Positions 1 through 64,000 of a stretch of 64,000 nt of DNA are shown here, piece by piece (the first letter of the stretch is position 1; every line of letters begins with the position of its first letter). Position numbers and translations under genes: made by a program. The notes below the pieces were generated by a model. That model saw only the letters and a list, made by a program, of their open reading frames with translations. It ran no database searches and was not told the origin of the DNA. Source of the DNA: Kozakia baliensis (lineage in GTDB: Bacteria > Pseudomonadota > Alphaproteobacteria > Acetobacterales > Acetobacteraceae); contig NZ_CP014674.1 of NCBI RefSeq assembly GCF_001787335.1, positions 752,501 through 816,500 of the forward strand. Direction: 5' to 3'.

Positions 1-1
1 T

Positions 2-73
2 GCGCAGCAGCGCCTCATCCAGCATCGCTCTGACAAGGCGCCGAACAACAAGCCGGTAGCGCGTAAGTCGTGA
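2..73 (+). CDS. yidC: YidC membrane insertase, C-terminal tail (partial)
   Basis: An open frame enters from the left edge and ends at TGA 71-73, giving a short basic, hydrophilic tail (ends KPVARKS). A positively charged C-terminal tail is usual for YidC, the inner-membrane insertase and chaperone. In acetic acid bacteria the order rnpA-yidC-yihA-argB is usual, so position supports the call more than the sequence does. The stop overlaps the GTG start of yihA (GTGA at 70-73), which suggests translational coupling. Only about 23 codons are present, so the identity is an inference from synteny. Confidence 0.6.
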   Translation, partial: AQQRLIQHRSDKAPNNKPVARKS

Positions 74-732
74 ACGAGAAACCTGATCCTAACGATTTTA
101 CGCCGGAGGAGATCGAAGAGGGGCGGTTGCTTTTCGCTTCCGAATGCGAATTCTTTTTCGGCGCGCAGAAGCTGGAGCAGCTTCCGCCCTTCGAAAATCC
201 AGAAATTGCGTTTGCTGGGCGCTCAAACGTCGGGAAATCGAGCCTCATCAATGCTCTGACGGGAAGGAATCGGCTTGCGCGCGCGTCGTCCGAGCCGGGG
301 CGCACCAAGCAGCTGAACTTCTTCAATCTTGGCGATCGTCTGACCTTGGTCGATATGCCGGGATATGGCTTCGCCAAGGCCGCGAAAGCCGTCAAGGAGG
401 ATTGGCAAAACACGATGTTCGCGTATCTACGCGGACGACCAACATTGGCGCGTGTTTTCCTGCTGCTCGATGCGCGAATCGAACTGAAGAAATCCGATCG
501 TGATGTGATGGATCTTCTGGATCGGGCAGCCGTGTTGTTTCAGGTCGTTCTCACGAAATGCGATGCGCTCGGCCCCAATAAGCTTCTTCAGAAACGGCAG
601 GAGCTTGAGGCCGAGATTGCCAAGCATGCTGCGGCCTATCCTTATGTTTTAACGACAAGCAGCAATACCGGCGAGGGAATAGAATTGCTGCGTGCGGAGA
701 TCTTCCGCTTGGTTAAACCCAAAGCAAATTAA
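70..732 (+). CDS. yihA: YihA/EngB/YsxC family ribosome-biogenesis GTP-binding protein
   Basis: 220 aa, the usual length for this family of essential GTPases, which act in assembly of the large ribosomal subunit. The G1 P-loop GRSNVGKSS is at residues 50-58, the G3 box DMPGYG at 95-100 and the G4 box TKCD at 162-165. The start is GTG at 70, overlapping the stop of the preceding frame by 4 nt. argB follows after 25 nt, probably in the same transcript. Nothing unusual was seen in the protein. Confidence 0.95.
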   Translation: MNEKPDPNDFTPEEIEEGRLLFASECEFFFGAQKLEQLPPFENPEIAFAGRSNVGKSSLINALTGRNRLARASSEPGRTKQLNFFNLGDRLTLVDMPGYGFAKAAKAVKEDWQNTMFAYLRGRPTLARVFLLLDARIELKKSDRDVMDLLDRAAVLFQVVLTKCDALGPNKLLQKRQELEAEIAKHAAAYPYVLTTSSNTGEGIELLRAEIFRLVKPKAN

Positions 733-757
733 GCTTTCCGAGCGAGGAAAACTATTG

Positions 758-1684
758 ATGAGCGCACCGATCGATCCTGGCATTTCCGATGTCGACGCCG
801 CTGAAAAAGGGCAGCAGCAGGCGGCTATTCTCGCCAGTGCGCTGCCATTTCTGCGCCGTTATGCCGGCGATACGATTGTCGTAAAATATGGTGGCCACGC
901 GATGGGCGTGGATCATCTTTCCAATGCGTTCGGCCGCGATATCGCCTTGCTGAAACTTGTCGGTATCAACCCCATCGTGGTGCATGGGGGCGGTCCGCAG
1001 ATCAATGCCATGCTGAAGCAGCTAAACATTCAATCCACGTTTATCGATGGTCTGCGCGTTACCGATCAATCGATGATCGATGTGATCGAAATGGTGCTGT
1101 CCGGCAGTGTCAACAAACAAGTTGCCAACCTTATCAACCGCGCAGGCGCGCTGGCGGTTGGTATCTCGGGTAAGGATGGCAGCCTGCTTCAAGCTCGGAA
1201 GCTTGTTCGCACCGTTAAGGACCCCGATAGCGGTCAGGAAAGAGAACTCAATCTTGGCTTTGTCGGTGAACCGACGAAAATCGATCCGCGTGTTTTATAT
1301 TCTCTCCTTGGTTCGGGTCTTATTCCCGTTATCGCGCCTGTTGGCGTGGGAGAGCACGGCGAAACTTACAATATCAACGCCGATACAGCGGCTGGCGCGA
1401 TTGCCGGTAGCGTCAACGCATCTCGTTTATTGATGCTGACGGATGTTGCGGGCGTGCTCGATGAAAATGGTGTGCTGATTCCGGAATTGACGGCTAATGA
1501 AGCGCGCCGCCGCATTGCGGACGGCTCGATCTCCGGCGGGATGATTCCTAAAGTCGAAACCTGCCTCGCCGCCGTGCGGGCAGGGGCTAAGGCCGCCGTC
1601 ATTTTAGACGGGCGCGTTCCTCATGCCTGCCTGCTGGAGCTTTTCACGCGTGCCGGTTCAGGCACGCTGATCAAAGCGGAATAA
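758..1684 (+). CDS. argB: Acetylglutamate kinase
   Basis: 308 aa. ArgB phosphorylates N-acetyl-L-glutamate with ATP in the second step of arginine (ornithine) synthesis in the cytosol. The nucleotide-binding VVKYGGHA is at residues 41-48 and the substrate loop VVHGGGPQI at 74-82; the C-terminal segment with GGMIPKVETC is typical of the amino acid kinase fold. The frame is open further upstream, but ATG 758 has a GAGG element at 744-747 and gives the usual N-terminus. It lies 25 nt after yihA. The convergent neighbour ends 4 nt beyond its stop. Confidence 0.96.
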   Translation: MSAPIDPGISDVDAAEKGQQQAAILASALPFLRRYAGDTIVVKYGGHAMGVDHLSNAFGRDIALLKLVGINPIVVHGGGPQINAMLKQLNIQSTFIDGLRVTDQSMIDVIEMVLSGSVNKQVANLINRAGALAVGISGKDGSLLQARKLVRTVKDPDSGQERELNLGFVGEPTKIDPRVLYSLLGSGLIPVIAPVGVGEHGETYNINADTAAGAIAGSVNASRLLMLTDVAGVLDENGVLIPELTANEARRRIADGSISGGMIPKVETCLAAVRAGAKAAVILDGRVPHACLLELFTRAGSGTLIKAE

Positions 1685-1688
1685 GTTT

Positions 1689-3050
1689 TTAAGGTGCATC
1701 GTGCGAGAAGCGCCATCCGACACCGTCGCGATGCGCTTCCCGTAACGCCAAACTGGCGCGCTCAAGAAAGACGTCCAAAGGTTCCGTCGTTTCCGGCTCT
1801 CGGGTGACGAGGCCGATCCGAACGGGAAAGTGCATGGGCTTGTCCAAGATAACCGGGGCACCATGCGTAAAGAGCAATTCTGCACGTTCCGCCGCGACAA
1901 AACGATCGCCGCCATTCATCCAAAGAACGAAAGTATCTGCGTTGATGCGGCCAATGAGATCAGTCGGCCTTACCGCATCTCGCAACATCGTGGCGATTTG
2001 ACGCAGCGCTTCATCTCGCGCCAGCGCATGTTTTGACGTGCTTAAGCGGGCGATGCCCTCCACTTTGATCATCATCACGGTGCCGGGAAGCTGCTCTCGG
2101 TCCAGTCGGCTCAACCGGCGTTGGACTTCCTGACGGAAACCTTCCCATGTCAATAAATGGGTGCTCAGATCGTAAGGAGCGTCTTGCAGAAGGCGGCGAT
2201 AATCTTCGTCTATAGCCAGAAGCATAGAGAAACTATGCCCGCACATTTCCAGAAATTGTTGTTCCTCCCTGGAAAATGGATGGTGGAAGGAACGGTGCAG
2301 ATTGAAGGCGATGTGACCGGAAATTCGAACCGAGAAACAATTCCATGACCAAGCGGTTTGCCCTGTCTGTCCGGTTTTTTGTTCATCGCCTTCAATATAA
2401 TCGGCGTCAGGTAGAATAAAATCGTGATGGATTTTTCCATTCTGGTGAATGGTTTTCCATTTGGCTTCTTCATCTTGGGTGCGGTTTGAAACAAAGCCGC
2501 TTTCCAGCAAAGTGCCACCAAGAACGTCCAATTCTTGGCATATCACGTCGAAGGCGCTTTGGATTCCCTTCCTTGGCGGCGCTTCGGTTCGCAGAATTTG
2601 CAGTATACGATCAAGAATTAGGGGAATCTTTTCTGAATACAAGCGAGAGTTAGGATTTTCTGTATCTTTGCTCAACTTGACCAAACCACCTTTGCTTCCA
2701 AGAAGTTTACCTCCAGGGTCTCGCAAAGGAAACGCGGTCAGCTTTAGATGTTTGCTGACAAATTCGCGAGTATAAGTTTGGTTAGGTTCGAATTTTTCTT
2801 TATTTCCTTGCGACCATAAAGAGGACGCATCTTGTCCGAGAAGGTTTTCGACTTGAGGATCGGCCCAAGAAAGGGGCGTGATGGAGGTCAATTTACCATC
2901 GGCATCGGTTTCGAATAGAAGATCCAGGCTCAAGCGCGTAAAATCGCGCCAACGTTCGAGATTTTTTAGTAGGCGCGTCAGTAGCGATAACGCTTCCGGC
3001 GAAAGGGACGGGTACGCGTGATCGGGAAGCGCATGCGGCACATGAATCAT
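1689..3050 (-). CDS. PAS/GAF-like sensor protein with a degenerate GGDEF domain
   Basis: 453 aa, with no signal peptide or membrane segment. Residues about 35-130 look PAS-like and 150-285 GAF-like. The C-terminal 290-450 region follows a diguanylate cyclase fold: a degenerate DxLTGLxNR-type entry (DLSTHLLTWEGF), a conserved-looking DEALRQIATMLRDAVRPTDLIGR helix region, and the strand-turn where GGDEF should be. There the sequence reads RINADTFVLW, so the catalytic GGDEF is replaced by NADTF (residues 370-374). Cyclic-di-GMP synthesis is therefore unlikely. A regulatory or GTP/c-di-GMP-binding role is an inference. It is convergent with argB (4 nt gap) and divergent from dapD. Confidence 0.7.
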   Translation of the reverse strand: MIHVPHALPDHAYPSLSPEALSLLTRLLKNLERWRDFTRLSLDLLFETDADGKLTSITPLSWADPQVENLLGQDASSLWSQGNKEKFEPNQTYTREFVSKHLKLTAFPLRDPGGKLLGSKGGLVKLSKDTENPNSRLYSEKIPLILDRILQILRTEAPPRKGIQSAFDVICQELDVLGGTLLESGFVSNRTQDEEAKWKTIHQNGKIHHDFILPDADYIEGDEQKTGQTGQTAWSWNCFSVRISGHIAFNLHRSFHHPFSREEQQFLEMCGHSFSMLLAIDEDYRRLLQDAPYDLSTHLLTWEGFRQEVQRRLSRLDREQLPGTVMMIKVEGIARLSTSKHALARDEALRQIATMLRDAVRPTDLIGRINADTFVLWMNGGDRFVAAERAELLFTHGAPVILDKPMHFPVRIGLVTREPETTEPLDVFLERASLALREAHRDGVGWRFSHDAP

Positions 3051-3177
3051 GCCGTGTGGCTTAGCGTGAAGAAATTAATGAGGGCTTAACGTCGAAAACG
3101 CGCATGATTCGTTGACTTCGATCACAGTTCTTTTCATGGTCCGCCCGATTCCATCATCTCGTCAGGAAGCCCGTTTC

Positions 3178-4008
3178 ATGCCTGGAAAAGATCTCCGCAC
3201 CGCTATCGAAGCTCTGTGGGAACGTCGCGACACGTTAAGCGCTCATACGGAAGGCGCAGACCGTGATGCGATCGAACAGGCGCTCTCCCTGCTCGATGAA
3301 GGCACGCTCCGCGTCGCCGAGCCCTCCAGCAATGGCTGGATCGTGCATGAATGGCTTAAGAAGGCGGTTCTGCTCTCTTTCCGCATTCATGATAGCCGCG
3401 TGGTCGAGCGGGCATGTGCAGGCGTGCCGGGCTTCGACAAGGTTCCTTTGAAATTCGACGGCTGGGACCAGTTCCGCTTTGCCGAAGCGGGTTTCCGCGC
3501 GGTGCCGGGCGCGATCGTCCGTCGCTCCGCCTATATCGCGCCTGGCGCGGTGCTGATGCCGAGCTTCGTCAATATCGGGGCGCGCGTTGAAAGCGGCGCG
3601 ATGATCGATACTTGGGCGACAGTCGGCTCGTGCGCGCAGATCGGACGTAACGTCCATCTCAGCGGCGGCGCTGGTATTGGCGGCGTGCTGGAGCCTTTGC
3701 AGGCGGCGCCGGTCATTATCGAAGATGATTGCTTCATCGGTGCGCGTTCCGAAGTGGCGGAAGGCGTAATTGTCGAGCGTGGCTCCGTTCTTTCGATGGG
3801 CGTCTTCCTCGGCGCTTCCACCAAGATCGTCGATCGTGCGACGGGCGAGATTCATATGGGCCGCGTCCCGGCCTATTCCGTCGTCGTCCCGGGCACTTTG
3901 CCGGGCAAGACGCCGGATGCCCCTTCGCTGGCTTGTGCGGTGATCGTCAAGCGTGTCGATGAGCGCACGCGCTCCAAAACATCGATCAACGAATTGCTGC
4001 GCGATTGA
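3178..4008 (+). CDS. dapD: 2,3,4,5-tetrahydropyridine-2,6-dicarboxylate N-succinyltransferase
   Basis: 276 aa, close to the E. coli protein (274). DapD transfers succinyl from succinyl-CoA to tetrahydrodipicolinate in the succinylase branch of lysine/diaminopimelate synthesis. The middle and C-terminal parts carry the hexapeptide repeats of a left-handed beta-helix (for example [19 protein letters not shown]). An upstream in-frame ATG extends the frame to 3112, but ATG 3178 is preceded by AGGAAG at 3164-3169 with 8-nt spacing and gives the expected N-terminus [11 protein letters not shown]. dapE begins directly after it, so the pair forms one pathway unit. Confidence 0.96.
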
Positions 4009-4010
4009 TC

Positions 4011-5141
4011 ATGCCGATTGACGTCGTCGCGCTTGCGCAATCTCTTTTGCGCTGCGCGTCGGTCACGCCTGCCGATGACGGCGCTCTGAACGTCGTAGCC
4101 GCTGCGCTGGAAAGTTTAGGCTTCACCATCACTTGGCTGCCTTTCGGGCCGGAAGGCGCACAGACGCCTAATCTGTTCGCACGGCTTGGCACATCGGGGC
4201 CGCATCTTTGTTTCGCGGGACATACCGATGTCGTGCCGCCAGGCAATGGTTGGCGGCACGAGCCTTTCGCCGGGCAGATCGACGACGATACGCTTTATGG
4301 GCGTGGGGCCAGCGATATGAAGGGTGGTATCGCGGCCTTCATCGCGGCGGTTTCGTCCTTTCTGGCGCGCCGCCCCCTCAACGGTTCGATCAGCCTGCTG
4401 ATTACCGGCGATGAGGAAGGGCCTTCGCGTCATGGCACGTGCGATGTCCTGCCTTGGATGCAAGAGCACGGTCAGGTGCCCGATTTTTGCCTCGTCGGCG
4501 AGCCAACCAATCCCATGCGAATGGGGGATGTCATTAAGGTCGGGCGGCGTGGCAGCCTAAACGCACATATCACCGTACAAGGCGTGCAGGGGCATGTGGC
4601 CTATCCTCATCTGGCCGATAACCCGATCCACTACCTTCTTCCGGCTCTGACGGAATTGACCACGCGTGTTCTGGATGAAGGTAACGCGCATTTCGCACCT
4701 TCATCGCTGCAAATCACCAGTATCGACGTCGGCAATCCAGCGACGAACGTTATTCCGCCCAAGGCGCAGGCCAGCCTCAATATCCGCTTTAATGATTCGC
4801 ACCGTGGCGAGGCATTGAAGGATTGGATCGAAAAGACCGTCGCCAAGCATGCGTCGAACGCCCATGTGGAAACCGCGATCAGCGGTGAAGCGTTCCTGAC
4901 CGAACCGGGTGAGATCGTCGAGAAACTCGCTCATGTCGTGAAACGCGTTACAGGGCGCACGCCGCGTCTCGATACGGGAGGCGGCACGTCGGACGCCCGT
5001 TTTATCTCCGCTTATTGCCCCGTTGCGGAGTTCGGGCTTGTGGGCGCGAGCATGCATAAGGCCGATGAGCACGTCGCTTTGTGCGATTTGCGCCAGTTGA
5101 CTGAAATCTACTTGGAATTTTTGGAAGCCTTTGGTCTGTGA
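4011..5141 (+). CDS. dapE: Succinyl-diaminopimelate desuccinylase
   Basis: 376 aa M20 metallopeptidase, which hydrolyses N-succinyl-LL-diaminopimelate with a two-zinc centre. Visible metal and catalytic motifs are GHTDVVPPG with H71 and D73, GRGASDMKGG with D102, GDEEGPS with E135/E136, and a C-terminal HKADEH. The start is ATG 4011; a TTG at 4005 in the same frame overlaps the dapD stop and is an alternative adding two residues. It follows dapD directly and is overlapped at its end by the next gene through GTGA. Confidence 0.95.
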   Translation: MPIDVVALAQSLLRCASVTPADDGALNVVAAALESLGFTITWLPFGPEGAQTPNLFARLGTSGPHLCFAGHTDVVPPGNGWRHEPFAGQIDDDTLYGRGASDMKGGIAAFIAAVSSFLARRPLNGSISLLITGDEEGPSRHGTCDVLPWMQEHGQVPDFCLVGEPTNPMRMGDVIKVGRRGSLNAHITVQGVQGHVAYPHLADNPIHYLLPALTELTTRVLDEGNAHFAPSSLQITSIDVGNPATNVIPPKAQASLNIRFNDSHRGEALKDWIEKTVAKHASNAHVETAISGEAFLTEPGEIVEKLAHVVKRVTGRTPRLDTGGGTSDARFISAYCPVAEFGLVGASMHKADEHVALCDLRQLTEIYLEFLEAFGL

Positions 5142-5767
5142 AATCTGATCACGAGTCTACTTCGCCTGCACCGCGCGGCCCTGTCAGCCGCGTCATGCAC
5201 GGCATCTTGCTGCTCGGTCGGGGGAACGCGGCCGGAATGAATTGTTTCGGGAGCGGGCGGGAAGCGCTTCTTTCGGCCATGGCGCCAAGCCTTGCCCTGT
5301 TCCTGGTCATCGGCACATTGCAGCTTTTGCAGGGGCCTTCCGCTTCGGAACTGACCAAAATCCTGCTTCTGCTCTCTGCGCTCCTGGCGCGTTTGGTGGT
5401 GTCGCATGCATGGGCCGTGCGCTGGAACCGGCAGGGACTATGGTCGCGCTATGCGAGCGCATCTTTATGGAGCAGTTGGCTTCCGCAATTCCTATCGCTG
5501 CTCGTTGGGCTTGGGCTTCACGCCATTGTGCCGAACTTCGCGGAGAAGCCGGCCCCGACGATCGGAATTTTGCTGATTATCGAATGCTACGATCTTTGGC
5601 TGAGCTGGTTCGTCGCGCGTGTGGGGTTATTATTGAAGCGCGGACAGGCTGCGATGCTGGTGCTGTCCCTGTTCGTCATCACACTCGTGCTTTACGTGCT
5701 CGCGGCCTATCTGCCTCCGTACTATAACGCCTGGAACGAACTCACCACGCCGCTTTTTCATAAGTAA
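5138..5767 (+). CDS. Unidentified multi-pass inner membrane protein
   Basis: 209 aa. The gene starts with GTG at 5138, inside the dapE stop (GTGA), so it is probably translated with dapE. About five hydrophobic segments are visible, roughly at residues 48-65, 73-95, 113-132, 142-167 and 172-194. The N-terminus is polar (MKSDHESTSP). No catalytic motif or named family was recognised. Coupling to dapE may be positional only. Conserved placement between dapE and truA in related genomes would support a real gene; the coupled start and good codon use already favour it. Confidence 0.75.
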   Translation: MKSDHESTSPAPRGPVSRVMHGILLLGRGNAAGMNCFGSGREALLSAMAPSLALFLVIGTLQLLQGPSASELTKILLLLSALLARLVVSHAWAVRWNRQGLWSRYASASLWSSWLPQFLSLLVGLGLHAIVPNFAEKPAPTIGILLIIECYDLWLSWFVARVGLLLKRGQAAMLVLSLFVITLVLYVLAAYLPPYYNAWNELTTPLFHK

Positions 5768-5783
5768 TGCGGCGTTTGGTGCG

Positions 5784-6572
5784 TTAGGCGAACGGGTCTT
5801 CCGGGTAGCCGACTTCGATCAGGCATAATCCTTCAGGCGGTGCGGTTGGCCCGGCTTGACGCCGATCGCAAGCCGCCAGCACATCGCGCAGACGCTCCGG
5901 CGTCCATTGTCCGCTGCCCACCAACTGCAAGCTTCCTGCCAGGTTGCGTATCTGATGATGCAGGAACGACCGTGCTTTCGCTTCGATCGTGACGTATTGG
6001 CCCGCACGCCGCACCTCAAGTTTGTCCAGCGTGCGGAGTGGACTATTGGCTTGGCAGGCCGCGGCGCGGAAGGAAGAGAAATCGTGCCTTCCTACAAGAT
6101 AATTCGCGCCGCGCTGCATCGCCTCCGCGTCGAGCGGACGCCTGACGTGCCAAACATGATCGATATCCAAAACCGGGCGTGTCGGGCGGTTGAGGATCGT
6201 ATAGCGATAGGCGCGGGAGATGGCCGAGAAACGCGCATGCCACCCAGGCGCGGCGGCGGCGGCTTCGAGTATCGCGACCCGGTGCGGTTTGAGGTGGTAG
6301 CTAAGCCCATCGCGAATCTGACGGGCATCGCGCATCGCGTTATCGGGCAGATCGATCTGCACGACCATGGCCGAAGCATGCACGCCTGCATCCGTACGTC
6401 CGGCCGTAGCGCTGCTGACGGCTTGGCCGCCAACCAGCTTAGCGGCGGCCTTCTCCAGCAGTTCCTGAATGGAAAGCCCATTATGCTGGCGCTGCCAACC
6501 GACAGTGCCGGTGCCGTCATATTCGAGTTTTAATGCCCAGCGTTTGAGACCTTCTGCCGGATTGTCAGCCAC
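5784..6572 (-). CDS. truA: tRNA pseudouridine(38-40) synthase
   Basis: 262 aa. TruA converts U38-U40 of the tRNA anticodon arm to pseudouridine. The catalytic Asp is D61 in AGRTDAGVHA, and FLHHQIRN near the C-terminus is typical of the family. The frame is open up to 6617, but GTG 6572 overlaps the fmt stop and gives MADNPAEGLKRWALKLEYDG, the normal N-terminal beginning. It is the last gene of the reverse set def-fmt-truA. The convergent membrane-protein gene stops 16 nt away. Confidence 0.94.
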   Translation of the reverse strand: MADNPAEGLKRWALKLEYDGTGTVGWQRQHNGLSIQELLEKAAAKLVGGQAVSSATAGRTDAGVHASAMVVQIDLPDNAMRDARQIRDGLSYHLKPHRVAILEAAAAAPGWHARFSAISRAYRYTILNRPTRPVLDIDHVWHVRRPLDAEAMQRGANYLVGRHDFSSFRAAACQANSPLRTLDKLEVRRAGQYVTIEAKARSFLHHQIRNLAGSLQLVGSGQWTPERLRDVLAACDRRQAGPTAPPEGLCLIEVGYPEDPFA

Positions 6573-7479
6573 CGAAGCGCGTGCCTTTCGCAACCGACTG
6601 ACCACGCAGGAAGGCATCGCCTTCCATCATCGCTTTGCCGGGGCGCTGAACGCGCGTCAGGCGGAGCGCTTGTTCACCGCAGGCCACGGTAAGGGCATCA
6701 TCCAACGTCTCGCCGGGGAGAGGCTTCGTCTCGGACGGCACGATTTGCGCACCGCCGATTTTCCAAACGACGCCGTTCAGTTCTGTAAACGCGCCCGGCC
6801 AGGGGGTCAGACCACGAATTTGGCGGTCGATCTCCACGGCGCTGCGCGACCAATCGATACGCCCGCTTTCGCGCGTCAAACGCTCGGCATATGTCACGCC
6901 GTCTTTCGGCTGCGGCGTCGCCCGCAATGGCGCGTTCAAGGTTTCCGCCAGCAGAGATGCGCCCAACGTCGCAAGCTTATCGTGCAGCGTGGAGGCGGTT
7001 TCATCAGGCGCGATGTCAACGGCTGCCTCGGCCAGAACCGGTCCGGTATCGAGGCCCTCCTCCATTTGCATGATGGAAACGCCGCTCTGAGCATCCCCTG
7101 CAAGAATGGCGGATTGAATGGGTGAAGCGCCGCGCCAGCGTGGCAACAAGCTGGCATGCACATTCAGGCATCCCAGGCGGGGCGCATTCAGCATGGCAGG
7201 TGGTAGGATCAGCCCATAAGCCGCGACGATGGCAGCATCGGCCTGAAACGCCGCAAAAATTTCATGCTCCCGAATGTCGCGTTTTACGCGCTCGGGTGTG
7301 TGGACCGGAATGTTGAGCGCTTCGGCCGCGACTTGAACGGGGGAGGGGCGCAGCGCCTTGCCGCGCCCGGCTGGGCGAGCGGGCTGCGTATAGACGGCGA
7401 CGATTTCGTGCCCGGCATCTCGGAGCGCATGAAGGGAGGGCACGGCAAAATCAGGGGTGCCCATGAAGATCAGCCGCAC
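6565..7479 (-). CDS. fmt: Methionyl-tRNA formyltransferase
   Basis: 304 aa. Fmt formylates initiator Met-tRNA using 10-formyl-tetrahydrofolate. The N-terminal formyltransferase domain shows NVHASLLPRWRGASPI and GLDTGPVL; the C-terminal domain contains the LTPWPGAF segment. The frame extends to a TTG at 7509 inside def, but GTG 7479 gives the canonical MRLIFMGTPDFAVP, lies 4 nt after the def stop, and has AAAGGG about 10 nt upstream. It overlaps truA by 8 nt. def-fmt adjacency matches their sequential roles in N-terminal formyl-Met handling. Confidence 0.95.
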   Translation of the reverse strand: MRLIFMGTPDFAVPSLHALRDAGHEIVAVYTQPARPAGRGKALRPSPVQVAAEALNIPVHTPERVKRDIREHEIFAAFQADAAIVAAYGLILPPAMLNAPRLGCLNVHASLLPRWRGASPIQSAILAGDAQSGVSIMQMEEGLDTGPVLAEAAVDIAPDETASTLHDKLATLGASLLAETLNAPLRATPQPKDGVTYAERLTRESGRIDWSRSAVEIDRQIRGLTPWPGAFTELNGVVWKIGGAQIVPSETKPLPGETLDDALTVACGEQALRLTRVQRPGKAMMEGDAFLRGQSVAKGTRFGG

Positions 7480-7483
7480 TGGA

Positions 7484-8029
7484 TCAGCGCCCTTTCTGTT
7501 CCTTGGCAAGCCGACGCATGATCATGTTGCGCTTGAGGGAAGAAAGATGATCGACGAAAAGAATGCCGTCGAGATGGTCGATCTCGTGCTGCATGCAGGT
7601 GGCGAGCAGATCATCGACTTCGCGCTCCTCCACATCTCCGGCAAGGGTGCGAAAACGCACGCGCACGCTTTGAGGGCGCACTACTTCCGCATATTGGTTC
7701 GGCAGGGAAAGGCATCCTTCCTCGCGCGAGACGAGCGTTTCGGATTCCTCGATCACTTCCGGGTTGATCATCACGATCGGATCGCGCTCGCCTTCGTTGG
7801 CAACATCCACTAGGGCGAAGCGCAAGCCCAATCCCACTTGTGGCGCGGCCAGCCCGATGCCGGGCGCTTTGTACATGGCCGAGAACATGCCCGGCAGATT
7901 TTCGCGCAGCATCGCCATATCCTCCGGCTTCACATCGCGCGTCTGACGGCGCAGGACAGCCTGAGGAGCGATTAGGATCGGTGTGGGCGGGACCGCTTCG
8001 ATATCCGCCAGAAAAGCAAGCTCGTTCAT
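7484..8029 (-). CDS. def: Peptide deformylase
   Basis: 181 aa metal-dependent enzyme that removes the formyl group from nascent proteins. All three signature motifs are present: GIGLAAPQ (residues 57-64), EGCLSLP with metal ligand C106, and HEIDHLDG with H148, E149 and H152. ATG 8029 was chosen; no clear ribosome binding site is visible in front of it, so the exact start is less sure. It is the first gene of def-fmt-truA and is transcribed away from the Hsp20 gene; the intervening DNA of about 185 bp must hold both promoters. Confidence 0.95.
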   Translation of the reverse strand: MNELAFLADIEAVPPTPILIAPQAVLRRQTRDVKPEDMAMLRENLPGMFSAMYKAPGIGLAAPQVGLGLRFALVDVANEGERDPIVMINPEVIEESETLVSREEGCLSLPNQYAEVVRPQSVRVRFRTLAGDVEEREVDDLLATCMQHEIDHLDGILFVDHLSSLKRNMIMRRLAKEQKGR

Positions 8030-8085
8030 CGCGTGCGATGTAGCGATCCTACGCCCGAAAAACCAGTTCTTATGCGCAGGTTTTC

Positions 8086-8114
8086 ACATTCCATCCGTTG
8101 GAAAAGCGGAATGT
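8086..8114. repeat. Inverted repeat in the def/hsp20 divergent region
   Basis: ACATTCC at 8086-8092 and GGAATGT at 8108-8114 form a perfect 7-bp inverted repeat with a 15-nt spacer. It ends 4 nt before the proposed sigma-32 -35 element. It could be an operator or part of the def leader; no T-tract follows, so a terminator is less likely. Confidence 0.4.
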
Positions 8115-8117
8115 CCG

Positions 8118-8145
8118 CTTGCGCCTACACCGAACATGACCATAT
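8118..8145 (+). promoter_or_regulatory. Putative heat-shock (sigma-32/RpoH) promoter for hsp20
   Basis: CTTG at 8118-8121 and CCATAT at 8140-8145 are separated by 18 nt. This resembles the alphaproteobacterial RpoH consensus (CTTG, about 17 nt, then a C-rich TATAT-like box). Transcription would begin near 8152 and give a leader of about 60 nt before the hsp20 start. The motif match and the nature of the downstream gene support each other; no expression data are available. Confidence 0.55.
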
Positions 8146-8189
8146 CGTGAAGAAATCGGCATGATGCCAGCTTGGGTTATGCTGAATCT

Positions 8190-8211
8190 GTCTCGCTCAT
8201 GGAGGAGGCTG
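8190..8211 (+). promoter_or_regulatory. ROSE-like RNA thermometer hairpin over the hsp20 ribosome binding site
   Basis: The Shine-Dalgarno GGAGGAGG (8201-8208) can pair with the sequence just before it. Base pairs are 8192-8207, 8193-8206, 8194-8205, then a bulged G at 8195, then 8196-8204, 8197-8203 and 8198-8202, closing a three-base loop; 8190-8209 and a U-G pair at 8191-8208 extend the stem. The pairing TCGCT to AGGA with an unpaired G is the conserved core of ROSE thermometers in small heat shock genes (established for rhizobia and enterobacterial ibpA). It predicts repression at low temperature and opening on heating. Confidence 0.6.
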
Positions 8212-8214
8212 TCT

Positions 8215-8712
8215 TTGTCAGGCCGCTTATTCACTTCGCCGATGTTTCTCGGCTTCGATCATCTTGAACAAATGCTTGAACGCGCCGCTAAAACCGCGTC
8301 GGACGGTTATCCCCCTTACAACATCGAGCAACTCAATCAGACGACGTTACGGATTACCCTTGCCGTGGCTGGGTTTGTCATGGACGATCTGCAAATCACG
8401 CAGGAAGACAATCAACTCGTGATTCGCGGCCGCCAGACCGACGACAGCCAGGGACGTATCTTCCTCCATCGCGGTATTGCGGCGCGCCAGTTCCAGAAAG
8501 CCTTCGTGCTTGCCGAAAACATCGAAATCGGCGACGCATGGCTTGATAACGGGTTGTTGCATATCGACCTATTGCGTCCGCAGCCCGAAGTGCGCGTTAA
8601 GCGTATCGAGATCAGCCAGGGACGTCGCGATCGAGGAGCAGTAGGAGGAACGCAGATCGACATGCCGAAGACGCGTAATCCGAAGATGGTACGCGAGATC
8701 GACGATCAGTAA
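8215..8712 (+). CDS. Small heat shock protein, Hsp20/IbpA type
   Basis: 165 aa, starting at TTG 8215. The frame is open to 8161, but the strong GGAGGAGG at 8201-8208 sits 6 nt before this TTG and gives MSGRLFTSPMFLGFDHLEQM, which matches class A bacterial small heat shock proteins. The alpha-crystallin domain spans about residues 40-135, with LAVAGFVMDDL and a C-terminal region rich in charged residues. It acts as an ATP-independent holdase for unfolding proteins. The leader contains a likely RpoH promoter and a ROSE-like hairpin. DUF1150 and ridA follow. Confidence 0.9.
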   Translation: MSGRLFTSPMFLGFDHLEQMLERAAKTASDGYPPYNIEQLNQTTLRITLAVAGFVMDDLQITQEDNQLVIRGRQTDDSQGRIFLHRGIAARQFQKAFVLAENIEIGDAWLDNGLLHIDLLRPQPEVRVKRIEISQGRRDRGAVGGTQIDMPKTRNPKMVREIDDQ

Positions 8713-8773
8713 CCGTTTCTTAATCCGGCTTTCCGATAAAACTGGACGCCGGGGCCTATAAGGATAATGTTTT

Positions 8774-9031
8774 ATGACCAATCCGTTTCATGAAGACGGA
8801 GTCGAGATGCCGCAAGAGCGCATCCCGGCCGATCTACGGCGCATGACCAATAAGGAATTGCGTAACCTCGGTATGAGCAAACTCGCTTACGTGCGTCCCG
8901 TCATTTACGAAGGCGAAGCGGCTTTTGCCATCCACGCCGCTGACGGCACACCGATGGCGCTGACCGAAGATCGGGACAGCGCCGTTGAGGCGATTATTGA
9001 TCATGAAATGATCCCGGCCTGGGTGCATTGA
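8774..9031 (+). CDS. DUF1150 family protein
   Basis: 85 aa, soluble, with the typical features of DUF1150: NKELRNLGMSKLAYVRPV, then a short ATGxPMAL-like stretch (AADGTPMALTEDRDSA), ending near the C-terminus with a hydrophilic tail. The function is unknown. In alphaproteobacteria members are often next to hsp20 genes, as here, which suggests co-regulation with heat shock. The gap to hsp20 is 61 nt and the next gene starts 1 nt after its stop, so the three genes likely form one operon. Confidence 0.85.
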   Translation: MTNPFHEDGVEMPQERIPADLRRMTNKELRNLGMSKLAYVRPVIYEGEAAFAIHAADGTPMALTEDRDSAVEAIIDHEMIPAWVH

Positions 9032-9032
9032 G

Positions 9033-9377
9033 ATGATCGAACGGTTTGCGGAAGAGGGGCGTCTGAGCGGCGCCGTCAAACACGGCGGCGTGCTCTACCT
9101 TGCAGGGCAAGTCGCCGATGACGCGAGCTTGGATACGGAAGGGCAGGTCGCCGATATCCTCGGTCAGATCGACGCCCTTCTGGCCGAAGCTGGTTCCGAT
9201 AAGACTAAACTCATCTCGGTGCAGATTTTCCTGACGGATATTACGGAGATTGATGCGCTCAACCGGGCGTGGGATGCATGGCTCGATCCGAAATACAAAC
9301 CGGCGCGCGCCACTGTAGAGGCCAAGCTCGTCGATCCGGCATGGCGTGTGGAGATTACGGCAATCGCGGCAGTCTGA
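9033..9377 (+). CDS. RidA family protein (reactive intermediate/imine deaminase)
   Basis: 114 aa, the length of the YjgF/YER057c/UK114 family. Members of the RidA subgroup hydrolyse reactive enamine/imine intermediates such as 2-aminoacrylate formed by PLP enzymes. The C-terminal PARATVEAKL keeps the arginine (R92) that binds the substrate carboxylate in true RidA proteins, and VEITAIAAV ends the domain as usual. The N-terminus (MIERFAEEGRLSGAVKHGG) is somewhat unlike archetypal RidA, so the subgroup is uncertain. It starts 1 nt after DUF1150. Confidence 0.9.
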   Translation: MIERFAEEGRLSGAVKHGGVLYLAGQVADDASLDTEGQVADILGQIDALLAEAGSDKTKLISVQIFLTDITEIDALNRAWDAWLDPKYKPARATVEAKLVDPAWRVEITAIAAV

Positions 9378-9393
9378 GCGCCGACTTTCTGTT

Positions 9394-9419
9394 CGGTTGC
9401 TGCTTTGCCGCAGCAACCG
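9394..9419. terminator. Hairpin between convergent ridA and lptB
   Basis: CGGTTGCTGC (9394-9403) and GCAGCAACCG (9410-9419) form a perfect 10-bp stem with a 6-nt loop. It lies between the stops of the two convergent genes and could serve both. A long T-tract is absent on either side, so efficiency is uncertain. Confidence 0.6.
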
Positions 9420-9432
9420 CCCCATACGGAAA

Positions 9433-10209
9433 CTAAAGAGAGAAATTCTCGCCGAGATAGACGCGCCGTACATCTTCGTTGGCGACGATCTCCTCCGGAA
9501 CCCCTTCCATCAATACTTGGCCGCTATGCATGATGTATGCGCGGTCGATCACTTCCAGTGTCTCACGCACGTTATGGTCGGTGATCAACACGCCGATGCC
9601 GCGATCCTTGAGATGCGACACGAGATCACGGATTTCCCCTACCGCGATCGGATCGATACCTGCTAGCGGTTCATCGAGCAAAATGTAATTCGGCTGGCTC
9701 GCCAAAGCGCGCGCAATCTCTAAACGCCGTCTTTCACCGCCGGAAAGGGCGAGGGACGGCGAGCGGCGCAGATGCGAGATGCCGAACTCCGCCAATAATC
9801 CATCCAGCATTGTCTGACGCCGGTCGTAATTCGGCTCCACCACTTCCAGGGCAGCCAGAATATTCTGCTCGACATTCAGGCCACGGAAAATGCTGGCTTC
9901 CTGCGGTAGATAACCAATGCCCAGACGCGCGCGGCGATACATCGGCAGTTGTGTTATGTCCGCGCCGTCGAGTGTGATGGTTCCGGTATCGGGCTGCACC
10001 AGCCCCACGATCATGTAGAAGCTTGTGGTCTTTCCCGCGCCGTTCGGCCCCAGAAGCCCAACGGCCTCGCCGCGCTGCACCTGAAGCGAAACGTTCCGCA
10101 CCACTTGGCGTTTTTTGTAACTTTTGCCGATCCCGTGCGCGATCAATCCATCTTGAACGGCAGGATCGTCATGCGTTTCACGAAGAATCAGAGTGTCCGA
10201 TTCGCTCAC
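9433..10209 (-). CDS. lptB: LPS export ABC transporter ATP-binding protein
   Basis: 258 aa. LptB is the ATPase of the LptB2FG complex that extracts LPS from the inner membrane. Walker A is GPNGAGKTT, the signature is LSGGERRR, Walker B with the catalytic Glu is YILLDEP, and the H-loop is ITDHN. It has about 20 extra N-terminal residues compared with E. coli LptB. The start is GTG at 10209 and overlaps the lptA stop (GTGA). It ends the kdsD-lptC-lptA-lptB block; lptFG are not in the window. Confidence 0.95.
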   Translation of the reverse strand: MSESDTLILRETHDDPAVQDGLIAHGIGKSYKKRQVVRNVSLQVQRGEAVGLLGPNGAGKTTSFYMIVGLVQPDTGTITLDGADITQLPMYRRARLGIGYLPQEASIFRGLNVEQNILAALEVVEPNYDRRQTMLDGLLAEFGISHLRRSPSLALSGGERRRLEIARALASQPNYILLDEPLAGIDPIAVGEIRDLVSHLKDRGIGVLITDHNVRETLEVIDRAYIMHSGQVLMEGVPEEIVANEDVRRVYLGENFSL

Positions 10210-11162
10210 TTCATATCCCCGGGCTTGCTACTGCTTGCATCGTTGGGAATAACAAGCCCTTCAATTCTTTGCCCCGGCGCGGGATTCATAATCGCCACGC
10301 CAGTTTTCATGTTCACCAAGGCAGAAGCGCCATTATTTTGGTTCTGCCCGCTCGTGACATGCACATGACCGATCAAACGCGCCATTTCCGTGGCGAAAAT
10401 GTAAACGCCTCTGTCGCCTGTCGCTGTTTCGTTCGGGGTGCGCATCAAGACATGCCCCCAACCGTAAGCGCGTTCGAGCTTGGAAGACCCGCTGCTCAGC
10501 GGGCCATTATTGCTATTGTTTGACTGAGCGGGCGCAGGTGCGGGCGCACTCTTGCCAGCCTGGGCGGCGGGTTGATCGCTCGGTGCGCTGAACGCAACCA
10601 GCACATCGGCGCGTACGCGACGGCCATCATTCGTCGTCACCGTCGCATCGCCACGCCCGACGGACATGCGCGTTTGCGAATGATATTCCATGACATCGCG
10701 TGCGGTCAGCACATCCTGCGGCGTCACCAATTTCATGTTCTTGCCGGTCATGACCAACGTCGCCTGGTCGATGTCGTAAAGCGCCTTGTCGCCCCAAGCC
10801 TGATCGGTGGAAGTAAAGATATGGACGTGGCCGACCGCCTCCATGCGATACAATTCCATCGAACCGCCCATCGTGCCGTCCTGTGAATCGTCTTTAGGCG
10901 GAGGCGGGGCACCCGGCGCGGGCGCTTTCTTGCGTAGGAAGCCGATCAGTTGATCGGCATCGACTGTCACATCGCCGCGTACGGCTCGCGCGCGATCCAC
11001 GAAGGTGACGGTCTGGGCGTCATGATCGTAGGTTTGCGGACCGGCGGAACTGATATGGACCTGCTCGCCATGCGACATATCCAACGCCTGGGCGTGAGCA
11101 TGCGTGACAAGACCGCAGGAAGCCGCGGCAACGGCAATGAAGGCGAAGGCGCGACGCATCAT
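10206..11162 (-). CDS. lptA: LPS transport periplasmic protein LptA (OstA-like)
   Basis: 318 aa with a signal peptide (MMRRAFAFIAVAAASCGLVTHAHAQ, cleavage after AHA). LptA forms the periplasmic bridge carrying LPS from LptC to LptD. OstA-like beta-jellyroll repeats are seen as alternating short strands such as AVRGDVTVDADQL and MEAVGHVHIFTSTDQAWGDKALYD. It is longer than E. coli LptA (185 aa); the extra length includes Pro/Ala-rich linkers (APAPGAPPPP and APAPAPAQ) and a C-terminal segment. It overlaps lptC upstream and lptB downstream by 4 nt each. Confidence 0.88.
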   Translation of the reverse strand: MMRRAFAFIAVAAASCGLVTHAHAQALDMSHGEQVHISSAGPQTYDHDAQTVTFVDRARAVRGDVTVDADQLIGFLRKKAPAPGAPPPPKDDSQDGTMGGSMELYRMEAVGHVHIFTSTDQAWGDKALYDIDQATLVMTGKNMKLVTPQDVLTARDVMEYHSQTRMSVGRGDATVTTNDGRRVRADVLVAFSAPSDQPAAQAGKSAPAPAPAQSNNSNNGPLSSGSSKLERAYGWGHVLMRTPNETATGDRGVYIFATEMARLIGHVHVTSGQNQNNGASALVNMKTGVAIMNPAPGQRIEGLVIPNDASSSKPGDMK

Positions 11163-11923
11163 GAGCCTTTATTTTCGGTGGGCTGAGATTGCGGCATGGC
11201 ATCCTGATCGTCGTTACGAATAACGCGTTCCGGCCCGGTGAACTGCAACAGGCCCGCGTATTGGTCTATAAAATAGCCCTGTGCGTCCAAGATGCCAAAC
11301 GGCCCTTCCGCATGGACCCAATCATTGGAGGCGATGATGCTTTGTTTCATGTCCATGTCCGCCGTGGGGCCGTTCATGAGCGCGCCGTCATCGCGATAGA
11401 GCACGACGTCGCCATCCAGGTTCAATGTCTGTTCGTGCTGCATATAGACGCCATGATCGGCGCGAATTTCGGCCCATCCCCCGCCGGAAAGCATCGTATC
11501 GGCGATAGGGTCCGTCAGATCCACGCGGTCCGGCCCGTTCTGATGGGTGACGCGCGCGGTGATCATATAAGGGCGGCCGTGTACGTCCAATCCGCGATAG
11601 ATCGCGCCCTCCATATTGCCGCTCTCGATCTTCATTTGCGCCATTTCGCGCAGGGCCGCTTTATTCTCGCTCATCCAGCGCGCGATTTCCGGCCAGACGG
11701 CGATCGAGCCGAGAAGAAGCAGCGCCAAGGTCGGCAACACCCATTTCGCTGCGTCCAGCATTGAGCGCCGCCATGCCAGATCGGCGGGCGTGGGAATATT
11801 GCGTTGCCGGGCATCGCCTTGTTCGCGCATGGCTTCGCGCAGAGCGGCCAACCGCTGCGCATCGCGTGCGAAATCTTCCCGCTGAGGTGGCCTATCGGTG
11901 GGGCCCGTCGGCGAATCGTTCAT
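11159..11923 (-). CDS. lptC: LPS export system protein LptC
   Basis: 254 aa. One membrane-spanning helix lies at about residues 61-79 (WVLPTLALLLLGSIAVW), with a cytosolic N-terminus and a periplasmic OstA-like domain. LptC receives LPS from LptB2FG and passes it to LptA. The roughly 55-residue cytosolic tail rich in Arg/Gln is longer than in E. coli, as in many alphaproteobacteria. The start overlaps the kdsD stop and its stop overlaps the lptA start, so the four genes are tightly coupled. Confidence 0.85.
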   Translation of the reverse strand: MNDSPTGPTDRPPQREDFARDAQRLAALREAMREQGDARQRNIPTPADLAWRRSMLDAAKWVLPTLALLLLGSIAVWPEIARWMSENKAALREMAQMKIESGNMEGAIYRGLDVHGRPYMITARVTHQNGPDRVDLTDPIADTMLSGGGWAEIRADHGVYMQHEQTLNLDGDVVLYRDDGALMNGPTADMDMKQSIIASNDWVHAEGPFGILDAQGYFIDQYAGLLQFTGPERVIRNDDQDAMPQSQPTENKGS

Positions 11924-12954
11924 GCAATGCCCGCGCGCAACAGATCGTGCAGATGAACGATACCGATCGGGCGACTGTCCTCATCCAAGACAAAGAGGCT
12001 GGTGATCGGCTTCTTGCGTTCGTTCATCACGCGAACGGCTTCTTGCGCCAACACGTTCGGACGGGTCGTGATCGGCACCGGATTCATAATATCGGCCGCG
12101 CGCGTGGTGTTGAGATCGCGCGTCAGGGCCGGGCGGAGATCGCCGTCGCTAACGAGGCCGATAAGAATGCCGTGCTCGTCCACAATGCCGATGCAGCCGA
12201 AAGCCTTGCGCGTTATTTCCATGATAACGGCGGAAAGCGGCATGTCGGGCGTTCCCAGCGGCAACGCCTCGCCCTCATGCATCAAACGGCAAACGGGGCG
12301 CAGCAATGCGCCCAAGCGCCCGCCCGGATGGAATGCGCCGAAATCGTCGGCGGTGAAGCCGCGCCGTTCCAACAAAGCGATTGCCAGGGCGTCCCCCAAG
12401 GCAAGTTGCATCATCGTGCTCGTCGTGGGGGCCAAGCCCATCGGGCAGGCTTCGCGCGCACGCGGCAGGCAAAGCGAAAGCGTGCTGGCCCGTGCCAACG
12501 TGGAATTGGGCGATGAGGTCACACCGATGACGGGCAGGGCATGGCGCGCGGCATGTTCGAGCAGCGCCGCGAGTTCGCTCGTCTCGCCGGAATGGGAGAA
12601 CAGCAGCAGGATATCCTTGGCGTCGATCATGCCCAGATCGCCATGTGCCGCTTCGGCGGGATGGACGAACATCGCGGGCGTACCGGTGGAGGCCAGAGTC
12701 GCTTGAATCTTGCGCCCAATATGGCCCGATTTGCCGATCCCGCCGACAACGACGCGCCCCGCGCACTCTGCAATCAGAGCCACGGCCGCCGAGAAGGAGT
12801 GTCCCAACTGTTCAGGAGTCGCTAAGGCTGTTTGTAGCGCGGCTAGGCCAGCGCATTCCGCTCTCAAGGCCGTCTGAGCGCTCACGAGCGCGGCGCGGTC
12901 GGCGTCGTAAGGTTCGATCATGTCTGGCCGTTGAAAAACGGATTGCTCGTTCAT
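11920..12954 (-). CDS. kdsD: Arabinose-5-phosphate isomerase, KpsF/GutQ family
   Basis: 344 aa. The enzyme converts ribulose-5-phosphate to arabinose-5-phosphate, the first precursor of the LPS sugar Kdo. An N-terminal SIS domain (about residues 50-190) shows GIGKSGHIG and FSHSGET; FHPGG follows, then two CBS motifs (about 230-340). Length and order are normal for KdsD. Placement upstream of lptC-lptA-lptB links Kdo supply with LPS transport. An alternative start at ATG 12921 would remove 11 residues. Confidence 0.92.
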   Translation of the reverse strand: MNEQSVFQRPDMIEPYDADRAALVSAQTALRAECAGLAALQTALATPEQLGHSFSAAVALIAECAGRVVVGGIGKSGHIGRKIQATLASTGTPAMFVHPAEAAHGDLGMIDAKDILLLFSHSGETSELAALLEHAARHALPVIGVTSSPNSTLARASTLSLCLPRAREACPMGLAPTTSTMMQLALGDALAIALLERRGFTADDFGAFHPGGRLGALLRPVCRLMHEGEALPLGTPDMPLSAVIMEITRKAFGCIGIVDEHGILIGLVSDGDLRPALTRDLNTTRAADIMNPVPITTRPNVLAQEAVRVMNERKKPITSLFVLDEDSRPIGIVHLHDLLRAGIA

Positions 12955-13033
12955 GCGGCTGTCATCCCGCTTTGCCGATCATTGGTCAATCGGCTTTTCT
13001 GCCCGCTAATGATCGAACGAGCGCGATATTGGC

Positions 13034-13681
13034 TTAAGCGCGATGAGAAAAAATATCGGGATCTTCGTAACCCAACAAATCGAGCCGCGCGCGCGCCGGC
13101 AGAAAATCATAGCACGCCTGGGCTAATTCGCGACGTTCTTCTCGGTGCAGAAGCGCTTCCAGCCTCTCCCACAGCGCATGAAGATGCAGGACGTCGGATG
13201 CTGCATAGCTGAGTTGCTCGGGCGTTAGCTTTTCCGCGCCCCAATCGGATGTCTGCTGCTGTTTCGCCAAATCCACGCCAAGCAATTCCCGGCACAGATG
13301 CGCCAAGCCATGACGATCAGTGAATGTGCGGACCAGGCGCGCAGCGATCTTGGTGCAGATAACGGGAGCGACGGTAATATGAAGTGCGTGTTGCAGCAGC
13401 GCGACATCGAAACGCGCGAAATGCATCAGCTTCGTCACGCTGTCATCGGAGAGTAGAGCTTTGAGATTCGGGCAATCGTCATAACGGCCGCCGAGCGATT
13501 TGGGGCGGATTTGAACGAGATGCGCTTCGCCATCGCCCGCGGAAAGCTGCACGAGGCAGAGGCGGTCGCGATGCGGATTGAGGCCCATCGCCTCGGTATC
13601 GACCGCGACAACGGGGCCGAGATCGAAATCGTCCGGCAGATCGCCGTCATAAAGGTGGATGGCGGCGTTGGCTGAGGACAT
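13034..13681 (-). CDS. Ribonuclease D-like 3'-5' exonuclease
   Basis: 215 aa. A DEDDy exonuclease domain is seen: Exo I VAVDTEAMGL, Exo II LMHFARFDVALL and Exo III YAASDVLHL with the catalytic Tyr and Asp. The HRDC domains of E. coli RNase D are missing, as in many short alphaproteobacterial members that act in RNA processing. The open frame runs upstream across the tRNA-Leu gene and its terminator, so ATG 13681 is the sensible start. The order tRNA-Leu, then rnd, on the same strand is suggestive, since RNase D matures tRNA 3' ends, but a terminator lies between them. Confidence 0.88.
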   Translation of the reverse strand: MSSANAAIHLYDGDLPDDFDLGPVVAVDTEAMGLNPHRDRLCLVQLSAGDGEAHLVQIRPKSLGGRYDDCPNLKALLSDDSVTKLMHFARFDVALLQHALHITVAPVICTKIAARLVRTFTDRHGLAHLCRELLGVDLAKQQQTSDWGAEKLTPEQLSYAASDVLHLHALWERLEALLHREERRELAQACYDFLPARARLDLLGYEDPDIFSHRA

Positions 13682-13699
13682 ATTCTTTGGCCTTGCTTC

Positions 13700-13732
13700 A
13701 AAAAGCGGAAGCCGGCGATTTCTCGCCGGCTT
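13700..13732 (-). terminator. Rho-independent terminator of tRNA-Leu
   Basis: On the minus strand AAGCCGGCGA, a GAAA loop and TCGCCGGCTT form a perfect 10-bp stem (13709-13718 with 13723-13732), followed by CCGCTTTTT. It sits between the tRNA 3' end and the start of the ribonuclease D gene. Confidence 0.9.
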
Positions 13733-13746
13733 TTCCGATTTTATGA

Positions 13747-13833
13747 TGGTGCCCAGAAGAAGACTCGAACTTCCACGTCCTTGCGGACACAGGTACCTGA
13801 AACCTGCGCGTCTACCAATTCCGCCATCTGGGC
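13747..13833 (-). tRNA. tRNA-Leu (anticodon CAG)
   Basis: 87 nt on the minus strand, including the encoded CCA. The acceptor stem GCCCAGA pairs with TCTGGGC, and the D arm contains AATTGGTAGA. The anticodon stem CAGGT/ACCTG closes a TTCAGGT loop with anticodon CAG. A long variable arm (about TGTCCGCAAGGACG) and a TTCGAGT T-loop follow. The long variable arm and the anticodon together identify tRNA-Leu reading CUG, a frequent codon in this genome. Confidence 0.96.
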
Positions 13834-13948
13834 TCAGAGGCAACCTGGGAGAAGCGTTTTCGCTTAGGCATCCCAGGGCGGTGTCGAGGCGTTTAGCTTC
13901 CCTGAATGGGGTCGTCAACTCCCTCGAAATAAAAACCGGAGAAAAAAT

Positions 13949-14878
13949 ATGACGCGTCCAATTGCGACAGTGCTGGGAGGCAATGGCTTCATCGGTCGGC
14001 AGGTGGTCGAAAGACTGGTGGCGCGCGGCTATACGGTGCGCGTCGCTTCCCGCGAGCCTAAAAAACTTGGCAAACTCAGGCGGCTAGGTGGTGGTGACAA
14101 AGTTGTCCCTGCCTATGCGAGCGTGACCGACGCCACGACGCTGCGTTCGGTCTTTCAAGGCGCGAAAGTTGGCGTCAATCTGGTGTCGATTCTAACCGAA
14201 TCGCGCGATGCTACTTTTCACGCGATCAATGCGCAGGGTGCAGGCCGCGCCGCCCGGAGCGCACGTAACGAGGGGGTGGAGCGCTACGTGCATGTTTCGG
14301 CGATCGGCGCCGATCACAATTCTCCCTCGGAATATGGCCGCACGAAAGCCGAGGGAGAGGGGCATGTGCGCGCCGCCTTTCCCGATGCAGCGATTATTCG
14401 TCCTTCTGTCGTGTTCGGGCCGGAAGATCGGTTTTTGAACATGTTCGCTATGATGGCGCGTTTTTCTCCCGTCATGCCGGTGTTCTGCGAGAATACGCGC
14501 TTTCAGCCGGTCTATGTGGGAGATGTGGCCGAGGCGATCGTGCGCAGCCTGGAGCGGGAAGGCAACGCGCCGCATTTGATCGAAGCGGGCGGGCCGAAAG
14601 TCATGACGATGTTGGAAATTATGCGCTACGTCGCGCAAGAAGTGGGCGGTAAGCATCTGCTGCTACCGGTGCCGCTGCCTTTGGCCAAACTGGAAGCTCG
14701 TCTTTTCGAATGTCTGCCTGGTAAGCTGCTGACCCGAGACCAGCTTGCGATGTTACAACTCGATAATGTCGTCTCCGGCAAGACGGAAACGCTCGAAAAT
14801 CTGAAAATCGAACCGACACCGCTTTATCGGATCGCACCGCTCTATCTCAAAAAGAAATGGCGATTTTTCAGGGCTTAA
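13949..14878 (+). CDS. NDUFA9-like atypical SDR (complex I NAD(P)H-binding subunit family)
   Basis: 309 aa. The N-terminal GGNGFIGRQVVERL is an NAD(P)-binding Rossmann motif, and SEYGRTKAEGE carries the YxxxK pair. Overall it follows the NDUFA9/NmrA-like atypical short-chain dehydrogenases. In alphaproteobacteria such proteins are related to the accessory complex I subunit, but many are of unproven role. GGAGAAAAAAT in front of ATG 13949 is a good ribosome binding site. No nuo genes are in the window, so a link with complex I is not shown. Confidence 0.8.
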   Translation: MTRPIATVLGGNGFIGRQVVERLVARGYTVRVASREPKKLGKLRRLGGGDKVVPAYASVTDATTLRSVFQGAKVGVNLVSILTESRDATFHAINAQGAGRAARSARNEGVERYVHVSAIGADHNSPSEYGRTKAEGEGHVRAAFPDAAIIRPSVVFGPEDRFLNMFAMMARFSPVMPVFCENTRFQPVYVGDVAEAIVRSLEREGNAPHLIEAGGPKVMTMLEIMRYVAQEVGGKHLLLPVPLPLAKLEARLFECLPGKLLTRDQLAMLQLDNVVSGKTETLENLKIEPTPLYRIAPLYLKKKWRFFRA

Positions 14879-14962
14879 GCCAACATAGGTCCGAAACGGA
14901 ACTAAATCTGTAAGAATAAAACCTTGCGCAAAACAATTATTCGACAATTGCGCCATATATGT

Positions 14963-14985
14963 CAACATTGCTGACTTACATGTTG
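14963..14985. promoter_or_regulatory. Inverted repeat upstream of gltD
   Basis: CAACAT (14963-14968) and ATGTTG (14980-14985) are an inverted repeat with an 11-nt spacer, about 80 nt before the gltD start and just downstream of an AT-rich TATATG stretch. It is a candidate operator for glutamate synthase control. The regulator cannot be named. Confidence 0.35.
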
Positions 14986-15062
14986 GAATCTCTTGCCTTA
15001 CCTGAACGCGACATTTCAGCGTGGTGTTTCTCCACGCCAATTTTGCCAAGGGAGAGCGTGAC

Positions 15063-16507
15063 GTGGCCGAGCGTATGCTGCAATTCGTCTCATTGCCGCA
15101 GGAGATGCCGGACAAGCGTGCGGCTGCGGAACGTCGTCAGGATTTTGGCGAGATTTATCGTGCTTTCGCCGTCGAACGCGCGGAGCAGCAGGCGAGCCGC
15201 TGCTCGCAATGCGGCGTGCCGTTTTGTTCGGTCCATTGCCCGCTCGGCAACAACATTCCCGATTGGCTGAAGCTCACGGCGGAAAACCGGCTGGAAGAAG
15301 CCTATCAGATTTCGTCAGCTACCAATACTTTCCCGGAAATATGTGGCCGCATCTGCCCGCAGGACCGTCTGTGCGAAGGCAATTGCGTCATCGAAAAAGG
15401 CTTTGAAAGCGTCACGATCGGGGCGGTGGAGAAGTTCATCACCGAAACGGCCTTCGAAAAAGGTTGGGTGCAGCCACGTAAGCCCATGCGCGAACTACCG
15501 CAGAGCGTGGGTATCGTCGGAGCGGGGCCGGCCGGCCTAGCGGCGGCGGAGCAACTACGCGCGCTGGGGTATCAGGTGCATGTCTATGATCGGCATGATC
15601 GCATTGGCGGTTTGATGGTGTACGGCATCCCGAGCTTCAAGCTAGAAAAACATGTGCTCGACCGCCGCCATGAGTTGATGGAAGAGCAGGGGATCGTCTT
15701 TCATCTCTCGACGCCGGTAGGCGACGGGGAGGGCGCGGTTTCTCTCGACACGCTGCGTCAGAAACACGAGACCGTATTCTTGGCGACCGGCGTTTATCGT
15801 TCTCGCGAAGTGCAGGTGCCGGGTGCGGGCCTGGGGGGGATCGTGCAGGCGATCGATTTCCTCACCGCTTCGAACAAGCGCGGCTATCATGAAGATCCAG
15901 GCGAAGAGGATGCCCATCTTCATGCCCGCGACAAACGCGTGGTGGTGATCGGCGGCGGCGACACGGCGATGGATTGCGTGCGCACTTCCATTCGGCAGGG
16001 CGCGAAATCCGTGACATGTCTTTACCGGCGCGACCGTGTGAACATGCCTGGCTCGCTTCAGGAAGTCGCGAACGCGGAGGAAGAGGGTGTCGAGTTCGCA
16101 TGGCTCGCCGCTCCCGAAGCATTCTTGGGCGATGGCAACGTCAATGGCGTGCGCGCACTGAAGATGCGTCTCAGCCTTCCAGACGCAACAGGCAGGCAAT
16201 CGGTCGAAATCGTACCGGAGAGCAGCTTCGTTCTTGAAGCCGATCTCGTCGTTAAAGCATTGGGCTTTGATCCTGAAAATCTGCCGGAGCAGTGGGGCCA
16301 GCCCGATCTTGCCGTCACGAAATGGGGCACGCTGAAAGTGCGGCCCGGCGCGTTCGAAACCAGCCTGCCCGGCGTGTTCGCGGGCGGTGACATCGTGCGC
16401 GGCGCGTCTCTCGTGGTGTGGGCGATCCGCGATGGCCGCGAGGCGGCGGCGGAAATGCATCAATGGATGAAGGCTAAGACGAAGGCCGAGCAAGCGGTGG
16501 CGGCGGA

Positions 16508-16511
<4 letters not shown>
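15063..16511 (+). CDS. gltD: Glutamate synthase [NADPH] small subunit
   Basis: 482 aa. GltD passes electrons from NADPH through FAD and two [4Fe-4S] clusters to GltB. Cluster cysteines are C47, C50, C55 and C59, then C94, C98, C104 and C108. FAD binding is at GIVGAGPAGLAAAE and NADPH binding at VVVIGGGDTAMDC. The frame opens at 15021, but GTG 15063 has AAGGGAGAG at 15048-15056 and gives a normal N-terminus; ATG 15075 is an alternative. The 3' end overlaps gltB by 4 nt (GTGA). Confidence 0.95.
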
Positions 16512-21049
<4,538 letters not shown>

Positions 21050-21062
21050 CGAACGAAAGGAG

Positions 21063-21096
21063 GAGCGCGGGCTTTAAGCCGCGCTCTTCTTGTTTC
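21063..21096. terminator. Terminator of gltB, overlapping the end of the opposing gene
   Basis: GAGCGCGG (21063-21070) and CCGCGCTC (21079-21086) form an 8-bp GC-rich stem with an 8-nt loop, followed by a T-rich run (TTCTTGTTTCC). The stem overlaps the stop codon of the convergent hypothetical gene (21074), so the two genes share this end. Confidence 0.75.
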
Positions 21097-21427
21097 CTGC
21101 CTCTTTGCTGTAACGCAATGTCGTCGCGCTCGCGGAAATATGAGGAATTTCCTCATGTTTTTCGGCGAAAGCCTGAAGTTCGAGCCGCTCGCAATAATCC
21201 AGATAGCGTTTTAATGCCGCTTCGGCGCGCGGCGTTTTGCCGTGGACGCGCTTATAGTGCCGCCACAGCATGAAAGCATTGACCGACCAGGCATCATAAG
21301 CGTGCTCCATCAGGCGGCGCCGAATGGGAAGGGGTAATTGATCGAACGCTTCCCATTCGTCTCCCGCGTATCGACGCCAGATTTCCTTCCGTGGCGTTCC
21401 GTCATTATCGGTAGGGCAGTGGCTCAT
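21074..21427 (-). CDS. Small hypothetical protein
   Basis: 117 aa, soluble, strongly charged, with no signal peptide. It contains EWEAFDQLPLPIRRRLMEHAYD followed by a Trp-rich helix (NAFMLWRHYKRVHG) and a Lys-rich tail. It loosely resembles short alphaproteobacterial proteins with a YDxLPxxxRR core, such as DUF6525, but the match is by eye and weak. It is convergent with gltB and divergent from amn. ATG 21427 is the natural start. Confidence 0.6.
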   Translation of the reverse strand: MSHCPTDNDGTPRKEIWRRYAGDEWEAFDQLPLPIRRRLMEHAYDAWSVNAFMLWRHYKRVHGKTPRAEAALKRYLDYCERLELQAFAEKHEEIPHISASATTLRYSKEAGNKKSAA

Positions 21428-21447
21428 GAACCAAATATCCGAACGTT

Positions 21448-21469
21448 ACGATATAACATAACGATATAA
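21448..21469. repeat. Tandem ACGATATAA direct repeats
   Basis: ACGATATAA occurs at 21448-21456 and 21461-21469, a 13-nt period, in an AT-rich stretch between the divergent hypothetical gene and amn. It could be overlapping -10-like elements or a regulator site; nothing more can be said. Confidence 0.35.
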
Positions 21470-21550
21470 GCTGACTTTGCATGAGATGCTATCCCGATTG
21501 TCTCGAAGCGATTAGCTTCATCCATTCATTATTGTGGAAGGAGCGCGAGC

Positions 21551-22999
21551 GTGTCGGAAACCATGATGGAAGCGTTATTCGAGCGGGTTGGAACGGGTTT
21601 TATTCCGTTTGACGAAACGGAAGGCGCGCTGGATCGGATCGCAGCACTTTATCACGAAGGAGTTGAGCGCCTTTGCAAGGCTTTCGCCTCCAAATCGTCC
21701 GCCGTTTCCTATTACCCTTATCTGGCCTTTCCGCTGGCGCGCGGCACCATTCCGCCGGACATCAAACCGCGTTTCGATGTGCTGCTGGAGCCGGGTTTCT
21801 ACGGCACGACGCTGACACGTCCTTCCTTGTTTCGCGCCTACTGGCGCGCGCAGATTGAAAATTTGCTGAAATGCTACCGGCAGCCCGTCTATGTCGGCCT
21901 GTCCCGTCGGCCGATGCCGCTTTCCTATGTGATGGAAGATGCCGTGACCGGGTTGACCGAGGGGGATCTGCGGCAATTACAGAACCGCTTCGCCTTGCCC
22001 GACCTGCATGCGACGGACGATACAATCGCCAATTGCGAAAAATTGCCAGCTGAGAACGAACCGCGCCCGTTGGCGCTCTTTACGGCGGAACGTACCGATT
22101 ATTCCCTGGCGCGCTTGCATCATTATACCGGGACTGCTCCCAAACATTTCCAGCGCTTTATCTTGCTGACCAATTATCAGCGCTATGTGGATGGTTTCCG
22201 CGACTATGCCCGCGCTCAGGTGGACAAGGGAGGCGAATACGATGCTTTCGTCGAACCGGGGGATGCCGTTTATCGCGCCACCGGTTTAACGGGCGAACCG
22301 GTCGAAAACCTGCCGCAAATGCCTGCTTACCATCTGCGCCGACCGGACGGCGATGGGATTACGCTGGTCAATATCGGCGTGGGGCCTTCCAATGCGAAAA
22401 CGATTACCGATCACCTTGCGGTGCTGCGCCCGCATTGTTGGCTGATGGTTGGGCATTGCGCCGGATTACGCCGCACGCAATTGCTGGGCGATTACGTGCT
22501 GGCTCATGGTTACGTGCGCGACGATCATGTTCTGGACGATGACCTGCCGCCCTGGGTGCCAGTGCCGCCGATCGCGGAAATGCAGGTCGCTTTGCAGGAA
22601 GCGATGGAACAGGTGACGGGTCTGGACGAGCGCGGCATCAAAACGCGTCTGCGCACCGGCACCGTTATGACTACCGACAACCGCAATTGGGAATTGCGGC
22701 TGAACGCGCTCTTCACACAGATCAATATGAGCCGTTCGATTGCCGTCGATATGGAATCAGCCACCATCGCCGCGAATGGTTTTCGTTTCCGGGTGCCTTA
22801 CGGCACGCTGCTGTGCGTTTCCGACAAACCATTGCATGGGGAATTGAAACTACGCGGGATGGCGAACGCTTTTTACCGTGAGCGTGTTAGCCAGCATTTA
22901 ATGGTGGGCGTCGAGACGATGCGCTTGCTTCGGGCGCGTGGTGTCAACAGCCTGCATTCCCGAAAATTGCGCGGTTTCGACGAACCGCCATTTCGCTAA
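21551..22999 (+). CDS. amn: AMP nucleosidase
   Basis: 482 aa, matching the E. coli length (484). Amn hydrolyses AMP to adenine and ribose-5-phosphate, a purine-pool control step. The C-terminal nucleoside phosphorylase fold shows INIGVGPSNAKTITDHLAVLRP-like segments and AVDMESATIAANGFRFRVPYGTLL with the catalytic region. The start is GTG 21551, with GGAAGGAG at 21537-21544 in front of it. It precedes pepF by 27 nt, probably as a coincidental neighbour. Confidence 0.93.
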   Translation: MSETMMEALFERVGTGFIPFDETEGALDRIAALYHEGVERLCKAFASKSSAVSYYPYLAFPLARGTIPPDIKPRFDVLLEPGFYGTTLTRPSLFRAYWRAQIENLLKCYRQPVYVGLSRRPMPLSYVMEDAVTGLTEGDLRQLQNRFALPDLHATDDTIANCEKLPAENEPRPLALFTAERTDYSLARLHHYTGTAPKHFQRFILLTNYQRYVDGFRDYARAQVDKGGEYDAFVEPGDAVYRATGLTGEPVENLPQMPAYHLRRPDGDGITLVNIGVGPSNAKTITDHLAVLRPHCWLMVGHCAGLRRTQLLGDYVLAHGYVRDDHVLDDDLPPWVPVPPIAEMQVALQEAMEQVTGLDERGIKTRLRTGTVMTTDNRNWELRLNALFTQINMSRSIAVDMESATIAANGFRFRVPYGTLLCVSDKPLHGELKLRGMANAFYRERVSQHLMVGVETMRLLRARGVNSLHSRKLRGFDEPPFR

Positions 23000-23026
23000 A
23001 CCGATTTTCGGCGTTAGGTTTTGGAC

Positions 23027-24847
23027 ATGAACGAATTAGCTCAAGATATTACTGTCACTCCCACCGCTGAAACTCTTCCGCGGTGGGATTTGTCCGATCT
23101 GTACCAAAGCGCCAAAGATCCGGCGATCGCCGCCGATTTGGAACGGAGCGAGCAGGACGCGAAGAATTTCGCGGAACGTTGGAAAGGCAAGCTGGCGGAT
23201 CTGCCCGGCGCGGAATTGGCTGAAGCCATTGCGGAATATGAGCGCATCGATGAAGCCATGGGGCGGATCGCTTCTTTCGCCCAGCTTCTTTTCGCCGCCA
23301 ATTCGGCGGACCCGGAGACGGGCCGTTTCGGGCAGACCACCAACGAACGTCTGACGGATATCTCCGCGCATCTGCTGTTTTTCCAGTTGGAGTTGAACCG
23401 CCTGGAAGATGCGGTGCTGGAGGAGAAATTTCAGGACCCGGCTCTGCAGGCTTGGCGCCCCTTTCTGCGTGATCTGCGCGTGTTCCGGCCTTATCAACTC
23501 TCCGATGAGGTCGAACAGGTTTTGCTGGAGAAATCCGTCACCGGACGCTCGGCGTGGAACCGCCTGTTCGATGAGACGATGGCCAATCTCACCGTCACGC
23601 TGGATGGCACGCAAAAGCCGTTGGGCGAAGCGCTCAATCAGATGTCGGACGCGGATCGAGAAAAGCGCCATCAGGCAGCCGAGCAGGTAAGTGCGGTGCT
23701 TGGCGCGAACCAGCGTCTGTTGGCGTTGATTACGAACACCTTGGCTAAGGATAAGGCCATCGGCGATGGGTTGCGTGGATATCCTCGCCCTACCTCGAGT
23801 CGTAATCGCGCCAATATGGTCGAAGATGAAGTGGTGGACGCGCTGGTCGCCGCTGTGGACGCGGATTATTCGCGTCTGGCACATCGCTATTACAAGATGA
23901 AGGCCAAATGGCTGGGCCTCGACAAGCTCCAGCATTGGGACCGTAACGCGCCTCTTCCCGGCTCCGACGAGCAAAAGATTCCCTGGAATCGCGCCAAGGA
24001 TATCGTGAAAGACGCGTATGATTCGTTCGATCCGCGATTGGGCGAAATCGTCGGGCGCTTCATGACCCATTCATGGATCGACGCCGCTCCAGTTCCCGGC
24101 AAATCCTCCGGCGCTTTCGCCCATCCGACCGTGCCAAGCGCTCATCCATATATTCTGATGAATTATCATGGCCGCACGCGCGACGTCATGACGTTGGCGC
24201 ATGAACTCGGGCACGGCGCGCATCAGATCCTAGCGGCGAAGCAAGGCTATTTCCAATCGGGAACGCCATTGACGCTCGCGGAAACGGCTTCCGTCTTCGG
24301 GGAAATGCTAACGTTCCAATCTCTACTAGAGGCGGAAAAAGATACGCAACGCCGTCGCCTGATGCTGGCGGCGAAGGTGGAGGACATGCTGAACACGGTC
24401 GTGCGTCAGATCGCGTTCTACCAGTTCGAAACGAAGTTGCATGACGAGCGTAAGAGCGGCGAACTATCGGTCGAGCGCATTGGCGAGATTTGGCGTGAAG
24501 TGCAGATTCATAGCCTCGGTCCGGCTTTCGAATTCACGCCGGACTACGATGTTTACTGGTCTTACGTGCCGCATTTCATTCATTCGCCGTTCTATGTCTA
24601 TGCCTATGCTTTCGGCGATTGTCTCGTGAACGCGCTTTATGGCGTTTACCAAAGTGGCGCGCCGGGATTCCAGGATAAATATTTGGCTATGTTGGAAGCA
24701 GGCGGCACGAAACGGCATAAAGAATTGCTTGCACCGTTCGGTTTGGATGCGACCGATCCGGCTTTTTGGCGTAAAGGTTTGGATGTGATCGCGGGCTTTA
24801 TCGATGATCTGGCGCGCGAAGAAGAAAAACAGGGCGAAACCGCGTAA
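23027..24847 (+). CDS. pepF: Oligoendopeptidase F (M3B metallopeptidase)
   Basis: 606 aa, cytosolic, cleaving short peptides of about 7-20 residues. The zinc motif HELGH is at residues 392-396 (MTLAHELGHGAHQIL), with the third ligand expected about 25 residues later in ETASVFGEM. ATG 23027 is preferred over an in-frame TTG at 23021. It is followed by the ABC1 kinase gene after 3 nt, so these two are likely co-transcribed; the functional link is unclear. Confidence 0.93.
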   Translation: MNELAQDITVTPTAETLPRWDLSDLYQSAKDPAIAADLERSEQDAKNFAERWKGKLADLPGAELAEAIAEYERIDEAMGRIASFAQLLFAANSADPETGRFGQTTNERLTDISAHLLFFQLELNRLEDAVLEEKFQDPALQAWRPFLRDLRVFRPYQLSDEVEQVLLEKSVTGRSAWNRLFDETMANLTVTLDGTQKPLGEALNQMSDADREKRHQAAEQVSAVLGANQRLLALITNTLAKDKAIGDGLRGYPRPTSSRNRANMVEDEVVDALVAAVDADYSRLAHRYYKMKAKWLGLDKLQHWDRNAPLPGSDEQKIPWNRAKDIVKDAYDSFDPRLGEIVGRFMTHSWIDAAPVPGKSSGAFAHPTVPSAHPYILMNYHGRTRDVMTLAHELGHGAHQILAAKQGYFQSGTPLTLAETASVFGEMLTFQSLLEAEKDTQRRRLMLAAKVEDMLNTVVRQIAFYQFETKLHDERKSGELSVERIGEIWREVQIHSLGPAFEFTPDYDVYWSYVPHFIHSPFYVYAYAFGDCLVNALYGVYQSGAPGFQDKYLAMLEAGGTKRHKELLAPFGLDATDPAFWRKGLDVIAGFIDDLAREEEKQGETA

Positions 24848-24850
24848 GTC

Positions 24851-26218
24851 ATGAACGATCGAAGAGATATGGACCAAACGGGCCTATTCGGCGAACTGCG
24901 CCGTATGGCTCGCACCTCCGGTGCTGTGGGCGGCATCGCCACGCGTTTTTTGGGAAGCCGCCTCGGAATTCAGTCGAACAACGCGATCCACGCTAACGAT
25001 CTCAAGGCGGCGCTCGGCGGGCTTAAAGGGCCGCTGATGAAAGGCGCGCAGATACTCTCCACCATTCCCGGTGCATTGCCCGAGGAATATTCCCAGGAAC
25101 TGGCTCAGCTTCAGGCGAATGCGCCTGCCATGGGGTGGAGCTTCGTTCGCCGCCGGATGACGACCGAACTCGGCGCGGGTTGGGAGCGGAAGTTCCGTTC
25201 TTTCAGCCATGATGCCGTCGCTGCGGCGAGCTTGGGGCAGGTTCATCGCGCGATTACGGCAGATGGACGCGATGTGGCCTGCAAGCTGCAATATCCCGAT
25301 ATGAAAGCCGCCGTAGAATCCGATCTGCGCCAGTTCAAGGCGGCTGTCGGCGTGCTTCAGCAATTCCTCTCCGCCATCAAGCAGGATGAAGTCGTCGCCG
25401 AACTTGAAGACCGGTTGCGCGAGGAATTGGATTACGAGCGAGAGGCCGCTCATCTGCGGCTTTATCGCGATATGCTGAGCGATGTGTCGGAAGTGACGGT
25501 GCCCGCGCCGTTGGAGGAGCTTTCGACGAAGCGCCTTCTGACCATGGATTGGGTGAGCGGGCGTGGCATTCAGAAAGTGCTGGATTCCAACCCGACGCAG
25601 GAACAGCGCAATGTGATCGCAAAGGCGCTGTTCAAGGCTTGGTACACGCCTGTTTATCGCTATGGCGTCATTCATGGCGATCCGCACATGGGCAATTTCA
25701 CGGTGCGCGAGGATTACGGGCTTAATTTGCTCGATTTCGGCGCGATCCGTGTTTTCCCGGCGCGTTTCATCAAAGGCATCATCGATCTGTTCACGGCGTT
25801 GAAGAACAACGACGAAGATATGGCTTTTCACGCCTATGATTCGTGGGGTTTCAAGGGCATTTCCCGCGATACGGCGCGCGTTCTGAACGAATGGGCACGC
25901 TTTATCTATGGCCCGCTGATGGAAGATCGGGAGCGGTCCATTCAGGAAAGCAACGACCCGAATTTCGGTCGCGATATTGCCGAGCGGGTGTATGAAGGGC
26001 TGAAGCGCACCGGCGGCGTGCGTCCGTCGCGTGAATTCGTGTTGGTCGATCGTTCGGCCATCGGTCTTGGCAGCGTTTTCTTGCGTCTGGGCGCGAAGCT
26101 CAACTGGCATCGTCTGTTCCAGGAACTGATCGACGATTTCGACGAACACGCTCTGGCGGAACGACAGAAAGCAGCGCTTGCTGCTGCTCGCGTGCCGCCG
26201 ACGCAAAGCAAGCTGTAA
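24851..26218 (+). CDS. ABC1/AarF/UbiB-like atypical kinase family protein
   Basis: 455 aa. The ABC1 kinase-like domain includes the N-terminal KxxQ segment (LKGPLMKGAQILSTIPGALP), the Ala-rich loop AAASLGQVHRA that replaces the usual P-loop, VIHGDPHMGNF as catalytic loop and LLDFGAIR as the metal-binding DFG. UbiB/COQ8 members support ubiquinone synthesis, but this one lacks the C-terminal membrane segments of UbiB and is nearer to the soluble AarF-like group. In ubiquinone-based acetic acid bacteria a quinone role is plausible but not shown. A strong terminator follows. Confidence 0.85.
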   Translation: MNDRRDMDQTGLFGELRRMARTSGAVGGIATRFLGSRLGIQSNNAIHANDLKAALGGLKGPLMKGAQILSTIPGALPEEYSQELAQLQANAPAMGWSFVRRRMTTELGAGWERKFRSFSHDAVAAASLGQVHRAITADGRDVACKLQYPDMKAAVESDLRQFKAAVGVLQQFLSAIKQDEVVAELEDRLREELDYEREAAHLRLYRDMLSDVSEVTVPAPLEELSTKRLLTMDWVSGRGIQKVLDSNPTQEQRNVIAKALFKAWYTPVYRYGVIHGDPHMGNFTVREDYGLNLLDFGAIRVFPARFIKGIIDLFTALKNNDEDMAFHAYDSWGFKGISRDTARVLNEWARFIYGPLMEDRERSIQESNDPNFGRDIAERVYEGLKRTGGVRPSREFVLVDRSAIGLGSVFLRLGAKLNWHRLFQELIDDFDEHALAERQKAALAAARVPPTQSKL

Positions 26219-26232
26219 ATTTTCTCTTTTCT

Positions 26233-26273
26233 GAAAAAGCCCCGTCTTCGATCTTGGAGACGGGGCTTTTTTT
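26233..26273. terminator. Strong bidirectional terminator
   Basis: AGCCCCGTCT (26238-26247) and AGACGGGGCT (26258-26267) form a perfect 10-bp stem. It is preceded by A5 and followed by T7, so it can end both the ABC1 gene (+) and the Gln-rich gene (-). Confidence 0.95.
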
Positions 26274-26282
26274 ATGATCTTT

Positions 26283-26666
26283 TTAGAAAAGCTTTTTGAT
26301 CAGATCGTCGCCGATGCCAAAGCCTGCGCCCGCTTCGATGGATTGCGCGAAGCCGGAATTGAGCAGATTGCCGAGAAAACCGCCGCCTTGCTGAGGGGCG
26401 GGCGCAGCTTCCGGCTGTTGTTGAATCTGTTGTGCCTGGTTCGCGAGACTGCCGTGCAAAGCCTGAAGCAGATTGGCGACCTGGTTTTGTTCGTCCCGGA
26501 AAGACAGCGCGAGTTCACGCAAATCCAGCGACCATTCGCGGGCCTGTTGATCCCCATTATTCGCGGCGGTTTGTAGCTTGTTTCCAAGCGTCTGTAGCGC
26601 TTGGGCTGTTTGTTGTGCTTGGCCTTGAAGCTGATTGTAGATTTGTTCGATGTCCTGAACGTCCAT
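26283..26666 (-). CDS. Hypothetical Gln-rich protein
   Basis: 127 aa from ATG 26666, which has AAAGGA 6 nt upstream; the frame itself is open to 26696. The N-terminal two thirds are Gln/Ala/Leu-rich helical sequence (QLQGQAQQTAQALQTLGNKL) suited to a coiled coil. A short Pro/Gln linker follows, then a Gly-rich C-terminus (GGGFLGNLLNSGF) that ends with GDDLIKKLF. No membrane segment or signal peptide is seen. It looks like a structural or adaptor protein; no family was recognised. Confidence 0.65.
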   Translation of the reverse strand: MDVQDIEQIYNQLQGQAQQTAQALQTLGNKLQTAANNGDQQAREWSLDLRELALSFRDEQNQVANLLQALHGSLANQAQQIQQQPEAAPAPQQGGGFLGNLLNSGFAQSIEAGAGFGIGDDLIKKLF

Positions 26667-26752
26667 GTCATGTCCTTTAACAAAACATTGCTGCACTGCG
26701 GGGCATCACGCACCGTCCATGGCTTGGGCGCAAGGGAATAGTTGACCGCTTC

Positions 26753-27694
26753 TTAATGGTTTGGTTCGGCAGAGGCGGGTGTTGTCCGCGCTGCGGATGC
26801 AGGCTTTGCGTAAATCCAGTCTCCACGCTGCGGAATCCAAACTTGGTAATGGCGCAGAAATTCTGCTCCCAAGAGGCTGTTGTCGGTCTCGGCTACGCTG
26901 AGGACAGGGTGATTGAAACGAAACGAGCCAAGTTCGAGACTATCGAAACGATGAAAAAAGCGCGCCGTTTTCTCATCGTCGATGCCGAAACCAAGTCCTT
27001 GGCGATCCTGCTTGAGGTCCGATTTCCTAACGCCTGCTTCCAGCGCGTCATCACGTGAAATCAGCGTTCTGAAAGCGCCGCTATCGAGAAAAGCTTCGAT
27101 GGGGTGGCCGTTGAGCTTGAGGTGGAGAACGATTTTCGTCGAATCCCGCCACCAATGCTCAACCTTGATCTTGGAGAAATTGCCCCGCCATTCCGGCAGT
27201 TGTTTCTTGCAGCCATGAATATCGTAGATATTGATCCGGTGTTCGGGCAAATCGAAAATTACGTCGTAACTGGATAGAAAATCCGCCCCGAAAAGACCGA
27301 CGACGGGAAGCCCGTCGATCGCATGGCCATCAAAAAGATTGCCGACCGCAATGAAGGGCACATCCGATGCGGTCGCACTGCCTAATCCCAATTTGTCGGC
27401 AATGACGATGTCTCCCATTGTCTCGCCTCCGACCCCGTGCATTCGGACCTGCCTGAACTGGGAGACCAAGCCGAGTTTATCGACTTGATTAGGCCAGATG
27501 CTACTGAACTGAGCACCTGAATCGACGATAAAAGCTACGGGGTGGCCGTTTACGGACGCTTTGACAATCGGCGAGCCACGGGAATTCAGCACTTGCAGAT
27601 CGCCTACGGAGGCGATTTTACATGTGCCGTCATCGGCGCATGCACAGAGAAAGAAGGGAAGCCCGAGTAGAAACCGACGCAGCGTTTGAAGCAT
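26753..27694 (-). CDS. Two-lobed retropepsin-like aspartyl protease, predicted lipoprotein
   Basis: 313 aa. The N-terminus is a signal with lipobox-like LCAC (lipid-accepting C19). Two retropepsin-type repeats follow: D58-S59-G60 in FIVDSGAQFS with GLFGADFL at 133-140, and D204-S205-G206 in AFLDSGAFRT with SLLGAEFLRH near 273. One chain thus supplies both catalytic aspartates, as in pepsin, whereas many bacterial retropepsin-like proteins have one domain and dimerise. It is probably anchored in the periplasm. Proteolytic activity is inferred from the motifs only. Confidence 0.75.
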   Translation of the reverse strand: MLQTLRRFLLGLPFFLCACADDGTCKIASVGDLQVLNSRGSPIVKASVNGHPVAFIVDSGAQFSSIWPNQVDKLGLVSQFRQVRMHGVGGETMGDIVIADKLGLGSATASDVPFIAVGNLFDGHAIDGLPVVGLFGADFLSSYDVIFDLPEHRINIYDIHGCKKQLPEWRGNFSKIKVEHWWRDSTKIVLHLKLNGHPIEAFLDSGAFRTLISRDDALEAGVRKSDLKQDRQGLGFGIDDEKTARFFHRFDSLELGSFRFNHPVLSVAETDNSLLGAEFLRHYQVWIPQRGDWIYAKPASAARTTPASAEPNH

Positions 27695-27789
27695 AAAGTC
27701 ATTTATCGCGGCACTATTTCTCTAAGACAAGAGTATATCTTTCTTGCTTTTGTTACAATTCGAAGTCCGATACTGGAAGAATATTCCCA

Positions 27790-27824
27790 ATAAAAAAGCC
27801 GCCTCCTTATTAGGAAGCGGCTTT
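27790..27824 (-). terminator. Rho-independent terminator of glpK
   Basis: On the minus strand, AAAGCCGCTTCCT pairs with AGGAGGCGGCTTT (27812-27824 with 27795-27807, one mismatch), followed by TTTTTTATT. It terminates the glpD-glpF-glpK transcript. Confidence 0.9.
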
Positions 27825-27847
27825 CCAATCGTTCGCAGTTCGGCCGA

Positions 27848-29386
27848 TTACGCGGCGCGGAATTGCGTTACATTCGGCGCGGTGACTTTAGGTTCGGGTT
27901 GCACCGTCAGCGTGCGGCGGACGGCATCGTGCCAACCATCGATCATCGTCTGGCGCTGGTTCGGCTCCATACGCGGCGTAAAGACGCGCTCTTGCTGCCA
28001 GGTCGCCGTAACTTCCTCAAGCGTGTTCCACACGCCGGTCGCCAAGCCAGCCAGGAATGCCGCGCCGAGCGCCGTGGTTTCCAAATCGCGCGGGCGCTCG
28101 ACATTGGCTTCGAGCATGTCGGCCAGGAACTGGCTAAACCAGTCATTTGCCGCCATGCCGCCATCGATACGCAGTGTGCTGGCCTGCATCGCACCGTCTT
28201 CACGCATGGCATGCGCGAGATCGTAGGTTTGGAACGCGACGGATTCCAGCGCAGCACGGGCGATATGCGCCTGAGTCGAGCCCAGCGTCAGGCCACAGAT
28301 AAGGCCGCGCGCGTCCGGATCCCAATGCGGCGCGCCGAGACCCACGAAGCCCGGCACCATATAGACGCCATGACTATCGGGAATACGCGTCGCCATGTCG
28401 TCGGTTTGGGAAGCGTGGGTAATGAGATGCAGCCCATCACGCAGCCATTTGATCGCGGCGCCCGCAACGAAGATCGAGCCTTCGAGTGCGTAGGTCGTCT
28501 TGCCGTTGATACGGAAACCGATGGTCGTCAGCAGACGGTTGCGGGAGACGACCGGCTTTTCCCCCGTGTTGAGCAGCATGAAGCAGCCCGTGCCATAGGT
28601 TGATTTCGCCGTGCCTTCTTTGAAGCAGACCTGGCCCACCATGGCGGCATGCTGATCGCCCGCCATACCGCCGATGATGATCGACTCGCCGAACAGTTCG
28701 CGATCCGTCTCACCAAGGCGACCGCTATTGTCGCAGATCTCGGGCAGAATAGCTTCGGGCACATTGAACAGTTGCAGTAATTCCGGGTCCCATTGCAGCG
28801 TGTGGATGTCGAACAGCGCCGTGCGGCAAGCGTTCGTGACATCGGTGGCGTGAACGCGGCCACCGGTCAGACGCCACAGCAGGAAGCAATCGATCGTGCC
28901 GACGGCGAGTTCCCCGGCCTCGGCACGAAGGCGCGCACCCGGCACGTTGTCGAGCAGCCAGGCGATCTTGCTGCCCGAGAAGTAGGGGTCGAGAAGCAGG
29001 CCGGTCTTGGCGCGCATCATCGGCTCCGCGCCTTCCTGTTTCAGGCGAGCACATTCATGAGCAGTGCGGCGGTCTTGCCAGACGATGGCGTTATGGATCG
29101 GCTTGCCGGTGGCACGCTCCCAGATCACGACCGTCTCGCGTTGGTTGGTGATGCCCAGACCTGCGATGCGCGACAGACCGCCCACCTGTTCGATGGCTTC
29201 TTTCGCCGTGTCCACGACATCGCGCCAAATATCTTCGACATCGTGCTCTACCCAGCCGGGTTCGGGATAATGCTGCGGAAACTCGCGGCGAGAGACGGAT
29301 AGCGCCTGGGCATTGCGGTCGAAAACGATGCTACGGGTGGACGTCGTGCCCTGATCGATAGCGAGGATGCAGTCTTTCGTCGTCAT
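27848..29386 (-). CDS. glpK: Glycerol kinase
   Basis: 512 aa FGGY kinase, which phosphorylates glycerol to glycerol-3-phosphate with ATP. The N-terminal [13 protein letters not shown] is the phosphate-binding motif; [14 protein letters not shown] and the C-terminal [20 protein letters not shown] are family signatures. It is the last gene of the glpD-glpF-glpK operon and is followed by a good terminator. The pathway feeds glycerol via GlpF, GlpK and GlpD to dihydroxyacetone phosphate. Confidence 0.96.
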
Positions 29387-29412
29387 AATAAATACTCCGG
29401 CTGGGGTGGAAG

Positions 29413-30300
29413 TTAGGAAGCGCGATGAACTGCGGGAGCAGGCTCGTTCGTGACAACCAGCACAGGTTCGGCGGGATTGACGCCTTCTTTGGCGAGTTCA
29501 ATCGTTTTAGAAATGTAGTTCGGCATGAAAGGACGCAGGACGTAGTGGTAAAGGCCACCGCCTACGACGCCGCCTGACAGCGGCGCGACGATCGGCACCC
29601 ACCAGTAATTGCTCGGCGCGGGAATGGCGGCAGAGCCCCATCCGGCGAGGAAGCAGAACAAGCGTGGGCCGAAATCGCGCGCAGGGTTGATCGCCCAAGC
29701 ATCCAGATAGCCGCAGGATGCGCCGATAGTGGCGACCAGCAGGCCGATGATCAGAGCGCTTGAGTTCGCCTGTGGCGCTTGGGTGTTGTATTGGCACGTG
29801 ATGGCGAAGATGCCGAACACGAGCATTGCCGTCAGCACCAACTCATCCCAGAAAGCATGAGAGACGGTGATGAAATCGGCTGGATGCGTGAAGAACACGC
29901 CTGCTGCGCCGCCGTCGATGGCGCGCGTCAGATGATGCACTTCGTTATAATGGTTGATGACCGGCACATAGAGCGAATAGACGAGTGCCGCTCCTGCAAG
30001 ACCGCCCAGGATTTGCGCGCCCATGTAAAGCAGCACTTTCTTCCACGAGAAACCGCGGAAGAGCGCTAACGCCAGCGTCACCGCCGGGTTGGCGTGCGTG
30101 CCGCTGATGGCGCCGGTCGCGTAGATCGCCACCGTCACGCCAAGGCCCCAGACGATACAGACGCCCCAATAGGCCGTCTTATACGGGCTGGGATCGTAGA
30201 GCGTATACATAGCGGCGACGCCATCACCGAACAGGATGATGATCGCGACGGCGAAAAACTCCGAAATGAGTTCGCCGATATAACGTTTTTTCTCTGACAT
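29413..30300 (-). CDS. glpF: Glycerol uptake facilitator (aquaglyceroporin)
   Basis: 295 aa MIP-family channel with six membrane helices and two intact NPA boxes: [10 protein letters not shown] (71-73) and [11 protein letters not shown] (205-209). Asp after NPAR is a mark of the glycerol-type (GlpF) subgroup. The C-terminus has a longer hydrophilic tail than E. coli GlpF. It lies between glpD and glpK on the minus strand, with 26-36 nt gaps. It contrasts with the aquaporin-like protein at 58994-59926, in which the boxes are altered. Confidence 0.95.
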
Positions 30301-30336
30301 GACCGTTGTCCGTCACAGAGCGGTTGCGGGAGGCTG

Positions 30337-31899
30337 TTACGCGACGTCTTGCATCACGGCGTGATGGGCGTCGGTGTGCCGGTGATCGATATAGTTTTGA
30401 AGACGCTCGGCATCATCTTGGGAGACGAACAGGCCGAGTTTGGAGCGACGCCACAGAATATCGTGCGCCGTGCGCGCCCATTCGTGGTCGAGCAGGTAGT
30501 CCACCTCGCGGCGGCTCAGATCCGCGCCGAAATTCTCTCCCATGTCGCCAGCTTCGCGTGTTGCGATCTGCAAAGCGCGCGTGCCGTAATTGCGCATCAG
30601 GCGCCATGCCGTGTGCGAGGAGAGATGCGGTGCGAAATCCTGCAATTTGCTGACTTGGCGCTGAAATGCGCTGCGTTCGAAATCGCCGCCCGGAAGCGCG
30701 ACATCGGCCGTCCATTCGGGCTTTTTCAGCACGGAAAGATGCGGTGCGAGTTTTTCGATCGCATGTTCGGCCAGCTTGCGGAACGTGGTGATCTTACCAC
30801 CGAAAACCGAAAGGATCGGCGCGGCGCTGGCATCGACATCCAGCACGTAATCGCGAGTGACGGCCGAGGCATTGCCGGAATTATCGTCATAGAGCGGACG
30901 CACGCCGGCATAAGTCCAGACCACATCGCTCGGGCGCACCGCTTTGTCGAAATAGCGGTTCACGCTCTCGCACAGATAGTCGATCTCGTCCGGCGCGATT
31001 TCCACATGCCCCGCATCCTGATCCCATGGCACGTCCGTCGTGCCGATTAGGGTGAATTTGCCTTCGTAGGGGATGGCGAAAACGATGCGCTTATCAGGGT
31101 TTTGCAGAATATAGGCCTGCGAACCCTCGAACAGCTTCGGCACCACGATATGGCTGCCTTTAACCAAGCGCACATTATTGCGGCTGGGAATATGCAGCGT
31201 GTCGTGCAGGAGCGACGCCACCCAGGGGCCTGCCGCGTTGACGATGGCGCGCGCCTTCACGACGCGGGTGCTGTTGTCGGAAAGATTTTCGATGGTTGCT
31301 TCCCACATGTCCGGGCCGCGCTTGGCGCCGGTCAGGCGGGTATGGGTGTAGATTTCCGCACCGCGCTGGGCAGCGTCCATCGCGTTGAGCACGACGAGGC
31401 GGCTATCCTGCACCCAGCCATCGGAATATTCGAAGCCGCGAACATATTGGTTCTGCAAAGGCCTGCCGGTCGCGTCTTTCTTGAAATCAATCGCGCGGGT
31501 TTTCGGCAAGGTCATGTTGGTGCAAAGGTGATCGTACAGGAACAAACCCGTACGCAGCAGCCAAGCAGGGCGCAGCATTTTGGAATGCGGCAGCACGAAG
31601 CGCATCGGCCAGATGATGTGCGGCGCTATCTTGAGCAGACGTTCGCGCTCGATCAGCGCTTCGCGCACCAAGCGGAATTCATAATATTCGAGATAGCGTA
31701 GGCCGCCATGGATCAGCTTCGTGCTGGCGGAGGAAGTGTGGCTGGCAAGATCGTCCTGCTCCACCAGCAAAACGCGGGCACCGCGTCCTGCTGCGTCACG
31801 TGCGATGCCGCAACCATTGATGCCGCCACCGACCACCAGAAGGTCATATGGGGGTTCCGTTCCTTTCAAGGAATCCGGAACCTCTCGGATGGATGACAT
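30337..31899 (-). CDS. glpD: Aerobic glycerol-3-phosphate dehydrogenase
   Basis: 520 aa FAD enzyme at the inner membrane that oxidises glycerol-3-phosphate to dihydroxyacetone phosphate and passes electrons to ubiquinone. The N-terminal VVGGGINGCGIARDAAGRG is the FAD dinucleotide fold, followed by SSASTKLIHGGLRYLEYYEF. GGGAGAG stands before ATG 31899. It is the first gene of the glp operon, with GlpR-like operators in its upstream region. It is long for the family by a few residues but otherwise ordinary. Confidence 0.96.
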   Translation of the reverse strand: MSSIREVPDSLKGTEPPYDLLVVGGGINGCGIARDAAGRGARVLLVEQDDLASHTSSASTKLIHGGLRYLEYYEFRLVREALIERERLLKIAPHIIWPMRFVLPHSKMLRPAWLLRTGLFLYDHLCTNMTLPKTRAIDFKKDATGRPLQNQYVRGFEYSDGWVQDSRLVVLNAMDAAQRGAEIYTHTRLTGAKRGPDMWEATIENLSDNSTRVVKARAIVNAAGPWVASLLHDTLHIPSRNNVRLVKGSHIVVPKLFEGSQAYILQNPDKRIVFAIPYEGKFTLIGTTDVPWDQDAGHVEIAPDEIDYLCESVNRYFDKAVRPSDVVWTYAGVRPLYDDNSGNASAVTRDYVLDVDASAAPILSVFGGKITTFRKLAEHAIEKLAPHLSVLKKPEWTADVALPGGDFERSAFQRQVSKLQDFAPHLSSHTAWRLMRNYGTRALQIATREAGDMGENFGADLSRREVDYLLDHEWARTAHDILWRRSKLGLFVSQDDAERLQNYIDHRHTDAHHAVMQDVA

Positions 31900-31916
31900 A
31901 TTACTCTCCCGTCACC

Positions 31917-31936
31917 TATGTTCGGAAACGAACACC
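31917..31936 (-). promoter_or_regulatory. GlpR-type operator next to the glpD start
   Basis: TATGTTCGGAAACGAACACC closely follows the E. coli GlpR consensus (WATGTTCGWTAWCGAACATW), including both TTCG/CGAA half-sites. It lies between the proposed promoter of glpD and its ATG. Confidence 0.75.
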
Positions 31937-31958
31937 GGTGGCGGATATAGAGCTAAAA

Positions 31959-31973
31959 CGAACCTATGCGAAC
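31959..31973 (-). promoter_or_regulatory. Pair of GlpR-like half-sites
   Basis: CGAAC occurs at 31959-31963 and 31969-31973, one helical turn apart, between the two palindromic operators. It is probably an additional weak binding site. Confidence 0.45.
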
Positions 31974-31998
31974 AAGATAAAGACAATCTTCACGCATT

Positions 31999-32018
31999 CG
32001 TGTTCGTATTCGAATATG
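31999..32018 (-). promoter_or_regulatory. Second GlpR-type operator, near the glpR 3' end
   Basis: CGTGTTCGTATTCGAATATG keeps the TTCG..CGAA core (about 14 of 20 consensus positions). It is 82 nt from the first operator, which would allow looping or cooperative repression. Confidence 0.6.
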
Positions 32019-32033
32019 TGGGACAGTTAAGTG

Positions 32034-32810
32034 TTACGATTTGGCGATATGAAGTGTGACATTCGCCGCTGCCATGCGCGCCTGGAAGTCCGCCGAAGGT
32101 GTGCGATCGGTAATAAAATCGTCGATATCCGAGAGATCGCCGACGCGTCCCATGGGATGACGGCTGAATTTCGTATGATCGGCCAGCAGCATAACGCGGC
32201 GAGAATGGCGGATGATTGTGCGAGCGCATTGAATCTCGTCGAGATCGAAATCCAGCAATGTGCCGTCTTCCTCAATCCCGCTAATGCCTATGATGCCGAA
32301 TTCGGCACGGAACGCGCTGAGCGATTCGATCGCGCCCGCGCCAATGATGCCGCCATCCTGCGGGCGGATCGTGCCGCCGGCGATCACGGTCCTGAAATCG
32401 GCGCGTCCGGAAAGTGTGGCCGCGACATGCAGATTGTTGGTGATGATGCGCAGATCGCGATGCTCGCCTAGCGCGCGGGCGAAGGATTCGGTGGTCGTAC
32501 CGATATTGATGAACAGGGAGGAACGGTTCGGCACCAGGGCGGCGGCGCAGCGCCCGATGGCGTCTTTCGCGCGCGGGTTGAGAATCTGCCGCTCGTCATA
32601 AGCGATATTTTCAACAGTGGACGGAGGGCTGGCTCCGCCATGATGGCGCGCCAGATGGCCTTGGTCGGCCAGCACGTTCACGTCCCGCCGGATCGTCTGC
32701 ACTGCTACGCCGAGCTGTTGTGCCAGATCCTCGTTGGACATGTAGCCGCGCGCATGAACGAGGGTGACGATCTGGCGTCGTCGAGGCGTGGAGATGGGAT
32801 GGTCGGACAT
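32034..32810 (-). CDS. glpR: DeoR-family glycerol-3-phosphate regulon repressor
   Basis: 258 aa from ATG 32810; the frame is open to 32930, but this is the start of the standard N-terminus MSDHPISTPRRRQIV. A DeoR helix-turn-helix lies at about residues 20-45 (YMSNEDLAQQLGVAVQTIRRDV). The sugar-phosphate-binding fold follows (INIGTTTESFARAL, NNLHVAATL, IGAGAIESLSAF). It sits upstream of glpD-glpF-glpK on the same strand, and the operators lie just after its stop. No ribosome binding site is obvious. Confidence 0.92.
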   Translation of the reverse strand: MSDHPISTPRRRQIVTLVHARGYMSNEDLAQQLGVAVQTIRRDVNVLADQGHLARHHGGASPPSTVENIAYDERQILNPRAKDAIGRCAAALVPNRSSLFINIGTTTESFARALGEHRDLRIITNNLHVAATLSGRADFRTVIAGGTIRPQDGGIIGAGAIESLSAFRAEFGIIGISGIEEDGTLLDFDLDEIQCARTIIRHSRRVMLLADHTKFSRHPMGRVGDLSDIDDFITDRTPSADFQARMAAANVTLHIAKS

Positions 32811-32907
32811 GATAAAATTATGAATGAAATCGCGGTCCTCCGGCAAGAACGTGTTTCCGTGCATTGGACGTCTTGTCGCTTGTGAAAAGGCCGCCCATCT
32901 TGCAGCT

Positions 32908-35118
32908 ATGGCTAGCCTCGCGAAATCCACCGTCCAGAACGTTACCGAACATCGGCTGACCGGCTTTCAGCCGGAACGTCAGCCCGTCAAACCCAAAACC
33001 CGAAAATTCGTCGTCAAATCCGATTACGAACCGGCGGGCGATCAGCCCGCGGCGATCGGCGAGTTGGTGCGCGGTATCGAGGAAGGGGAGCGGGATCAGG
33101 TTCTGCTCGGCGTCACCGGCTCAGGCAAGACGTTCAGTATGGCGAAAGTTATCGAAGCCACACAGAAACCGGCTTTGATTTTGGCCCCGAACAAAACGCT
33201 CGCGGCGCAGCTTTATGGCGAGATGAAGCAATTTTTCCCCGATAACGCGGTGGAATACTTCGTTTCGTACTACGATTACTATCAGCCCGAAGCCTACGTG
33301 CCGCGTTCGGACACGTATATCGAAAAAGACAGCCAGATTAACGAACAGATCGACCGTCTGCGCCATGCCGCCACGCAGGCGCTTTTGGAGCGCAACGACG
33401 TGATCATCGTCGCCTCCGTTTCGTGTATTTACGGTATCGGTTCGGTCGAGACCTATTCGCGCATGGTCGTACGGCTGGAAGCGGGCGGCAGCATCGACCG
33501 AGACCGGTTGATCAAAGCATTGGTCGAACTGCAATATCGCCGTAACGACGCTGCTTTCGAGCGTGGCACGTTCCGCGTGCGTGGAGAGCAGGTCGATATC
33601 TTCCCGGTGCAGAACGAGGATCGCGCTTGGCGTGTTTCGCTGTTCGGGGACGAGATCGACGAGATCATCGAGTTCGATCCGCTGACCGGCAATAAAACCG
33701 CCGATCTTTCCGAAATCAGCGTCTATGCGAATTCGCATTATGTGACGCCGCGCCCGACGCTCAATCAGGCCATGATCGGCATTAAGGAAGAACTGCGCAA
33801 ACGGCTCGCCCAGTTCAACGAGGATGGCAAACTGCTCGAAGCCGAACGGCTGCAACAGCGCACTACGTTCGATTTGGAGATGATCGAAACGACCGGCGCG
33901 TGCAAAGGCATCGAAAACTATTCGCGTTATCTTTCGGGACGCGGCCCCGGCGATCCGCCGCCGACCTTGTTCGAGTACCTTCCGGAAGATGCGCTTTTGA
34001 TCGTGGATGAGAGCCACGTCACCGTGCCGCAGATCGGCGGCATGGAGCGCGGAGACTTCGCGCGTAAATCCGTCCTCTCGGAATTCGGATTCCGCCTGCC
34101 GTCCTGCATCGATAACCGACCGCTGAAATTCGAGGAATGGGACTCCTTCCGCCCGCAAAGCGTGTTCGTTTCGGCCACGCCTGGCAAATGGGAAATGGAA
34201 CGCACGGGCGGCGTGTTCGCCGAGCAGATCATCCGCCCTACCGGGTTGATCGACCCGGTGACGATCGTGCGACCCGTGGAAGGGCAGGTGGACGATCTGT
34301 TGGCTGAGGCGCGGGATACTATCAGCCAAGGCGGTCGCGTTCTGGTGACGACGCTTACTAAGCGCATGGCGGAAGATCTCACCGAATATCTTGGCGAGGC
34401 CGGGATCAAGGTGCGTTACCTCCATTCGGACGTGGACACGTTGGAGCGTATCGAAATCATCCGCGATTTGCGTTTGGGCGCGTTCGATGTGCTGGTCGGC
34501 ATCAACCTACTGCGTGAGGGGCTGGATATTCCCGAATGTTCGCTCGTCGCGATTTTGGACGCCGATAAGGAAGGCTTCCTGCGTAGCCGCACTTCGCTGA
34601 TCCAGACCATCGGTCGTGCGGCGCGTAATGTCGATGGCCGCGTGATGCTGTATGCCGATAAGATGACGGACAGCCTGAACTTCGCCATCGAGGAAACGGC
34701 CCGTCGCCGCGCCAAGCAGACGGAGTGGAACGAGGCCCACGGCATTACGCCGCAAAGCGTGCGCACGAAAATTGGCGACGCGCTGTCTTCGATCTTCGAG
34801 CAGGATTACGTTACCGTCACGCCCGATAAGGGTGGTGACATGCAGGAATTCGTCGGCAAGTCGCTCGCCGGTTCCATTCAGGAGTTGGAGAAGAAAATGC
34901 GTGCCGCCGCGGCAGATCTCGATTTCGAGTTGGCGGCGCGACTGCGCGACGAAATCAAGCGTCTCGAAGCAATGGAGTTGGGGCTCGAGCCACCGCCCTT
35001 GCCGAGTTCGTCCGCCGGGCGTACCCAGAAGGACAAAACGCCACGCCCGCTCGGGCCGGGTGGCGGCGGTTATGATCCGGCCAAGAAACGGGGCGGCGGC
35101 AGAAGGAAAAGAGGATGA
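32908..35118 (+). CDS. uvrB: UvrABC excinuclease subunit B
   Basis: 736 aa. UvrB is the damage-verifying helicase-like subunit of nucleotide excision repair. Walker A GVTGSGKT is at residues 68-75, the beta-hairpin [12 protein letters not shown] holds the damaged strand, and the UVR motif near the C-terminus reads [20 protein letters not shown]. The frame is open upstream to 32824, but ATG 32908 gives a sensible N-terminus. The tail is Gly/Lys-rich ([16 protein letters not shown]), with charge suitable for nucleic-acid contact. An aldose epimerase gene overlaps its end by 4 nt. Confidence 0.96.
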
Positions 35119-36008
35119 TCGAGCTTACGCGTGGCGAGAACCAGATCGGTATTTTACCCGGTCTGGGCGCAAGCCTGTCCTATTGGCGTTTGCGGGGGCG
35201 CGATTTGCTGGTGCCGACCGCCGATCCCAATCTGCGCGCGCAACAAGACACGCCGGTCGCCGCTTATCCGTTGATGCCGTATTCCAACCGCATTGCCGAT
35301 GCGCGTTTCAGCTTCGAAGGGCAGGATTATGAGCTGGCGAAGAATATCGTTGGTGAATCCGGCAGCATCCATGGCAATGCCTGGGAACATGCCTGGACCG
35401 TGATCCAGCAGGACCCGGACCGCGCTATTCTGCTGTACGATCACGATCCTTCCGTTGGCGAGAACGCGAAGGAATGGCCGTTCGCTTATCGTGGCGTGAT
35501 TTCCTTCGTATTGCTCGATAATGGATTGAACGTGGAATTGCTGATCGCCAACCGCGATACGCGCGCCCAGCCGATCGGCATGGGGTTCCATCCGTTCTTC
35601 GTCAAAGCGGCCAATTCGGGCCTGACCTTTCAGGCGCAAGGCGTTTGGGAGAACGATGCCGCCACCTTGCCGGCGCGCCATGCGGCGGTCGAAGGTGAGT
35701 GGGATTTCGCCTCCGGGCAAAAACTCACTGAACGCCGCATCGATAATTGCTTTTCAGGCTGGGCCGATCGAGCCGTTATTTCCTATCCCGAGGATGGCTA
35801 CGAAATGCATATCGACGCCGATCCGGTGTTTCAGCATCTCGTCGTGTTCACCGCGCCGGAAAAGCCTTTCGTGGCGGTCGAAGCCGTCACCAATATGAAC
35901 GACGCCATTCATCACCCTGAAGTGCTGGAACGTGGGCTGCATGTGTTGAAGCCGGATCAGCGCCTTTCCGGCGTCATTCGCTATAAGGTGGTCGAGCGGC
36001 GTGGTTGA
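35115..36008 (+). CDS. Aldose 1-epimerase family protein
   Basis: 297 aa, beta-sandwich mutarotase-like. Family residues are seen in [10 protein letters not shown] (Asn/Arg), [10 protein letters not shown] (His), GFHPFF (second His) and [11 protein letters not shown] (catalytic Glu). The enzyme interconverts alpha and beta anomers of an aldose; the sugar cannot be told from sequence. It overlaps uvrB by 4 nt and greB by 8 nt, so translation is coupled even though the functions differ. Confidence 0.9.
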
Positions 36009-36498
36009 AGCCTCGAAAACACCGCTCTCGCGCTATCTGACACCGCAGGGCGCGGCGCGTATGCGCGAGGAATTGCGCGTTCTGTTGTATGAGGAGCGGC
36101 CCAAGATCGTTGAGATCGTCTCCTGGGCGGCAGGAAATGGCGATCGCTCGGAGAATGGGGATTATCTTTACGGTAAGCGACGGCTGCGTGAGATCGATCG
36201 GCGCGTACGGTTTCTTTCCAAGCGTTTGGATCAGGCGGTAATCGTCGATCCGGCGGCCCAGCCGGTGAGGGACCGCGTCTTTTTCGGCGCGAGCGTCACA
36301 TATATCGATGAGGACGATGCCGAGCATCGCATCACCATTACGGGATGCGATGAAGCGGATTTGTCGCGCGGGGAGGTCAGCCTCGTTTCGCCGATCGCGC
36401 GTGCTCTGATGCGCGGCAGAATCGGGGACGAGGTTTCCTTGCAGACGCCCAAAGGCACGGCTTTTTTGGAAATTGCAGCGATTTCCTATCCCGATTGA
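36001..36498 (+). CDS. greB: Transcription elongation factor GreB
   Basis: 165 aa. GreB rescues backtracked RNA polymerase by stimulating transcript cleavage. The acidic tip of the coiled coil and the signature [22 protein letters not shown] are typical of GreB rather than GreA. The C-terminal FKBP-like domain contains [20 protein letters not shown]. The start is GTG 36001, preceded by AAGGTGG; it overlaps the epimerase stop by 8 nt. Confidence 0.93.
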
Positions 36499-36550
36499 GC
36501 GCGAACGCTGTATTAACAACGAAACATGTCGTTTATTTAAGGACGCTTTC

Positions 36551-37543
36551 ATGCCTCTGAAAATTGCCGTGCAGATGGACCCTCTGGAATCCGTCAATAT
36601 CGATGCCGATTCCACTTTCGCCATGATGCTTGAGGCGGCAAAGCGCGGTTACGAACTTTTCGTCTATAACGTGGAAAGCCTGAGCCTGAACGAAGGCGTG
36701 AACGTGCCGGGGCAAGAGCGTGCCCAGGGTCGTCTGACGGCGAAGGCGCGGCCGGTTCAGGTGCGCCGCCAGCGTGGAGAGCATGCTGTTTTCGGAGAGG
36801 CGCATACGCTCGATCTCGCGGAAACCGACGTTATACTTATGCGTCAGGACCCGCCTTTCGATATGGGCTACATCACCGCCACGCATATGCTTGAACATGT
36901 GCATGGCGTTGGGCCGGGTCGTAGCTTGGTCGTAAACAATCCGAGTGCGGTGCGGGACTCGCCGGAAAAACTTTTGGTGACGCATTACCCGGATTTGATG
37001 CCGCCCACTTTGGTGACGTGGGATCGTCAGGCGATCATGAATTTCCGCGTTACGCATGGCGATGTCATTCTTAAGCCGCTCTTCGGTAATGGTGGCGCGG
37101 GTATTTTCCGCATCAAGAAGGACGATGAAAATCTGGCGTCCTTGCTGGAGATGCATTTCAGCCGTTCGCGCGAACCTTTGATGATCCAGCGTTATGAGCC
37201 GAAAGTCCGCTTAGGCGATAAGCGCGTCATCCTCGTGGATGGCGAGCCGATCGGGGCGATCAATCGTGTGCCTGCCGAAGGTGAAGCGCGCTCCAACATG
37301 CATGTCGGAGGCCGGGCTGAGGCGGTCGAACTGACCGCGCGCGATCAGGAAATTTGCCGCCGCATCGGGCCATATTTGCGCGAAAACGGGCTGATTTTCG
37401 TGGGTATCGATGTAATCGGCGATTGGCTGACAGAAATTAACGTCACTTCGCCGACCGGCCTGCAAGAATTGGACCGTTTCAACAATATGAATAGCGCGGG
37501 CCTGATCTGGGATGCGATCGAGGCGCGGCTCAAAAACGCTTGA
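36551..37543 (+). CDS. gshB: Glutathione synthetase
   Basis: 330 aa ATP-grasp enzyme that joins gamma-glutamylcysteine and glycine. Motifs include [37 protein letters not shown] in the ATP-grasp domain and [14 protein letters not shown] at the metal and ATP site. ATG 36551 was chosen over the longer open frame; a weak AAGGA-like element lies about 10 nt before it. A glutathione peroxidase gene is present at 57137-57625, consistent with glutathione-based protection. Confidence 0.96.
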
Positions 37544-37547
37544 TGGG

Positions 37548-37763
37548 TTATTTATTTTCGGTTGGGGGTGTCTGCCGAGAGGCGCCATAACGAAATGGAA
37601 GCGCTTCCTCGAAAGTGGGAGTGTTTTCTGTTCTCTTGGGCTTGGCGTCGGGCACGAAACGGTTGAGCGCCCATTGGGTGATGTGTTCTTTAAAATAAAT
37701 TCCGATCATGGCGCCCCACCCTAAAACGGCAAGGGCGATGATGATGATCGTCAGTCCTGACAT
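37548..37763 (-). CDS. Small single-span membrane protein
   Basis: 71 aa from ATG 37763, with AAGGAA about 8 nt upstream. One hydrophobic helix (GLTIIIIALAVLGWGAMIGIYF) is at residues 3-24, then a charged tail (FVPDAKPKRTENTPTFEEALPFR). It lies convergent to gshB, 4 nt from its stop. No family was recognised. The good ribosome binding site and TM architecture support a real small protein. Confidence 0.65.
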   Translation of the reverse strand: MSGLTIIIIALAVLGWGAMIGIYFKEHITQWALNRFVPDAKPKRTENTPTFEEALPFRYGASRQTPPTENK

Positions 37764-37930
37764 CGGCTTTTCCTTGTGTTTCAAGGGGGCTCTATGAGGG
37801 GAACTCATAGCGTCGCTTATGCGTCAAATGCAAACCACCTCTCGCCAGTGGCGCAGATATAGGGTAGGTCGATTGATCAGGCGAATTGGAAGGCGTCAGC
37901 CAGCCGATTGGCGATGCGTTTAAGAGAAGA

Positions 37931-37945
37931 GCCCGGTGACCGGGC
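37931..37945 (+). other. Small perfect hairpin upstream of the PmtA-like gene
   Basis: GCCCGG, a TGA loop and CCGGGC form a 6-bp GC-only stem about 45 nt before the likely start. It might affect the leader RNA. It does not match any known SAM-binding riboswitch that I recognise. Confidence 0.35.
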
Positions 37946-37991
37946 GTGAACGGACTGTTTGAACGATGCGTTACCGGACGAACGAAGCCTC

Positions 37992-38717
37992 ATGAGACGA
38001 CAAGATTCTTTGATCGGTCGCAACGAGACTTCGGCCGACGACAAAATTCACCAGCCGCGCTCGGCGCTTGACGCCGATGCGGTACGCGCTGCCTATCGTC
38101 GTTGGGCGCGGATTTACGATACCGTTTTCGGCGGAATCTCGGCGTTCGGTCGCCGTCGCGCCGTTTGTGCGGTGAATGCTCTGCCTGGCGAACGCGTTCT
38201 GGAAGTGGGCGTGGGCACAGGCTTGGCACTTCCGTTCTACGACAAAAGCAAGCACATCACGGGGATCGATCTCTCCGAGGCGATGCTGGAGCGGGCGCGT
38301 CAACGCGTCATTCAGCAGCAGTTGAGCAATGTGGACGATCTTCTGGAGATGGATGCCGAAGCGACCACCTTCGAGGATGGCTCGTTCGATATCGCCGTTG
38401 CGATGTTTGTGGCGTCTGTCGTGCCGCATCCCTGCCGCCTGCTGGCCGAACTCAAGCGAGTCGTCAAACCGGGCGGTCATATTCTGTTCGTTAATCACTT
38501 TCTCGCGACTGGCGGCATGCGCCTTGCCGTTGAGCGCGGTATGGCGCGGGCTTCACGCTCGCTCGGTTGGCATCCAGACTTCGCAATGGAGTCTTTATTA
38601 ACGCCGAACGACTTGAAACGCGCCACAATACAACCAGTTCCTCCTGCAGGCCTCTTCACACTCGTGACATTGCCGCACGAGGGGGGTAGAGAAGAACCCA
38701 CGGCCCTGGTCGCCTGA
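37992..38717 (+). CDS. PmtA-type phospholipid N-methyltransferase
   Basis: 241 aa from ATG 37992; a TTG at 37959 in frame would add 11 residues and neither has a clear ribosome binding site. The SAM-binding motif is VLEVGVGTGLALPFY, followed by HITGIDLSEAMLERA and the ADMxxLxF-like acidic strand, with RVVKPGGHILFVNHF after it. This pattern fits alphaproteobacterial PmtA, which methylates phosphatidylethanolamine to phosphatidylcholine; such a gene is known in acetic acid bacteria. The leader carries a hairpin. A different methyl acceptor remains possible. Confidence 0.8.
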   Translation: MRRQDSLIGRNETSADDKIHQPRSALDADAVRAAYRRWARIYDTVFGGISAFGRRRAVCAVNALPGERVLEVGVGTGLALPFYDKSKHITGIDLSEAMLERARQRVIQQQLSNVDDLLEMDAEATTFEDGSFDIAVAMFVASVVPHPCRLLAELKRVVKPGGHILFVNHFLATGGMRLAVERGMARASRSLGWHPDFAMESLLTPNDLKRATIQPVPPAGLFTLVTLPHEGGREEPTALVA

Positions 38718-38816
38718 CACGATTGCGTGCCCGACACTCGAACACCAGATGAGCCGATGGAAAGATCGCTCCTCCGGCTTTGCCGGAAAGGGGTGTGAAA
38801 ACAAAGGGAACTGGCG

Positions 38817-40037
38817 TTGTTACAGGCGAGAGAACCGAACGAGTTTGCACGGGCGTCATCGCATTCATCTTCACCGCATTCCGACGGACCACTTTTCCTA
38901 AGGTTGGCTCTGCTGGCTGGCTTCGCTGGCGGATTGATGGCGTTTCTTACGCCCCATTCCGCAGCGGGATGGTCGGAAACGGGCCTTCGCCACGGCCTCC
39001 TTCTCGATTTTTTCGTCATCGCGCCAGCTTATCTCGGTGGCCTCGGGCGGTTGCTGCTTCCTGCTCAGCTAAAGCGCTCCTCCATGGCGCTTCCCGGCTT
39101 CGATCATGCGGGCATCGCACTGCTCGCGACCGGTCTTGCGCTTCTGCTTTCCAGCGAGTGGCTCGGCGCAACATGCCTGTTGCTCGCGGTGTTGGCTTGG
39201 GCAGGCGGAATGTTCGCTGTTTCTATCGGCACGATTGCTTCGGTTCTTGAAGATCGTCCCGATCGTTTTCGCGCACTCTCGCCTTTCGTTTGGTCTCAAT
39301 TCCTGACGGCGTCGGCATTTATCGTCGTTCTTCCGGTGTTGGCAGCGGGCGTCGTTCGGGTCGGCTTGGGTTCCATGCCTGCCGAGGCTGCGCTCGACCG
39401 TTTGTTGCATGTGTTCCGCGTGCCGGAACTAGCCCTTTCCATTCTTCCAGCGCTCGGCATCGCCGCAGATATGATTTTCCGTCGCGATCGTAACGTGCCA
39501 GCCCTGCTAACCGGAATTATGGCGCTGATGTCCCTCGGGACCGCCATTGTCTGGGCGCATGGTGTCATCAATGGCGTGCGTGATTTCGTACCGCTTGAGA
39601 TTTTCGGTGTCGCCGTGCCGACATTGGTTTTGATCGCGGCTTTCTGCGTCAGCCTATGGAGTGTACGAAGCTCAGCAAGTCTGCCGCTTTTCTGGTCCTT
39701 CGGTGCATTGCTTCTATTCTCGGCGGGATGGTTGCTGCGTATTTTGCCGCAAGGTCAGACGGATTTGCATTCTGCGGCACTGTTCGGCGCGATCTTCGCT
39801 TTATTCGGCGGCTGTTATCGCTGGTTGCAGGAAGCGCAAAACAATGCGGTGCCACGCTGGGTCGGCATGGTCCATCTGCAAATCACGGCGCTTGGCGTGG
39901 TGTGTTTTTTCCTGCCGATGGCCGGCTTGCATCATTTTGGTGAAGCCGTCATGGGTGTGTCGCTGCTTTGCGCCATTCCGTTGGCCTGGCGCATCACCAT
40001 GGCGCAGCGTGAGCAAAAACTGGCGGTGATGTCATGA
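38817..40037 (+). CDS. Degenerate cytochrome oxidase subunit I-like membrane protein
   Basis: 406 aa, about 12 membrane helices. By eye it follows haem-copper oxidase subunit I: HGLLLDFFVIAPAYLGGLG matches helix II, FVWSQ...LPVLAAG matches the middle, and GAIFALFGG matches helix X. Haem a ligands correspond to H59 and H318, both kept. The binuclear-centre residues are mostly lost: H240 becomes V202, Y244 A206, H291 G249 and H376 D316; only H248 remains. TTG 38817 has AAAGGGA 7 nt upstream. ctaB overlaps by ATGA. It cannot be a normal oxidase; an assembly or haem-binding role is inference. Confidence 0.7.
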   Translation: MLQAREPNEFARASSHSSSPHSDGPLFLRLALLAGFAGGLMAFLTPHSAAGWSETGLRHGLLLDFFVIAPAYLGGLGRLLLPAQLKRSSMALPGFDHAGIALLATGLALLLSSEWLGATCLLLAVLAWAGGMFAVSIGTIASVLEDRPDRFRALSPFVWSQFLTASAFIVVLPVLAAGVVRVGLGSMPAEAALDRLLHVFRVPELALSILPALGIAADMIFRRDRNVPALLTGIMALMSLGTAIVWAHGVINGVRDFVPLEIFGVAVPTLVLIAAFCVSLWSVRSSASLPLFWSFGALLLFSAGWLLRILPQGQTDLHSAALFGAIFALFGGCYRWLQEAQNNAVPRWVGMVHLQITALGVVCFFLPMAGLHHFGEAVMGVSLLCAIPLAWRITMAQREQKLAVMS

Positions 40038-40972
40038 GCGCCTCTCTCGAAACCACCACGCCACGCGCCAGTCTTGCCGAAGCCGGTTCTGAACTGCGTG
40101 ACTGGCTGGCGCTGCTGAAGCCACGCGTCATTTCCCTAGTGGTGTTTACCGGCGCTGCCGGAATGGCCGTCGCGCCTAAATGGCCGTCTGTACCGTTGGG
40201 TCTCATCGACATGCTTTGCATCTGCGTGGGGGCAGGGGCGGCAGGCGCGATTAACATGTGGTACGACCGCGATATCGATGCCGTGATGAAACGCACGTCT
40301 GTGCGTCCGATCCCGGATGATCGGATGGATGCCGATAGCGCGCTGATCTACGGCGTCGTGCTTTCCGTGGCGTCGGTGGCGCTGCTTTGGCTCGCCAGCA
40401 ACGCGCGTGCAGCCGGTATTCTGGCGTTTTCCATCTTCTTTTATGCCGTTATCTATACGATGTGGCTTAAGCGCAGCACGCCGCAGAACATCGTAATCGG
40501 CGGCGCGGCGGGTGCATTTCCGCCCATGATCGGATGGGCAGCCGCTACCGGCCATATGGCCGTTCTGCCCGTCGTGATGTTCGCGATCGTGTTTTTATGG
40601 ACGCCGCCGCATTTTTGGTCGCTCTCGCTCTACGCCTGTAAGGATTACACGCGCGCCGGTATCCCGATGCTGCCGGTGGTAAAGGGGGCACGCCATACGC
40701 GCTATCAGATCGTTTTTTATACGATCATTCTGATGGCCGTTTCGCTGGTGCCGAGCTTTCTGCATCTTTGCGGCATGATTTACACGGTAACGGCGACGGC
40801 GCTTGGTGCGGGCTTTATGTATTTCGCCTTACGCGTGCTGATGGATAAGCAAGACGCCAGCGGCGTCAGCCAGACGGCGGATAAGCCTGCGCGTTATGCA
40901 TTCCGCTATTCACTGGCTTATCTGTTCTTCTTGTTTCTTGGCTTGCTGATCGACCGGGTGTTGTTCTCATGA
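40034..40972 (+). CDS. ctaB: Haem O synthase (protohaem IX farnesyltransferase)
   Basis: 312 aa UbiA-superfamily prenyltransferase that adds farnesyl to protohaem IX, giving haem O for bo3-type quinol oxidase. The prenyl-diphosphate motif NMWYDRDIDAVMKRT is followed by RTSVRPIP; the second region includes YTMWLKRSTPQNIVIGG and TPPHFWSLSLYAC. Nine hydrophobic segments are visible. It overlaps the oxidase-like gene (ATGA) and its own stop overlaps a short membrane gene (ATGA), so three genes are translationally coupled. Confidence 0.94.
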   Translation: MSASLETTTPRASLAEAGSELRDWLALLKPRVISLVVFTGAAGMAVAPKWPSVPLGLIDMLCICVGAGAAGAINMWYDRDIDAVMKRTSVRPIPDDRMDADSALIYGVVLSVASVALLWLASNARAAGILAFSIFFYAVIYTMWLKRSTPQNIVIGGAAGAFPPMIGWAAATGHMAVLPVVMFAIVFLWTPPHFWSLSLYACKDYTRAGIPMLPVVKGARHTRYQIVFYTIILMAVSLVPSFLHLCGMIYTVTATALGAGFMYFALRVLMDKQDASGVSQTADKPARYAFRYSLAYLFFLFLGLLIDRVLFS

Positions 40973-41079
40973 TCCAGAATGAAGCTGCCCGCCGCCGCCA
41001 AGGGCGTCTGCGTGGTATTATCGGCGGGCTTTGCCTCGTTGCTGTCGCGATTTTCGCTATCGCATTTCTGCGGATGTGA
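40969..41079 (+). CDS. 36-residue single-span membrane peptide after ctaB
   Basis: The frame starts with ATG 40969 overlapping the ctaB stop (ATGA) and ends at TGA 41077-41079. The N-terminus is basic (NEAARRRQGRLRG), followed by a 20-residue hydrophobic helix (LCLVAVAIFAIAFL) and a short end. In alphaproteobacterial cytochrome oxidase operons a tiny membrane protein (CoxF-like) often lies between ctaB and ctaG; this matches in place and shape. The assignment is by position and topology, as the sequence is too short for certainty. Confidence 0.6.
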   Translation: MIQNEAARRRQGRLRGIIGGLCLVAVAIFAIAFLRM

Positions 41080-41094
41080 TGGTGGGCGGGGAAA

Positions 41095-42012
41095 TTACCC
41101 CGCCTGTTGGATGGCCGAAAGAACCCAGTTGCCGCGGCCATCGGCACGCACGAACGTCCAAAGCTCCGTCACGGTCTGGCGTTCGGTGCTGCTGCCGTCG
41201 ATCACGTTGCCCATCGCGTCAGTGGTGACATCAATCAGCGAGTAACGCATCGCCACTGTGGCGTAGGTCAGATTTCCTTCGCGCCATGCTTCCGACAAGT
41301 CGCCCTGAATGAACTGCACATCCGACGTGATATTACGCGCGCTGCGGCTGGCGTAATCCGAAAGCTGCTCGTTGAAATAAGACACCATCTCCGGTGTCGC
41401 CATTGCCGAGAGCGCGCGCATATTCTGTGCGCTCCAGGCCGCCTGAATATCCAGCAGCAAGCGTTGGAAAGCGCGATAGTCGTCCGGCGTGATGACGACA
41501 TTATTGTTGCCATTGCCGCTGAACGGCGTGCCGCCTGAACGCGACATGACGCTTGGCCCGCGAGATGCGGCTCCACCGAAGCGGCGCAGCAGCCACACGA
41601 TGATGCCCCCGATGATCGCGACTTGGATCAGGAATCCGAACAGCGAGGTGATGCCATCCATTCCTCCAAGGAAGCCATGGCCCGAAAGCATGCCGAACAG
41701 CCCTGCGCCGAGCAGTCCACCAGCAAAGCCGGTCATGAAAGGATGGCGTTGCGGATACGAACCGTAGGGACGCTGCATGCCGCCTGCATAGGGAGCGGTC
41801 TGGCCGTAATTGCTAGGTGCGCGCGGCGCCATGCTGCGATCCATTGGGCGCGCGTAAGAGGGAGCAGTCCGCGTCGGAGGTGGCGCGGCATAGGTATGGC
41901 TGCCGCGACTGCCGACCGAATATCCACCGCCGGGGCGTGCATCGGCTTGCGGCAAGGAAAGGCCTGTCGTCGCAAGAGTCAGCAGAAGGATGGAAAGGGG
42001 ACGCATACGCAT
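41095..42012 (-). CDS. Tim44-like domain protein
   Basis: 305 aa with a signal-like N-terminus (MRMRPLSILLLTLATTGLSL) and a Gly/Pro/Tyr-rich segment. A hydrophobic helix follows at about 130-147 (FLIQVAIIGGIIVWLL), and then a C-terminal Tim44-like domain (DYRAFQRLLLDIQAAWSAQN, then LTYATVAMRYSLIDVT). Bacterial relatives (TimA) are membrane-anchored and may take part in membrane-protein or import-like functions; the role here is unknown. It converges with the ctaB unit, whose last gene ends 15 nt away. Confidence 0.8.
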   Translation of the reverse strand: MRMRPLSILLLTLATTGLSLPQADARPGGGYSVGSRGSHTYAAPPPTRTAPSYARPMDRSMAPRAPSNYGQTAPYAGGMQRPYGSYPQRHPFMTGFAGGLLGAGLFGMLSGHGFLGGMDGITSLFGFLIQVAIIGGIIVWLLRRFGGAASRGPSVMSRSGGTPFSGNGNNNVVITPDDYRAFQRLLLDIQAAWSAQNMRALSAMATPEMVSYFNEQLSDYASRSARNITSDVQFIQGDLSEAWREGNLTYATVAMRYSLIDVTTDAMGNVIDGSSTERQTVTELWTFVRADGRGNWVLSAIQQAG

Positions 42013-42033
42013 CGTTGTTCGTTCTCTCGTTTT

Positions 42034-43374
42034 TTAAGCGCCAGCGATGCTCATGCCGTCGATACGGATCGTCGGAGCATCGACGCCACGACGAAACTCT
42101 AGATCGTCCGCTGCGCGAATCTGCTGGAACATGTCAATAAGATTTCCGGCGATCGTCAGTTCAGCCACGGGTTCTGCAATCTTGCCGTCTCGAATCATGA
42201 AACCCGAAGCGCCCCGGCTATAATCGCCCGTCAATCCGTTCACAGAAGATCCCATCAATTCATTGATCAGGATACCTTCACGAATATCGGAAAGCAGATC
42301 GTCAAAGGGAATATCCCCGCCGGATAAATAAAGATTGCTAATGGATGGCGAGGGGGAGGAACCTGTGCCGCGGCTAGCGCGACCGTTGCTGGTAAGGCCA
42401 AGCTGCCGGGCGCTGCGGGAATCCAGCACCCATTCGGTTAGAATGCCGTCTTCCACTAAATTCAATGGCGCGGCGCGGAAACCCTCGGCATCGAACGGGC
42501 GCGAACGCATCCCGCGATGGCGCAACGGATCGTCGATCACGCTCAAGCCAAGCGGCAGAATGCGTCCGCCGCGTTTTTTCGCTAGGAAGGACGTGCCGCG
42601 CGCGATGGCCGCACCGTTGATCGCACCGGCAAGATGCGACAGCAGACTGCCGGATACGCGCTTGTCATACACGATGGGGAATTGCCCCGTGCGCGGCTTG
42701 GTCGGATTAAGCCGTTGCACGGCGCGCTCGCCAGCCTCGCGACCGAGCGTTTCCGCGTCATCGAGATCGCTGAGATGCACCACGCTATGCCCGGCATAAT
42801 CGCGCTGCATCTGCGCACCTTCGCCAGCCAGAACGCTTACGCTGGTGCTGTGGCTCGTGCGTGCGTAGTTTCCGGCAAAACCCTGACTGTCCGCCAATGC
42901 GACATCCATGCGCCCATAAGAGGCGGAAGCGCCGTTGGTATTGGTGACGCCGTTTACGGCCAGAGCCGCTTCTTCCGCCATACGGGCACGGGTGAGTAAC
43001 GCGGGCAAATCGGGGGCAGCATGTGTATCGACGATATCGAGTGCTGCGATATCGGCAATGCCTTGGGTGGCCGGGTCGCCCAGACCGGCATAACGATCCT
43101 CCGGAACAACGCGCGCCATGGCGACAGCTTGTTGCGCCAATTGTTCGAAACGGCCCGGTGTCAGTTCCGTGGCGGAGACGATCGCCGCGCGCTGCCCGAC
43201 GAAAACCCGTAAGCCTAGGCCGGTCGTCTCGGAATGTTCCATGCCTTCTGGCACGCCCTTGCGGCATAGAGCGGAGATGGCCGTGGAGGAGACCAGCATG
43301 GCGTCGGCCCGATCCGCACCGCACTTTCGTGCGGTTTTGAGCAGTTCTTGAAGAAGTTGAGGATCAGCCGTCAC
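42034..43374 (-). CDS. TldE/PmbA metallopeptidase-family protein
   Basis: 446 aa. TldE (PmbA) works with TldD in maturation of small peptides such as microcins or in CcdA degradation; the catalytic zinc is usually in TldD. The protein has the conserved GLTGDYSRGASGFMIRDGKIAEPV and ELTIAGNLIDMF near the C-terminus. No tldD is in the window. It overlaps the M16 protease gene upstream by 4 nt (stop of one, start of the other), so they form one transcript with thrC upstream. Confidence 0.9.
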   Translation of the reverse strand: MTADPQLLQELLKTARKCGADRADAMLVSSTAISALCRKGVPEGMEHSETTGLGLRVFVGQRAAIVSATELTPGRFEQLAQQAVAMARVVPEDRYAGLGDPATQGIADIAALDIVDTHAAPDLPALLTRARMAEEAALAVNGVTNTNGASASYGRMDVALADSQGFAGNYARTSHSTSVSVLAGEGAQMQRDYAGHSVVHLSDLDDAETLGREAGERAVQRLNPTKPRTGQFPIVYDKRVSGSLLSHLAGAINGAAIARGTSFLAKKRGGRILPLGLSVIDDPLRHRGMRSRPFDAEGFRAAPLNLVEDGILTEWVLDSRSARQLGLTSNGRASRGTGSSPSPSISNLYLSGGDIPFDDLLSDIREGILINELMGSSVNGLTGDYSRGASGFMIRDGKIAEPVAELTIAGNLIDMFQQIRAADDLEFRRGVDAPTIRIDGMSIAGA

Positions 43375-44639
43375 GCCGCCAGCCTTTCGCGAATGCGGTC
43401 CAGCGCCGGCACGCGTTTGATCGGGCCGAGCGCCGCAAGCGTCGGGGTGCCTTTGAAAAGACGCTGCGCTGCCGCGATAATAGCCGCTTCATCGACGCCA
43501 TCGATCTTGGCGACGGTTTCCGATGTGGGGATCACGCGGCCATGGATTTGCAATTGGCGCGCAATCTGTTCGCAACGGCTGCCGGTGCTTTCCAAGGACA
43601 TGAGCAAGGACGACTTAAGCTGAGCACGTGCGCGGGCCAATTCATCCGGCGCGATGCCATCGGGGATGCGATGCAGTTCGTCCAGAACGACCGGCACCAG
43701 TTCCGCCGCCTGTTTCTCACCCGTTCCCGCATAGATGCCGAACAGGCCATTATCGAGGAAAGGCAGAGCGAAAGAGTAAACCGAATAGACCAAGCCGCGC
43801 TTCTCGCGGATTTCTTGGAAAAGCCGTGAAGACATGCCACCACCGAGGATAGTCGAAAGCAGCATGATCGCATGGTAGTCCGGGTCGCCATAGGCGACGG
43901 ATGGAAAACCGAGCACAAGATGCGCCTGATCGAGATCGCGGGAGACACGCGATTCGCCGCCATCGTAGCGGCTCGGGGCCTGGCGCGAGGGCTTATGCGT
44001 GGGCAGGTCGCGGAAATGCGTTTCGACCAAATCCAGAACCTGCTGATGATGCAGATTTCCGGCTGCGGCGATCACCATGTTTTGCGTCGTATAATGCGCG
44101 CGCATGTAATCCATGAGCGTTTCGCGCCGCATATCGGCGATCAATTCTTCCGTGCCGAGCGTTGGACGGCCCATGGGTTGATCGTGGTATGCGGTTTCCT
44201 GGAAATGATCGAAAATGATATCGTCCGGCGTATCGTTTGCCTGGCCGATTTCTTGCAGGATGACGCCGCGCTCACGCTCGACTTCCTGCTCCAGAAAAGT
44301 GCTGTGCGTGAGGATATCGCCGATGATATCGACGCCGAGCGACAGATCTTCCTTCAAGAGTTTGACGTAGTAGGCTGTTTGTTCGCGCGCCGTATAGGCA
44401 TTGATATGCCCGCCGACATTCTCGATTTCCTCGGCAATTTGCGCGGCGGAGCGCCGATGCGTGCCTTTGAAGGCCATATGTTCGAGAAAGTGAGAAACGC
44501 CGTTTTGGTCGGCGGTTTCGTCGCGTGTGCCGGTGGCGACATAAGCGCCGAAAGAAACGGTTTCGACCCGTTCCATGCGCTCCGTAACGACGGTCAGGCC
44601 ATTGGGGAGTTTGGTGACGTTAATCGGGTCGGTGATCAA
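43371..44639 (-). CDS. M16 family zinc protease (processing peptidase-like)
   Basis: 422 aa. The inverted zinc motif HFLEH has H50, E53 and H54, with the distal Glu probably E130 (ERERGVILQE). The LGGGMSSRLFQEIREKRGLVY segment is the conserved Gly-rich and Arg/Tyr region of MPP-beta type proteins. Bacterial relatives (PqqL/YmxG type) degrade or process peptides in the cytosol or periplasm. The start is TTG 44639 with AGGA about 9 nt upstream. No transport signal is seen. Confidence 0.9.
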   Translation of the reverse strand: MITDPINVTKLPNGLTVVTERMERVETVSFGAYVATGTRDETADQNGVSHFLEHMAFKGTHRRSAAQIAEEIENVGGHINAYTAREQTAYYVKLLKEDLSLGVDIIGDILTHSTFLEQEVERERGVILQEIGQANDTPDDIIFDHFQETAYHDQPMGRPTLGTEELIADMRRETLMDYMRAHYTTQNMVIAAAGNLHHQQVLDLVETHFRDLPTHKPSRQAPSRYDGGESRVSRDLDQAHLVLGFPSVAYGDPDYHAIMLLSTILGGGMSSRLFQEIREKRGLVYSVYSFALPFLDNGLFGIYAGTGEKQAAELVPVVLDELHRIPDGIAPDELARARAQLKSSLLMSLESTGSRCEQIARQLQIHGRVIPTSETVAKIDGVDEAAIIAAAQRLFKGTPTLAALGPIKRVPALDRIRERLAA

Positions 44640-44721
44640 GCTTCGATAGTCCTGCGGAATTTATGGATAAGAATGAAATGTGGGGATGGCATTGCGTGAA
44701 CACCACCCCGATGCGCCGGTC

Positions 44722-46116
44722 TTATCCACGGCGCACATGTTTCCGTACCGCTGCTTCGACGGTCGCCAGATCGTTGGGCAGCACGTCGAAACGTTCCGGG
44801 CGTTCGTGAAGATCGGCCAGATGGGGAGGCAAAGCAGGGTGATGGCCCGTTGCGGCAACGACGGCATCGGGGAATTTCGCCGGATGCGCGGTTGCGGCCA
44901 CGATCATCGGCACGCCCTGTTCCTGATATTGACGCCCAGCAGCCAGGCCGATAGCGGAGTGAGGGTCTGCCAAATAGCCGCTTTCGCGATATAGGCGCGC
45001 CATTTCGATGCGTGTTTCCTCGTCGCTCAGCGTTTTGCCCGAGAATGTCTCTCCGGCATGAACCCAGGCCTTGTGCGGCACATCCATACGCCCGGTTTGG
45101 CGGAACTCAGTCATGGTGCGTGCGCAGGCGGCGCTGTCGCGGTCTAGAAGTTCGAACAAAAGGCGTTCGAAATTCGAAGAAACCTGAATATCCATGGAAG
45201 GTGAGAGGCTTGGCTCGACGGCGCGCATGCTCATATCGTTGGACAGCAGGAACCGCGTGAGAATGTCGTTGCGGTTGGAGCCGACGCAAAGCTTCTTAAC
45301 CGGCAGGCCCATCCGGCTTGCCGCCCAGGCGGCCAATACATTGCCGAAATTGCCGGTCGGAACGGCGAAGGAGACTGGCCGGTCCGGCGCACCAAACGTG
45401 AGCGCCGCGCGCACGTAATAAGGGATTTGCGCGGCGATGCGTGCCCAGTTGATGGAATTGACGGCGGAGAGATGAATTTCGTCGCGGAAAGGTTGGTCCG
45501 CGAACATGGCTTTCACCATGTCTTGGCAATCGTCGAACGTGCCTTCAAGCGCGATATTGAGAATATTGTCGTTGGTGACGGTCGTCATCTGACGCCGCTG
45601 CACGTCGGACGTGCGGCCTTTAGGATGAAGGATCGCAACAGACAGGCGGTCGCGGCCTCGGAATGCCTCGATTGCGGCAGAGCCGGTATCGCCGGATGTT
45701 GCGCCGACGATGGTCACGCTCTGGTTACGCTCGGAAAGCACATGCTCGAACAAGCGGCCCAGCAACTGCATGGCCATGTCTTTGAAAGCGAGTGTCGGGC
45801 CGTGGAACAATTCCATGGCGAACAAACCGTCTTCCACTTCGCAGAGCGGGGCAATGGCGGGGTGAGAGAAGCCTGCATAAGCTTCCCGACAAAGCCGCGT
45901 CAGCGTCGAAAGGTCGATCGATCCTTCCGCAAAGGGCGCAATGACGCGAGCCGCCAGATCGGGGTAAGGAAGCGTGCGCAATTCCCGCCATTGATCAGGC
46001 GTAAATTGGGGCCAGCTTTCCGGCATGTAGAGACCGCCATCTTCGGCAAGCCCTGCCAGGAGAATATCGGAAAAATCGCGGGGACGCGCATCGCCGCGCG
46101 TGGATCGGTAGCGCAT
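44722..46116 (-). CDS. thrC: Threonine synthase
   Basis: 464 aa PLP enzyme that converts O-phosphohomoserine to threonine. The PLP lysine is K112 in HGPTLAFKDMAMQLLG. Motifs GATSGDTGSAAIEAF and VPTGNFGNVLAAW are typical of the long (E. coli-like) class. The first gene of a block that continues with the M16 protease and TldE. ATG 46116 follows a GAGAAAACTT stretch. It has no leader peptide or attenuator visible. Confidence 0.95.
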   Translation of the reverse strand: MRYRSTRGDARPRDFSDILLAGLAEDGGLYMPESWPQFTPDQWRELRTLPYPDLAARVIAPFAEGSIDLSTLTRLCREAYAGFSHPAIAPLCEVEDGLFAMELFHGPTLAFKDMAMQLLGRLFEHVLSERNQSVTIVGATSGDTGSAAIEAFRGRDRLSVAILHPKGRTSDVQRRQMTTVTNDNILNIALEGTFDDCQDMVKAMFADQPFRDEIHLSAVNSINWARIAAQIPYYVRAALTFGAPDRPVSFAVPTGNFGNVLAAWAASRMGLPVKKLCVGSNRNDILTRFLLSNDMSMRAVEPSLSPSMDIQVSSNFERLLFELLDRDSAACARTMTEFRQTGRMDVPHKAWVHAGETFSGKTLSDEETRIEMARLYRESGYLADPHSAIGLAAGRQYQEQGVPMIVAATAHPAKFPDAVVAATGHHPALPPHLADLHERPERFDVLPNDLATVEAAVRKHVRRG

Positions 46117-46159
46117 AAGTTTTCTCTAGCACGGGCTGCAGCGTTACGGGAGACTTCTA

Positions 46160-47191
46160 TTACGGTAAGACGATACGCAACAGCATATTGCCGCTTGCCA
46201 CATAAAGTTTGCCATCGGACCCAATTATTGGAGCGCCTGCCTGGGTCAATCTTGGGTCTTGGAGGAGAATATGGGGTAGCCGCCCGGCATCGAAGCTGAG
46301 GAGGCGACCTTGTGCGATATCGATCATGTAAAGCGTGTTGTCTGAAGAAATCGTTAAGCCGCCTAATGTGGGCGTATCCCGCCACTGGGCGAGGCTCTCC
46401 ATTAATTCGATCGGGCTGTAATTAGGGTCGGTCAATAGTGCGGTGGATACCCGATAAAGCGGCCCGCACGGCGGTTGTTCGTAAATCCATGCACCGTCTT
46501 TTTGCAGAGCCAGCATGGAAATATCGCGCGCGAGAGGGAGATCGTTTTTTCCTCTTTGCTCCACGCCATCCACGAACATCGGGCGGCGGCCACGAAGCGC
46601 TGGGTCGTTCGTAAAGAAACGTTTGGCCGTTCCGTCTTTCAGATTGAGGACCACTAAGGTCGCCGTACCTTGATCGGCCAAATAAGCGAAAGGTTGATGA
46701 ACGACGAGAGCGGTGAAGCGGCTTTGAGGCATCACGACATTGCGTGGCAATGAATGAACGTTCGGAGGGCCGTCTATCTGGATGAGACGTGGAGAAATAT
46801 CTGCCGAACCGTTATCGAGAAGCCATGCCTTGCCCTGTTCATCGGTCGTGATCGCCGTTGGATGGACGAAATGCGGTCCTTGAACATGAGGATCGTTCCA
46901 GGAGACATCTGGAAATGGGGAGATGCGGTCTTGCGGGTCTACCGAAATGACCAACGGTCCAGAAGTAGCATTTTCGCGTTCTGCGACGATAACACCATTC
47001 GCAAGTAGAACGACGCCATGCCATTTTTCCCCATCGACAAGCGACGAAACATGTTCGACCTTTGCCGGAATGGGGGCAGGAACCCAGGGGCGTTCCTGCT
47101 GAGCATGGGCTGAATTGAAACCGGCTGCGGCAAATGCGCCGACAGCCAGAATGCAGCTAAGAGCGATACGAGAAGCTTTTAAACACGCCAT
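46160..47191 (-). CDS. Secreted MRJP/yellow-like beta-propeller protein
   Basis: 343 aa with a Sec signal (MACLKASRIALSCILAVGAF..., cleavage near AHA-Q). The sequence shows the repeat pattern of the major royal jelly protein/yellow family: AITTDEQGKAWLLDNG, AYLADQGTATLVVLNLKDG, then YEQPPCGPLYRVSTALL and LGGLTISSDNTLYMIDI. Such proteins are six-bladed propellers; bacterial members have no well-proven role, some are called gluconolactonase-like or L-dopachrome tautomerase-related. It follows thrC on the same strand in reverse order but is probably separate. Confidence 0.75.
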   Translation of the reverse strand: MACLKASRIALSCILAVGAFAAAGFNSAHAQQERPWVPAPIPAKVEHVSSLVDGEKWHGVVLLANGVIVAERENATSGPLVISVDPQDRISPFPDVSWNDPHVQGPHFVHPTAITTDEQGKAWLLDNGSADISPRLIQIDGPPNVHSLPRNVVMPQSRFTALVVHQPFAYLADQGTATLVVLNLKDGTAKRFFTNDPALRGRRPMFVDGVEQRGKNDLPLARDISMLALQKDGAWIYEQPPCGPLYRVSTALLTDPNYSPIELMESLAQWRDTPTLGGLTISSDNTLYMIDIAQGRLLSFDAGRLPHILLQDPRLTQAGAPIIGSDGKLYVASGNMLLRIVLP

Positions 47192-47200
47192 TCTACCGTT

Positions 47201-47539
47201 TTATGCGGATAGCGGCGTAAGGCAAGCATCCCTCTCCGATGACGTGGCGTGAGAAGAAGATGTCGCATCTTCCGGTTCGGTGATCAGAGGGGCAGGTTTA
47301 ATGTTCCTCAGCCACGGTGCATCTTCCACTTCAACAGGGAAAACGAGTGCGGCGTGCATAAGAATGGCGCTTTCCGGAGACTGGCACTCTACGCTCCAAG
47401 TGCGGTTTGGAAGATGTGCGATATAGCGACCTGACGTGGTGCGTTGAAGTTCGACAGTTAGGTTGCGAACGGATGCGCCATGGCGAACCGTCGCGAAAAC
47501 AATTCCAGGAATGGAGCCTGTTCGTTTTTCAACATGCAT
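47201..47539 (-). CDS. Hypothetical protein
   Basis: 112 aa from ATG 47539, which has an AGAAGG about 9 nt upstream; the open frame runs to 47557. A short beta-rich N-terminus (GIVFATVRHGASVRNLTVELQ) precedes GRYIAHLPNRTWSVECQSPE and a Ser/Thr-rich acidic tail (EPEDATSSSHATSSER). It is soluble and shows no signal peptide. It lies 9 nt before the MRJP-like gene on the same strand, so they may be co-transcribed. No family was recognised. Confidence 0.6.
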   Translation of the reverse strand: MHVEKRTGSIPGIVFATVRHGASVRNLTVELQRTTSGRYIAHLPNRTWSVECQSPESAILMHAALVFPVEVEDAPWLRNIKPAPLITEPEDATSSSHATSSERDACLTPLSA

Positions 47540-47624
47540 GTCTAATCGCCTTCTCAATAGCTTTGCGCCTCTACGGCCTACAACGCAAACGCAAATTTTT
47601 CGTTAATACGTAAAATATTAAACA

Positions 47625-47647
47625 GGCTTGAGTTCAATCACCAAGCC
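47625..47647. other. Inverted repeat in the AT-rich gap before the TPR gene
   Basis: GGCTTG (47625-47630) and CAAGCC (47642-47647) form a perfect 6-bp inverted repeat with an 11-nt spacer in the divergent 218-bp region. The gap is distinctly AT-rich and probably holds both promoters, but clear -35/-10 pairs could not be fixed. Confidence 0.4.
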
Positions 47648-47757
47648 AAAAAACTTTAATTAAACATGACTTCCAGATGAAAAAATTCAGGATGCTGGGA
47701 AAAAGCAACGGGCATGTTGTGTCGTCATTTCGCAGCGGACTCTAGGAAACGAACCTT

Positions 47758-49479
47758 GTGACAAGCCAGAATGAAGAACCAATGTCCTCGATACGCTCGG
47801 AAACACGTCGCTCTATGATCGATACTGCCCTGGCCCGGCTTGCTGGGGGTGATATTTCCAGTGCTGAAGCGGCTTTTAAAAAAATTCTTCACGCATCTCC
47901 TCATGATTCCGAGGCGCTTCACGGCTTGGCTTGCGTGGCGCGAGCTTGCAAAAATCCGTCTTTGGCGATCGGTCTGGCCGGAAAGGCGCTTCAGGATACG
48001 CAAGTGCGAGACGAGCAACGCGCACGCTTTCATCTGACGCTCGGGCTGGCGCTCGCAGAATGCGCCCATCATGAAGCGGCACGGGGCGCGCTTGTCGTCT
48101 CGACGCTATTAGAGCCGCGTGACCCTCGGGCTTACGCCGCGCTTGCCGAGTCCTTGCTGCAACTCGGACGTCTTGAAGATGCATTTTCCGCTTCGCGCGA
48201 GGCAATCGCGCTGGCGGCGGATGATATTGGCTATCGGCAAAATTATGCGGAAATTTTGCTCAAAGCCGGGCGCCTCCAGGAGGCAGTCGAAATCTTTGCG
48301 GATATTGTAAGGATTTGCCCTGGTAATGGGGCGGCGCAGGCTAATCTCGGCGCGTCGCTCTTTGAAGCCGGCGCGTTAGACGAAGCGCGGAAAGCCTTGC
48401 TGCAATCCGACCGTGACGCGCCGAACGTGCCGCAAACGCTCAATAATCTCGGCCTTGTCGATATGGCGCTGGGCGATCTCGATCAAGCTTGTGAAGTACT
48501 GCGTTATGCTAACGCACTTACGCCGGATGATGCGCGTATTCGCAATAATTACGGAACGGTTTTGTCAGAGTTTGGGCGCTCAAACGAAGCGGAGCACATT
48601 TTTCGCTCGCTGATGAACGGAAAGGGAAAAGAAGCCGAGCAAGCGCGCTTCAATCTCGGCACGTTGGAATTGGCGCAGGGGCGTATGCGTGACGGATGGC
48701 GAAATTTCGAGGCGCGGTTAGATCTGCGTGGCGTGCAGGACGATCTTCCGCGTTGGAACGGAGCGAGAAGTGAAGGGCCGGTTGCGATTCACGCGGAACA
48801 AGGCCTTGGCGACCTTGTGCAGTTTCTTCGTTTCCTACCCGAAGCGGCGAGACGCGCCCCGCTCCGGCTGCATTTCCCCGATTCTGCGCGTGATCTATTA
48901 TGCATGATGCCCGATCTTGCGCCCTTATTGGGAAATCGTGTGCGGTGGAGCGAAAGTGCGGAGCAATCTTGCTCCATCATGAGCCTGCCGTTTTTGCTTG
49001 GATGCGACGTTCCATCGGATGCGCCTTACCTGCAAAGCGATGTGGCCGTGATTCCAAAGCGTATCGGTTTGGCGTGGGCCGGAAATCCGACATACCGGTT
49101 CGACGCGCGCCGTTCGCTCTCTCGCGCTATGATCGAGCCGTTGCTTCAAACCGAAGGGTGCACTTTTCTTTGCCTACAGCGCGATGCTTCGGAGGATGAG
49201 CGTTGCGGTATGATGTCGCTTCCGTTGAGCGATTTAAGAGAAGCCGCCGAGGCGGTGGCTTCGTGTGCGTTGGTGATCGGCGTGGATAGTTTGATGGTGC
49301 ATCTGGCGGGCGCTTTGGGGCGTCCCGCTTGGTTGCTCAATCGGTTCGGCGGCGATTGGCGTTGGCGCGGCCCGTCTTGGTATCGCACGGTCGACGAATA
49401 TCAAGTTAGCCAAGCGGGAACGCCGGAAGCAACCTGGCCGCCTTTGATCGAGCGCGTGGCGAAGGATTTGCGCCGGTGA
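47758..49479 (+). CDS. TPR repeat protein with glycosyltransferase family 9-like C-terminal domain
   Basis: 573 aa. Residues about 15-300 form repeated TPR helices (DIGYRQNYAEILLKAGRLQE, NLGLVDMALGDLDQACEVL, NNYGTVLSEFGRSNEAEHI). Residues about 330-570 form a GT-B fold related to heptosyltransferases: AIHAEQGLGDLVQFLRFLP, IGLAWAGNP, then VIGVDSLMVHLAGALGRP. The likely role is transfer of a sugar or protein modification, but donor and acceptor are unknown. The start is GTG 47758; ATG 47782 is an alternative. The stop abuts the glnD stop. Confidence 0.75.
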   Translation: MTSQNEEPMSSIRSETRRSMIDTALARLAGGDISSAEAAFKKILHASPHDSEALHGLACVARACKNPSLAIGLAGKALQDTQVRDEQRARFHLTLGLALAECAHHEAARGALVVSTLLEPRDPRAYAALAESLLQLGRLEDAFSASREAIALAADDIGYRQNYAEILLKAGRLQEAVEIFADIVRICPGNGAAQANLGASLFEAGALDEARKALLQSDRDAPNVPQTLNNLGLVDMALGDLDQACEVLRYANALTPDDARIRNNYGTVLSEFGRSNEAEHIFRSLMNGKGKEAEQARFNLGTLELAQGRMRDGWRNFEARLDLRGVQDDLPRWNGARSEGPVAIHAEQGLGDLVQFLRFLPEAARRAPLRLHFPDSARDLLCMMPDLAPLLGNRVRWSESAEQSCSIMSLPFLLGCDVPSDAPYLQSDVAVIPKRIGLAWAGNPTYRFDARRSLSRAMIEPLLQTEGCTFLCLQRDASEDERCGMMSLPLSDLREAAEAVASCALVIGVDSLMVHLAGALGRPAWLLNRFGGDWRWRGPSWYRTVDEYQVSQAGTPEATWPPLIERVAKDLRR

Positions 49480-52284
49480 TCAGGCCGCATGCTCTGAGGT
49501 CAGCGGCGCGTCCTGCGGCTGCAATGTGGCCAGAAGCGCCGCGCGCGTATCGGCAATGCGGCGCTCATCCGTCATCTTCATGCCGAGCAAGTCGCGCACG
49601 TAAAAAACGTCCACCGCGCGCATGCCGTAAGTGGTGATATGCGCCGAGGAAATTTGAAGCGATTGGCTGCTGATCGTCTTGGTTACGTCATGCAACAGGC
49701 CAGGGCGGTCGCGTCCGTTGATTTCGATGACGGTGTATTGGTCCGATGCGCGGTTATCCACCAGAACGCGAGGCGGCACGTGAATAGCCCGCATCCGGCG
49801 ACCGGGACGATGCTCGCACGCCCGCTCCAGTTCGCGTTTCAGATTCAGGCGGCCGGAAAGCGCTTGTTCGACGAGCATATTAAGGCGCGTCAATTGCTGC
49901 GGTGTTTCGAAAGCGCGACCGAACGGGTCTTGAAGCCAGAACGTGTCGAGCGCCATGCCGTCGCTCAACGTATGGATGCGCGCATCCACGATCGACGCCC
50001 CCGCGACGGCCAAAGCCCCGGCGATTTGCGAGAATAATCCTGGATGATCCGCGCTGAAAACGGTGACTTCCGTCACGTCGCGTTGTGGCAGAGGTAGCGT
50101 TTCGACGGTGAGAGGGGAGCGATGCGTTTCGGAATCCATGACCAGACGCGCATGGCGCATATGGGTATCGGCATCGAAGCCGAGCCAGTAGCCGGGATAG
50201 CCGAGATTGAGGAAATGCTCGATGCCCTCCGCCGGTAAATTCTGGCGTGTCAGCCCATCGCGCGCGAGTTCCTTGGCGCGGTCCACGCGCCCGTCGCGCT
50301 CGGTTGCGGCCAAGCCGCCTTCCAGCACTTCGGCTACGCGGCTGTAGAGTTCACGCAGCAGCGTGGCCTTCCAGGCGTTCCACACGGTTGAACTGACCGC
50401 GCGCATGTCCGCGATCGTGAGCAACAACAGCAGGCGCAATCGTTCGGGGGACTGAATGGTGTCCGCAAGATCGAGAATGGTGCGCGGGTCGTCGATATCA
50501 CGGCGGAATGCGGTTTGACTGAGAAGAAGATGATGCAGCACGAGCCAGGAGAGGGTTTCGGTTTCTTCAAGGTCCAGCCCGAGTGCGGGACAGAGATGCT
50601 GTGCGACTTCCGAACCTAGAACGGAGTGATCCCCGCCACGTCCCTTGGCGATATCGTGAATGAGCGTTGCGACATACAAAGCGCGGCGTGATTGCAGTTC
50701 CTTGACCAGTTCGTAGGCCATCGGAATTTCATCGGCCATTTCGCCGATTTCGATACGCCCCAACATTCGCACGGCTTCGATGTTATGCTCGTCCACCGTA
50801 TAGATATGGTAGGTGTCGAACTGCATCTGCCCAACAATGCGCGACCAATCGGGCAGCAGCGCGCCAAGCAGGCCTGTATCGTTGAGGATATTGAGCCAGT
50901 CCGCGCCGGAGGGCGGTCCGCTCTCGCCCTGGGGGATCGTCGGCTGCATCAGAAGATGCATCAGGACGGACATCGCGCGCGGATTGCGACGCAGCGATGT
51001 GGCGCGTCGTTCACAGCGGATGAGTTGCTGGATAGCGGTCGGATGAAGCGGCAGCTTTTTCTCACAAGCCAGATTCAGCATTTCGAACATGCGAATCGGC
51101 GCTTGCTCGAAACCGGATTCCGGTAGGGGCGCGAGTTGACCGTTCAATAACCGCAGGCCGTTTTCCGCCAAGGGGCGAATGAGATCCGCAGCGGGGACAT
51201 CCTCCTTCGGCGGCGCTTGCAACTGCTCCAGAATGGCCGGTTCCACGACGCGCGTCAGGCGCATGACTTCTCGCGTCGTGAGGAAATAATGGCGCATGAA
51301 ACGCTCGACGCCTTGCTGCCGTCCATGCCCGGCATATCCCATGCGACCGCCGATGACGGGCTGCACATCGAATAACAAGCGCTCATCGGCGCGGGCGGCG
51401 ATGTAGTGCAGATGCAGGCGAACGGTCCAAAGGAAATTCCAGGCCCGGCGGGCGCGGTTGGTTTCCTGTTCCGTCAACAGGCCGAAAGCAGCGAATCGCG
51501 GGGTGGTGCGATCGTTCAGAAGCGCGGGGTTCAGCCCTTCCGGCCCGGTGGCGACACGCTCCATCCAATTCAGCGTTTGCAGGTCGCGCAGCCCGCCGCG
51601 GCCTTCTTTGATATTCGGCTCGACCATATAGGGATTGTCGCCGAAGCGGCGATGGCGCGTTTCCCGTTCGGCGATCTTATCGCGCATGAAGCCGATGGCG
51701 CTTTCATCGCCATGACTGAAACGCTCACCGAATTCGGAAAAAAGAGCCTCCGATCCCCAAAGGCGGCGGGCATCGAGAAGGGTTGTGCGAATGGTGATGT
51801 CTTCTCGCGCTGCGGCGAGACACCCTTCGATAGACCGCGTGGCATGGCCGACGCGCACGCCCAGATCCCAAAGGAAATAGAGCATATATTCGACTTGCGC
51901 CGTGGCGGCGGCCGTCAGCGGATCGGCGGTGAGAAATAGAAGGTCGATGTCGCTGTAAGGGGCCAGCAGGCCGCCGCCATATCCTCCCGTGGCGCAAACG
52001 CAGACCGCGCCATTGGGCGCTTGCGTCACGATGCAGGCCAGATCGGCCAGACAGGCGATGACGCCGTCCATCAACGCGGCCAGAACTGTCGCCGCCGCAA
52101 CGCCCTTGAGCTGCCGCCCTTCGAAAAGACGGCGAATCTCACCGTGATGCCGACCGATATGACGGCGGAACAAGCTGACCGCCTCGTCCCGTGGAACGGT
52201 GCCATCGTCGAGACGCACATCGTCCAGCGCGCGGGCCAGGGCGTTTTTCATGTCGGTAGCATCGGAGGAGATCGGATCGCGCAT
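49480..52284 (-). CDS. glnD: [Protein-PII] uridylyltransferase / uridylyl-removing enzyme
   Basis: 934 aa. GlnD senses glutamine and uridylylates PII when nitrogen is short. The nucleotidyltransferase motif is GGYGGGLLAPYSDID with SDID at 111-114. The HD domain shows LIHDIAKGRGGDHS (HD at 543-544), and two ACT domains lie near the C-terminus (EVTVFSADHPGLFSQIAGAL and EINGRDRPGLLHDVTKTI). TTG 52287 is just before ATG 52284; the latter was chosen. It lies 52 nt after mutS on the same strand. Its stop abuts that of the convergent TPR gene. Confidence 0.96.
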   Translation of the reverse strand: MRDPISSDATDMKNALARALDDVRLDDGTVPRDEAVSLFRRHIGRHHGEIRRLFEGRQLKGVAAATVLAALMDGVIACLADLACIVTQAPNGAVCVCATGGYGGGLLAPYSDIDLLFLTADPLTAAATAQVEYMLYFLWDLGVRVGHATRSIEGCLAAAREDITIRTTLLDARRLWGSEALFSEFGERFSHGDESAIGFMRDKIAERETRHRRFGDNPYMVEPNIKEGRGGLRDLQTLNWMERVATGPEGLNPALLNDRTTPRFAAFGLLTEQETNRARRAWNFLWTVRLHLHYIAARADERLLFDVQPVIGGRMGYAGHGRQQGVERFMRHYFLTTREVMRLTRVVEPAILEQLQAPPKEDVPAADLIRPLAENGLRLLNGQLAPLPESGFEQAPIRMFEMLNLACEKKLPLHPTAIQQLIRCERRATSLRRNPRAMSVLMHLLMQPTIPQGESGPPSGADWLNILNDTGLLGALLPDWSRIVGQMQFDTYHIYTVDEHNIEAVRMLGRIEIGEMADEIPMAYELVKELQSRRALYVATLIHDIAKGRGGDHSVLGSEVAQHLCPALGLDLEETETLSWLVLHHLLLSQTAFRRDIDDPRTILDLADTIQSPERLRLLLLLTIADMRAVSSTVWNAWKATLLRELYSRVAEVLEGGLAATERDGRVDRAKELARDGLTRQNLPAEGIEHFLNLGYPGYWLGFDADTHMRHARLVMDSETHRSPLTVETLPLPQRDVTEVTVFSADHPGLFSQIAGALAVAGASIVDARIHTLSDGMALDTFWLQDPFGRAFETPQQLTRLNMLVEQALSGRLNLKRELERACEHRPGRRMRAIHVPPRVLVDNRASDQYTVIEINGRDRPGLLHDVTKTISSQSLQISSAHITTYGMRAVDVFYVRDLLGMKMTDERRIADTRAALLATLQPQDAPLTSEHAA

Positions 52285-52336
52285 CAAATTCCGTCAAATC
52301 GCAAGCAGGGCCAGGAAAAATTGCGAACGCTCATCC

Positions 52337-54982
52337 TCATGCCAAAGGCCCGTTCTGTTCAAGTGCAAGTTTTTTCAGATCGTAAAGCTTTTGCAACGCT
52401 TCACGCGGCGAGAGAGCGTCAGGATCGAGCGTTTCCAATGCGTCGCGCAGAGGATCGTGCGCTGGCTCTTCATGCATATTGGCATCGAAGAGCGGAAGAG
52501 AAGGTGCGGCGCGTGATTGATCGCGCTCCAAGGCCGCCAGTAAACGCGAAGCGCGTTTCACCACCGGTTCGGGCACGCCCGCCAATTGCGCGACATGCAC
52601 GCCCCAGCTTTTACGCGCGGCGCCTTTGCGGACTTCATGCTGGAACACGACCTCGCCGTGCCATTCCTTGACGGCCATGGTGTAAGGCGTGAGGCGCGGC
52701 ATGGAATCGCTCAAGCTGCCCAGTTCATGGAAATGGGTGGCGAAAATCGTGCGCGCGCCAAGCTGGGAATGGAGCGCTTCGAGCGTGGCCCAGGCGATGG
52801 CGAGGCCGTCCAGCGTCGCCGTGCCGCGGCCGATTTCGTCCACGACCACCAGCGAGCGCGGTCCGGCCTGCCGCAATATGGCGGCCGTCTCCGTCATTTC
52901 CACCATGAAGGTGGAGCGCCCACGCGCGAGATCGTCCGCCGCGCCGACACGAGAAAACAGCCGATCCACCACCCCGATCTGCGCTTTACGGGCCGGAACC
53001 GGCAGCCCGGCTTGCGCCAAAATAACGGCCAGGGCGGTTTGGCGCAGGAAGGTCGATTTTCCCGCCATGTTCGGCCCGGTCAGCAGCATGACACGATGCG
53101 CCGGAGGGAGGGCGCAATCGTTGGGAATGAAACGCGCGCCGCGATCGAGCGCGGCTTCCACAACGGGATGGCGGCAGGCTTCGAGATGAAAAGCCTGATC
53201 GTCCGTAACTTGAGGACGGCACCAATCTCCGCCCTGAGCCAGGATGGCGGCGCTGTGCAGTACGTCCGTCAGGGCGAACAGTTCGGCAAGTTCCGGCAGA
53301 GCGGGATGGGCGACGGCCTGGGCGACGAGGCCATTGAAAATCTGCCGCTCCAATACGGAAGCGCGTTCGCCGGCATTGAGAATGGCGCGGTCGATTTCCG
53401 CGAGTTCATCCGTCGAAAAGCGCGCCAGATTGGCGGTGCCCTGCCGAAAAGAGAGTTCGGGACGGTCGCGCAGTTTGGCAGCGTGGGTGGTGGACGTCTC
53501 GATAATATAACCGAGTTGCGCGTGATGGCGGATTTTGAGGTTATTGATGCCGTATCGCTCGGCATATTGGCTTTGGAGCGCCGCCAAGGTTTTTCGGCTG
53601 TCGTCTCGCAGGCTTCGGTAACGATCCAGTTCCGCATCGAATCCTTTGGCGATCACCCCGCCATCTTCGATCTTGGGAGGCAGTTCTTCGGCCAGGGCGG
53701 ATTGTAGGCGTTCGAAAACTGCATCCGCGCGGCCATAAAGCCCGGCGCAAAGTTTGCGGATCAGGGCAGGTGTTTGGTCGTCGCAAGCCGGTTGGATGAG
53801 CGAGACGAAAATGTCGGCGGCGGCCAGCGCATCCCGGATGGCGGCAAGATCGCGCGGTTGCCCGCGCCCGGTCGAGAGCCTTCCCAGCGCGCGCGCAAGA
53901 TCGGGCGTGCGCCGTAGAGCCGTGGCGAGGGAGCCATTCAGGCCGGGAATGGTGAGGAGCCATTGCCAGGCTTCCTGTCGTTCCGCGATCAGGCCTGAAT
54001 TGGTGATGGGCGCTGCGATCCACTGGGCCAGCAGGCGCTGCCCGGCTGCGGTCACGGTGCGATCGACGGCATCGAGCAAAGTATGGGTGGAACTGCCGTC
54101 TCGCGCTTGAAGCAGATCAAGGCTAGCGCGCGTTGCGGGGTCGAGTCCGAGTGTTCCGGCTTCGCCTATCCGTAATGGACGGGAGAGGCGCGGCATGTTC
54201 CCGGCTTGACTGCGCCGCACGTAATCGAGCGCCATGGCGCAGGCGATAATTTCTTCATCGCCGAAATCGCCCAAAACGGAAATTTGCGCCACGGAAAAGG
54301 CGCGTGCCATTTGTTGTTTGGCCGAATCGATGGGCGGAACACTGACGTTTGGTGCGACGCGCGCAGCATATTCCGGCGGCGCGACATTCGAATCCGCCAG
54401 GATTTCCGCCGGTTCGAGCCGGGCCAGAAGTTCCGGCAATTCCGTAGCCGTTACGACTGCCGTTTCGAAAGCGCCGGTCGAGATGTCGATCCACGCCGCA
54501 CCGATCAGGGCCGCCGTCTTGCCGCGCTTTGCCGGGCGGGCGAGAGCGAGCAAAAGATTCTGCCGCCCGGCCTCCAGCAATTCGTCCTCAGTCAGCGTGC
54601 CGGGAGTGACGAGACGCACGATGGCGCGGGAAAGTGGGCCTTTTTGCGTTGATTCACCGGGTTTGCGCGGTGCTTCCGTCTGTTCCGCGACGGCAACGCG
54701 AAAGCCGCGGCGTATCAGGCGGGCCAGATAAGCGGGCGCGGCCGCTACGGGCACGCCGCACATGGGGATCGGCTCGTCACGGTGCTTACCGCGCGCGGTC
54801 AGGCTGATATCGAGCGCCATCGACGCGGCTTCCGCATCGGCGAAGAACAACTCGTAGAAATCGCCCATGCGGAAAAACAGTAGAGCGTCCGGTTCCTGAG
54901 CCTTGAGCGCGAACCATTGCGCCATGGCGGGCGTGGCGCCCTCCGGCGACGGAATGTTGGCGATGGAAGGCGTGCTGCTCAT
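52337..54982 (-). CDS. mutS: DNA mismatch repair protein MutS
   Basis: 881 aa. The mismatch-binding FxE is F42-Y43-E44 (GDFYELF). Walker A is GPNMAGKST near residue 630, Walker B is VVVDEIGRGTATLDG, and the helix-turn-helix dimer region follows at the C-terminus. MutS starts repair of mismatches with MutL. In alphaproteobacteria mutS is often near glnD and murJ, and here the three are in the order murJ-mutS-glnD on the minus strand. No anomalies were noticed. Confidence 0.97.
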   Translation of the reverse strand: MSSTPSIANIPSPEGATPAMAQWFALKAQEPDALLFFRMGDFYELFFADAEAASMALDISLTARGKHRDEPIPMCGVPVAAAPAYLARLIRRGFRVAVAEQTEAPRKPGESTQKGPLSRAIVRLVTPGTLTEDELLEAGRQNLLLALARPAKRGKTAALIGAAWIDISTGAFETAVVTATELPELLARLEPAEILADSNVAPPEYAARVAPNVSVPPIDSAKQQMARAFSVAQISVLGDFGDEEIIACAMALDYVRRSQAGNMPRLSRPLRIGEAGTLGLDPATRASLDLLQARDGSSTHTLLDAVDRTVTAAGQRLLAQWIAAPITNSGLIAERQEAWQWLLTIPGLNGSLATALRRTPDLARALGRLSTGRGQPRDLAAIRDALAAADIFVSLIQPACDDQTPALIRKLCAGLYGRADAVFERLQSALAEELPPKIEDGGVIAKGFDAELDRYRSLRDDSRKTLAALQSQYAERYGINNLKIRHHAQLGYIIETSTTHAAKLRDRPELSFRQGTANLARFSTDELAEIDRAILNAGERASVLERQIFNGLVAQAVAHPALPELAELFALTDVLHSAAILAQGGDWCRPQVTDDQAFHLEACRHPVVEAALDRGARFIPNDCALPPAHRVMLLTGPNMAGKSTFLRQTALAVILAQAGLPVPARKAQIGVVDRLFSRVGAADDLARGRSTFMVEMTETAAILRQAGPRSLVVVDEIGRGTATLDGLAIAWATLEALHSQLGARTIFATHFHELGSLSDSMPRLTPYTMAVKEWHGEVVFQHEVRKGAARKSWGVHVAQLAGVPEPVVKRASRLLAALERDQSRAAPSLPLFDANMHEEPAHDPLRDALETLDPDALSPREALQKLYDLKKLALEQNGPLA

Positions 54983-55110
54983 GTTAAATGGACTCGGCGC
55001 ATCCTCTTTTCTCTATCGTTCCGAATGGGGCGTGTGAACCGGTGTCGGTGTTTTTCTGTTATTCCATCAGCAGGAATGACAATTTCGCCACGGTGTGGAT
55101 GTTACTGGCG

Positions 55111-56652
55111 TCATCTCCGCCGTAGTTTTCCCAAAACCGTGCGCGGCGTGGCGACGCCCAGGATCGAGAGCGCCGCGAGATAGATGAACCCCGCTACGAT
55201 CATCAGCGCGCCGAGCGCAGCTGCGCGCGCCAAGCCGTGCCAGAGAATCAAGCCGGGCGTGACCGTGCGTGCGACCATCAGGACCGCAGCCGCCATCAAA
55301 GCGGAAGCGGCGGTCATTCGCACGAGCCGATCGATCAACCGTTTGTCGGGATGGAACACATCGCGCCGGTAAAGAATGACCCCGAGCAACATCATATTGA
55401 CGATGGCCGCCAATGCGCTGGCGAGAGGGGGGCCGACATGCGCCAGCGGGCGGTAGAGGCTGAGATTGAGCGCCAAATTCAACGCCAAGGTGAAAAAGCC
55501 GATCCGAACCGGCGTTTTCGTGTCGCCATGCGCGAAGAAGCCGGGAGACAGCACTTTGATGAGCACGAAAGCGGGCAGGCCGAGGGCATAGGCACGCAAC
55601 GATTGCGCGGAAAACAGCGCATCCTGCGTTGTGAAGCGGCCATAGCCGAAAAGTGTGGACATGATCTCGGGCGCCAACGCCAGCAGGCCGAAACAAGCCG
55701 GTAGCGTCAGCAGTAGTGCATAATCGATCGCGCGATTCATCGTCGCATGACCTTCGCGCACTTCCCGATTAGCGGCATGGCGCGTCAAAACGGGCAACAA
55801 TGTCGTTCCCGCAGCGGCGCCCAGAACGCCCAAGGGAAGCTGGTTCACGCGGTCCGCGAAATACAGCCATGAGATCGATCCTGCGGGAAGCAGGGTCGCG
55901 ATCATGGTGTCCACGGTCAGGTTCAACTGTGTCACGCCCGAACCGATCAGCCCCGGCCCCAGACGACGCAGCATGGCGCGCATATCCGGCGTCAGGCGCG
56001 GGCGAACCAGTTTGAGAGGCATCCCTGCGCGACGCACGGACCAAAATAACAGCCCGAACTGCACGAAGCCTGAAAGCGTGATCCCCCATGCGGTGACGTG
56101 CACCGTGTCGTGAAACAAGTAAGCGCCGAGCAATACCGAGATGATCCCGACGATATTGAACGAAACGTAAGCGCCTGCCGCCATTGAGAAGCGATGCAGC
56201 CCATTCAGCACGCCCGCCACCAAGGCGGCGGCGCAGATCAGGATCAGATAGGGAAAGGTGATCCGGGTAAGCGAAACGGCCAGTTCGAACCGGCCGCCTT
56301 CATGCCCGAATCCGGGGGCGATGAAGCTGATCACCCACGGCATGAATACCTCGCCGAAAATCGTAATGGCCAACAGCCATGCGCTCAAACAACTCAACGC
56401 TTCGGAGGCGAAGGCCCGTGCCGGCGCTTCCCCGTCGCGCGTCAGGCGCTCGGTGAATAACGGCACGAAAGCGGCGTTAAACGCGCCTTCTCCAAACAGG
56501 CGACGGAACATGTTGGGCAGCCGGAACGCGACCTGATAGGCGTCTTGTGCTGCCCCTGCGCCGAGATAAGCCGCCAATAATTGATCGCGAATCAAGCCGA
56601 GGACACGCGAAAGCATGGTCCAGCCGCCGACGGTGAGGAAGTTCTTGAGCAT
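55111..56652 (-). CDS. murJ: Lipid II flippase MurJ (MviN)
   Basis: 513 aa MOP-superfamily membrane protein with about 14 helices. MurJ moves the peptidoglycan precursor lipid II to the periplasmic face. The N-terminus VGGWTMLSRVLGLIRDQLLA and the GEGAFNAAFVPLF segment are the conserved start; DKRLIDRLVRMTAASALM leads into the last helices. The 128-nt gap before mutS holds no recognised gene. The normal catalogue of Arg residues of the central cavity (R18, R24 in E. coli) corresponds to R in SRVLGLIRDQ. Confidence 0.95.
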   Translation of the reverse strand: MLKNFLTVGGWTMLSRVLGLIRDQLLAAYLGAGAAQDAYQVAFRLPNMFRRLFGEGAFNAAFVPLFTERLTRDGEAPARAFASEALSCLSAWLLAITIFGEVFMPWVISFIAPGFGHEGGRFELAVSLTRITFPYLILICAAALVAGVLNGLHRFSMAAGAYVSFNIVGIISVLLGAYLFHDTVHVTAWGITLSGFVQFGLLFWSVRRAGMPLKLVRPRLTPDMRAMLRRLGPGLIGSGVTQLNLTVDTMIATLLPAGSISWLYFADRVNQLPLGVLGAAAGTTLLPVLTRHAANREVREGHATMNRAIDYALLLTLPACFGLLALAPEIMSTLFGYGRFTTQDALFSAQSLRAYALGLPAFVLIKVLSPGFFAHGDTKTPVRIGFFTLALNLALNLSLYRPLAHVGPPLASALAAIVNMMLLGVILYRRDVFHPDKRLIDRLVRMTAASALMAAAVLMVARTVTPGLILWHGLARAAALGALMIVAGFIYLAALSILGVATPRTVLGKLRRR

Positions 56653-56736
56653 AGCGGCGTTTGTAGTGTGGAACGAAAGCGGCGAATACGGGGCAATGAC
56701 GCAACTTAATGAGGTTTCTCCGCGCTATAGGCGATC

Positions 56737-57132
56737 ATGCAACATGGCCCGATCGATCCAGACGAAATTTTACCGCCCGGCGCGGAAATGGCGGCATTCC
56801 GGCGACGGCTGGAACGCATCCGCAAATTGGCATGGTGGCTGAATGGGGCTTTTCGCATTCCCGGCATCCGCACGCGATTCGGGCTGGACACGTTTTTGAC
56901 CCTCATCCCTGGTGGCGGGGACGCAGTTCAGGCGATCATCTCGCTCTATATCGTCTGGGAAGCGCATCGCATGGGCGTGCCGAAATCGATCATCCGTAAA
57001 ATGCTGGTCAATGTCGGAATCGAAGCCGCGGTCGGCGTCGTGCCGATCGCGGGGGATTTGTTCGATACGGTCTTTAAGGCCGATCTGCGCAATATCGCGT
57101 TGATCGACACTTATCTTAGCGGCAAGAAGTGA
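56737..57132 (+). CDS. DUF4112 domain protein
   Basis: 131 aa. The family pattern is clear: RLERIRKLAWWLNGAFRIPG, then TRFGLDTFLTLIPGGGDAVQ with two hydrophobic helices, and a VPIAGDLFDTVFKADLRNI end. DUF4112 proteins are small membrane-associated proteins of unknown role. ATG 56737 was chosen. It is divergent from murJ (84 nt) and convergent with the glutathione peroxidase gene (4 nt gap). Confidence 0.85.
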   Translation: MQHGPIDPDEILPPGAEMAAFRRRLERIRKLAWWLNGAFRIPGIRTRFGLDTFLTLIPGGGDAVQAIISLYIVWEAHRMGVPKSIIRKMLVNVGIEAAVGVVPIAGDLFDTVFKADLRNIALIDTYLSGKK

Positions 57133-57136
57133 TTTC

Positions 57137-57625
57137 TCAGTAGTTCAGCAAAACCCGACGGACGGCGTTTTCCACCTTGGCGGAATCAGGCTTGGTGATC
57201 GGTGTGAACCACGCCGCCAGTTTGCCGTCGCGGTCGATCAGATATTTGTAGAAATTCCAGCGGGGGAGAGACAAAAATCCGCCTTCGCGCGCCAGCCAGC
57301 GAAACAAGGGAATCGCATCGCTTCCCCGCACATGCGCCTTGGCCGCCATCGGAAAGCCCACCCCGTAATTCGTATGGCAGAACTGCTCGATCTCTTCGGC
57401 GCTTCCGGGTTCCTGCTGACCGAAATCATTGCTCGGCACGCCAATGACCGCCAGACCCGCGTTCCGGAATTGAGACCAGATATGCTGCAAGCCCTCATAT
57501 TGCGGCGTGAAGCCGCACTTCGAAGCCGTATTGGCGATCAGGATCGGCTTGCCGCGATAATCGTTCAAATTGATGGTCGAGCCGTTCAGGGCGGGAAGGC
57601 GTAAATCGTAAAACTCGGTTGGCAT
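57137..57625 (-). CDS. Glutathione peroxidase-family thiol peroxidase
   Basis: 162 aa. The peroxidatic Cys is C37 in ASKCGFTPQY, with downstream Gln in GVPSNDFGQQEPGS and Trp/Asn in PRWNFYKYLIDRDG completing the catalytic tetrad. It uses Cys, not selenocysteine. Such proteins reduce hydroperoxides with glutathione or thioredoxin. The frame is open upstream, but ATG 57625 has AGGAG about 10 nt in front and gives the normal N-terminus MPTEFYDLRLP. gshB is elsewhere in the window. Confidence 0.93.
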   Translation of the reverse strand: MPTEFYDLRLPALNGSTINLNDYRGKPILIANTASKCGFTPQYEGLQHIWSQFRNAGLAVIGVPSNDFGQQEPGSAEEIEQFCHTNYGVGFPMAAKAHVRGSDAIPLFRWLAREGGFLSLPRWNFYKYLIDRDGKLAAWFTPITKPDSAKVENAVRRVLLNY

Positions 57626-57731
57626 AGCGAGGCGGTCTCCTGTTTTTTGCCAATCTAAACAATGCGTGGCGCCTCTGGACAGTGCGCAAGCGTATCGACA
57701 GACTCCCTCTATAAACGAAGGGGTCCCGTTC

Positions 57732-58973
57732 ATGGTTTTGCGAGCGTTGTTCGGCATCGTGGTTCTGCTCGCAATCGGCGTGCTGTGTTCCAATAATCGT
57801 CGCGCCATCAATCCGCGCCAAATCGGCATCGCGCTGGCGCTGCAAATCGCAATCGGCGGATTGACGCTGTTCGTCCCGCTAAGCCGCATGTTGTTCGGCG
57901 CTTTGGCCAATGGTGTGGGGCAAATTCTCGCTTATGGCCATGAAGGAAGCGCCTTTCTTTTCGGCGGTCTGGTCAGCCCCAAGATGAACGCGGTCTTCGG
58001 CGGGGAAGGCTTCGTGTTCGCGCTTCAGGTTCTTCCCGCCATCATCTACGTTTCGGCGCTGATGGGCGTGCTCTATCATTTTGGGATCATGCAGGCTCTA
58101 GCGCGGCTGATCGGCGGTTTGCTGCATCGCCTTTTGGGCACGACGGCGATCGAATCCTTCTCTGCCGCCATGACGATATTCCTCGGCCAGAGCGAAATGC
58201 CCGTCGCGTTGCGTCCGTATCTCAAGGAGATCGGTGAGGCCGAGCTTTTCACCATCATGTGCTCCGGCACCGCTTCCATCGCGGGCTCCGTGCTGGCCGG
58301 ATATGCCGGTCTCGGCGTGCCGATGTCCTATTTATTGGCAGCTTCTTTCATGGCGATCCCCGGTGGATTGCTATTCGCTAAAATTCTCTGGCCCACGCCT
58401 GGGGAAATCGCTGCGACGCACGCCCCGATGCCGCGCGCCGAACTCCACACCACCAGCATGTTCGACGCCATCGCGGACGGTGCGATGAGCGGCGCGCGCG
58501 TTGCCGTGGCGGTTGCGGCCATGCTCGTGGCCTTTATCGGTCTCACCGCATTGCTCGACGGTCTTACGCACGGTTTCGGCATGTGGTTCAGCTTTCAAAA
58601 CTGGGGGCTGCAAACCTTCCTTGGAATCATCATGGCGCCCATCGCCTGGATTATCGGCGTGCCATGGGCGGATTGCATGGTCGCAGGCGGCTTTATCGGG
58701 CAGAAAATCGCCTTTAACGAATTCGTCGCCTATGTCGGGCTTTCCCCCATGATCCATGCGCATACGCTTTCCGCGCGCACCATCGCCATCCTTTCCTTCG
58801 CCCTATGCGGCTTCTCCAATTTCTCCAGCATCGGTATTCTTATCGGTGCGTTCGGAAGCATCGTGCCCGAACGCCGCGCCATGATCGCGCGCGTGGCGCT
58901 GCGCTGCGTCATCGCCGGTTCTTTATCCAATTTCATGAGTGCGACCATCGCCGGACTCTTTATCGCGCTGTAA
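57732..58973 (+). CDS. CNT-family concentrative nucleoside transporter
   Basis: 413 aa, about 10-12 membrane helices. The family signature GQSEMPVALRPYLKEI holds the conserved nucleoside-contact residues, and FALCGFSNFSSIGILIGAFG near the C-terminus is also diagnostic. NupC-type carriers import nucleosides with H+ or Na+. GAAGGGG lies about 8 nt before ATG 57732. It is divergent from the glutathione peroxidase gene. The purine enzyme amn is elsewhere in the window, so a nucleoside salvage theme is possible but not shown. Confidence 0.9.
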   Translation: MVLRALFGIVVLLAIGVLCSNNRRAINPRQIGIALALQIAIGGLTLFVPLSRMLFGALANGVGQILAYGHEGSAFLFGGLVSPKMNAVFGGEGFVFALQVLPAIIYVSALMGVLYHFGIMQALARLIGGLLHRLLGTTAIESFSAAMTIFLGQSEMPVALRPYLKEIGEAELFTIMCSGTASIAGSVLAGYAGLGVPMSYLLAASFMAIPGGLLFAKILWPTPGEIAATHAPMPRAELHTTSMFDAIADGAMSGARVAVAVAAMLVAFIGLTALLDGLTHGFGMWFSFQNWGLQTFLGIIMAPIAWIIGVPWADCMVAGGFIGQKIAFNEFVAYVGLSPMIHAHTLSARTIAILSFALCGFSNFSSIGILIGAFGSIVPERRAMIARVALRCVIAGSLSNFMSATIAGLFIAL

Positions 58974-58993
58974 TTTCAAGAGATGATGGCGGC

Positions 58994-59926
58994 ATGCACG
59001 AAGGCCCATTTGACCGCCGGATAGAAGAACTCGTCGATTCGATTCCCGAATCCCTCGATCTGCGCCGTTTCTACCCGCATCCGGAAGATCGTCCTCTCGC
59101 GGGCAAGCCTTTGCCGGAGCGTCCGCTCCATTTGCGTCTTTACGCCTGCGAATGGGCCGCGACGGTCATTCTCCTGGTTTGCGGGATTTGCAGCAACGTG
59201 GCCATCGGTTCGCCGCTTAGCCCCGTCGCCAGAGCGCTTTCCGCTCATCCTGCCTTCATCTCCGCGTCGGAAGGTTTCCTCTTCGGCTTCAGTTCGACAC
59301 TTGCCGCGTTTTCACCTTTCGGTCGCGTTAGCGGCGCGCATGTCAGCCCTTCGGTCAGCGTCGCCTTCATGTTGGGCAAACGCTTCGCGCCGCTCGATAC
59401 GTTCTGCTACGTCATGGTGCAGCTTTTCGGCGCGGTATGCGGGACGGGGCTGGTCGCGTTGAGCGGATGGATCTGGCCAAGCTGGGGCGCATGGTGCCGC
59501 GCCGATTTCTTCGCCGCGACTTTCCCGGACAAACTCGCCCCCGCTTGGTGGGCCGCAGTGGGGGAGGCAGCGACCACCGCCATCCTAATCGGACTTTTGC
59601 TCTATACCGGCGCGAAGCCCGCCTTGCGCCGCTTCACGCCTTGGCTCGCCGGGCCGCTTTTTTTTCTCCTCAACCCGTTCGAAGCGTGGCTTTCGGGTGA
59701 TAGCACCAATCTCGCCCGCAGTTTCGGCCCAGCCATTTTCGCCCATACATGGCAGGATTTTTGGGTCTACGTGATCGGCCCTTTCTGTGGTGTGGCGATC
59801 ATGCTGGCGCTCATTAAGGCGGAAGTGTTCGGCGTCGTGCATTTGCATGAAGCCCGCCGAGCCTATTTCGGTCATGATGGGCGGGCGCCTTATCTTTTCC
59901 GTTGGGGGCGCCGCAAAGCCCTATAG
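58994..59926 (+). CDS. Aquaporin-family (MIP) protein with altered NPA boxes
   Basis: 310 aa. It has a 45-residue hydrophilic N-terminal extension (MHEGPFDRRIEELVDS) and six membrane helices in the MIP pattern. The two selectivity boxes differ from the standard NPA: SGAHVSPSVSV has S118-P119-S120, and STNLARSFGPAIF has N239-L240-A241. The adjacent Arg (R242), part of the aromatic/Arg filter, remains. Transported substance is unknown; a solute other than water or glycerol is possible. It lies 20 nt after the nucleoside transporter gene. Confidence 0.8.
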   Translation: MHEGPFDRRIEELVDSIPESLDLRRFYPHPEDRPLAGKPLPERPLHLRLYACEWAATVILLVCGICSNVAIGSPLSPVARALSAHPAFISASEGFLFGFSSTLAAFSPFGRVSGAHVSPSVSVAFMLGKRFAPLDTFCYVMVQLFGAVCGTGLVALSGWIWPSWGAWCRADFFAATFPDKLAPAWWAAVGEAATTAILIGLLLYTGAKPALRRFTPWLAGPLFFLLNPFEAWLSGDSTNLARSFGPAIFAHTWQDFWVYVIGPFCGVAIMLALIKAEVFGVVHLHEARRAYFGHDGRAPYLFRWGRRKAL

Positions 59927-59973
59927 CCGTCACGCTTGCGCGACGAGAGTAATCTTTTCGCAAAGGCTGGCGT

Positions 59974-60011
59974 TGCGACGCCGTCTCGTCGCATCGGGCG
60001 TATCGAGACGG
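59974..60011 (+). promoter_or_regulatory. Mutually exclusive hairpins upstream of the acetoin reductase-like gene
   Basis: Hairpin A pairs TGCGACG (59974-59980) with CGTCGCA (59987-59993), loop CCGTCT. Hairpin B pairs CCGTCTCG (59981-59988) with CGAGACGG (60004-60011). They share bases and cannot coexist. The last bases of hairpin B touch GGAGAAAAG, the ribosome binding site, so B could limit translation. It is a candidate RNA switch; the ligand or trigger is unknown. Confidence 0.4.
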
Positions 60012-60022
60012 GAGAAAAGATT

Positions 60023-60802
60023 ATGTCGCTTGCCGGAAAAATCGCAATCGTTACGGGAGCCGCTCAGGGAATAGGACGCGGAATCGCGCTCCGATTGGCC
60101 CAGGATGGAGCCGACCTTGCCCTGATCGACCTCAAACACGACCAACTTGAAGCCGTAGCGAACGAAATTCGCCAAAGCGGACGCAAGGCGCTCGCCCTGA
60201 CCGCCGATATCGGAGACCGCGAGCAGGTCTTTTCCGCCGTCAAACGGGTCGAGAGCGAACTTGGCGGTCTCGATATCATCGTCAACAACGCTGGAATCGC
60301 CCAGGTCAAACAATTACTGGCCGTGCGCGAGGCCGATCTGGAGCGAATTTTCCGCATCAACATCAACGGCGTGTTGTGGGGCTTGCAAGCCGCTGCCGAA
60401 AGCTTCCGTGCGCGTGACGTCAAAGGGAAGATCATCAACGCATGCTCCATCGCCGGGCATGAAGCCTATGGATTGCTTGGGGTCTATTCCGCGACGAAAT
60501 TCGCTGTGCGCGCCCTGACGCAGGCCGCCGCCAAGGAGTTGGCTTCCTCGAAAATCACGGTAAACGCTTATTGTCCCGGTGTGGTCGGCACCGACATGTG
60601 GGTGGAGATCGACCAGCGCATGGCTGAGGAAACCGGCGCGGAAATCGGCGCAACCTATAAGAAATACGTCGAAGGCATCGCGCTGGGACGGGCCGAAACG
60701 CCGCAGGACGTCGCTGGCTTCGTGTCCTATCTGGCCGGCGAGGACTCCGATTACATGACCGGACAATCCGTCCTGATCGATGGTGGGTTGGTTTACCGCT
60801 AA
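60023..60802 (+). CDS. SDR oxidoreductase, acetoin (diacetyl) reductase / 2,3-butanediol dehydrogenase-like
   Basis: 259 aa. The cofactor motif is TGAAQGIGRGIALRL, NNAG is present, and the active-site YSATKFAVRALT holds the catalytic Tyr and Lys. The whole matches Klebsiella BudC-type meso-2,3-butanediol dehydrogenases (INACSIAGHE, GYCPG-like AYCPGVVGTDMW, DYMTGQSVLIDGG). It is cytosolic and probably NADH-dependent. GGGAGAAAAG before ATG 60023 gives a good start. Acetoin metabolism is common in acetic acid bacteria; other polyol substrates cannot be excluded. Confidence 0.85.
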   Translation: MSLAGKIAIVTGAAQGIGRGIALRLAQDGADLALIDLKHDQLEAVANEIRQSGRKALALTADIGDREQVFSAVKRVESELGGLDIIVNNAGIAQVKQLLAVREADLERIFRININGVLWGLQAAAESFRARDVKGKIINACSIAGHEAYGLLGVYSATKFAVRALTQAAAKELASSKITVNAYCPGVVGTDMWVEIDQRMAEETGAEIGATYKKYVEGIALGRAETPQDVAGFVSYLAGEDSDYMTGQSVLIDGGLVYR

Positions 60803-61560
60803 GCCGCTTCTTCCTCTGCCGAAACCATCGTGGGCCACGTTTTCGCCGTGCTCTCATCATGAGCATGGCGGATCAACATGGCTTGCGTGGTCGGCATCTC
60901 GATCACGCGCTCGGGTTTGTCGCTCAGAAATTCCGAGAATGCGCGAGAGACGCCGTCGATGATCGAATGATCGTGGGTTAGAATAATCCCGCCCGAAACC
61001 ATGCGGGGGTAGAAGAATTTCAGCCCTTCCAACGTCGCGTCGTATAAATCGACGTCCAGATGCACGAAGCTGAAACGCAAATTTTCCAGCCCGACCGTTG
61101 TTTCGGGGAAAAAGCCTGAGTGAAAATGAACGTTGTTGTATCCGGCGAGCAATTTCTCGACCTGCGGCAACGTGCCCCTGAATTGCCCGGCTTCGAACAC
61201 GCTCACCTCGCGGTCGGTCGGCTCGGGAAGCCCTGCGAAAGTATCGAACAGATGAAGCGGGCGATCACCCTTCACGGCGCAGATGAGCGCCGCCGAGGCT
61301 CCCCGATAAACGCCGAATTCCGCTATCGCGCCGGGTAATGCGGCCTGGGCGTTCGCCAACTCGTGCAAGGTGAAGGCTTCATCGCTGCTCAGAAGAGAGT
61401 CCGCGCTTCGGGCGGCGTCTCGCAGGCGCTGCAACGTAGTCTGCTTCTTATGGCCGGAGAGAAGCCGCATCTGTAAGGAACTTTGTAAGCCGAATGTCAT
61501 GGCGCGGGCGATTTTGTTGCCGCCGATGAAGCGGCGCATGGTCTCGTTACGCATCCACAT
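60799..61560 (-). CDS. TylF/MycF-related class I SAM methyltransferase
   Basis: 253 aa. The SAM-binding start is GAIAEFGVYRGASA, followed by LFDTFAGLPEPT, FVHLDVDLYDATL and GGIILTHDH, which is the TylF/MycF O-methyltransferase pattern. Known members methylate sugars of macrolides and other glycosides. No antibiotic cluster is seen here; a surface sugar is a plausible acceptor. The stop codon overlaps the stop of the convergent SDR gene. Start at ATG 61560 or ATG 61554. Confidence 0.8.
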   Translation of the reverse strand: MWMRNETMRRFIGGNKIARAMTFGLQSSLQMRLLSGHKKQTTLQRLRDAARSADSLLSSDEAFTLHELANAQAALPGAIAEFGVYRGASAALICAVKGDRPLHLFDTFAGLPEPTDREVSVFEAGQFRGTLPQVEKLLAGYNNVHFHSGFFPETTVGLENLRFSFVHLDVDLYDATLEGLKFFYPRMVSGGIILTHDHSIIDGVSRAFSEFLSDKPERVIEMPTTQAMLIRHAHDESTAKTWPTMVSAEEEAA

Positions 61561-61590
61561 TCGCCAATAATCCTTTTCTGCCGCGCCCGC

Positions 61591-62550
61591 TTATTCCGTG
61601 GCGGGAGGCCGATCGAGCAAGAGGTCGCGTGCTCGCGCCGGGTCAAAATCACCGGCGAGGAGGCCCGTCACAGTCTCGACGATCGGCATGTCCACGCCAT
61701 GCCGTTGTGCGAGACGCAGCAAGGCGGGCGCGGTGGCGACGCCCTCCGCCACAGTGCTTCTGTGACGAAGAATGTCTGCAAGGTTCTCACCCGTCCCTAA
61801 AGCCAGACCGAGGCTATAGTTCCGGGAACCGCGCCCAGTACACGTTAAAATCAGGTCACCCAGCCCGCTTAACCCCGAAATCGTCGTCGCTCTTCCGCCC
61901 ATCGCTGCCGAAAGACGCCCGATCTCGGCAATGGCGCGCGTAATCAATGCCGCACGCGCGTTCTCGCCCAACCCCGCGCCAATGGCGATGCCCGCGCCGA
62001 TGGCGATGACGTTTTTCGCCGCGCTGGCGATCTGCACGCCTAGAGGGTCGTCGCTGGCATAGAGCCGGAAAGCCGGCGTCGAAAGCAAACCGACGAAAGC
62101 GCGCGCCTGGTCCAGATCCTCTGCCGCCACCGTTGCTGCGGCGGGCAAGCCTTGGGCAACCTCGATCGCGAAATTCGGCCCGGATAAAACGCCCCGCGCC
62201 CGGTGTGGCTGCGTTTCGGCCAGCATGGTCAGCGGCAGGGCCGAACTGTCATGCTCCAGGCCTTTGCAACAGGCGATCAACGGAGAATTTCCCCGTAATT
62301 TCTCGCCCATCGTGCGGAGCGTCTGCACCGGCACAACCATCAATGTCAGATCGGCATCTTCCGGCATTTCGCCAGTGATCGTCACATTTTCCGGCAATTC
62401 CACATCCGGCAAGCGCGGCAGGCGGCGCGTGCCCGGCGGCACGGGCGTGCGCATCCAAAGCGTGACATCCGCCCCGGCACGCGCGCTGGAACATGCCAAA
62501 GCCGTTCCCCATGCACCCGCGCCGATGACGGCGATTTTAGGAGCGGCCAT
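61591..62550 (-). CDS. gpsA: Glycerol-3-phosphate dehydrogenase [NAD(P)+]
   Basis: 319 aa. GpsA reduces dihydroxyacetone phosphate to glycerol-3-phosphate for phospholipid synthesis. The NAD(P) motif is GAGAWGTALA; the substrate region has GLSGLGDLILTCTGRGSRNY and the catalytic Lys lies in ASAAKNVIAIGAGI. It is the biosynthetic counterpart of the catabolic glpD at 30337-31899. It follows rlmJ directly (0 nt gap), and they are likely co-transcribed with tsaD. Confidence 0.95.
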   Translation of the reverse strand: MAAPKIAVIGAGAWGTALACSSARAGADVTLWMRTPVPPGTRRLPRLPDVELPENVTITGEMPEDADLTLMVVPVQTLRTMGEKLRGNSPLIACCKGLEHDSSALPLTMLAETQPHRARGVLSGPNFAIEVAQGLPAAATVAAEDLDQARAFVGLLSTPAFRLYASDDPLGVQIASAAKNVIAIGAGIAIGAGLGENARAALITRAIAEIGRLSAAMGGRATTISGLSGLGDLILTCTGRGSRNYSLGLALGTGENLADILRHRSTVAEGVATAPALLRLAQRHGVDMPIVETVTGLLAGDFDPARARDLLLDRPPATE

Positions 62551-63378
62551 TTATTCCTCCACCAACCATGAAACATGGGTCTCCGCCGCGCCGTCGCGGT
62601 CGAGGGCAGGGCGCATTGCTCCCAAAAGTTCCTCTGCCTGCTTCTCGAAACCGTAAGGCGGAGCTGCGATCAAAAGCCCGCAGCCATTCAATTGGCCAGG
62701 GTCCAGCGGCGGGCGCAGCGTGAATTCGCAAGCCAGAAGCGCGCGCAATCCGCTATCGCGCAGTTGGTTGTGAAACGCGCGCACTGGCGTGCGATGCTTG
62801 ATTGGATACCACGCCGCCACCATGCCGGTGGTGAAGCGCCGGCGCGATTCCACGATGGCCTGCGCCAGATGCGCGAACTCGTCCGGCTGCTCGAAAGGCG
62901 GATCGATCAATACCAGCCCGCGCTTTTGCTCTTTCGGCGGCAGTAATGCGCGCAACGCCGCATAAGCATCGCGATGATGAACCGAAACCTGCGCATTATC
63001 GCGAAACAGGCGACGCAAAATACGCACGTCCTCAGGATGCAGTTCGCAGCAGACCAGTTGATCCTGTGCGCGAAGCTGAGACGCTACGATCAGCGGCGAT
63101 CCGGGATAACGCCCCGGCGCGCCGAGATCGCGTATGATTGTCAGATAATCCTTCAGCGCTTCGGGCGGATCATCCAACAACCTGCCGATTCCATCGCGCC
63201 ATTCCTGTGTCTTGTTCGCTTCCAACCCGGCCAGATCATACGCGCCGCATCCCGCATGGGTGTCGAGCACGTAAAACCCTGTCGATTTGCGCTGTAAATG
63301 GCGGATCAGCGCCAACAGCAGCGCATGTTTCATCACATCGGCGAAATTTCCGGCGTGATAGGCGTGACGGTAGTTCAT
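62551..63378 (-). CDS. rlmJ: 23S rRNA (adenine(2030)-N6)-methyltransferase
   Basis: 275 aa. RlmJ methylates A2030 of 23S rRNA. The N-terminal MNYRHAYHAGNFADVMKHAL is highly characteristic, as are the VLDTHAGCGAYDLAG SAM segment and the DPPF catalytic motif (VLIDPPFEQPDE). The start ATG 63378 overlaps the tsaD stop (ATGA). The family is widely conserved; no anomalies were seen. Confidence 0.95.
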   Translation of the reverse strand: MNYRHAYHAGNFADVMKHALLLALIRHLQRKSTGFYVLDTHAGCGAYDLAGLEANKTQEWRDGIGRLLDDPPEALKDYLTIIRDLGAPGRYPGSPLIVASQLRAQDQLVCCELHPEDVRILRRLFRDNAQVSVHHRDAYAALRALLPPKEQKRGLVLIDPPFEQPDEFAHLAQAIVESRRRFTTGMVAAWYPIKHRTPVRAFHNQLRDSGLRALLACEFTLRPPLDPGQLNGCGLLIAAPPYGFEKQAEELLGAMRPALDRDGAAETHVSWLVEE

Positions 63379-64000
63379 GGCGCCTGCACCTCCGCCAATG
63401 GCCAGCGGGGGCGGGGTGCAATCGGGATGTCGTCCGGTGCATCGAGGTTCTTATCGGCGCGCGCCTTGAGCGTTTCGAGCGCGGCCCAGCCGACCATCAC
63501 GGCGTTGTCCGTGCATAGTCGAAGCGGCGGGGCGACGAAGGGCAGATGATGTGCCGCTGCCACGGCTTCCAGCCTTGCGCGCAATTCGCCATTGGCGGCC
63601 ACGCCACCCGCGACGACAATGCAGGTGGCGTCTGGAAGCATCGCGAGCGCATGTTCGGCCCGATCCGCCATGATATCGGCCACGCAACGTTGGAAGCTCG
63701 CCGCGATGTCGGCGGCCACTTGGCGGGGGAGTGCTTCCTGCCCGTAAGGCGCAATCTGCCGCGCCACCGCGGTTTTTAAGCCGGAAAACGAAAAATCGCA
63801 TCCTTCACGCCCCAACAACGGGCGTGGCAGATCGACAGCGCGCGGGTCACCTTCCTTCGCCAGTTTTTCCAACGCGGGTCCGCCGGGCCAGCCGAGGCCG
63901 AGAAGCTTCGCCACCTTGTCGAACGCTTCACCTGCCGCATCGTCGATCGTGCCGCCGAGCCGTTCATAACGCCCGACCCCGCGCACGGCGACGCATTGGC
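63375..64000 (-). CDS. tsaD: tRNA threonylcarbamoyladenosine (t6A) synthase TsaD, C-terminal part
   Basis: The frame continues past the right edge; the 208 codons seen are the C-terminal two thirds. TsaD transfers threonylcarbamoyl to A37 of ANN-reading tRNAs. Visible motifs are VAVRGVGRYERLGGTIDDAAGEAFDK, the FSFSGLKTAV strand and GGVAANGELRARL, all typical of the ASKHA-fold family. The N-terminal metal ligands (HxxxH) lie outside the window. It precedes rlmJ and gpsA with coupled ends. Confidence 0.93.
   Translation of the reverse strand, partial: QCVAVRGVGRYERLGGTIDDAAGEAFDKVAKLLGLGWPGGPALEKLAKEGDPRAVDLPRPLLGREGCDFSFSGLKTAVARQIAPYGQEALPRQVAADIAASFQRCVADIMADRAEHALAMLPDATCIVVAGGVAANGELRARLEAVAAAHHLPFVAPPLRLCTDNAVMVGWAALETLKARADKNLDAPDDIPIAPRPRWPLAEVQAP

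Follow-up and report, generated by a model that had tools for sequence, protein, structure and literature searches.

ROSE-like RNA thermometers, as the literature describes them, lie in the 5' UTR of small heat shock protein (sHsp) genes with a sigma-32 promoter, comprise two to four hairpins and, in the 3'-proximal hairpin, pair U(U/C)GCU imperfectly with the Shine-Dalgarno (SD) sequence, leaving a G bulged. FourU thermometers place four U opposite the SD. Among ROSE-like elements, those of Pseudomonas have two hairpins and a length of 61-62 nt; hairpin I of the Pseudomonas ibpA leader does not melt, and the function of ROSE 5' hairpins is described as not fully understood (PMC3669281). In Gluconobacter oxydans, a ROSE element has been predicted with Rfam at an Hsp20 gene, GOX_RS07835 (PMC5756330); this gene may be the ortholog studied here or another Hsp20.

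Here, we analyzed the Hsp20 leader in a 64,000-nt stretch (the window) of the Kozakia baliensis genome (3.5 Mb), where an earlier note had proposed a ROSE-like thermometer. This host has Swaminathania and Asaia (Acetobacteraceae) as its closest named relatives in the genome collection. The leader is very probably a short two-hairpin ROSE-like RNA thermometer, in a divergent form common to acetic acid bacteria and their relatives; it would probably give the Hsp20 gene an RNA heat switch of a known kind, which goes undetected with standard databases in these bacteria. Judged from its sequence, the leader is a short ROSE-like element by the literature definition of structure, while it belongs to no Rfam ROSE family by score. 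It makes up the 5' UTR of a gene for a small heat shock protein, follows a putative sigma-32 (RpoH) promoter recognized by its motif, has two predicted hairpins and, in the 3'-proximal one, pairs UCGCU imperfectly with the SD around a bulged G. The presence and conservation of these features support the proposed reading, and from them we infer the thermoregulation of Hsp20. RpoH would make the transcript on heat stress, with hairpin II closing the SD at growth temperature; warming would open the weak bulged-G/U-G core of hairpin II and give the ribosome access, after which Hsp20 synthesis would increase more than Hsp20 mRNA. Acetic acid bacteria, which are used in heat-limited fermentations, would thereby have RNA thermometer control at their conserved Hsp20 gene, where Rfam-based annotation shows nothing.

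The Hsp20 gene is divergent from the genes for peptide deformylase and methionyl-tRNA formyltransferase, and is followed by a DUF1150 gene and then by a Rid-family gene. Its product matches PF00011 (E 8e-15) and, below the cut-off of the model, the NCBIfam IbpA model. The features of the leader are collected in Table 1; the extent of the 5' UTR was estimated from the promoter position and the start codon. The CTTG-N18-CCATAT promoter claimed in the earlier note is borne out by the sequence and by its recurrence: 78 of the 95 ortholog leaders have the pattern CTTG-N15-20-[CT][CT]ATA, against a mean of 0.57 and at most 4 in shuffles, and a looser pattern occurs in 75 of 95. The claimed TTG start also holds: the codon is in frame with Hsp20 and, in 95 distinct ortholog leaders, the codon aligned to it is mostly a start codon (ATG 52, TTG 18, GTG 15, other 10). 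With promoter, leader, SD hairpin and TTG start all present, the observation as a whole is confirmed.

Table 1. Features of the Hsp20 leader of K. baliensis and its surroundings (positions in the window).
Feature	Position	Strand	Details
RpoH (sigma-32)-type promoter (putative)	8118..8145	+	CTTG 8118-8121, 18-nt spacer, CCATAT 8140-8145
Predicted 5' UTR	8153..8214	+	~62 nt; start of transcription inferred from the -10 box
Hairpin I	8156..8185	+	TCGGCATGAT - bulged G8166 - CC - agctt - GG - GTTATGCTGA
Hairpin II (SD hairpin)	8190..8209	+	GTCTC - bulged G8195 - CTC - atg - GAGGAGGC
Hairpin II, anti-SD strand	8190-8198		GTCTCGCTC
Hairpin II, loop	8199-8201		ATG
Hairpin II, 3' strand	8202-8209		GAGGAGGC
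Hairpin II, outer pairs			8190-8209, 8191-8208, 8192-8207, 8193-8206, 8194-8205
Hairpin II, inner pairs			above bulged G8195: 8196-8204, 8197-8203, 8198-8202
ROSE core	8193-8197		UCGCU opposite the SD, with bulged G8195 within
Shine-Dalgarno sequence	8201..8208	+	GGAGGAGG; 8202-8208 belong to hairpin II (3' strand)
Hsp20 / IbpA-type small heat shock protein gene	8215..8712	+	165 aa; TTG start codon 8215-8217
DUF1150 gene	8774-9031		directly 3' of Hsp20

Two in-frame ATGs, at 8161 and 8179, lie within hairpin I, and gene-calling software may begin Hsp20 there, adding up to 18 residues.

Conservation of the fold was evaluated on ortholog leaders from 95 loci. Alignment A2 consists of 35 of 36 script-trimmed leaders, hand-picked from the 95 for a clear hairpin I and aligned with MAFFT, with one row (L029) off register by one column. 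Of its 595 cells, 97.6% are paired in the two-hairpin structure; double-change cells number 85 against 27 in shuffles, and none of 500 shuffles matches it in percentage, double-change cells, pair types or covariation score. The tally of pairs that show at least one double change is unremarkable in A2, being reached by 369 of the 500 shuffles. A larger set of 83 distinct rows, fitted to the covariance model and hence biased towards the structure, pairs in 97.9% of 1411 cells. It contains 196 double-change cells (57 in shuffles) and nine pairs changed on both sides, lies far above slid controls, and is equaled by 0 of 500 shuffles on all five measures. RNAalifold yields the same two hairpins unprompted. 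An automatic hairpin parser chose other stems in some leaders (e.g. L036, L040, L079, L016); the counts rest on alignments A2 and A3, not on this parser.

The two hairpins contribute unequally. All eight pairs of the SD hairpin form in every one of the 35 selected leaders, where the changes seen (U-G to C-G, C-G to U-G, U-A to U-G) preserve pairing, and the bulge is a G in all 83 rows (column 70); the TCGCT/AGGA core with a bulged G described in the earlier note stands. Yet variation in this hairpin is scarce, amounting to one-sided changes and, in the 83-row alignment, one double change, so that it brings little covariation support of its own, and the conservation of SD and anti-SD could have other causes. 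Hairpin I, which had been overlooked, is better supported than the SD hairpin and holds nearly all of the covariation of the leader. Its bulged base is likewise G in all 83 distinct rows (column 10), and its core consists of a U.G or C-G pair, the bulged G and C-G pairs, and hides no SD. Both hairpins have a single bulged G on the 5' strand, separated from the loop by two or three pairs. A ROSE-like crystal structure shows the same core as hairpin I, there in the SD hairpin (PMC11342760). Because this core is invariant and is not at the SD, hairpin I is suggested to have a separate job, be it as a folding scaffold, in mRNA stability or as a site that a protein, for instance the sHsp, recognizes.

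The predicted energy of hairpin II alone is -7.1 kcal/mol at 37 C. By nearest-neighbour folding of the UTR alone, the SD is predicted to be 99.5% paired at 30 C and 98.6% at 42 C, i.e. closed at 30 C with slight melting only. The same calculation leaves the SD of the E. coli ibpA leader 98.9% and 96.5% paired; as this proven thermometer also looks closed at 42 C, the method is equally blind for it and folding cannot decide melting. The claim that the SD is fully paired with an upstream segment stands for the UTR alone but weakens when coding sequence is included, which brings in competing downstream pairing: in folds extended by 33 coding nt, roughly half of the pairing of the SD is with downstream coding sequence, and when 23 nt are added its partner in the minimum-energy fold lies downstream.

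The covariance search with the Rfam ROSE models that had been recommended as a check placed no ROSE family above threshold at the leader. Neither Rfam at gathering score across the whole window nor a search at E<=10 of the 501 bases 7900-8400 gave a ROSE match; what they returned was a tRNA elsewhere and chance matches. The leader stays below 65 bits for RF01832 (ROSE_2), which has no match in the window and scores 100.4 bits on E. coli ibpA as a positive control; below 45 bits for RF00435 (ROSE); and below 43 bits for RF02523 (ROSE_3), which reaches its cut-off in 0 of 120 family genomes and has no match in the K. baliensis genome at E<=1. Likewise, no Rfam gathering score is reached at 19 class leaders or at the locus of the K. 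baliensis paralog (0 of 20 loci). RF00435 exceeds its cut-off in 13 of the 120 family genomes, at other loci: by eye, none of the 28 matches listed lies at the orthologous leader.

Below threshold, the kinship with these families is visible. RF02523 scores 35.0, 24.2 and 23.8 bits on three orthologous leaders, which are its best, third and sixth sub-threshold matches, and its alignment to orthologous leaders covers hairpin I base by base, including the bulge; the order of hairpins is the same, and its hairpin I consensus is GAU-G-CC..GG-GUC with a bulged G. The rhizobial-type RF00435 resembles the leader in the bulged G and CC/GG of its first hairpin and in the UUGCU opposite the SD in its last, but has an additional middle hairpin. 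RF01832 and E. coli ibpA share the bulged G of upstream hairpins and the UCGCU opposite the SD, but have three hairpins against two here. Pseudomonas ibpA has in common the two hairpins, a UTR of 61-62 nt, the sigma-32 promoter, the sHsp gene and an SD in hairpin II opposite U(U/C)GCU with a G opposite the SD (PMC3669281), and elements of this size make "minimal version", as the leader had been called, an apt term. The K. baliensis leader belongs to another clade, and its hairpin I differs in that its bulged G is invariant and its stem covaries. ROSE-G elements also have a bulged G in the SD hairpin, but are described with CUGCU, ABC transporter genes and a further bulged G in the strand of the SD (PMC12857270), whereas UCGCU and a single bulge are found here. 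In the leader sequence, CUGCU facing a bulged G of the SD strand, as in ROSE-G, is absent, and so are the four U of fourU thermometers.

A covariance model of the leader (R1) finds one strong place in the K. baliensis genome, at 50.8 bits, the next scoring 14.4. It matched 94 of the 94 loci given, many of which are training rows or close relatives. Among 120 Acetobacteraceae genomes, 74 match at E<=0.01 and 46 do not, the latter including five without an Hsp20 match; comparison of two lists by eye put 73 of 77 family matches directly upstream of the orthologous Hsp20. Some Hsp20 match exists in 115 of the 120 genomes; four of the five without one (G019, G028, G065, G069, G115) are small, at 1.9-2.1 Mb. 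In a sample of the class, model R2 matches 11 of 289 genomes, nine of them outside Acetobacteraceae, and seven of these nine matches lie immediately upstream of an Hsp20 ortholog (the exceptions being L155 and L160). R2 aligns weakly to the rhizobial-type ROSE (10.5 bits) and misses the three-hairpin leader of the K. baliensis paralog.

The bulged-G hairpin recurs well beyond this leader. The consensuses of RF00435, RF01832 and RF02523 each include an upstream hairpin whose bulged G is in the same position, and the leader of the second (ibpA-type) Hsp20 gene of K. baliensis has three in tandem, at -102, -59 and -26 from its ATG, with no Rfam family at gathering score. A scan pattern (stem with 5 or more pairs, bulged base, CC, loop of 3-9, GG) was fixed after 27 class leaders had been viewed with a looser pattern, and it occurs in 24 of 39 previously unviewed leaders. 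The class set comprises 64 of 67 leaders, after removal of the near-identical L190 and L191 and of L250 (<90 nt). Of these ortholog leaders from Alphaproteobacteria outside the family, 40 have a bulged-G hairpin away from the SD hairpin, spanning 33 of 45 families, and 24 do not have the pattern. Other bulged bases in the same leaders are rare (A 0, C 3, T 2; 3'-strand bulges 0-5), and the controls gave 0 of 61 for stretches 375-500 nt upstream and a mean of 1.57, at most 5, for shuffles.

Paralog leaders show the same preference. In a set of 20 among many family paralogs plus that of K. baliensis, for 3/20 of which the start was not found by pattern, 21 of 21 leaders display a total of 46 hairpins, with at least two in 16 and at least three in nine, against 0-1 for other bulged bases; this count allows CC or CT and hence includes the SD hairpin. 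A search for ibpA-type leaders matched 107 of 299 genomes, and within the best 30 places the pattern is found in 11 of 11 alphaproteobacterial and 19 of 19 other leaders (other bulges 0-1). Ten of the 19 non-alpha leaders have such a hairpin away from the SD; it is absent from nine, six of which come from one genus. The predicted fold of E. coli ibpA also contains three hairpins with a 5'-strand bulge. As the leaders are related by descent, the hairpin counts are not independent trials, and the contrast between G and the other bulged bases is the firm part of them. We found no remark on the shared bulge of upstream ROSE hairpins in open-access papers; others may mention it. With the bulged-G core shared, and no other base, a single-nucleotide handle on the role of ROSE 5' hairpins becomes available.

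How the leader works could be explained otherwise. The sHsp might bind its own mRNA at the bulged-G hairpins, blocking translation until aggregates titrate it away, heat acting mainly by this route, which we regard as possible but rather doubtful. In its favor, E. coli IbpA binds its own 5' UTR and represses its own translation in a manner that needs R93 (PMC10474464). This residue is kept here: Hsp20 has the aligned Arg (IAARQF) as well as the Tyr of GYPPYN, with corresponding residues in the paralog. The invariance of the core in hairpin I, where no SD is hidden, and its repetition up to three times in tandem point the same way, and recognition of hairpin I by the sHsp can be put forward as a testable guess. 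An action of E. coli IbpA on rpoH mRNA is reported as well. However, a scan of the region from -250 to +400 of E. coli rpoH, run as a test of the idea, gave a single weak bulged-G hairpin at background level and does not support it, and the nine non-alpha ibpA leaders mentioned above, with no such hairpin outside the SD hairpin, also weigh against it. In its widest form, which we offer tentatively and hold to be unlikely, the module would not be peculiar to the SD hairpin but deeply conserved and repeated in proteobacterial sHsp leaders, as the site where the oligomeric sHsp binds and represses its own mRNA. Copies in tandem, of which this leader has two and that of the paralog three, would provide avidity, and ROSE leaders would sense heat and aggregation jointly.

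It is less probable still that hairpin I merely protects the mRNA 5' end and hairpin II is a constitutive translation brake, heat induction being due to RpoH alone. A stable 5' hairpin has indeed been proposed to stabilize Pseudomonas ibpA mRNA (PMC3669281), and folding predicts no melting at 42 C, but a hairpin serving stability needs no invariant bulged G and core, and the E. coli thermometer appears just as closed in the same calculation. Chance folding around a strong SD can be given hardly any credence: GC-rich leaders do fold readily and the pairs of hairpin II are nearly invariant, but hairpin I covaries, which contradicts it, and the single genomic match and conserved placement of the leader argue in the same direction. 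A two-hairpin ROSE-like thermometer thus remains our preferred reading.

Variants of this architecture were seen at other loci. In one distant genome (L157, 1501-1594), an insert of ~40 nt separates the two hairpins and both bulged-G cores are kept. The leader of the second K. baliensis Hsp20 gene lies at ~1890-2020 of its locus (L004, - strand), its last hairpin holding the SD. The E. coli ibpB leader (L152) displays an upstream ATGCTC-G-CC-gtca-GG-GAGCAT hairpin, with TCGCT upstream of the SD.

Follow-up and report, generated by a model that had tools for sequence, protein, structure and literature searches.

An oxidase subunit I descendant in acetic acid bacteria keeps an invariant low-spin haem ligand pair beside haem O synthase

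Why would an acetic acid bacterium maintain, directly in front of the gene for its haem O synthase, a relative of cytochrome oxidase subunit I whose oxygen-reducing centre has been taken apart? The question is raised by a locus of Kozakia baliensis (assembly GCF_001787335.1, contig NZ_CP014674.1). The window—the whole stretch of DNA that was analysed—covers contig positions 752,501–816,500 (64,000 nt); all other coordinates are positions within it. On its forward strand, a CtaD-like gene (38817..40037) is joined to ctaB (40034..40972) by an ATGA overlap. The sequence-only reading had described both frames and their overlap, and these were found exactly where it had put them. For the interval as a whole (38817–41079), all of its residues and coordinates that were checked stand, while the TTG start of the CtaD-like gene is unproven, leaving the N-terminus uncertain, and a third open reading frame within the interval (40969..41079, 36 aa) had gone unmentioned.

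The CtaD-like gene encodes a protein of 406 amino acids with 12 predicted helices. The protein belongs to the COX1 superfamily (Pfam PF00115; 47.7 bits, cut-off 34.8) and falls far short of the CtaD equivalog model (NCBIfam TIGR02891; 47.7 bits versus a cut-off of 670.75). A profile built from 49 homologues finds the solved subunits I of the PDB with E ~1e-76 (hmmsearch), and aligns with a profile of 21 canonical sequences over 407 columns (hhalign, probability 100). The AlphaFold2 model of the protein shows 12 long helices (mean pLDDT 93.6), and its best fold matches are again subunits I (Z 35.9 in VIA-align, over 372 aligned residues at rmsd 3.2; E 1.6e-11 in Foldseek). Alignment, profile and fold agree: the 406-residue protein is a descendant of cytochrome c oxidase subunit I (CtaD) with, as had been read from the sequence, a dismantled binuclear centre.

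Phylogeny places the CtaD-like family next to, but outside, the canonical CtaD of Acetobacteraceae and other alphaproteobacteria, and a single change of state on the tree suffices for the family; long branches call for caution in both respects. The canonical ligand set is found in Lichenicoccus, Acidocella, Roseomonas and Elioraea. Since canonical relatives also carry ctaB at this place, the CtaD-like locus is the inherited ctaD locus; by the same token the adjacency of ctaB is ancestral, and linkage alone does not show joint function. A second, early-branching deranged group with only the low-spin histidines was also seen, consisting of L126 (genome G094) and five loci of genus g80 (L112, L113, L128, L130 and L132). 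L126, at 526 aa, still scores 231 bits against the canonical profile, and represents either an intermediate stage or a separate loss.

Which parts of the enzyme have been lost, and which retained? The ligand register was set by alignment with 22–23 canonical subunits I; the same register emerges from hhalign of separately built profiles and from hmmsearch against PDB subunits I. In the K. baliensis protein, the HPEVY motif is replaced by Val202-Pro203-Glu204-Leu205-Ala206 (39420..39434, + strand), with loss of both the CuB histidine and the tyrosine. The HH CuB pair has become His248-Gly249 (39558..39563, + strand), and the high-spin haem histidine has become Asp316 (39762..39764, + strand; alignment and hhalign). 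Hence, a single member (H248) remains of the catalytic set of five (three CuB histidines, the cross-linked tyrosine and the high-spin histidine), and the replacements V202, A206, G249 and D316 are those given by the sequence-only reading. The damage extends further: K354 of the K channel is L272, D124 of the D channel is S89, and the RR propionate pair is deleted together with its loop. The protein has lost its oxygen-reducing centre, its two proton channels and the loop that contacts the propionates, but not the two ligands of the low-spin haem: His59 (codon CAC, 38991..38993, + strand) and His318 (codon CAT, 39768..39770, + strand) are placed on helices II and X by alignment and hhalign alike, a position on which the earlier reading had staked itself beforehand.

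The same pattern extends across the family. Among 90 homologues, the CuB histidine of HPEVY and its tyrosine are never kept (0/90 each), the two positions of the HH pair are kept in 46 and 10, and the high-spin histidine in two; the His59 position is retained in 89 and the His318 position in all 90. A further 14 homologues (L012, and 13 more from reading upstream of ctaB) all keep both histidines, giving a set of 104 acetic-acid-bacterium homologues in which His318 is present in 104/104 and His59, in frame, in 103/104. The lone exception, L059 (G350:C21), has a 5' third that runs in a different frame and still encodes an unbroken SHGLLLD motif; if the frameshift is read across, both histidines are present in 104/104. 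L059 comes from a metagenome-assembled genome (85% complete, 4% contamination), and its frame break is either an assembly error or a recent frameshift. K354 is kept in 0/89 homologues and D124 in 18/89; the CtaD-like proteins generally lack the RR pair together with its loop. Orthologues of the kind that the sequence-only reading had required, with the low-spin pair kept and the rest lost, occur in all sampled acetous genera that keep ctaB: besides Kozakia, the named ones are Acetobacter, Gluconobacter, Komagataeibacter, Gluconacetobacter, Novacetimonas, Asaia, Swaminathania, Bombella, Saccharibacter, Neokomagataea and Commensalibacter.

This retention is set against very rapid change elsewhere in the protein. 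The 22 canonical subunits I share 239 invariant columns; just 11 of these are preserved in 95% or more of 89 homologues, both low-spin histidines included. The tree has a length of 40.3 substitutions per column over 48 deranged rows, compared with 3.4 over 20 canonical rows. On the deranged tree, the mean is 13.6 changes per column; D316 changes 17 times and the neighbours of the low-spin histidines 13–19 times each, while just five of the 403 columns never change—and H59 and H318 are two of those five. With both histidines among the few kept columns, and with zero changes on the tree, chance is excluded. By helix, conservation in the family is highest in I, II, V, IX and X, and lowest in III, VI, VIII and XII.

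The frames themselves are intact, with no internal stops in the match among 90 of them. In 21 independent close pairs, median dN/dS is 0.10 (range 0.045–0.47) for the CtaD-like gene and 0.044 for ctaB; the protein is thus constrained, roughly 2–3 times less than its neighbour. (A median of 0.44, obtained from whole-set pairs, was discarded; most such pairs are near synonymous saturation.) Amino acid identity is 26–41% where CtaB keeps 62–89%, a fast evolution that suits an adaptor better than a catalyst. It is also too fast for short exact patterns, which is why a single-protein scan of genome contigs with the CtaD-like protein gave no confirmed relatives, and an alignment, too, held no sufficiently conserved stretch; ctaB as the query led to loci of named organisms. 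The claim that this is an intact frame under selection—with a dN/dS of about 0.1 across orthologues, not near 1—is borne out by the frames, the dN/dS values and the ligand invariance. The 12-helix fold and exactly the low-spin haem histidine pair are under purifying selection, and on these grounds the protein is very likely a selected low-spin haem protein.

The gene's surroundings are compact. ctaB encodes haem O synthase (TIGR01473, 320 bits, cut-off 210.3) and is the only CtaB-like match at E 1e-40 or better in the K. baliensis genome, with no second strong one. It lies directly 3' of the CtaD-like gene in 104/104 homologues. The third open reading frame (40969..41079, + strand) encodes a 36-aa single-helix peptide and shares a second ATGA overlap with ctaB; given the two overlaps, the CtaD-like gene, ctaB and the peptide gene look like one unit. 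A peptide of the same kind stands behind ctaB in most acetous loci, and a longer version in canonical ctaD-ctaB operons. The 36-aa peptide scored above the cut-off of no family and matched no solved structure. Kinship with mitochondrial Coa3 is a lead only (7 of 34 peptides match PF09813 weakly, best E 0.018). A SAM-dependent methyltransferase gene (37959–38717, + strand) ends 100 bases upstream of the CtaD-like gene, and its C-terminal sequence is also found upstream of the L059 homologue; downstream of the peptide gene lies a gene on the opposite strand (41095–42012, − strand). A simple scan of 38600–41200 gave no sigma-70-like promoter. The same region holds 12 terminator-like hairpins versus 4.6 in shuffles, mostly within coding sequence.

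What remains, in the same genomes, of the enzyme to which this subunit once belonged? Neither surf1 nor ctaG (Cox11) was found in any of the 21 carrier genomes sampled, while four genomes with canonical CtaD have surf1 in 4/4 and ctaG in 3/4. ctaA is present in nine of the 21 carriers and absent from 12, so the site of the CtaD-like protein does not need haem A; the K. baliensis genome, too, has no CtaA. Subunits II and III of the old oxidase are gone from the K. baliensis genome: no CuA subunit II was found, cyoA alone turning up in the regions inspected, and the sole COX3 lies within the cyo operon. That operon is cyoABCD, without a recognised cyoE. A strong CyoB-sized oxidase is present in all 21 carriers. 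So the genes that served the old enzyme have been lost, and the CtaD-like protein, CtaB and the peptide retained; the link that had been drawn with the use of quinol oxidases in place of cytochrome c oxidase is supported. At coarse detection limits, five small acetous genomes without ctaB (G028, G139, G089, G093 and G233) have neither a CtaD-like match nor CyoB, which suggests that the CtaD-like protein is kept only together with ctaB, although the joint loss of ctaB and the CtaD-like gene may be a single deletion. Three of the five have only a low-scoring COX1 frame of 785–833 aa, which may be a quinol NO reductase, and two have none.

Taken together, these findings describe what is probably a working haem-binding helper, and not merely a dying gene. 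The CtaD-like gene is the vertically inherited ctaD of a lost cytochrome c oxidase operon. Its product would bind one low-spin haem between helices II and X (haem B or O, because 12 of the 21 carriers are without CtaA) and would be inert towards oxygen. The protein could then act as a docking partner of CtaB that receives freshly synthesised haem O or keeps it stable, and help to pass it on to the apo-CyoB of the bo3 quinol oxidase. An intermediate of oxidase assembly would thereby have been turned into a helper: a subunit I that can take up its low-spin haem but never mature may be a natural acceptor or relay after the loss of CtaA and Surf1. That this bis-His, low-spin-haem-only descendant of subunit I handles haem O with CtaB for the bo3 oxidase is, in our judgement, an evenly balanced proposition. 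In E. coli, CyoE serves the bo3 oxidase with no helper of this kind, which counts against the role. More tentatively, and with somewhat less than an even chance, the stripped subunit I may be a dedicated haem O carrier and assembly partner of CtaB, serving a quinol oxidase with no haem O synthase gene apparent in its operon, that together with CtaB and the peptide forms a frozen oxidase-assembly module.

The same observations can be read in other ways. Membrane bundles with one bis-His low-spin haem are widely used for electron transfer, and electrons enter subunit I at its low-spin site; the protein might be an independent membrane cytochrome b that moves electrons (e.g., to or from quinol, superoxide or a periplasmic partner), its adjacency to ctaB merely inherited. 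Such a cytochrome would have to manage without the old CuA subunit, and with the only COX3 in the cyo operon; moreover, the CtaD-like protein never occurs without ctaB in the genomes sampled. The HxxQxxxxH motif before the helix II histidine, which we take to be the bo3 quinol-site motif, is present in the bacterium's own CyoB and absent from the CtaD-like proteins looked at, and the quinol-oxidising version of the idea lost weight accordingly. We regard an independent redox protein as rather unlikely. Slightly less favoured still is a haem-free scaffold whose sole role is to stabilise CtaB in the membrane. Degli Esposti et al. (2023) have already suggested this in print (PMC10715153), and it fits both the constant pairing with ctaB and a sequence that drifts fast while the fold is kept. 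A scaffold does not explain, however, why two buried ligand histidines remain invariant amid such changeable neighbours, or why the five remaining ligand positions are scrambled in this protein while the low-spin pair is not; its published premise, the loss of all metal ligands, is contradicted. The invariant low-spin site thus makes a haem-free role less likely.

The two remaining explanations fare far worse. Loss of the catalytic residues, a dN/dS above that of ctaB and the frameshift in the 5' part of L059 would all be expected of a decaying relic kept only as the upstream cistron that couples ctaB translation. Yet some 100 frames are intact across very deep divergence with dN/dS of about 0.1, the model of the protein is a confident 12-helix fold and the ligand pair is invariant; and in some lineages a gap of up to ~40 bases to ctaB has removed the overlap coupling, while the frame is kept. 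The dN/dS values, the intact frames and the invariant ligands led us to reject a pure pseudogene, and the relic reading, very improbable in our estimate, is close to refuted. An oxidase or NO reductase with an active site rebuilt from other residues would account for the subunit I fold, but its catalytic site would be conserved, and there are no shared replacements: active-site position 276 is occupied by G, L, V, I, E, Y, T and others, and position 411 by D, A, G and others. With K354 lost throughout, D124 in most and the RR pair missing, we consider a rebuilt enzyme scarcely tenable. The haem-binding helper of CtaB is, in our view, the best explanation.

How much of this has been seen before? 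A deranged COX1-like (CtaD) gene of Acetobacter was reportedly noted by Matsutani et al. in 2014 (PMID 24862920). Citing Matsutani 2014 for it, Degli Esposti et al. describe a deranged COX1-like gene beside ctaB, lacking every metal cofactor-binding residue, whose product probably has a structural role in stabilising CtaB (PMC10715153). A genome paper has ctaD and ctaB adjoining by locus tag (PMC5158111). The K. baliensis gene, a subunit I homologue with an incomplete active site directly before ctaB, belongs to this deranged family. Neither the gene nor its damage is new to science, both having been published; where the sequence-only reading had offered a novelty, the literature already contained the deranged gene next to ctaB as well as the suggestion that it helps CtaB. 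For the low-spin site, the published statement of total metal-ligand loss is contradicted. That the low-spin site stays invariant in an oxidase dismantled in other respects is real and apparently unreported: a search of the pseudoenzyme literature, which missed most subscription papers, found no description of a subunit I homologue with only the low-spin haem.

Besides correcting the record on total metal-ligand loss, the family offers a clear example of an enzyme stripped of its catalytic centre in which selection still acts strongly on one cofactor site. The invariant site also makes function directly testable. A subunit I with only its low-spin site, found only where CtaB is kept, is a simple genetic handle on haem O transfer from synthase to apo-oxidase, and tractable carriers are available in Gluconobacter, Acetobacter and Komagataeibacter, the genera of vinegar, cellulose and vitamin C processes.

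Among known systems, the proposed functional analogy is with Surf1 and CtaA, in that the CtaD-like protein would take up haem that CtaB makes or passes on, and deliver it to subunit I: CtaB is reported to work in membrane complexes with its haem acceptor CtaA (PMC9145763), and haem insertion is thought to happen at an early subunit I intermediate (PMC9145763, PMC5249081). No homology to either is claimed, and Surf1 is absent from all 21 carriers. With the bo3 subunit I, CyoB, encoded in the same genome, the protein shares superfamily and fold; CyoB keeps the active-site and quinol-site motifs, and the CtaD-like protein has neither. The likeness to A-type subunit I (CtaD/CoxA, TIGR02891) comprises whole-length homology, 12 helices, the low-spin histidine pair and the place before ctaB, but the CuB ligands, tyrosine, high-spin histidine, K and D channels and RR pair of the A-type enzyme are lost and loops are shortened. 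The deranged CtaD of Acetobacter (PMC10715153) belongs to the same family, occupies the same place before ctaB and has, by sequence, likewise lost oxidase activity. It differs in its published description, where all metal ligands are lost; here, both low-spin histidines are invariant in 104 homologues.
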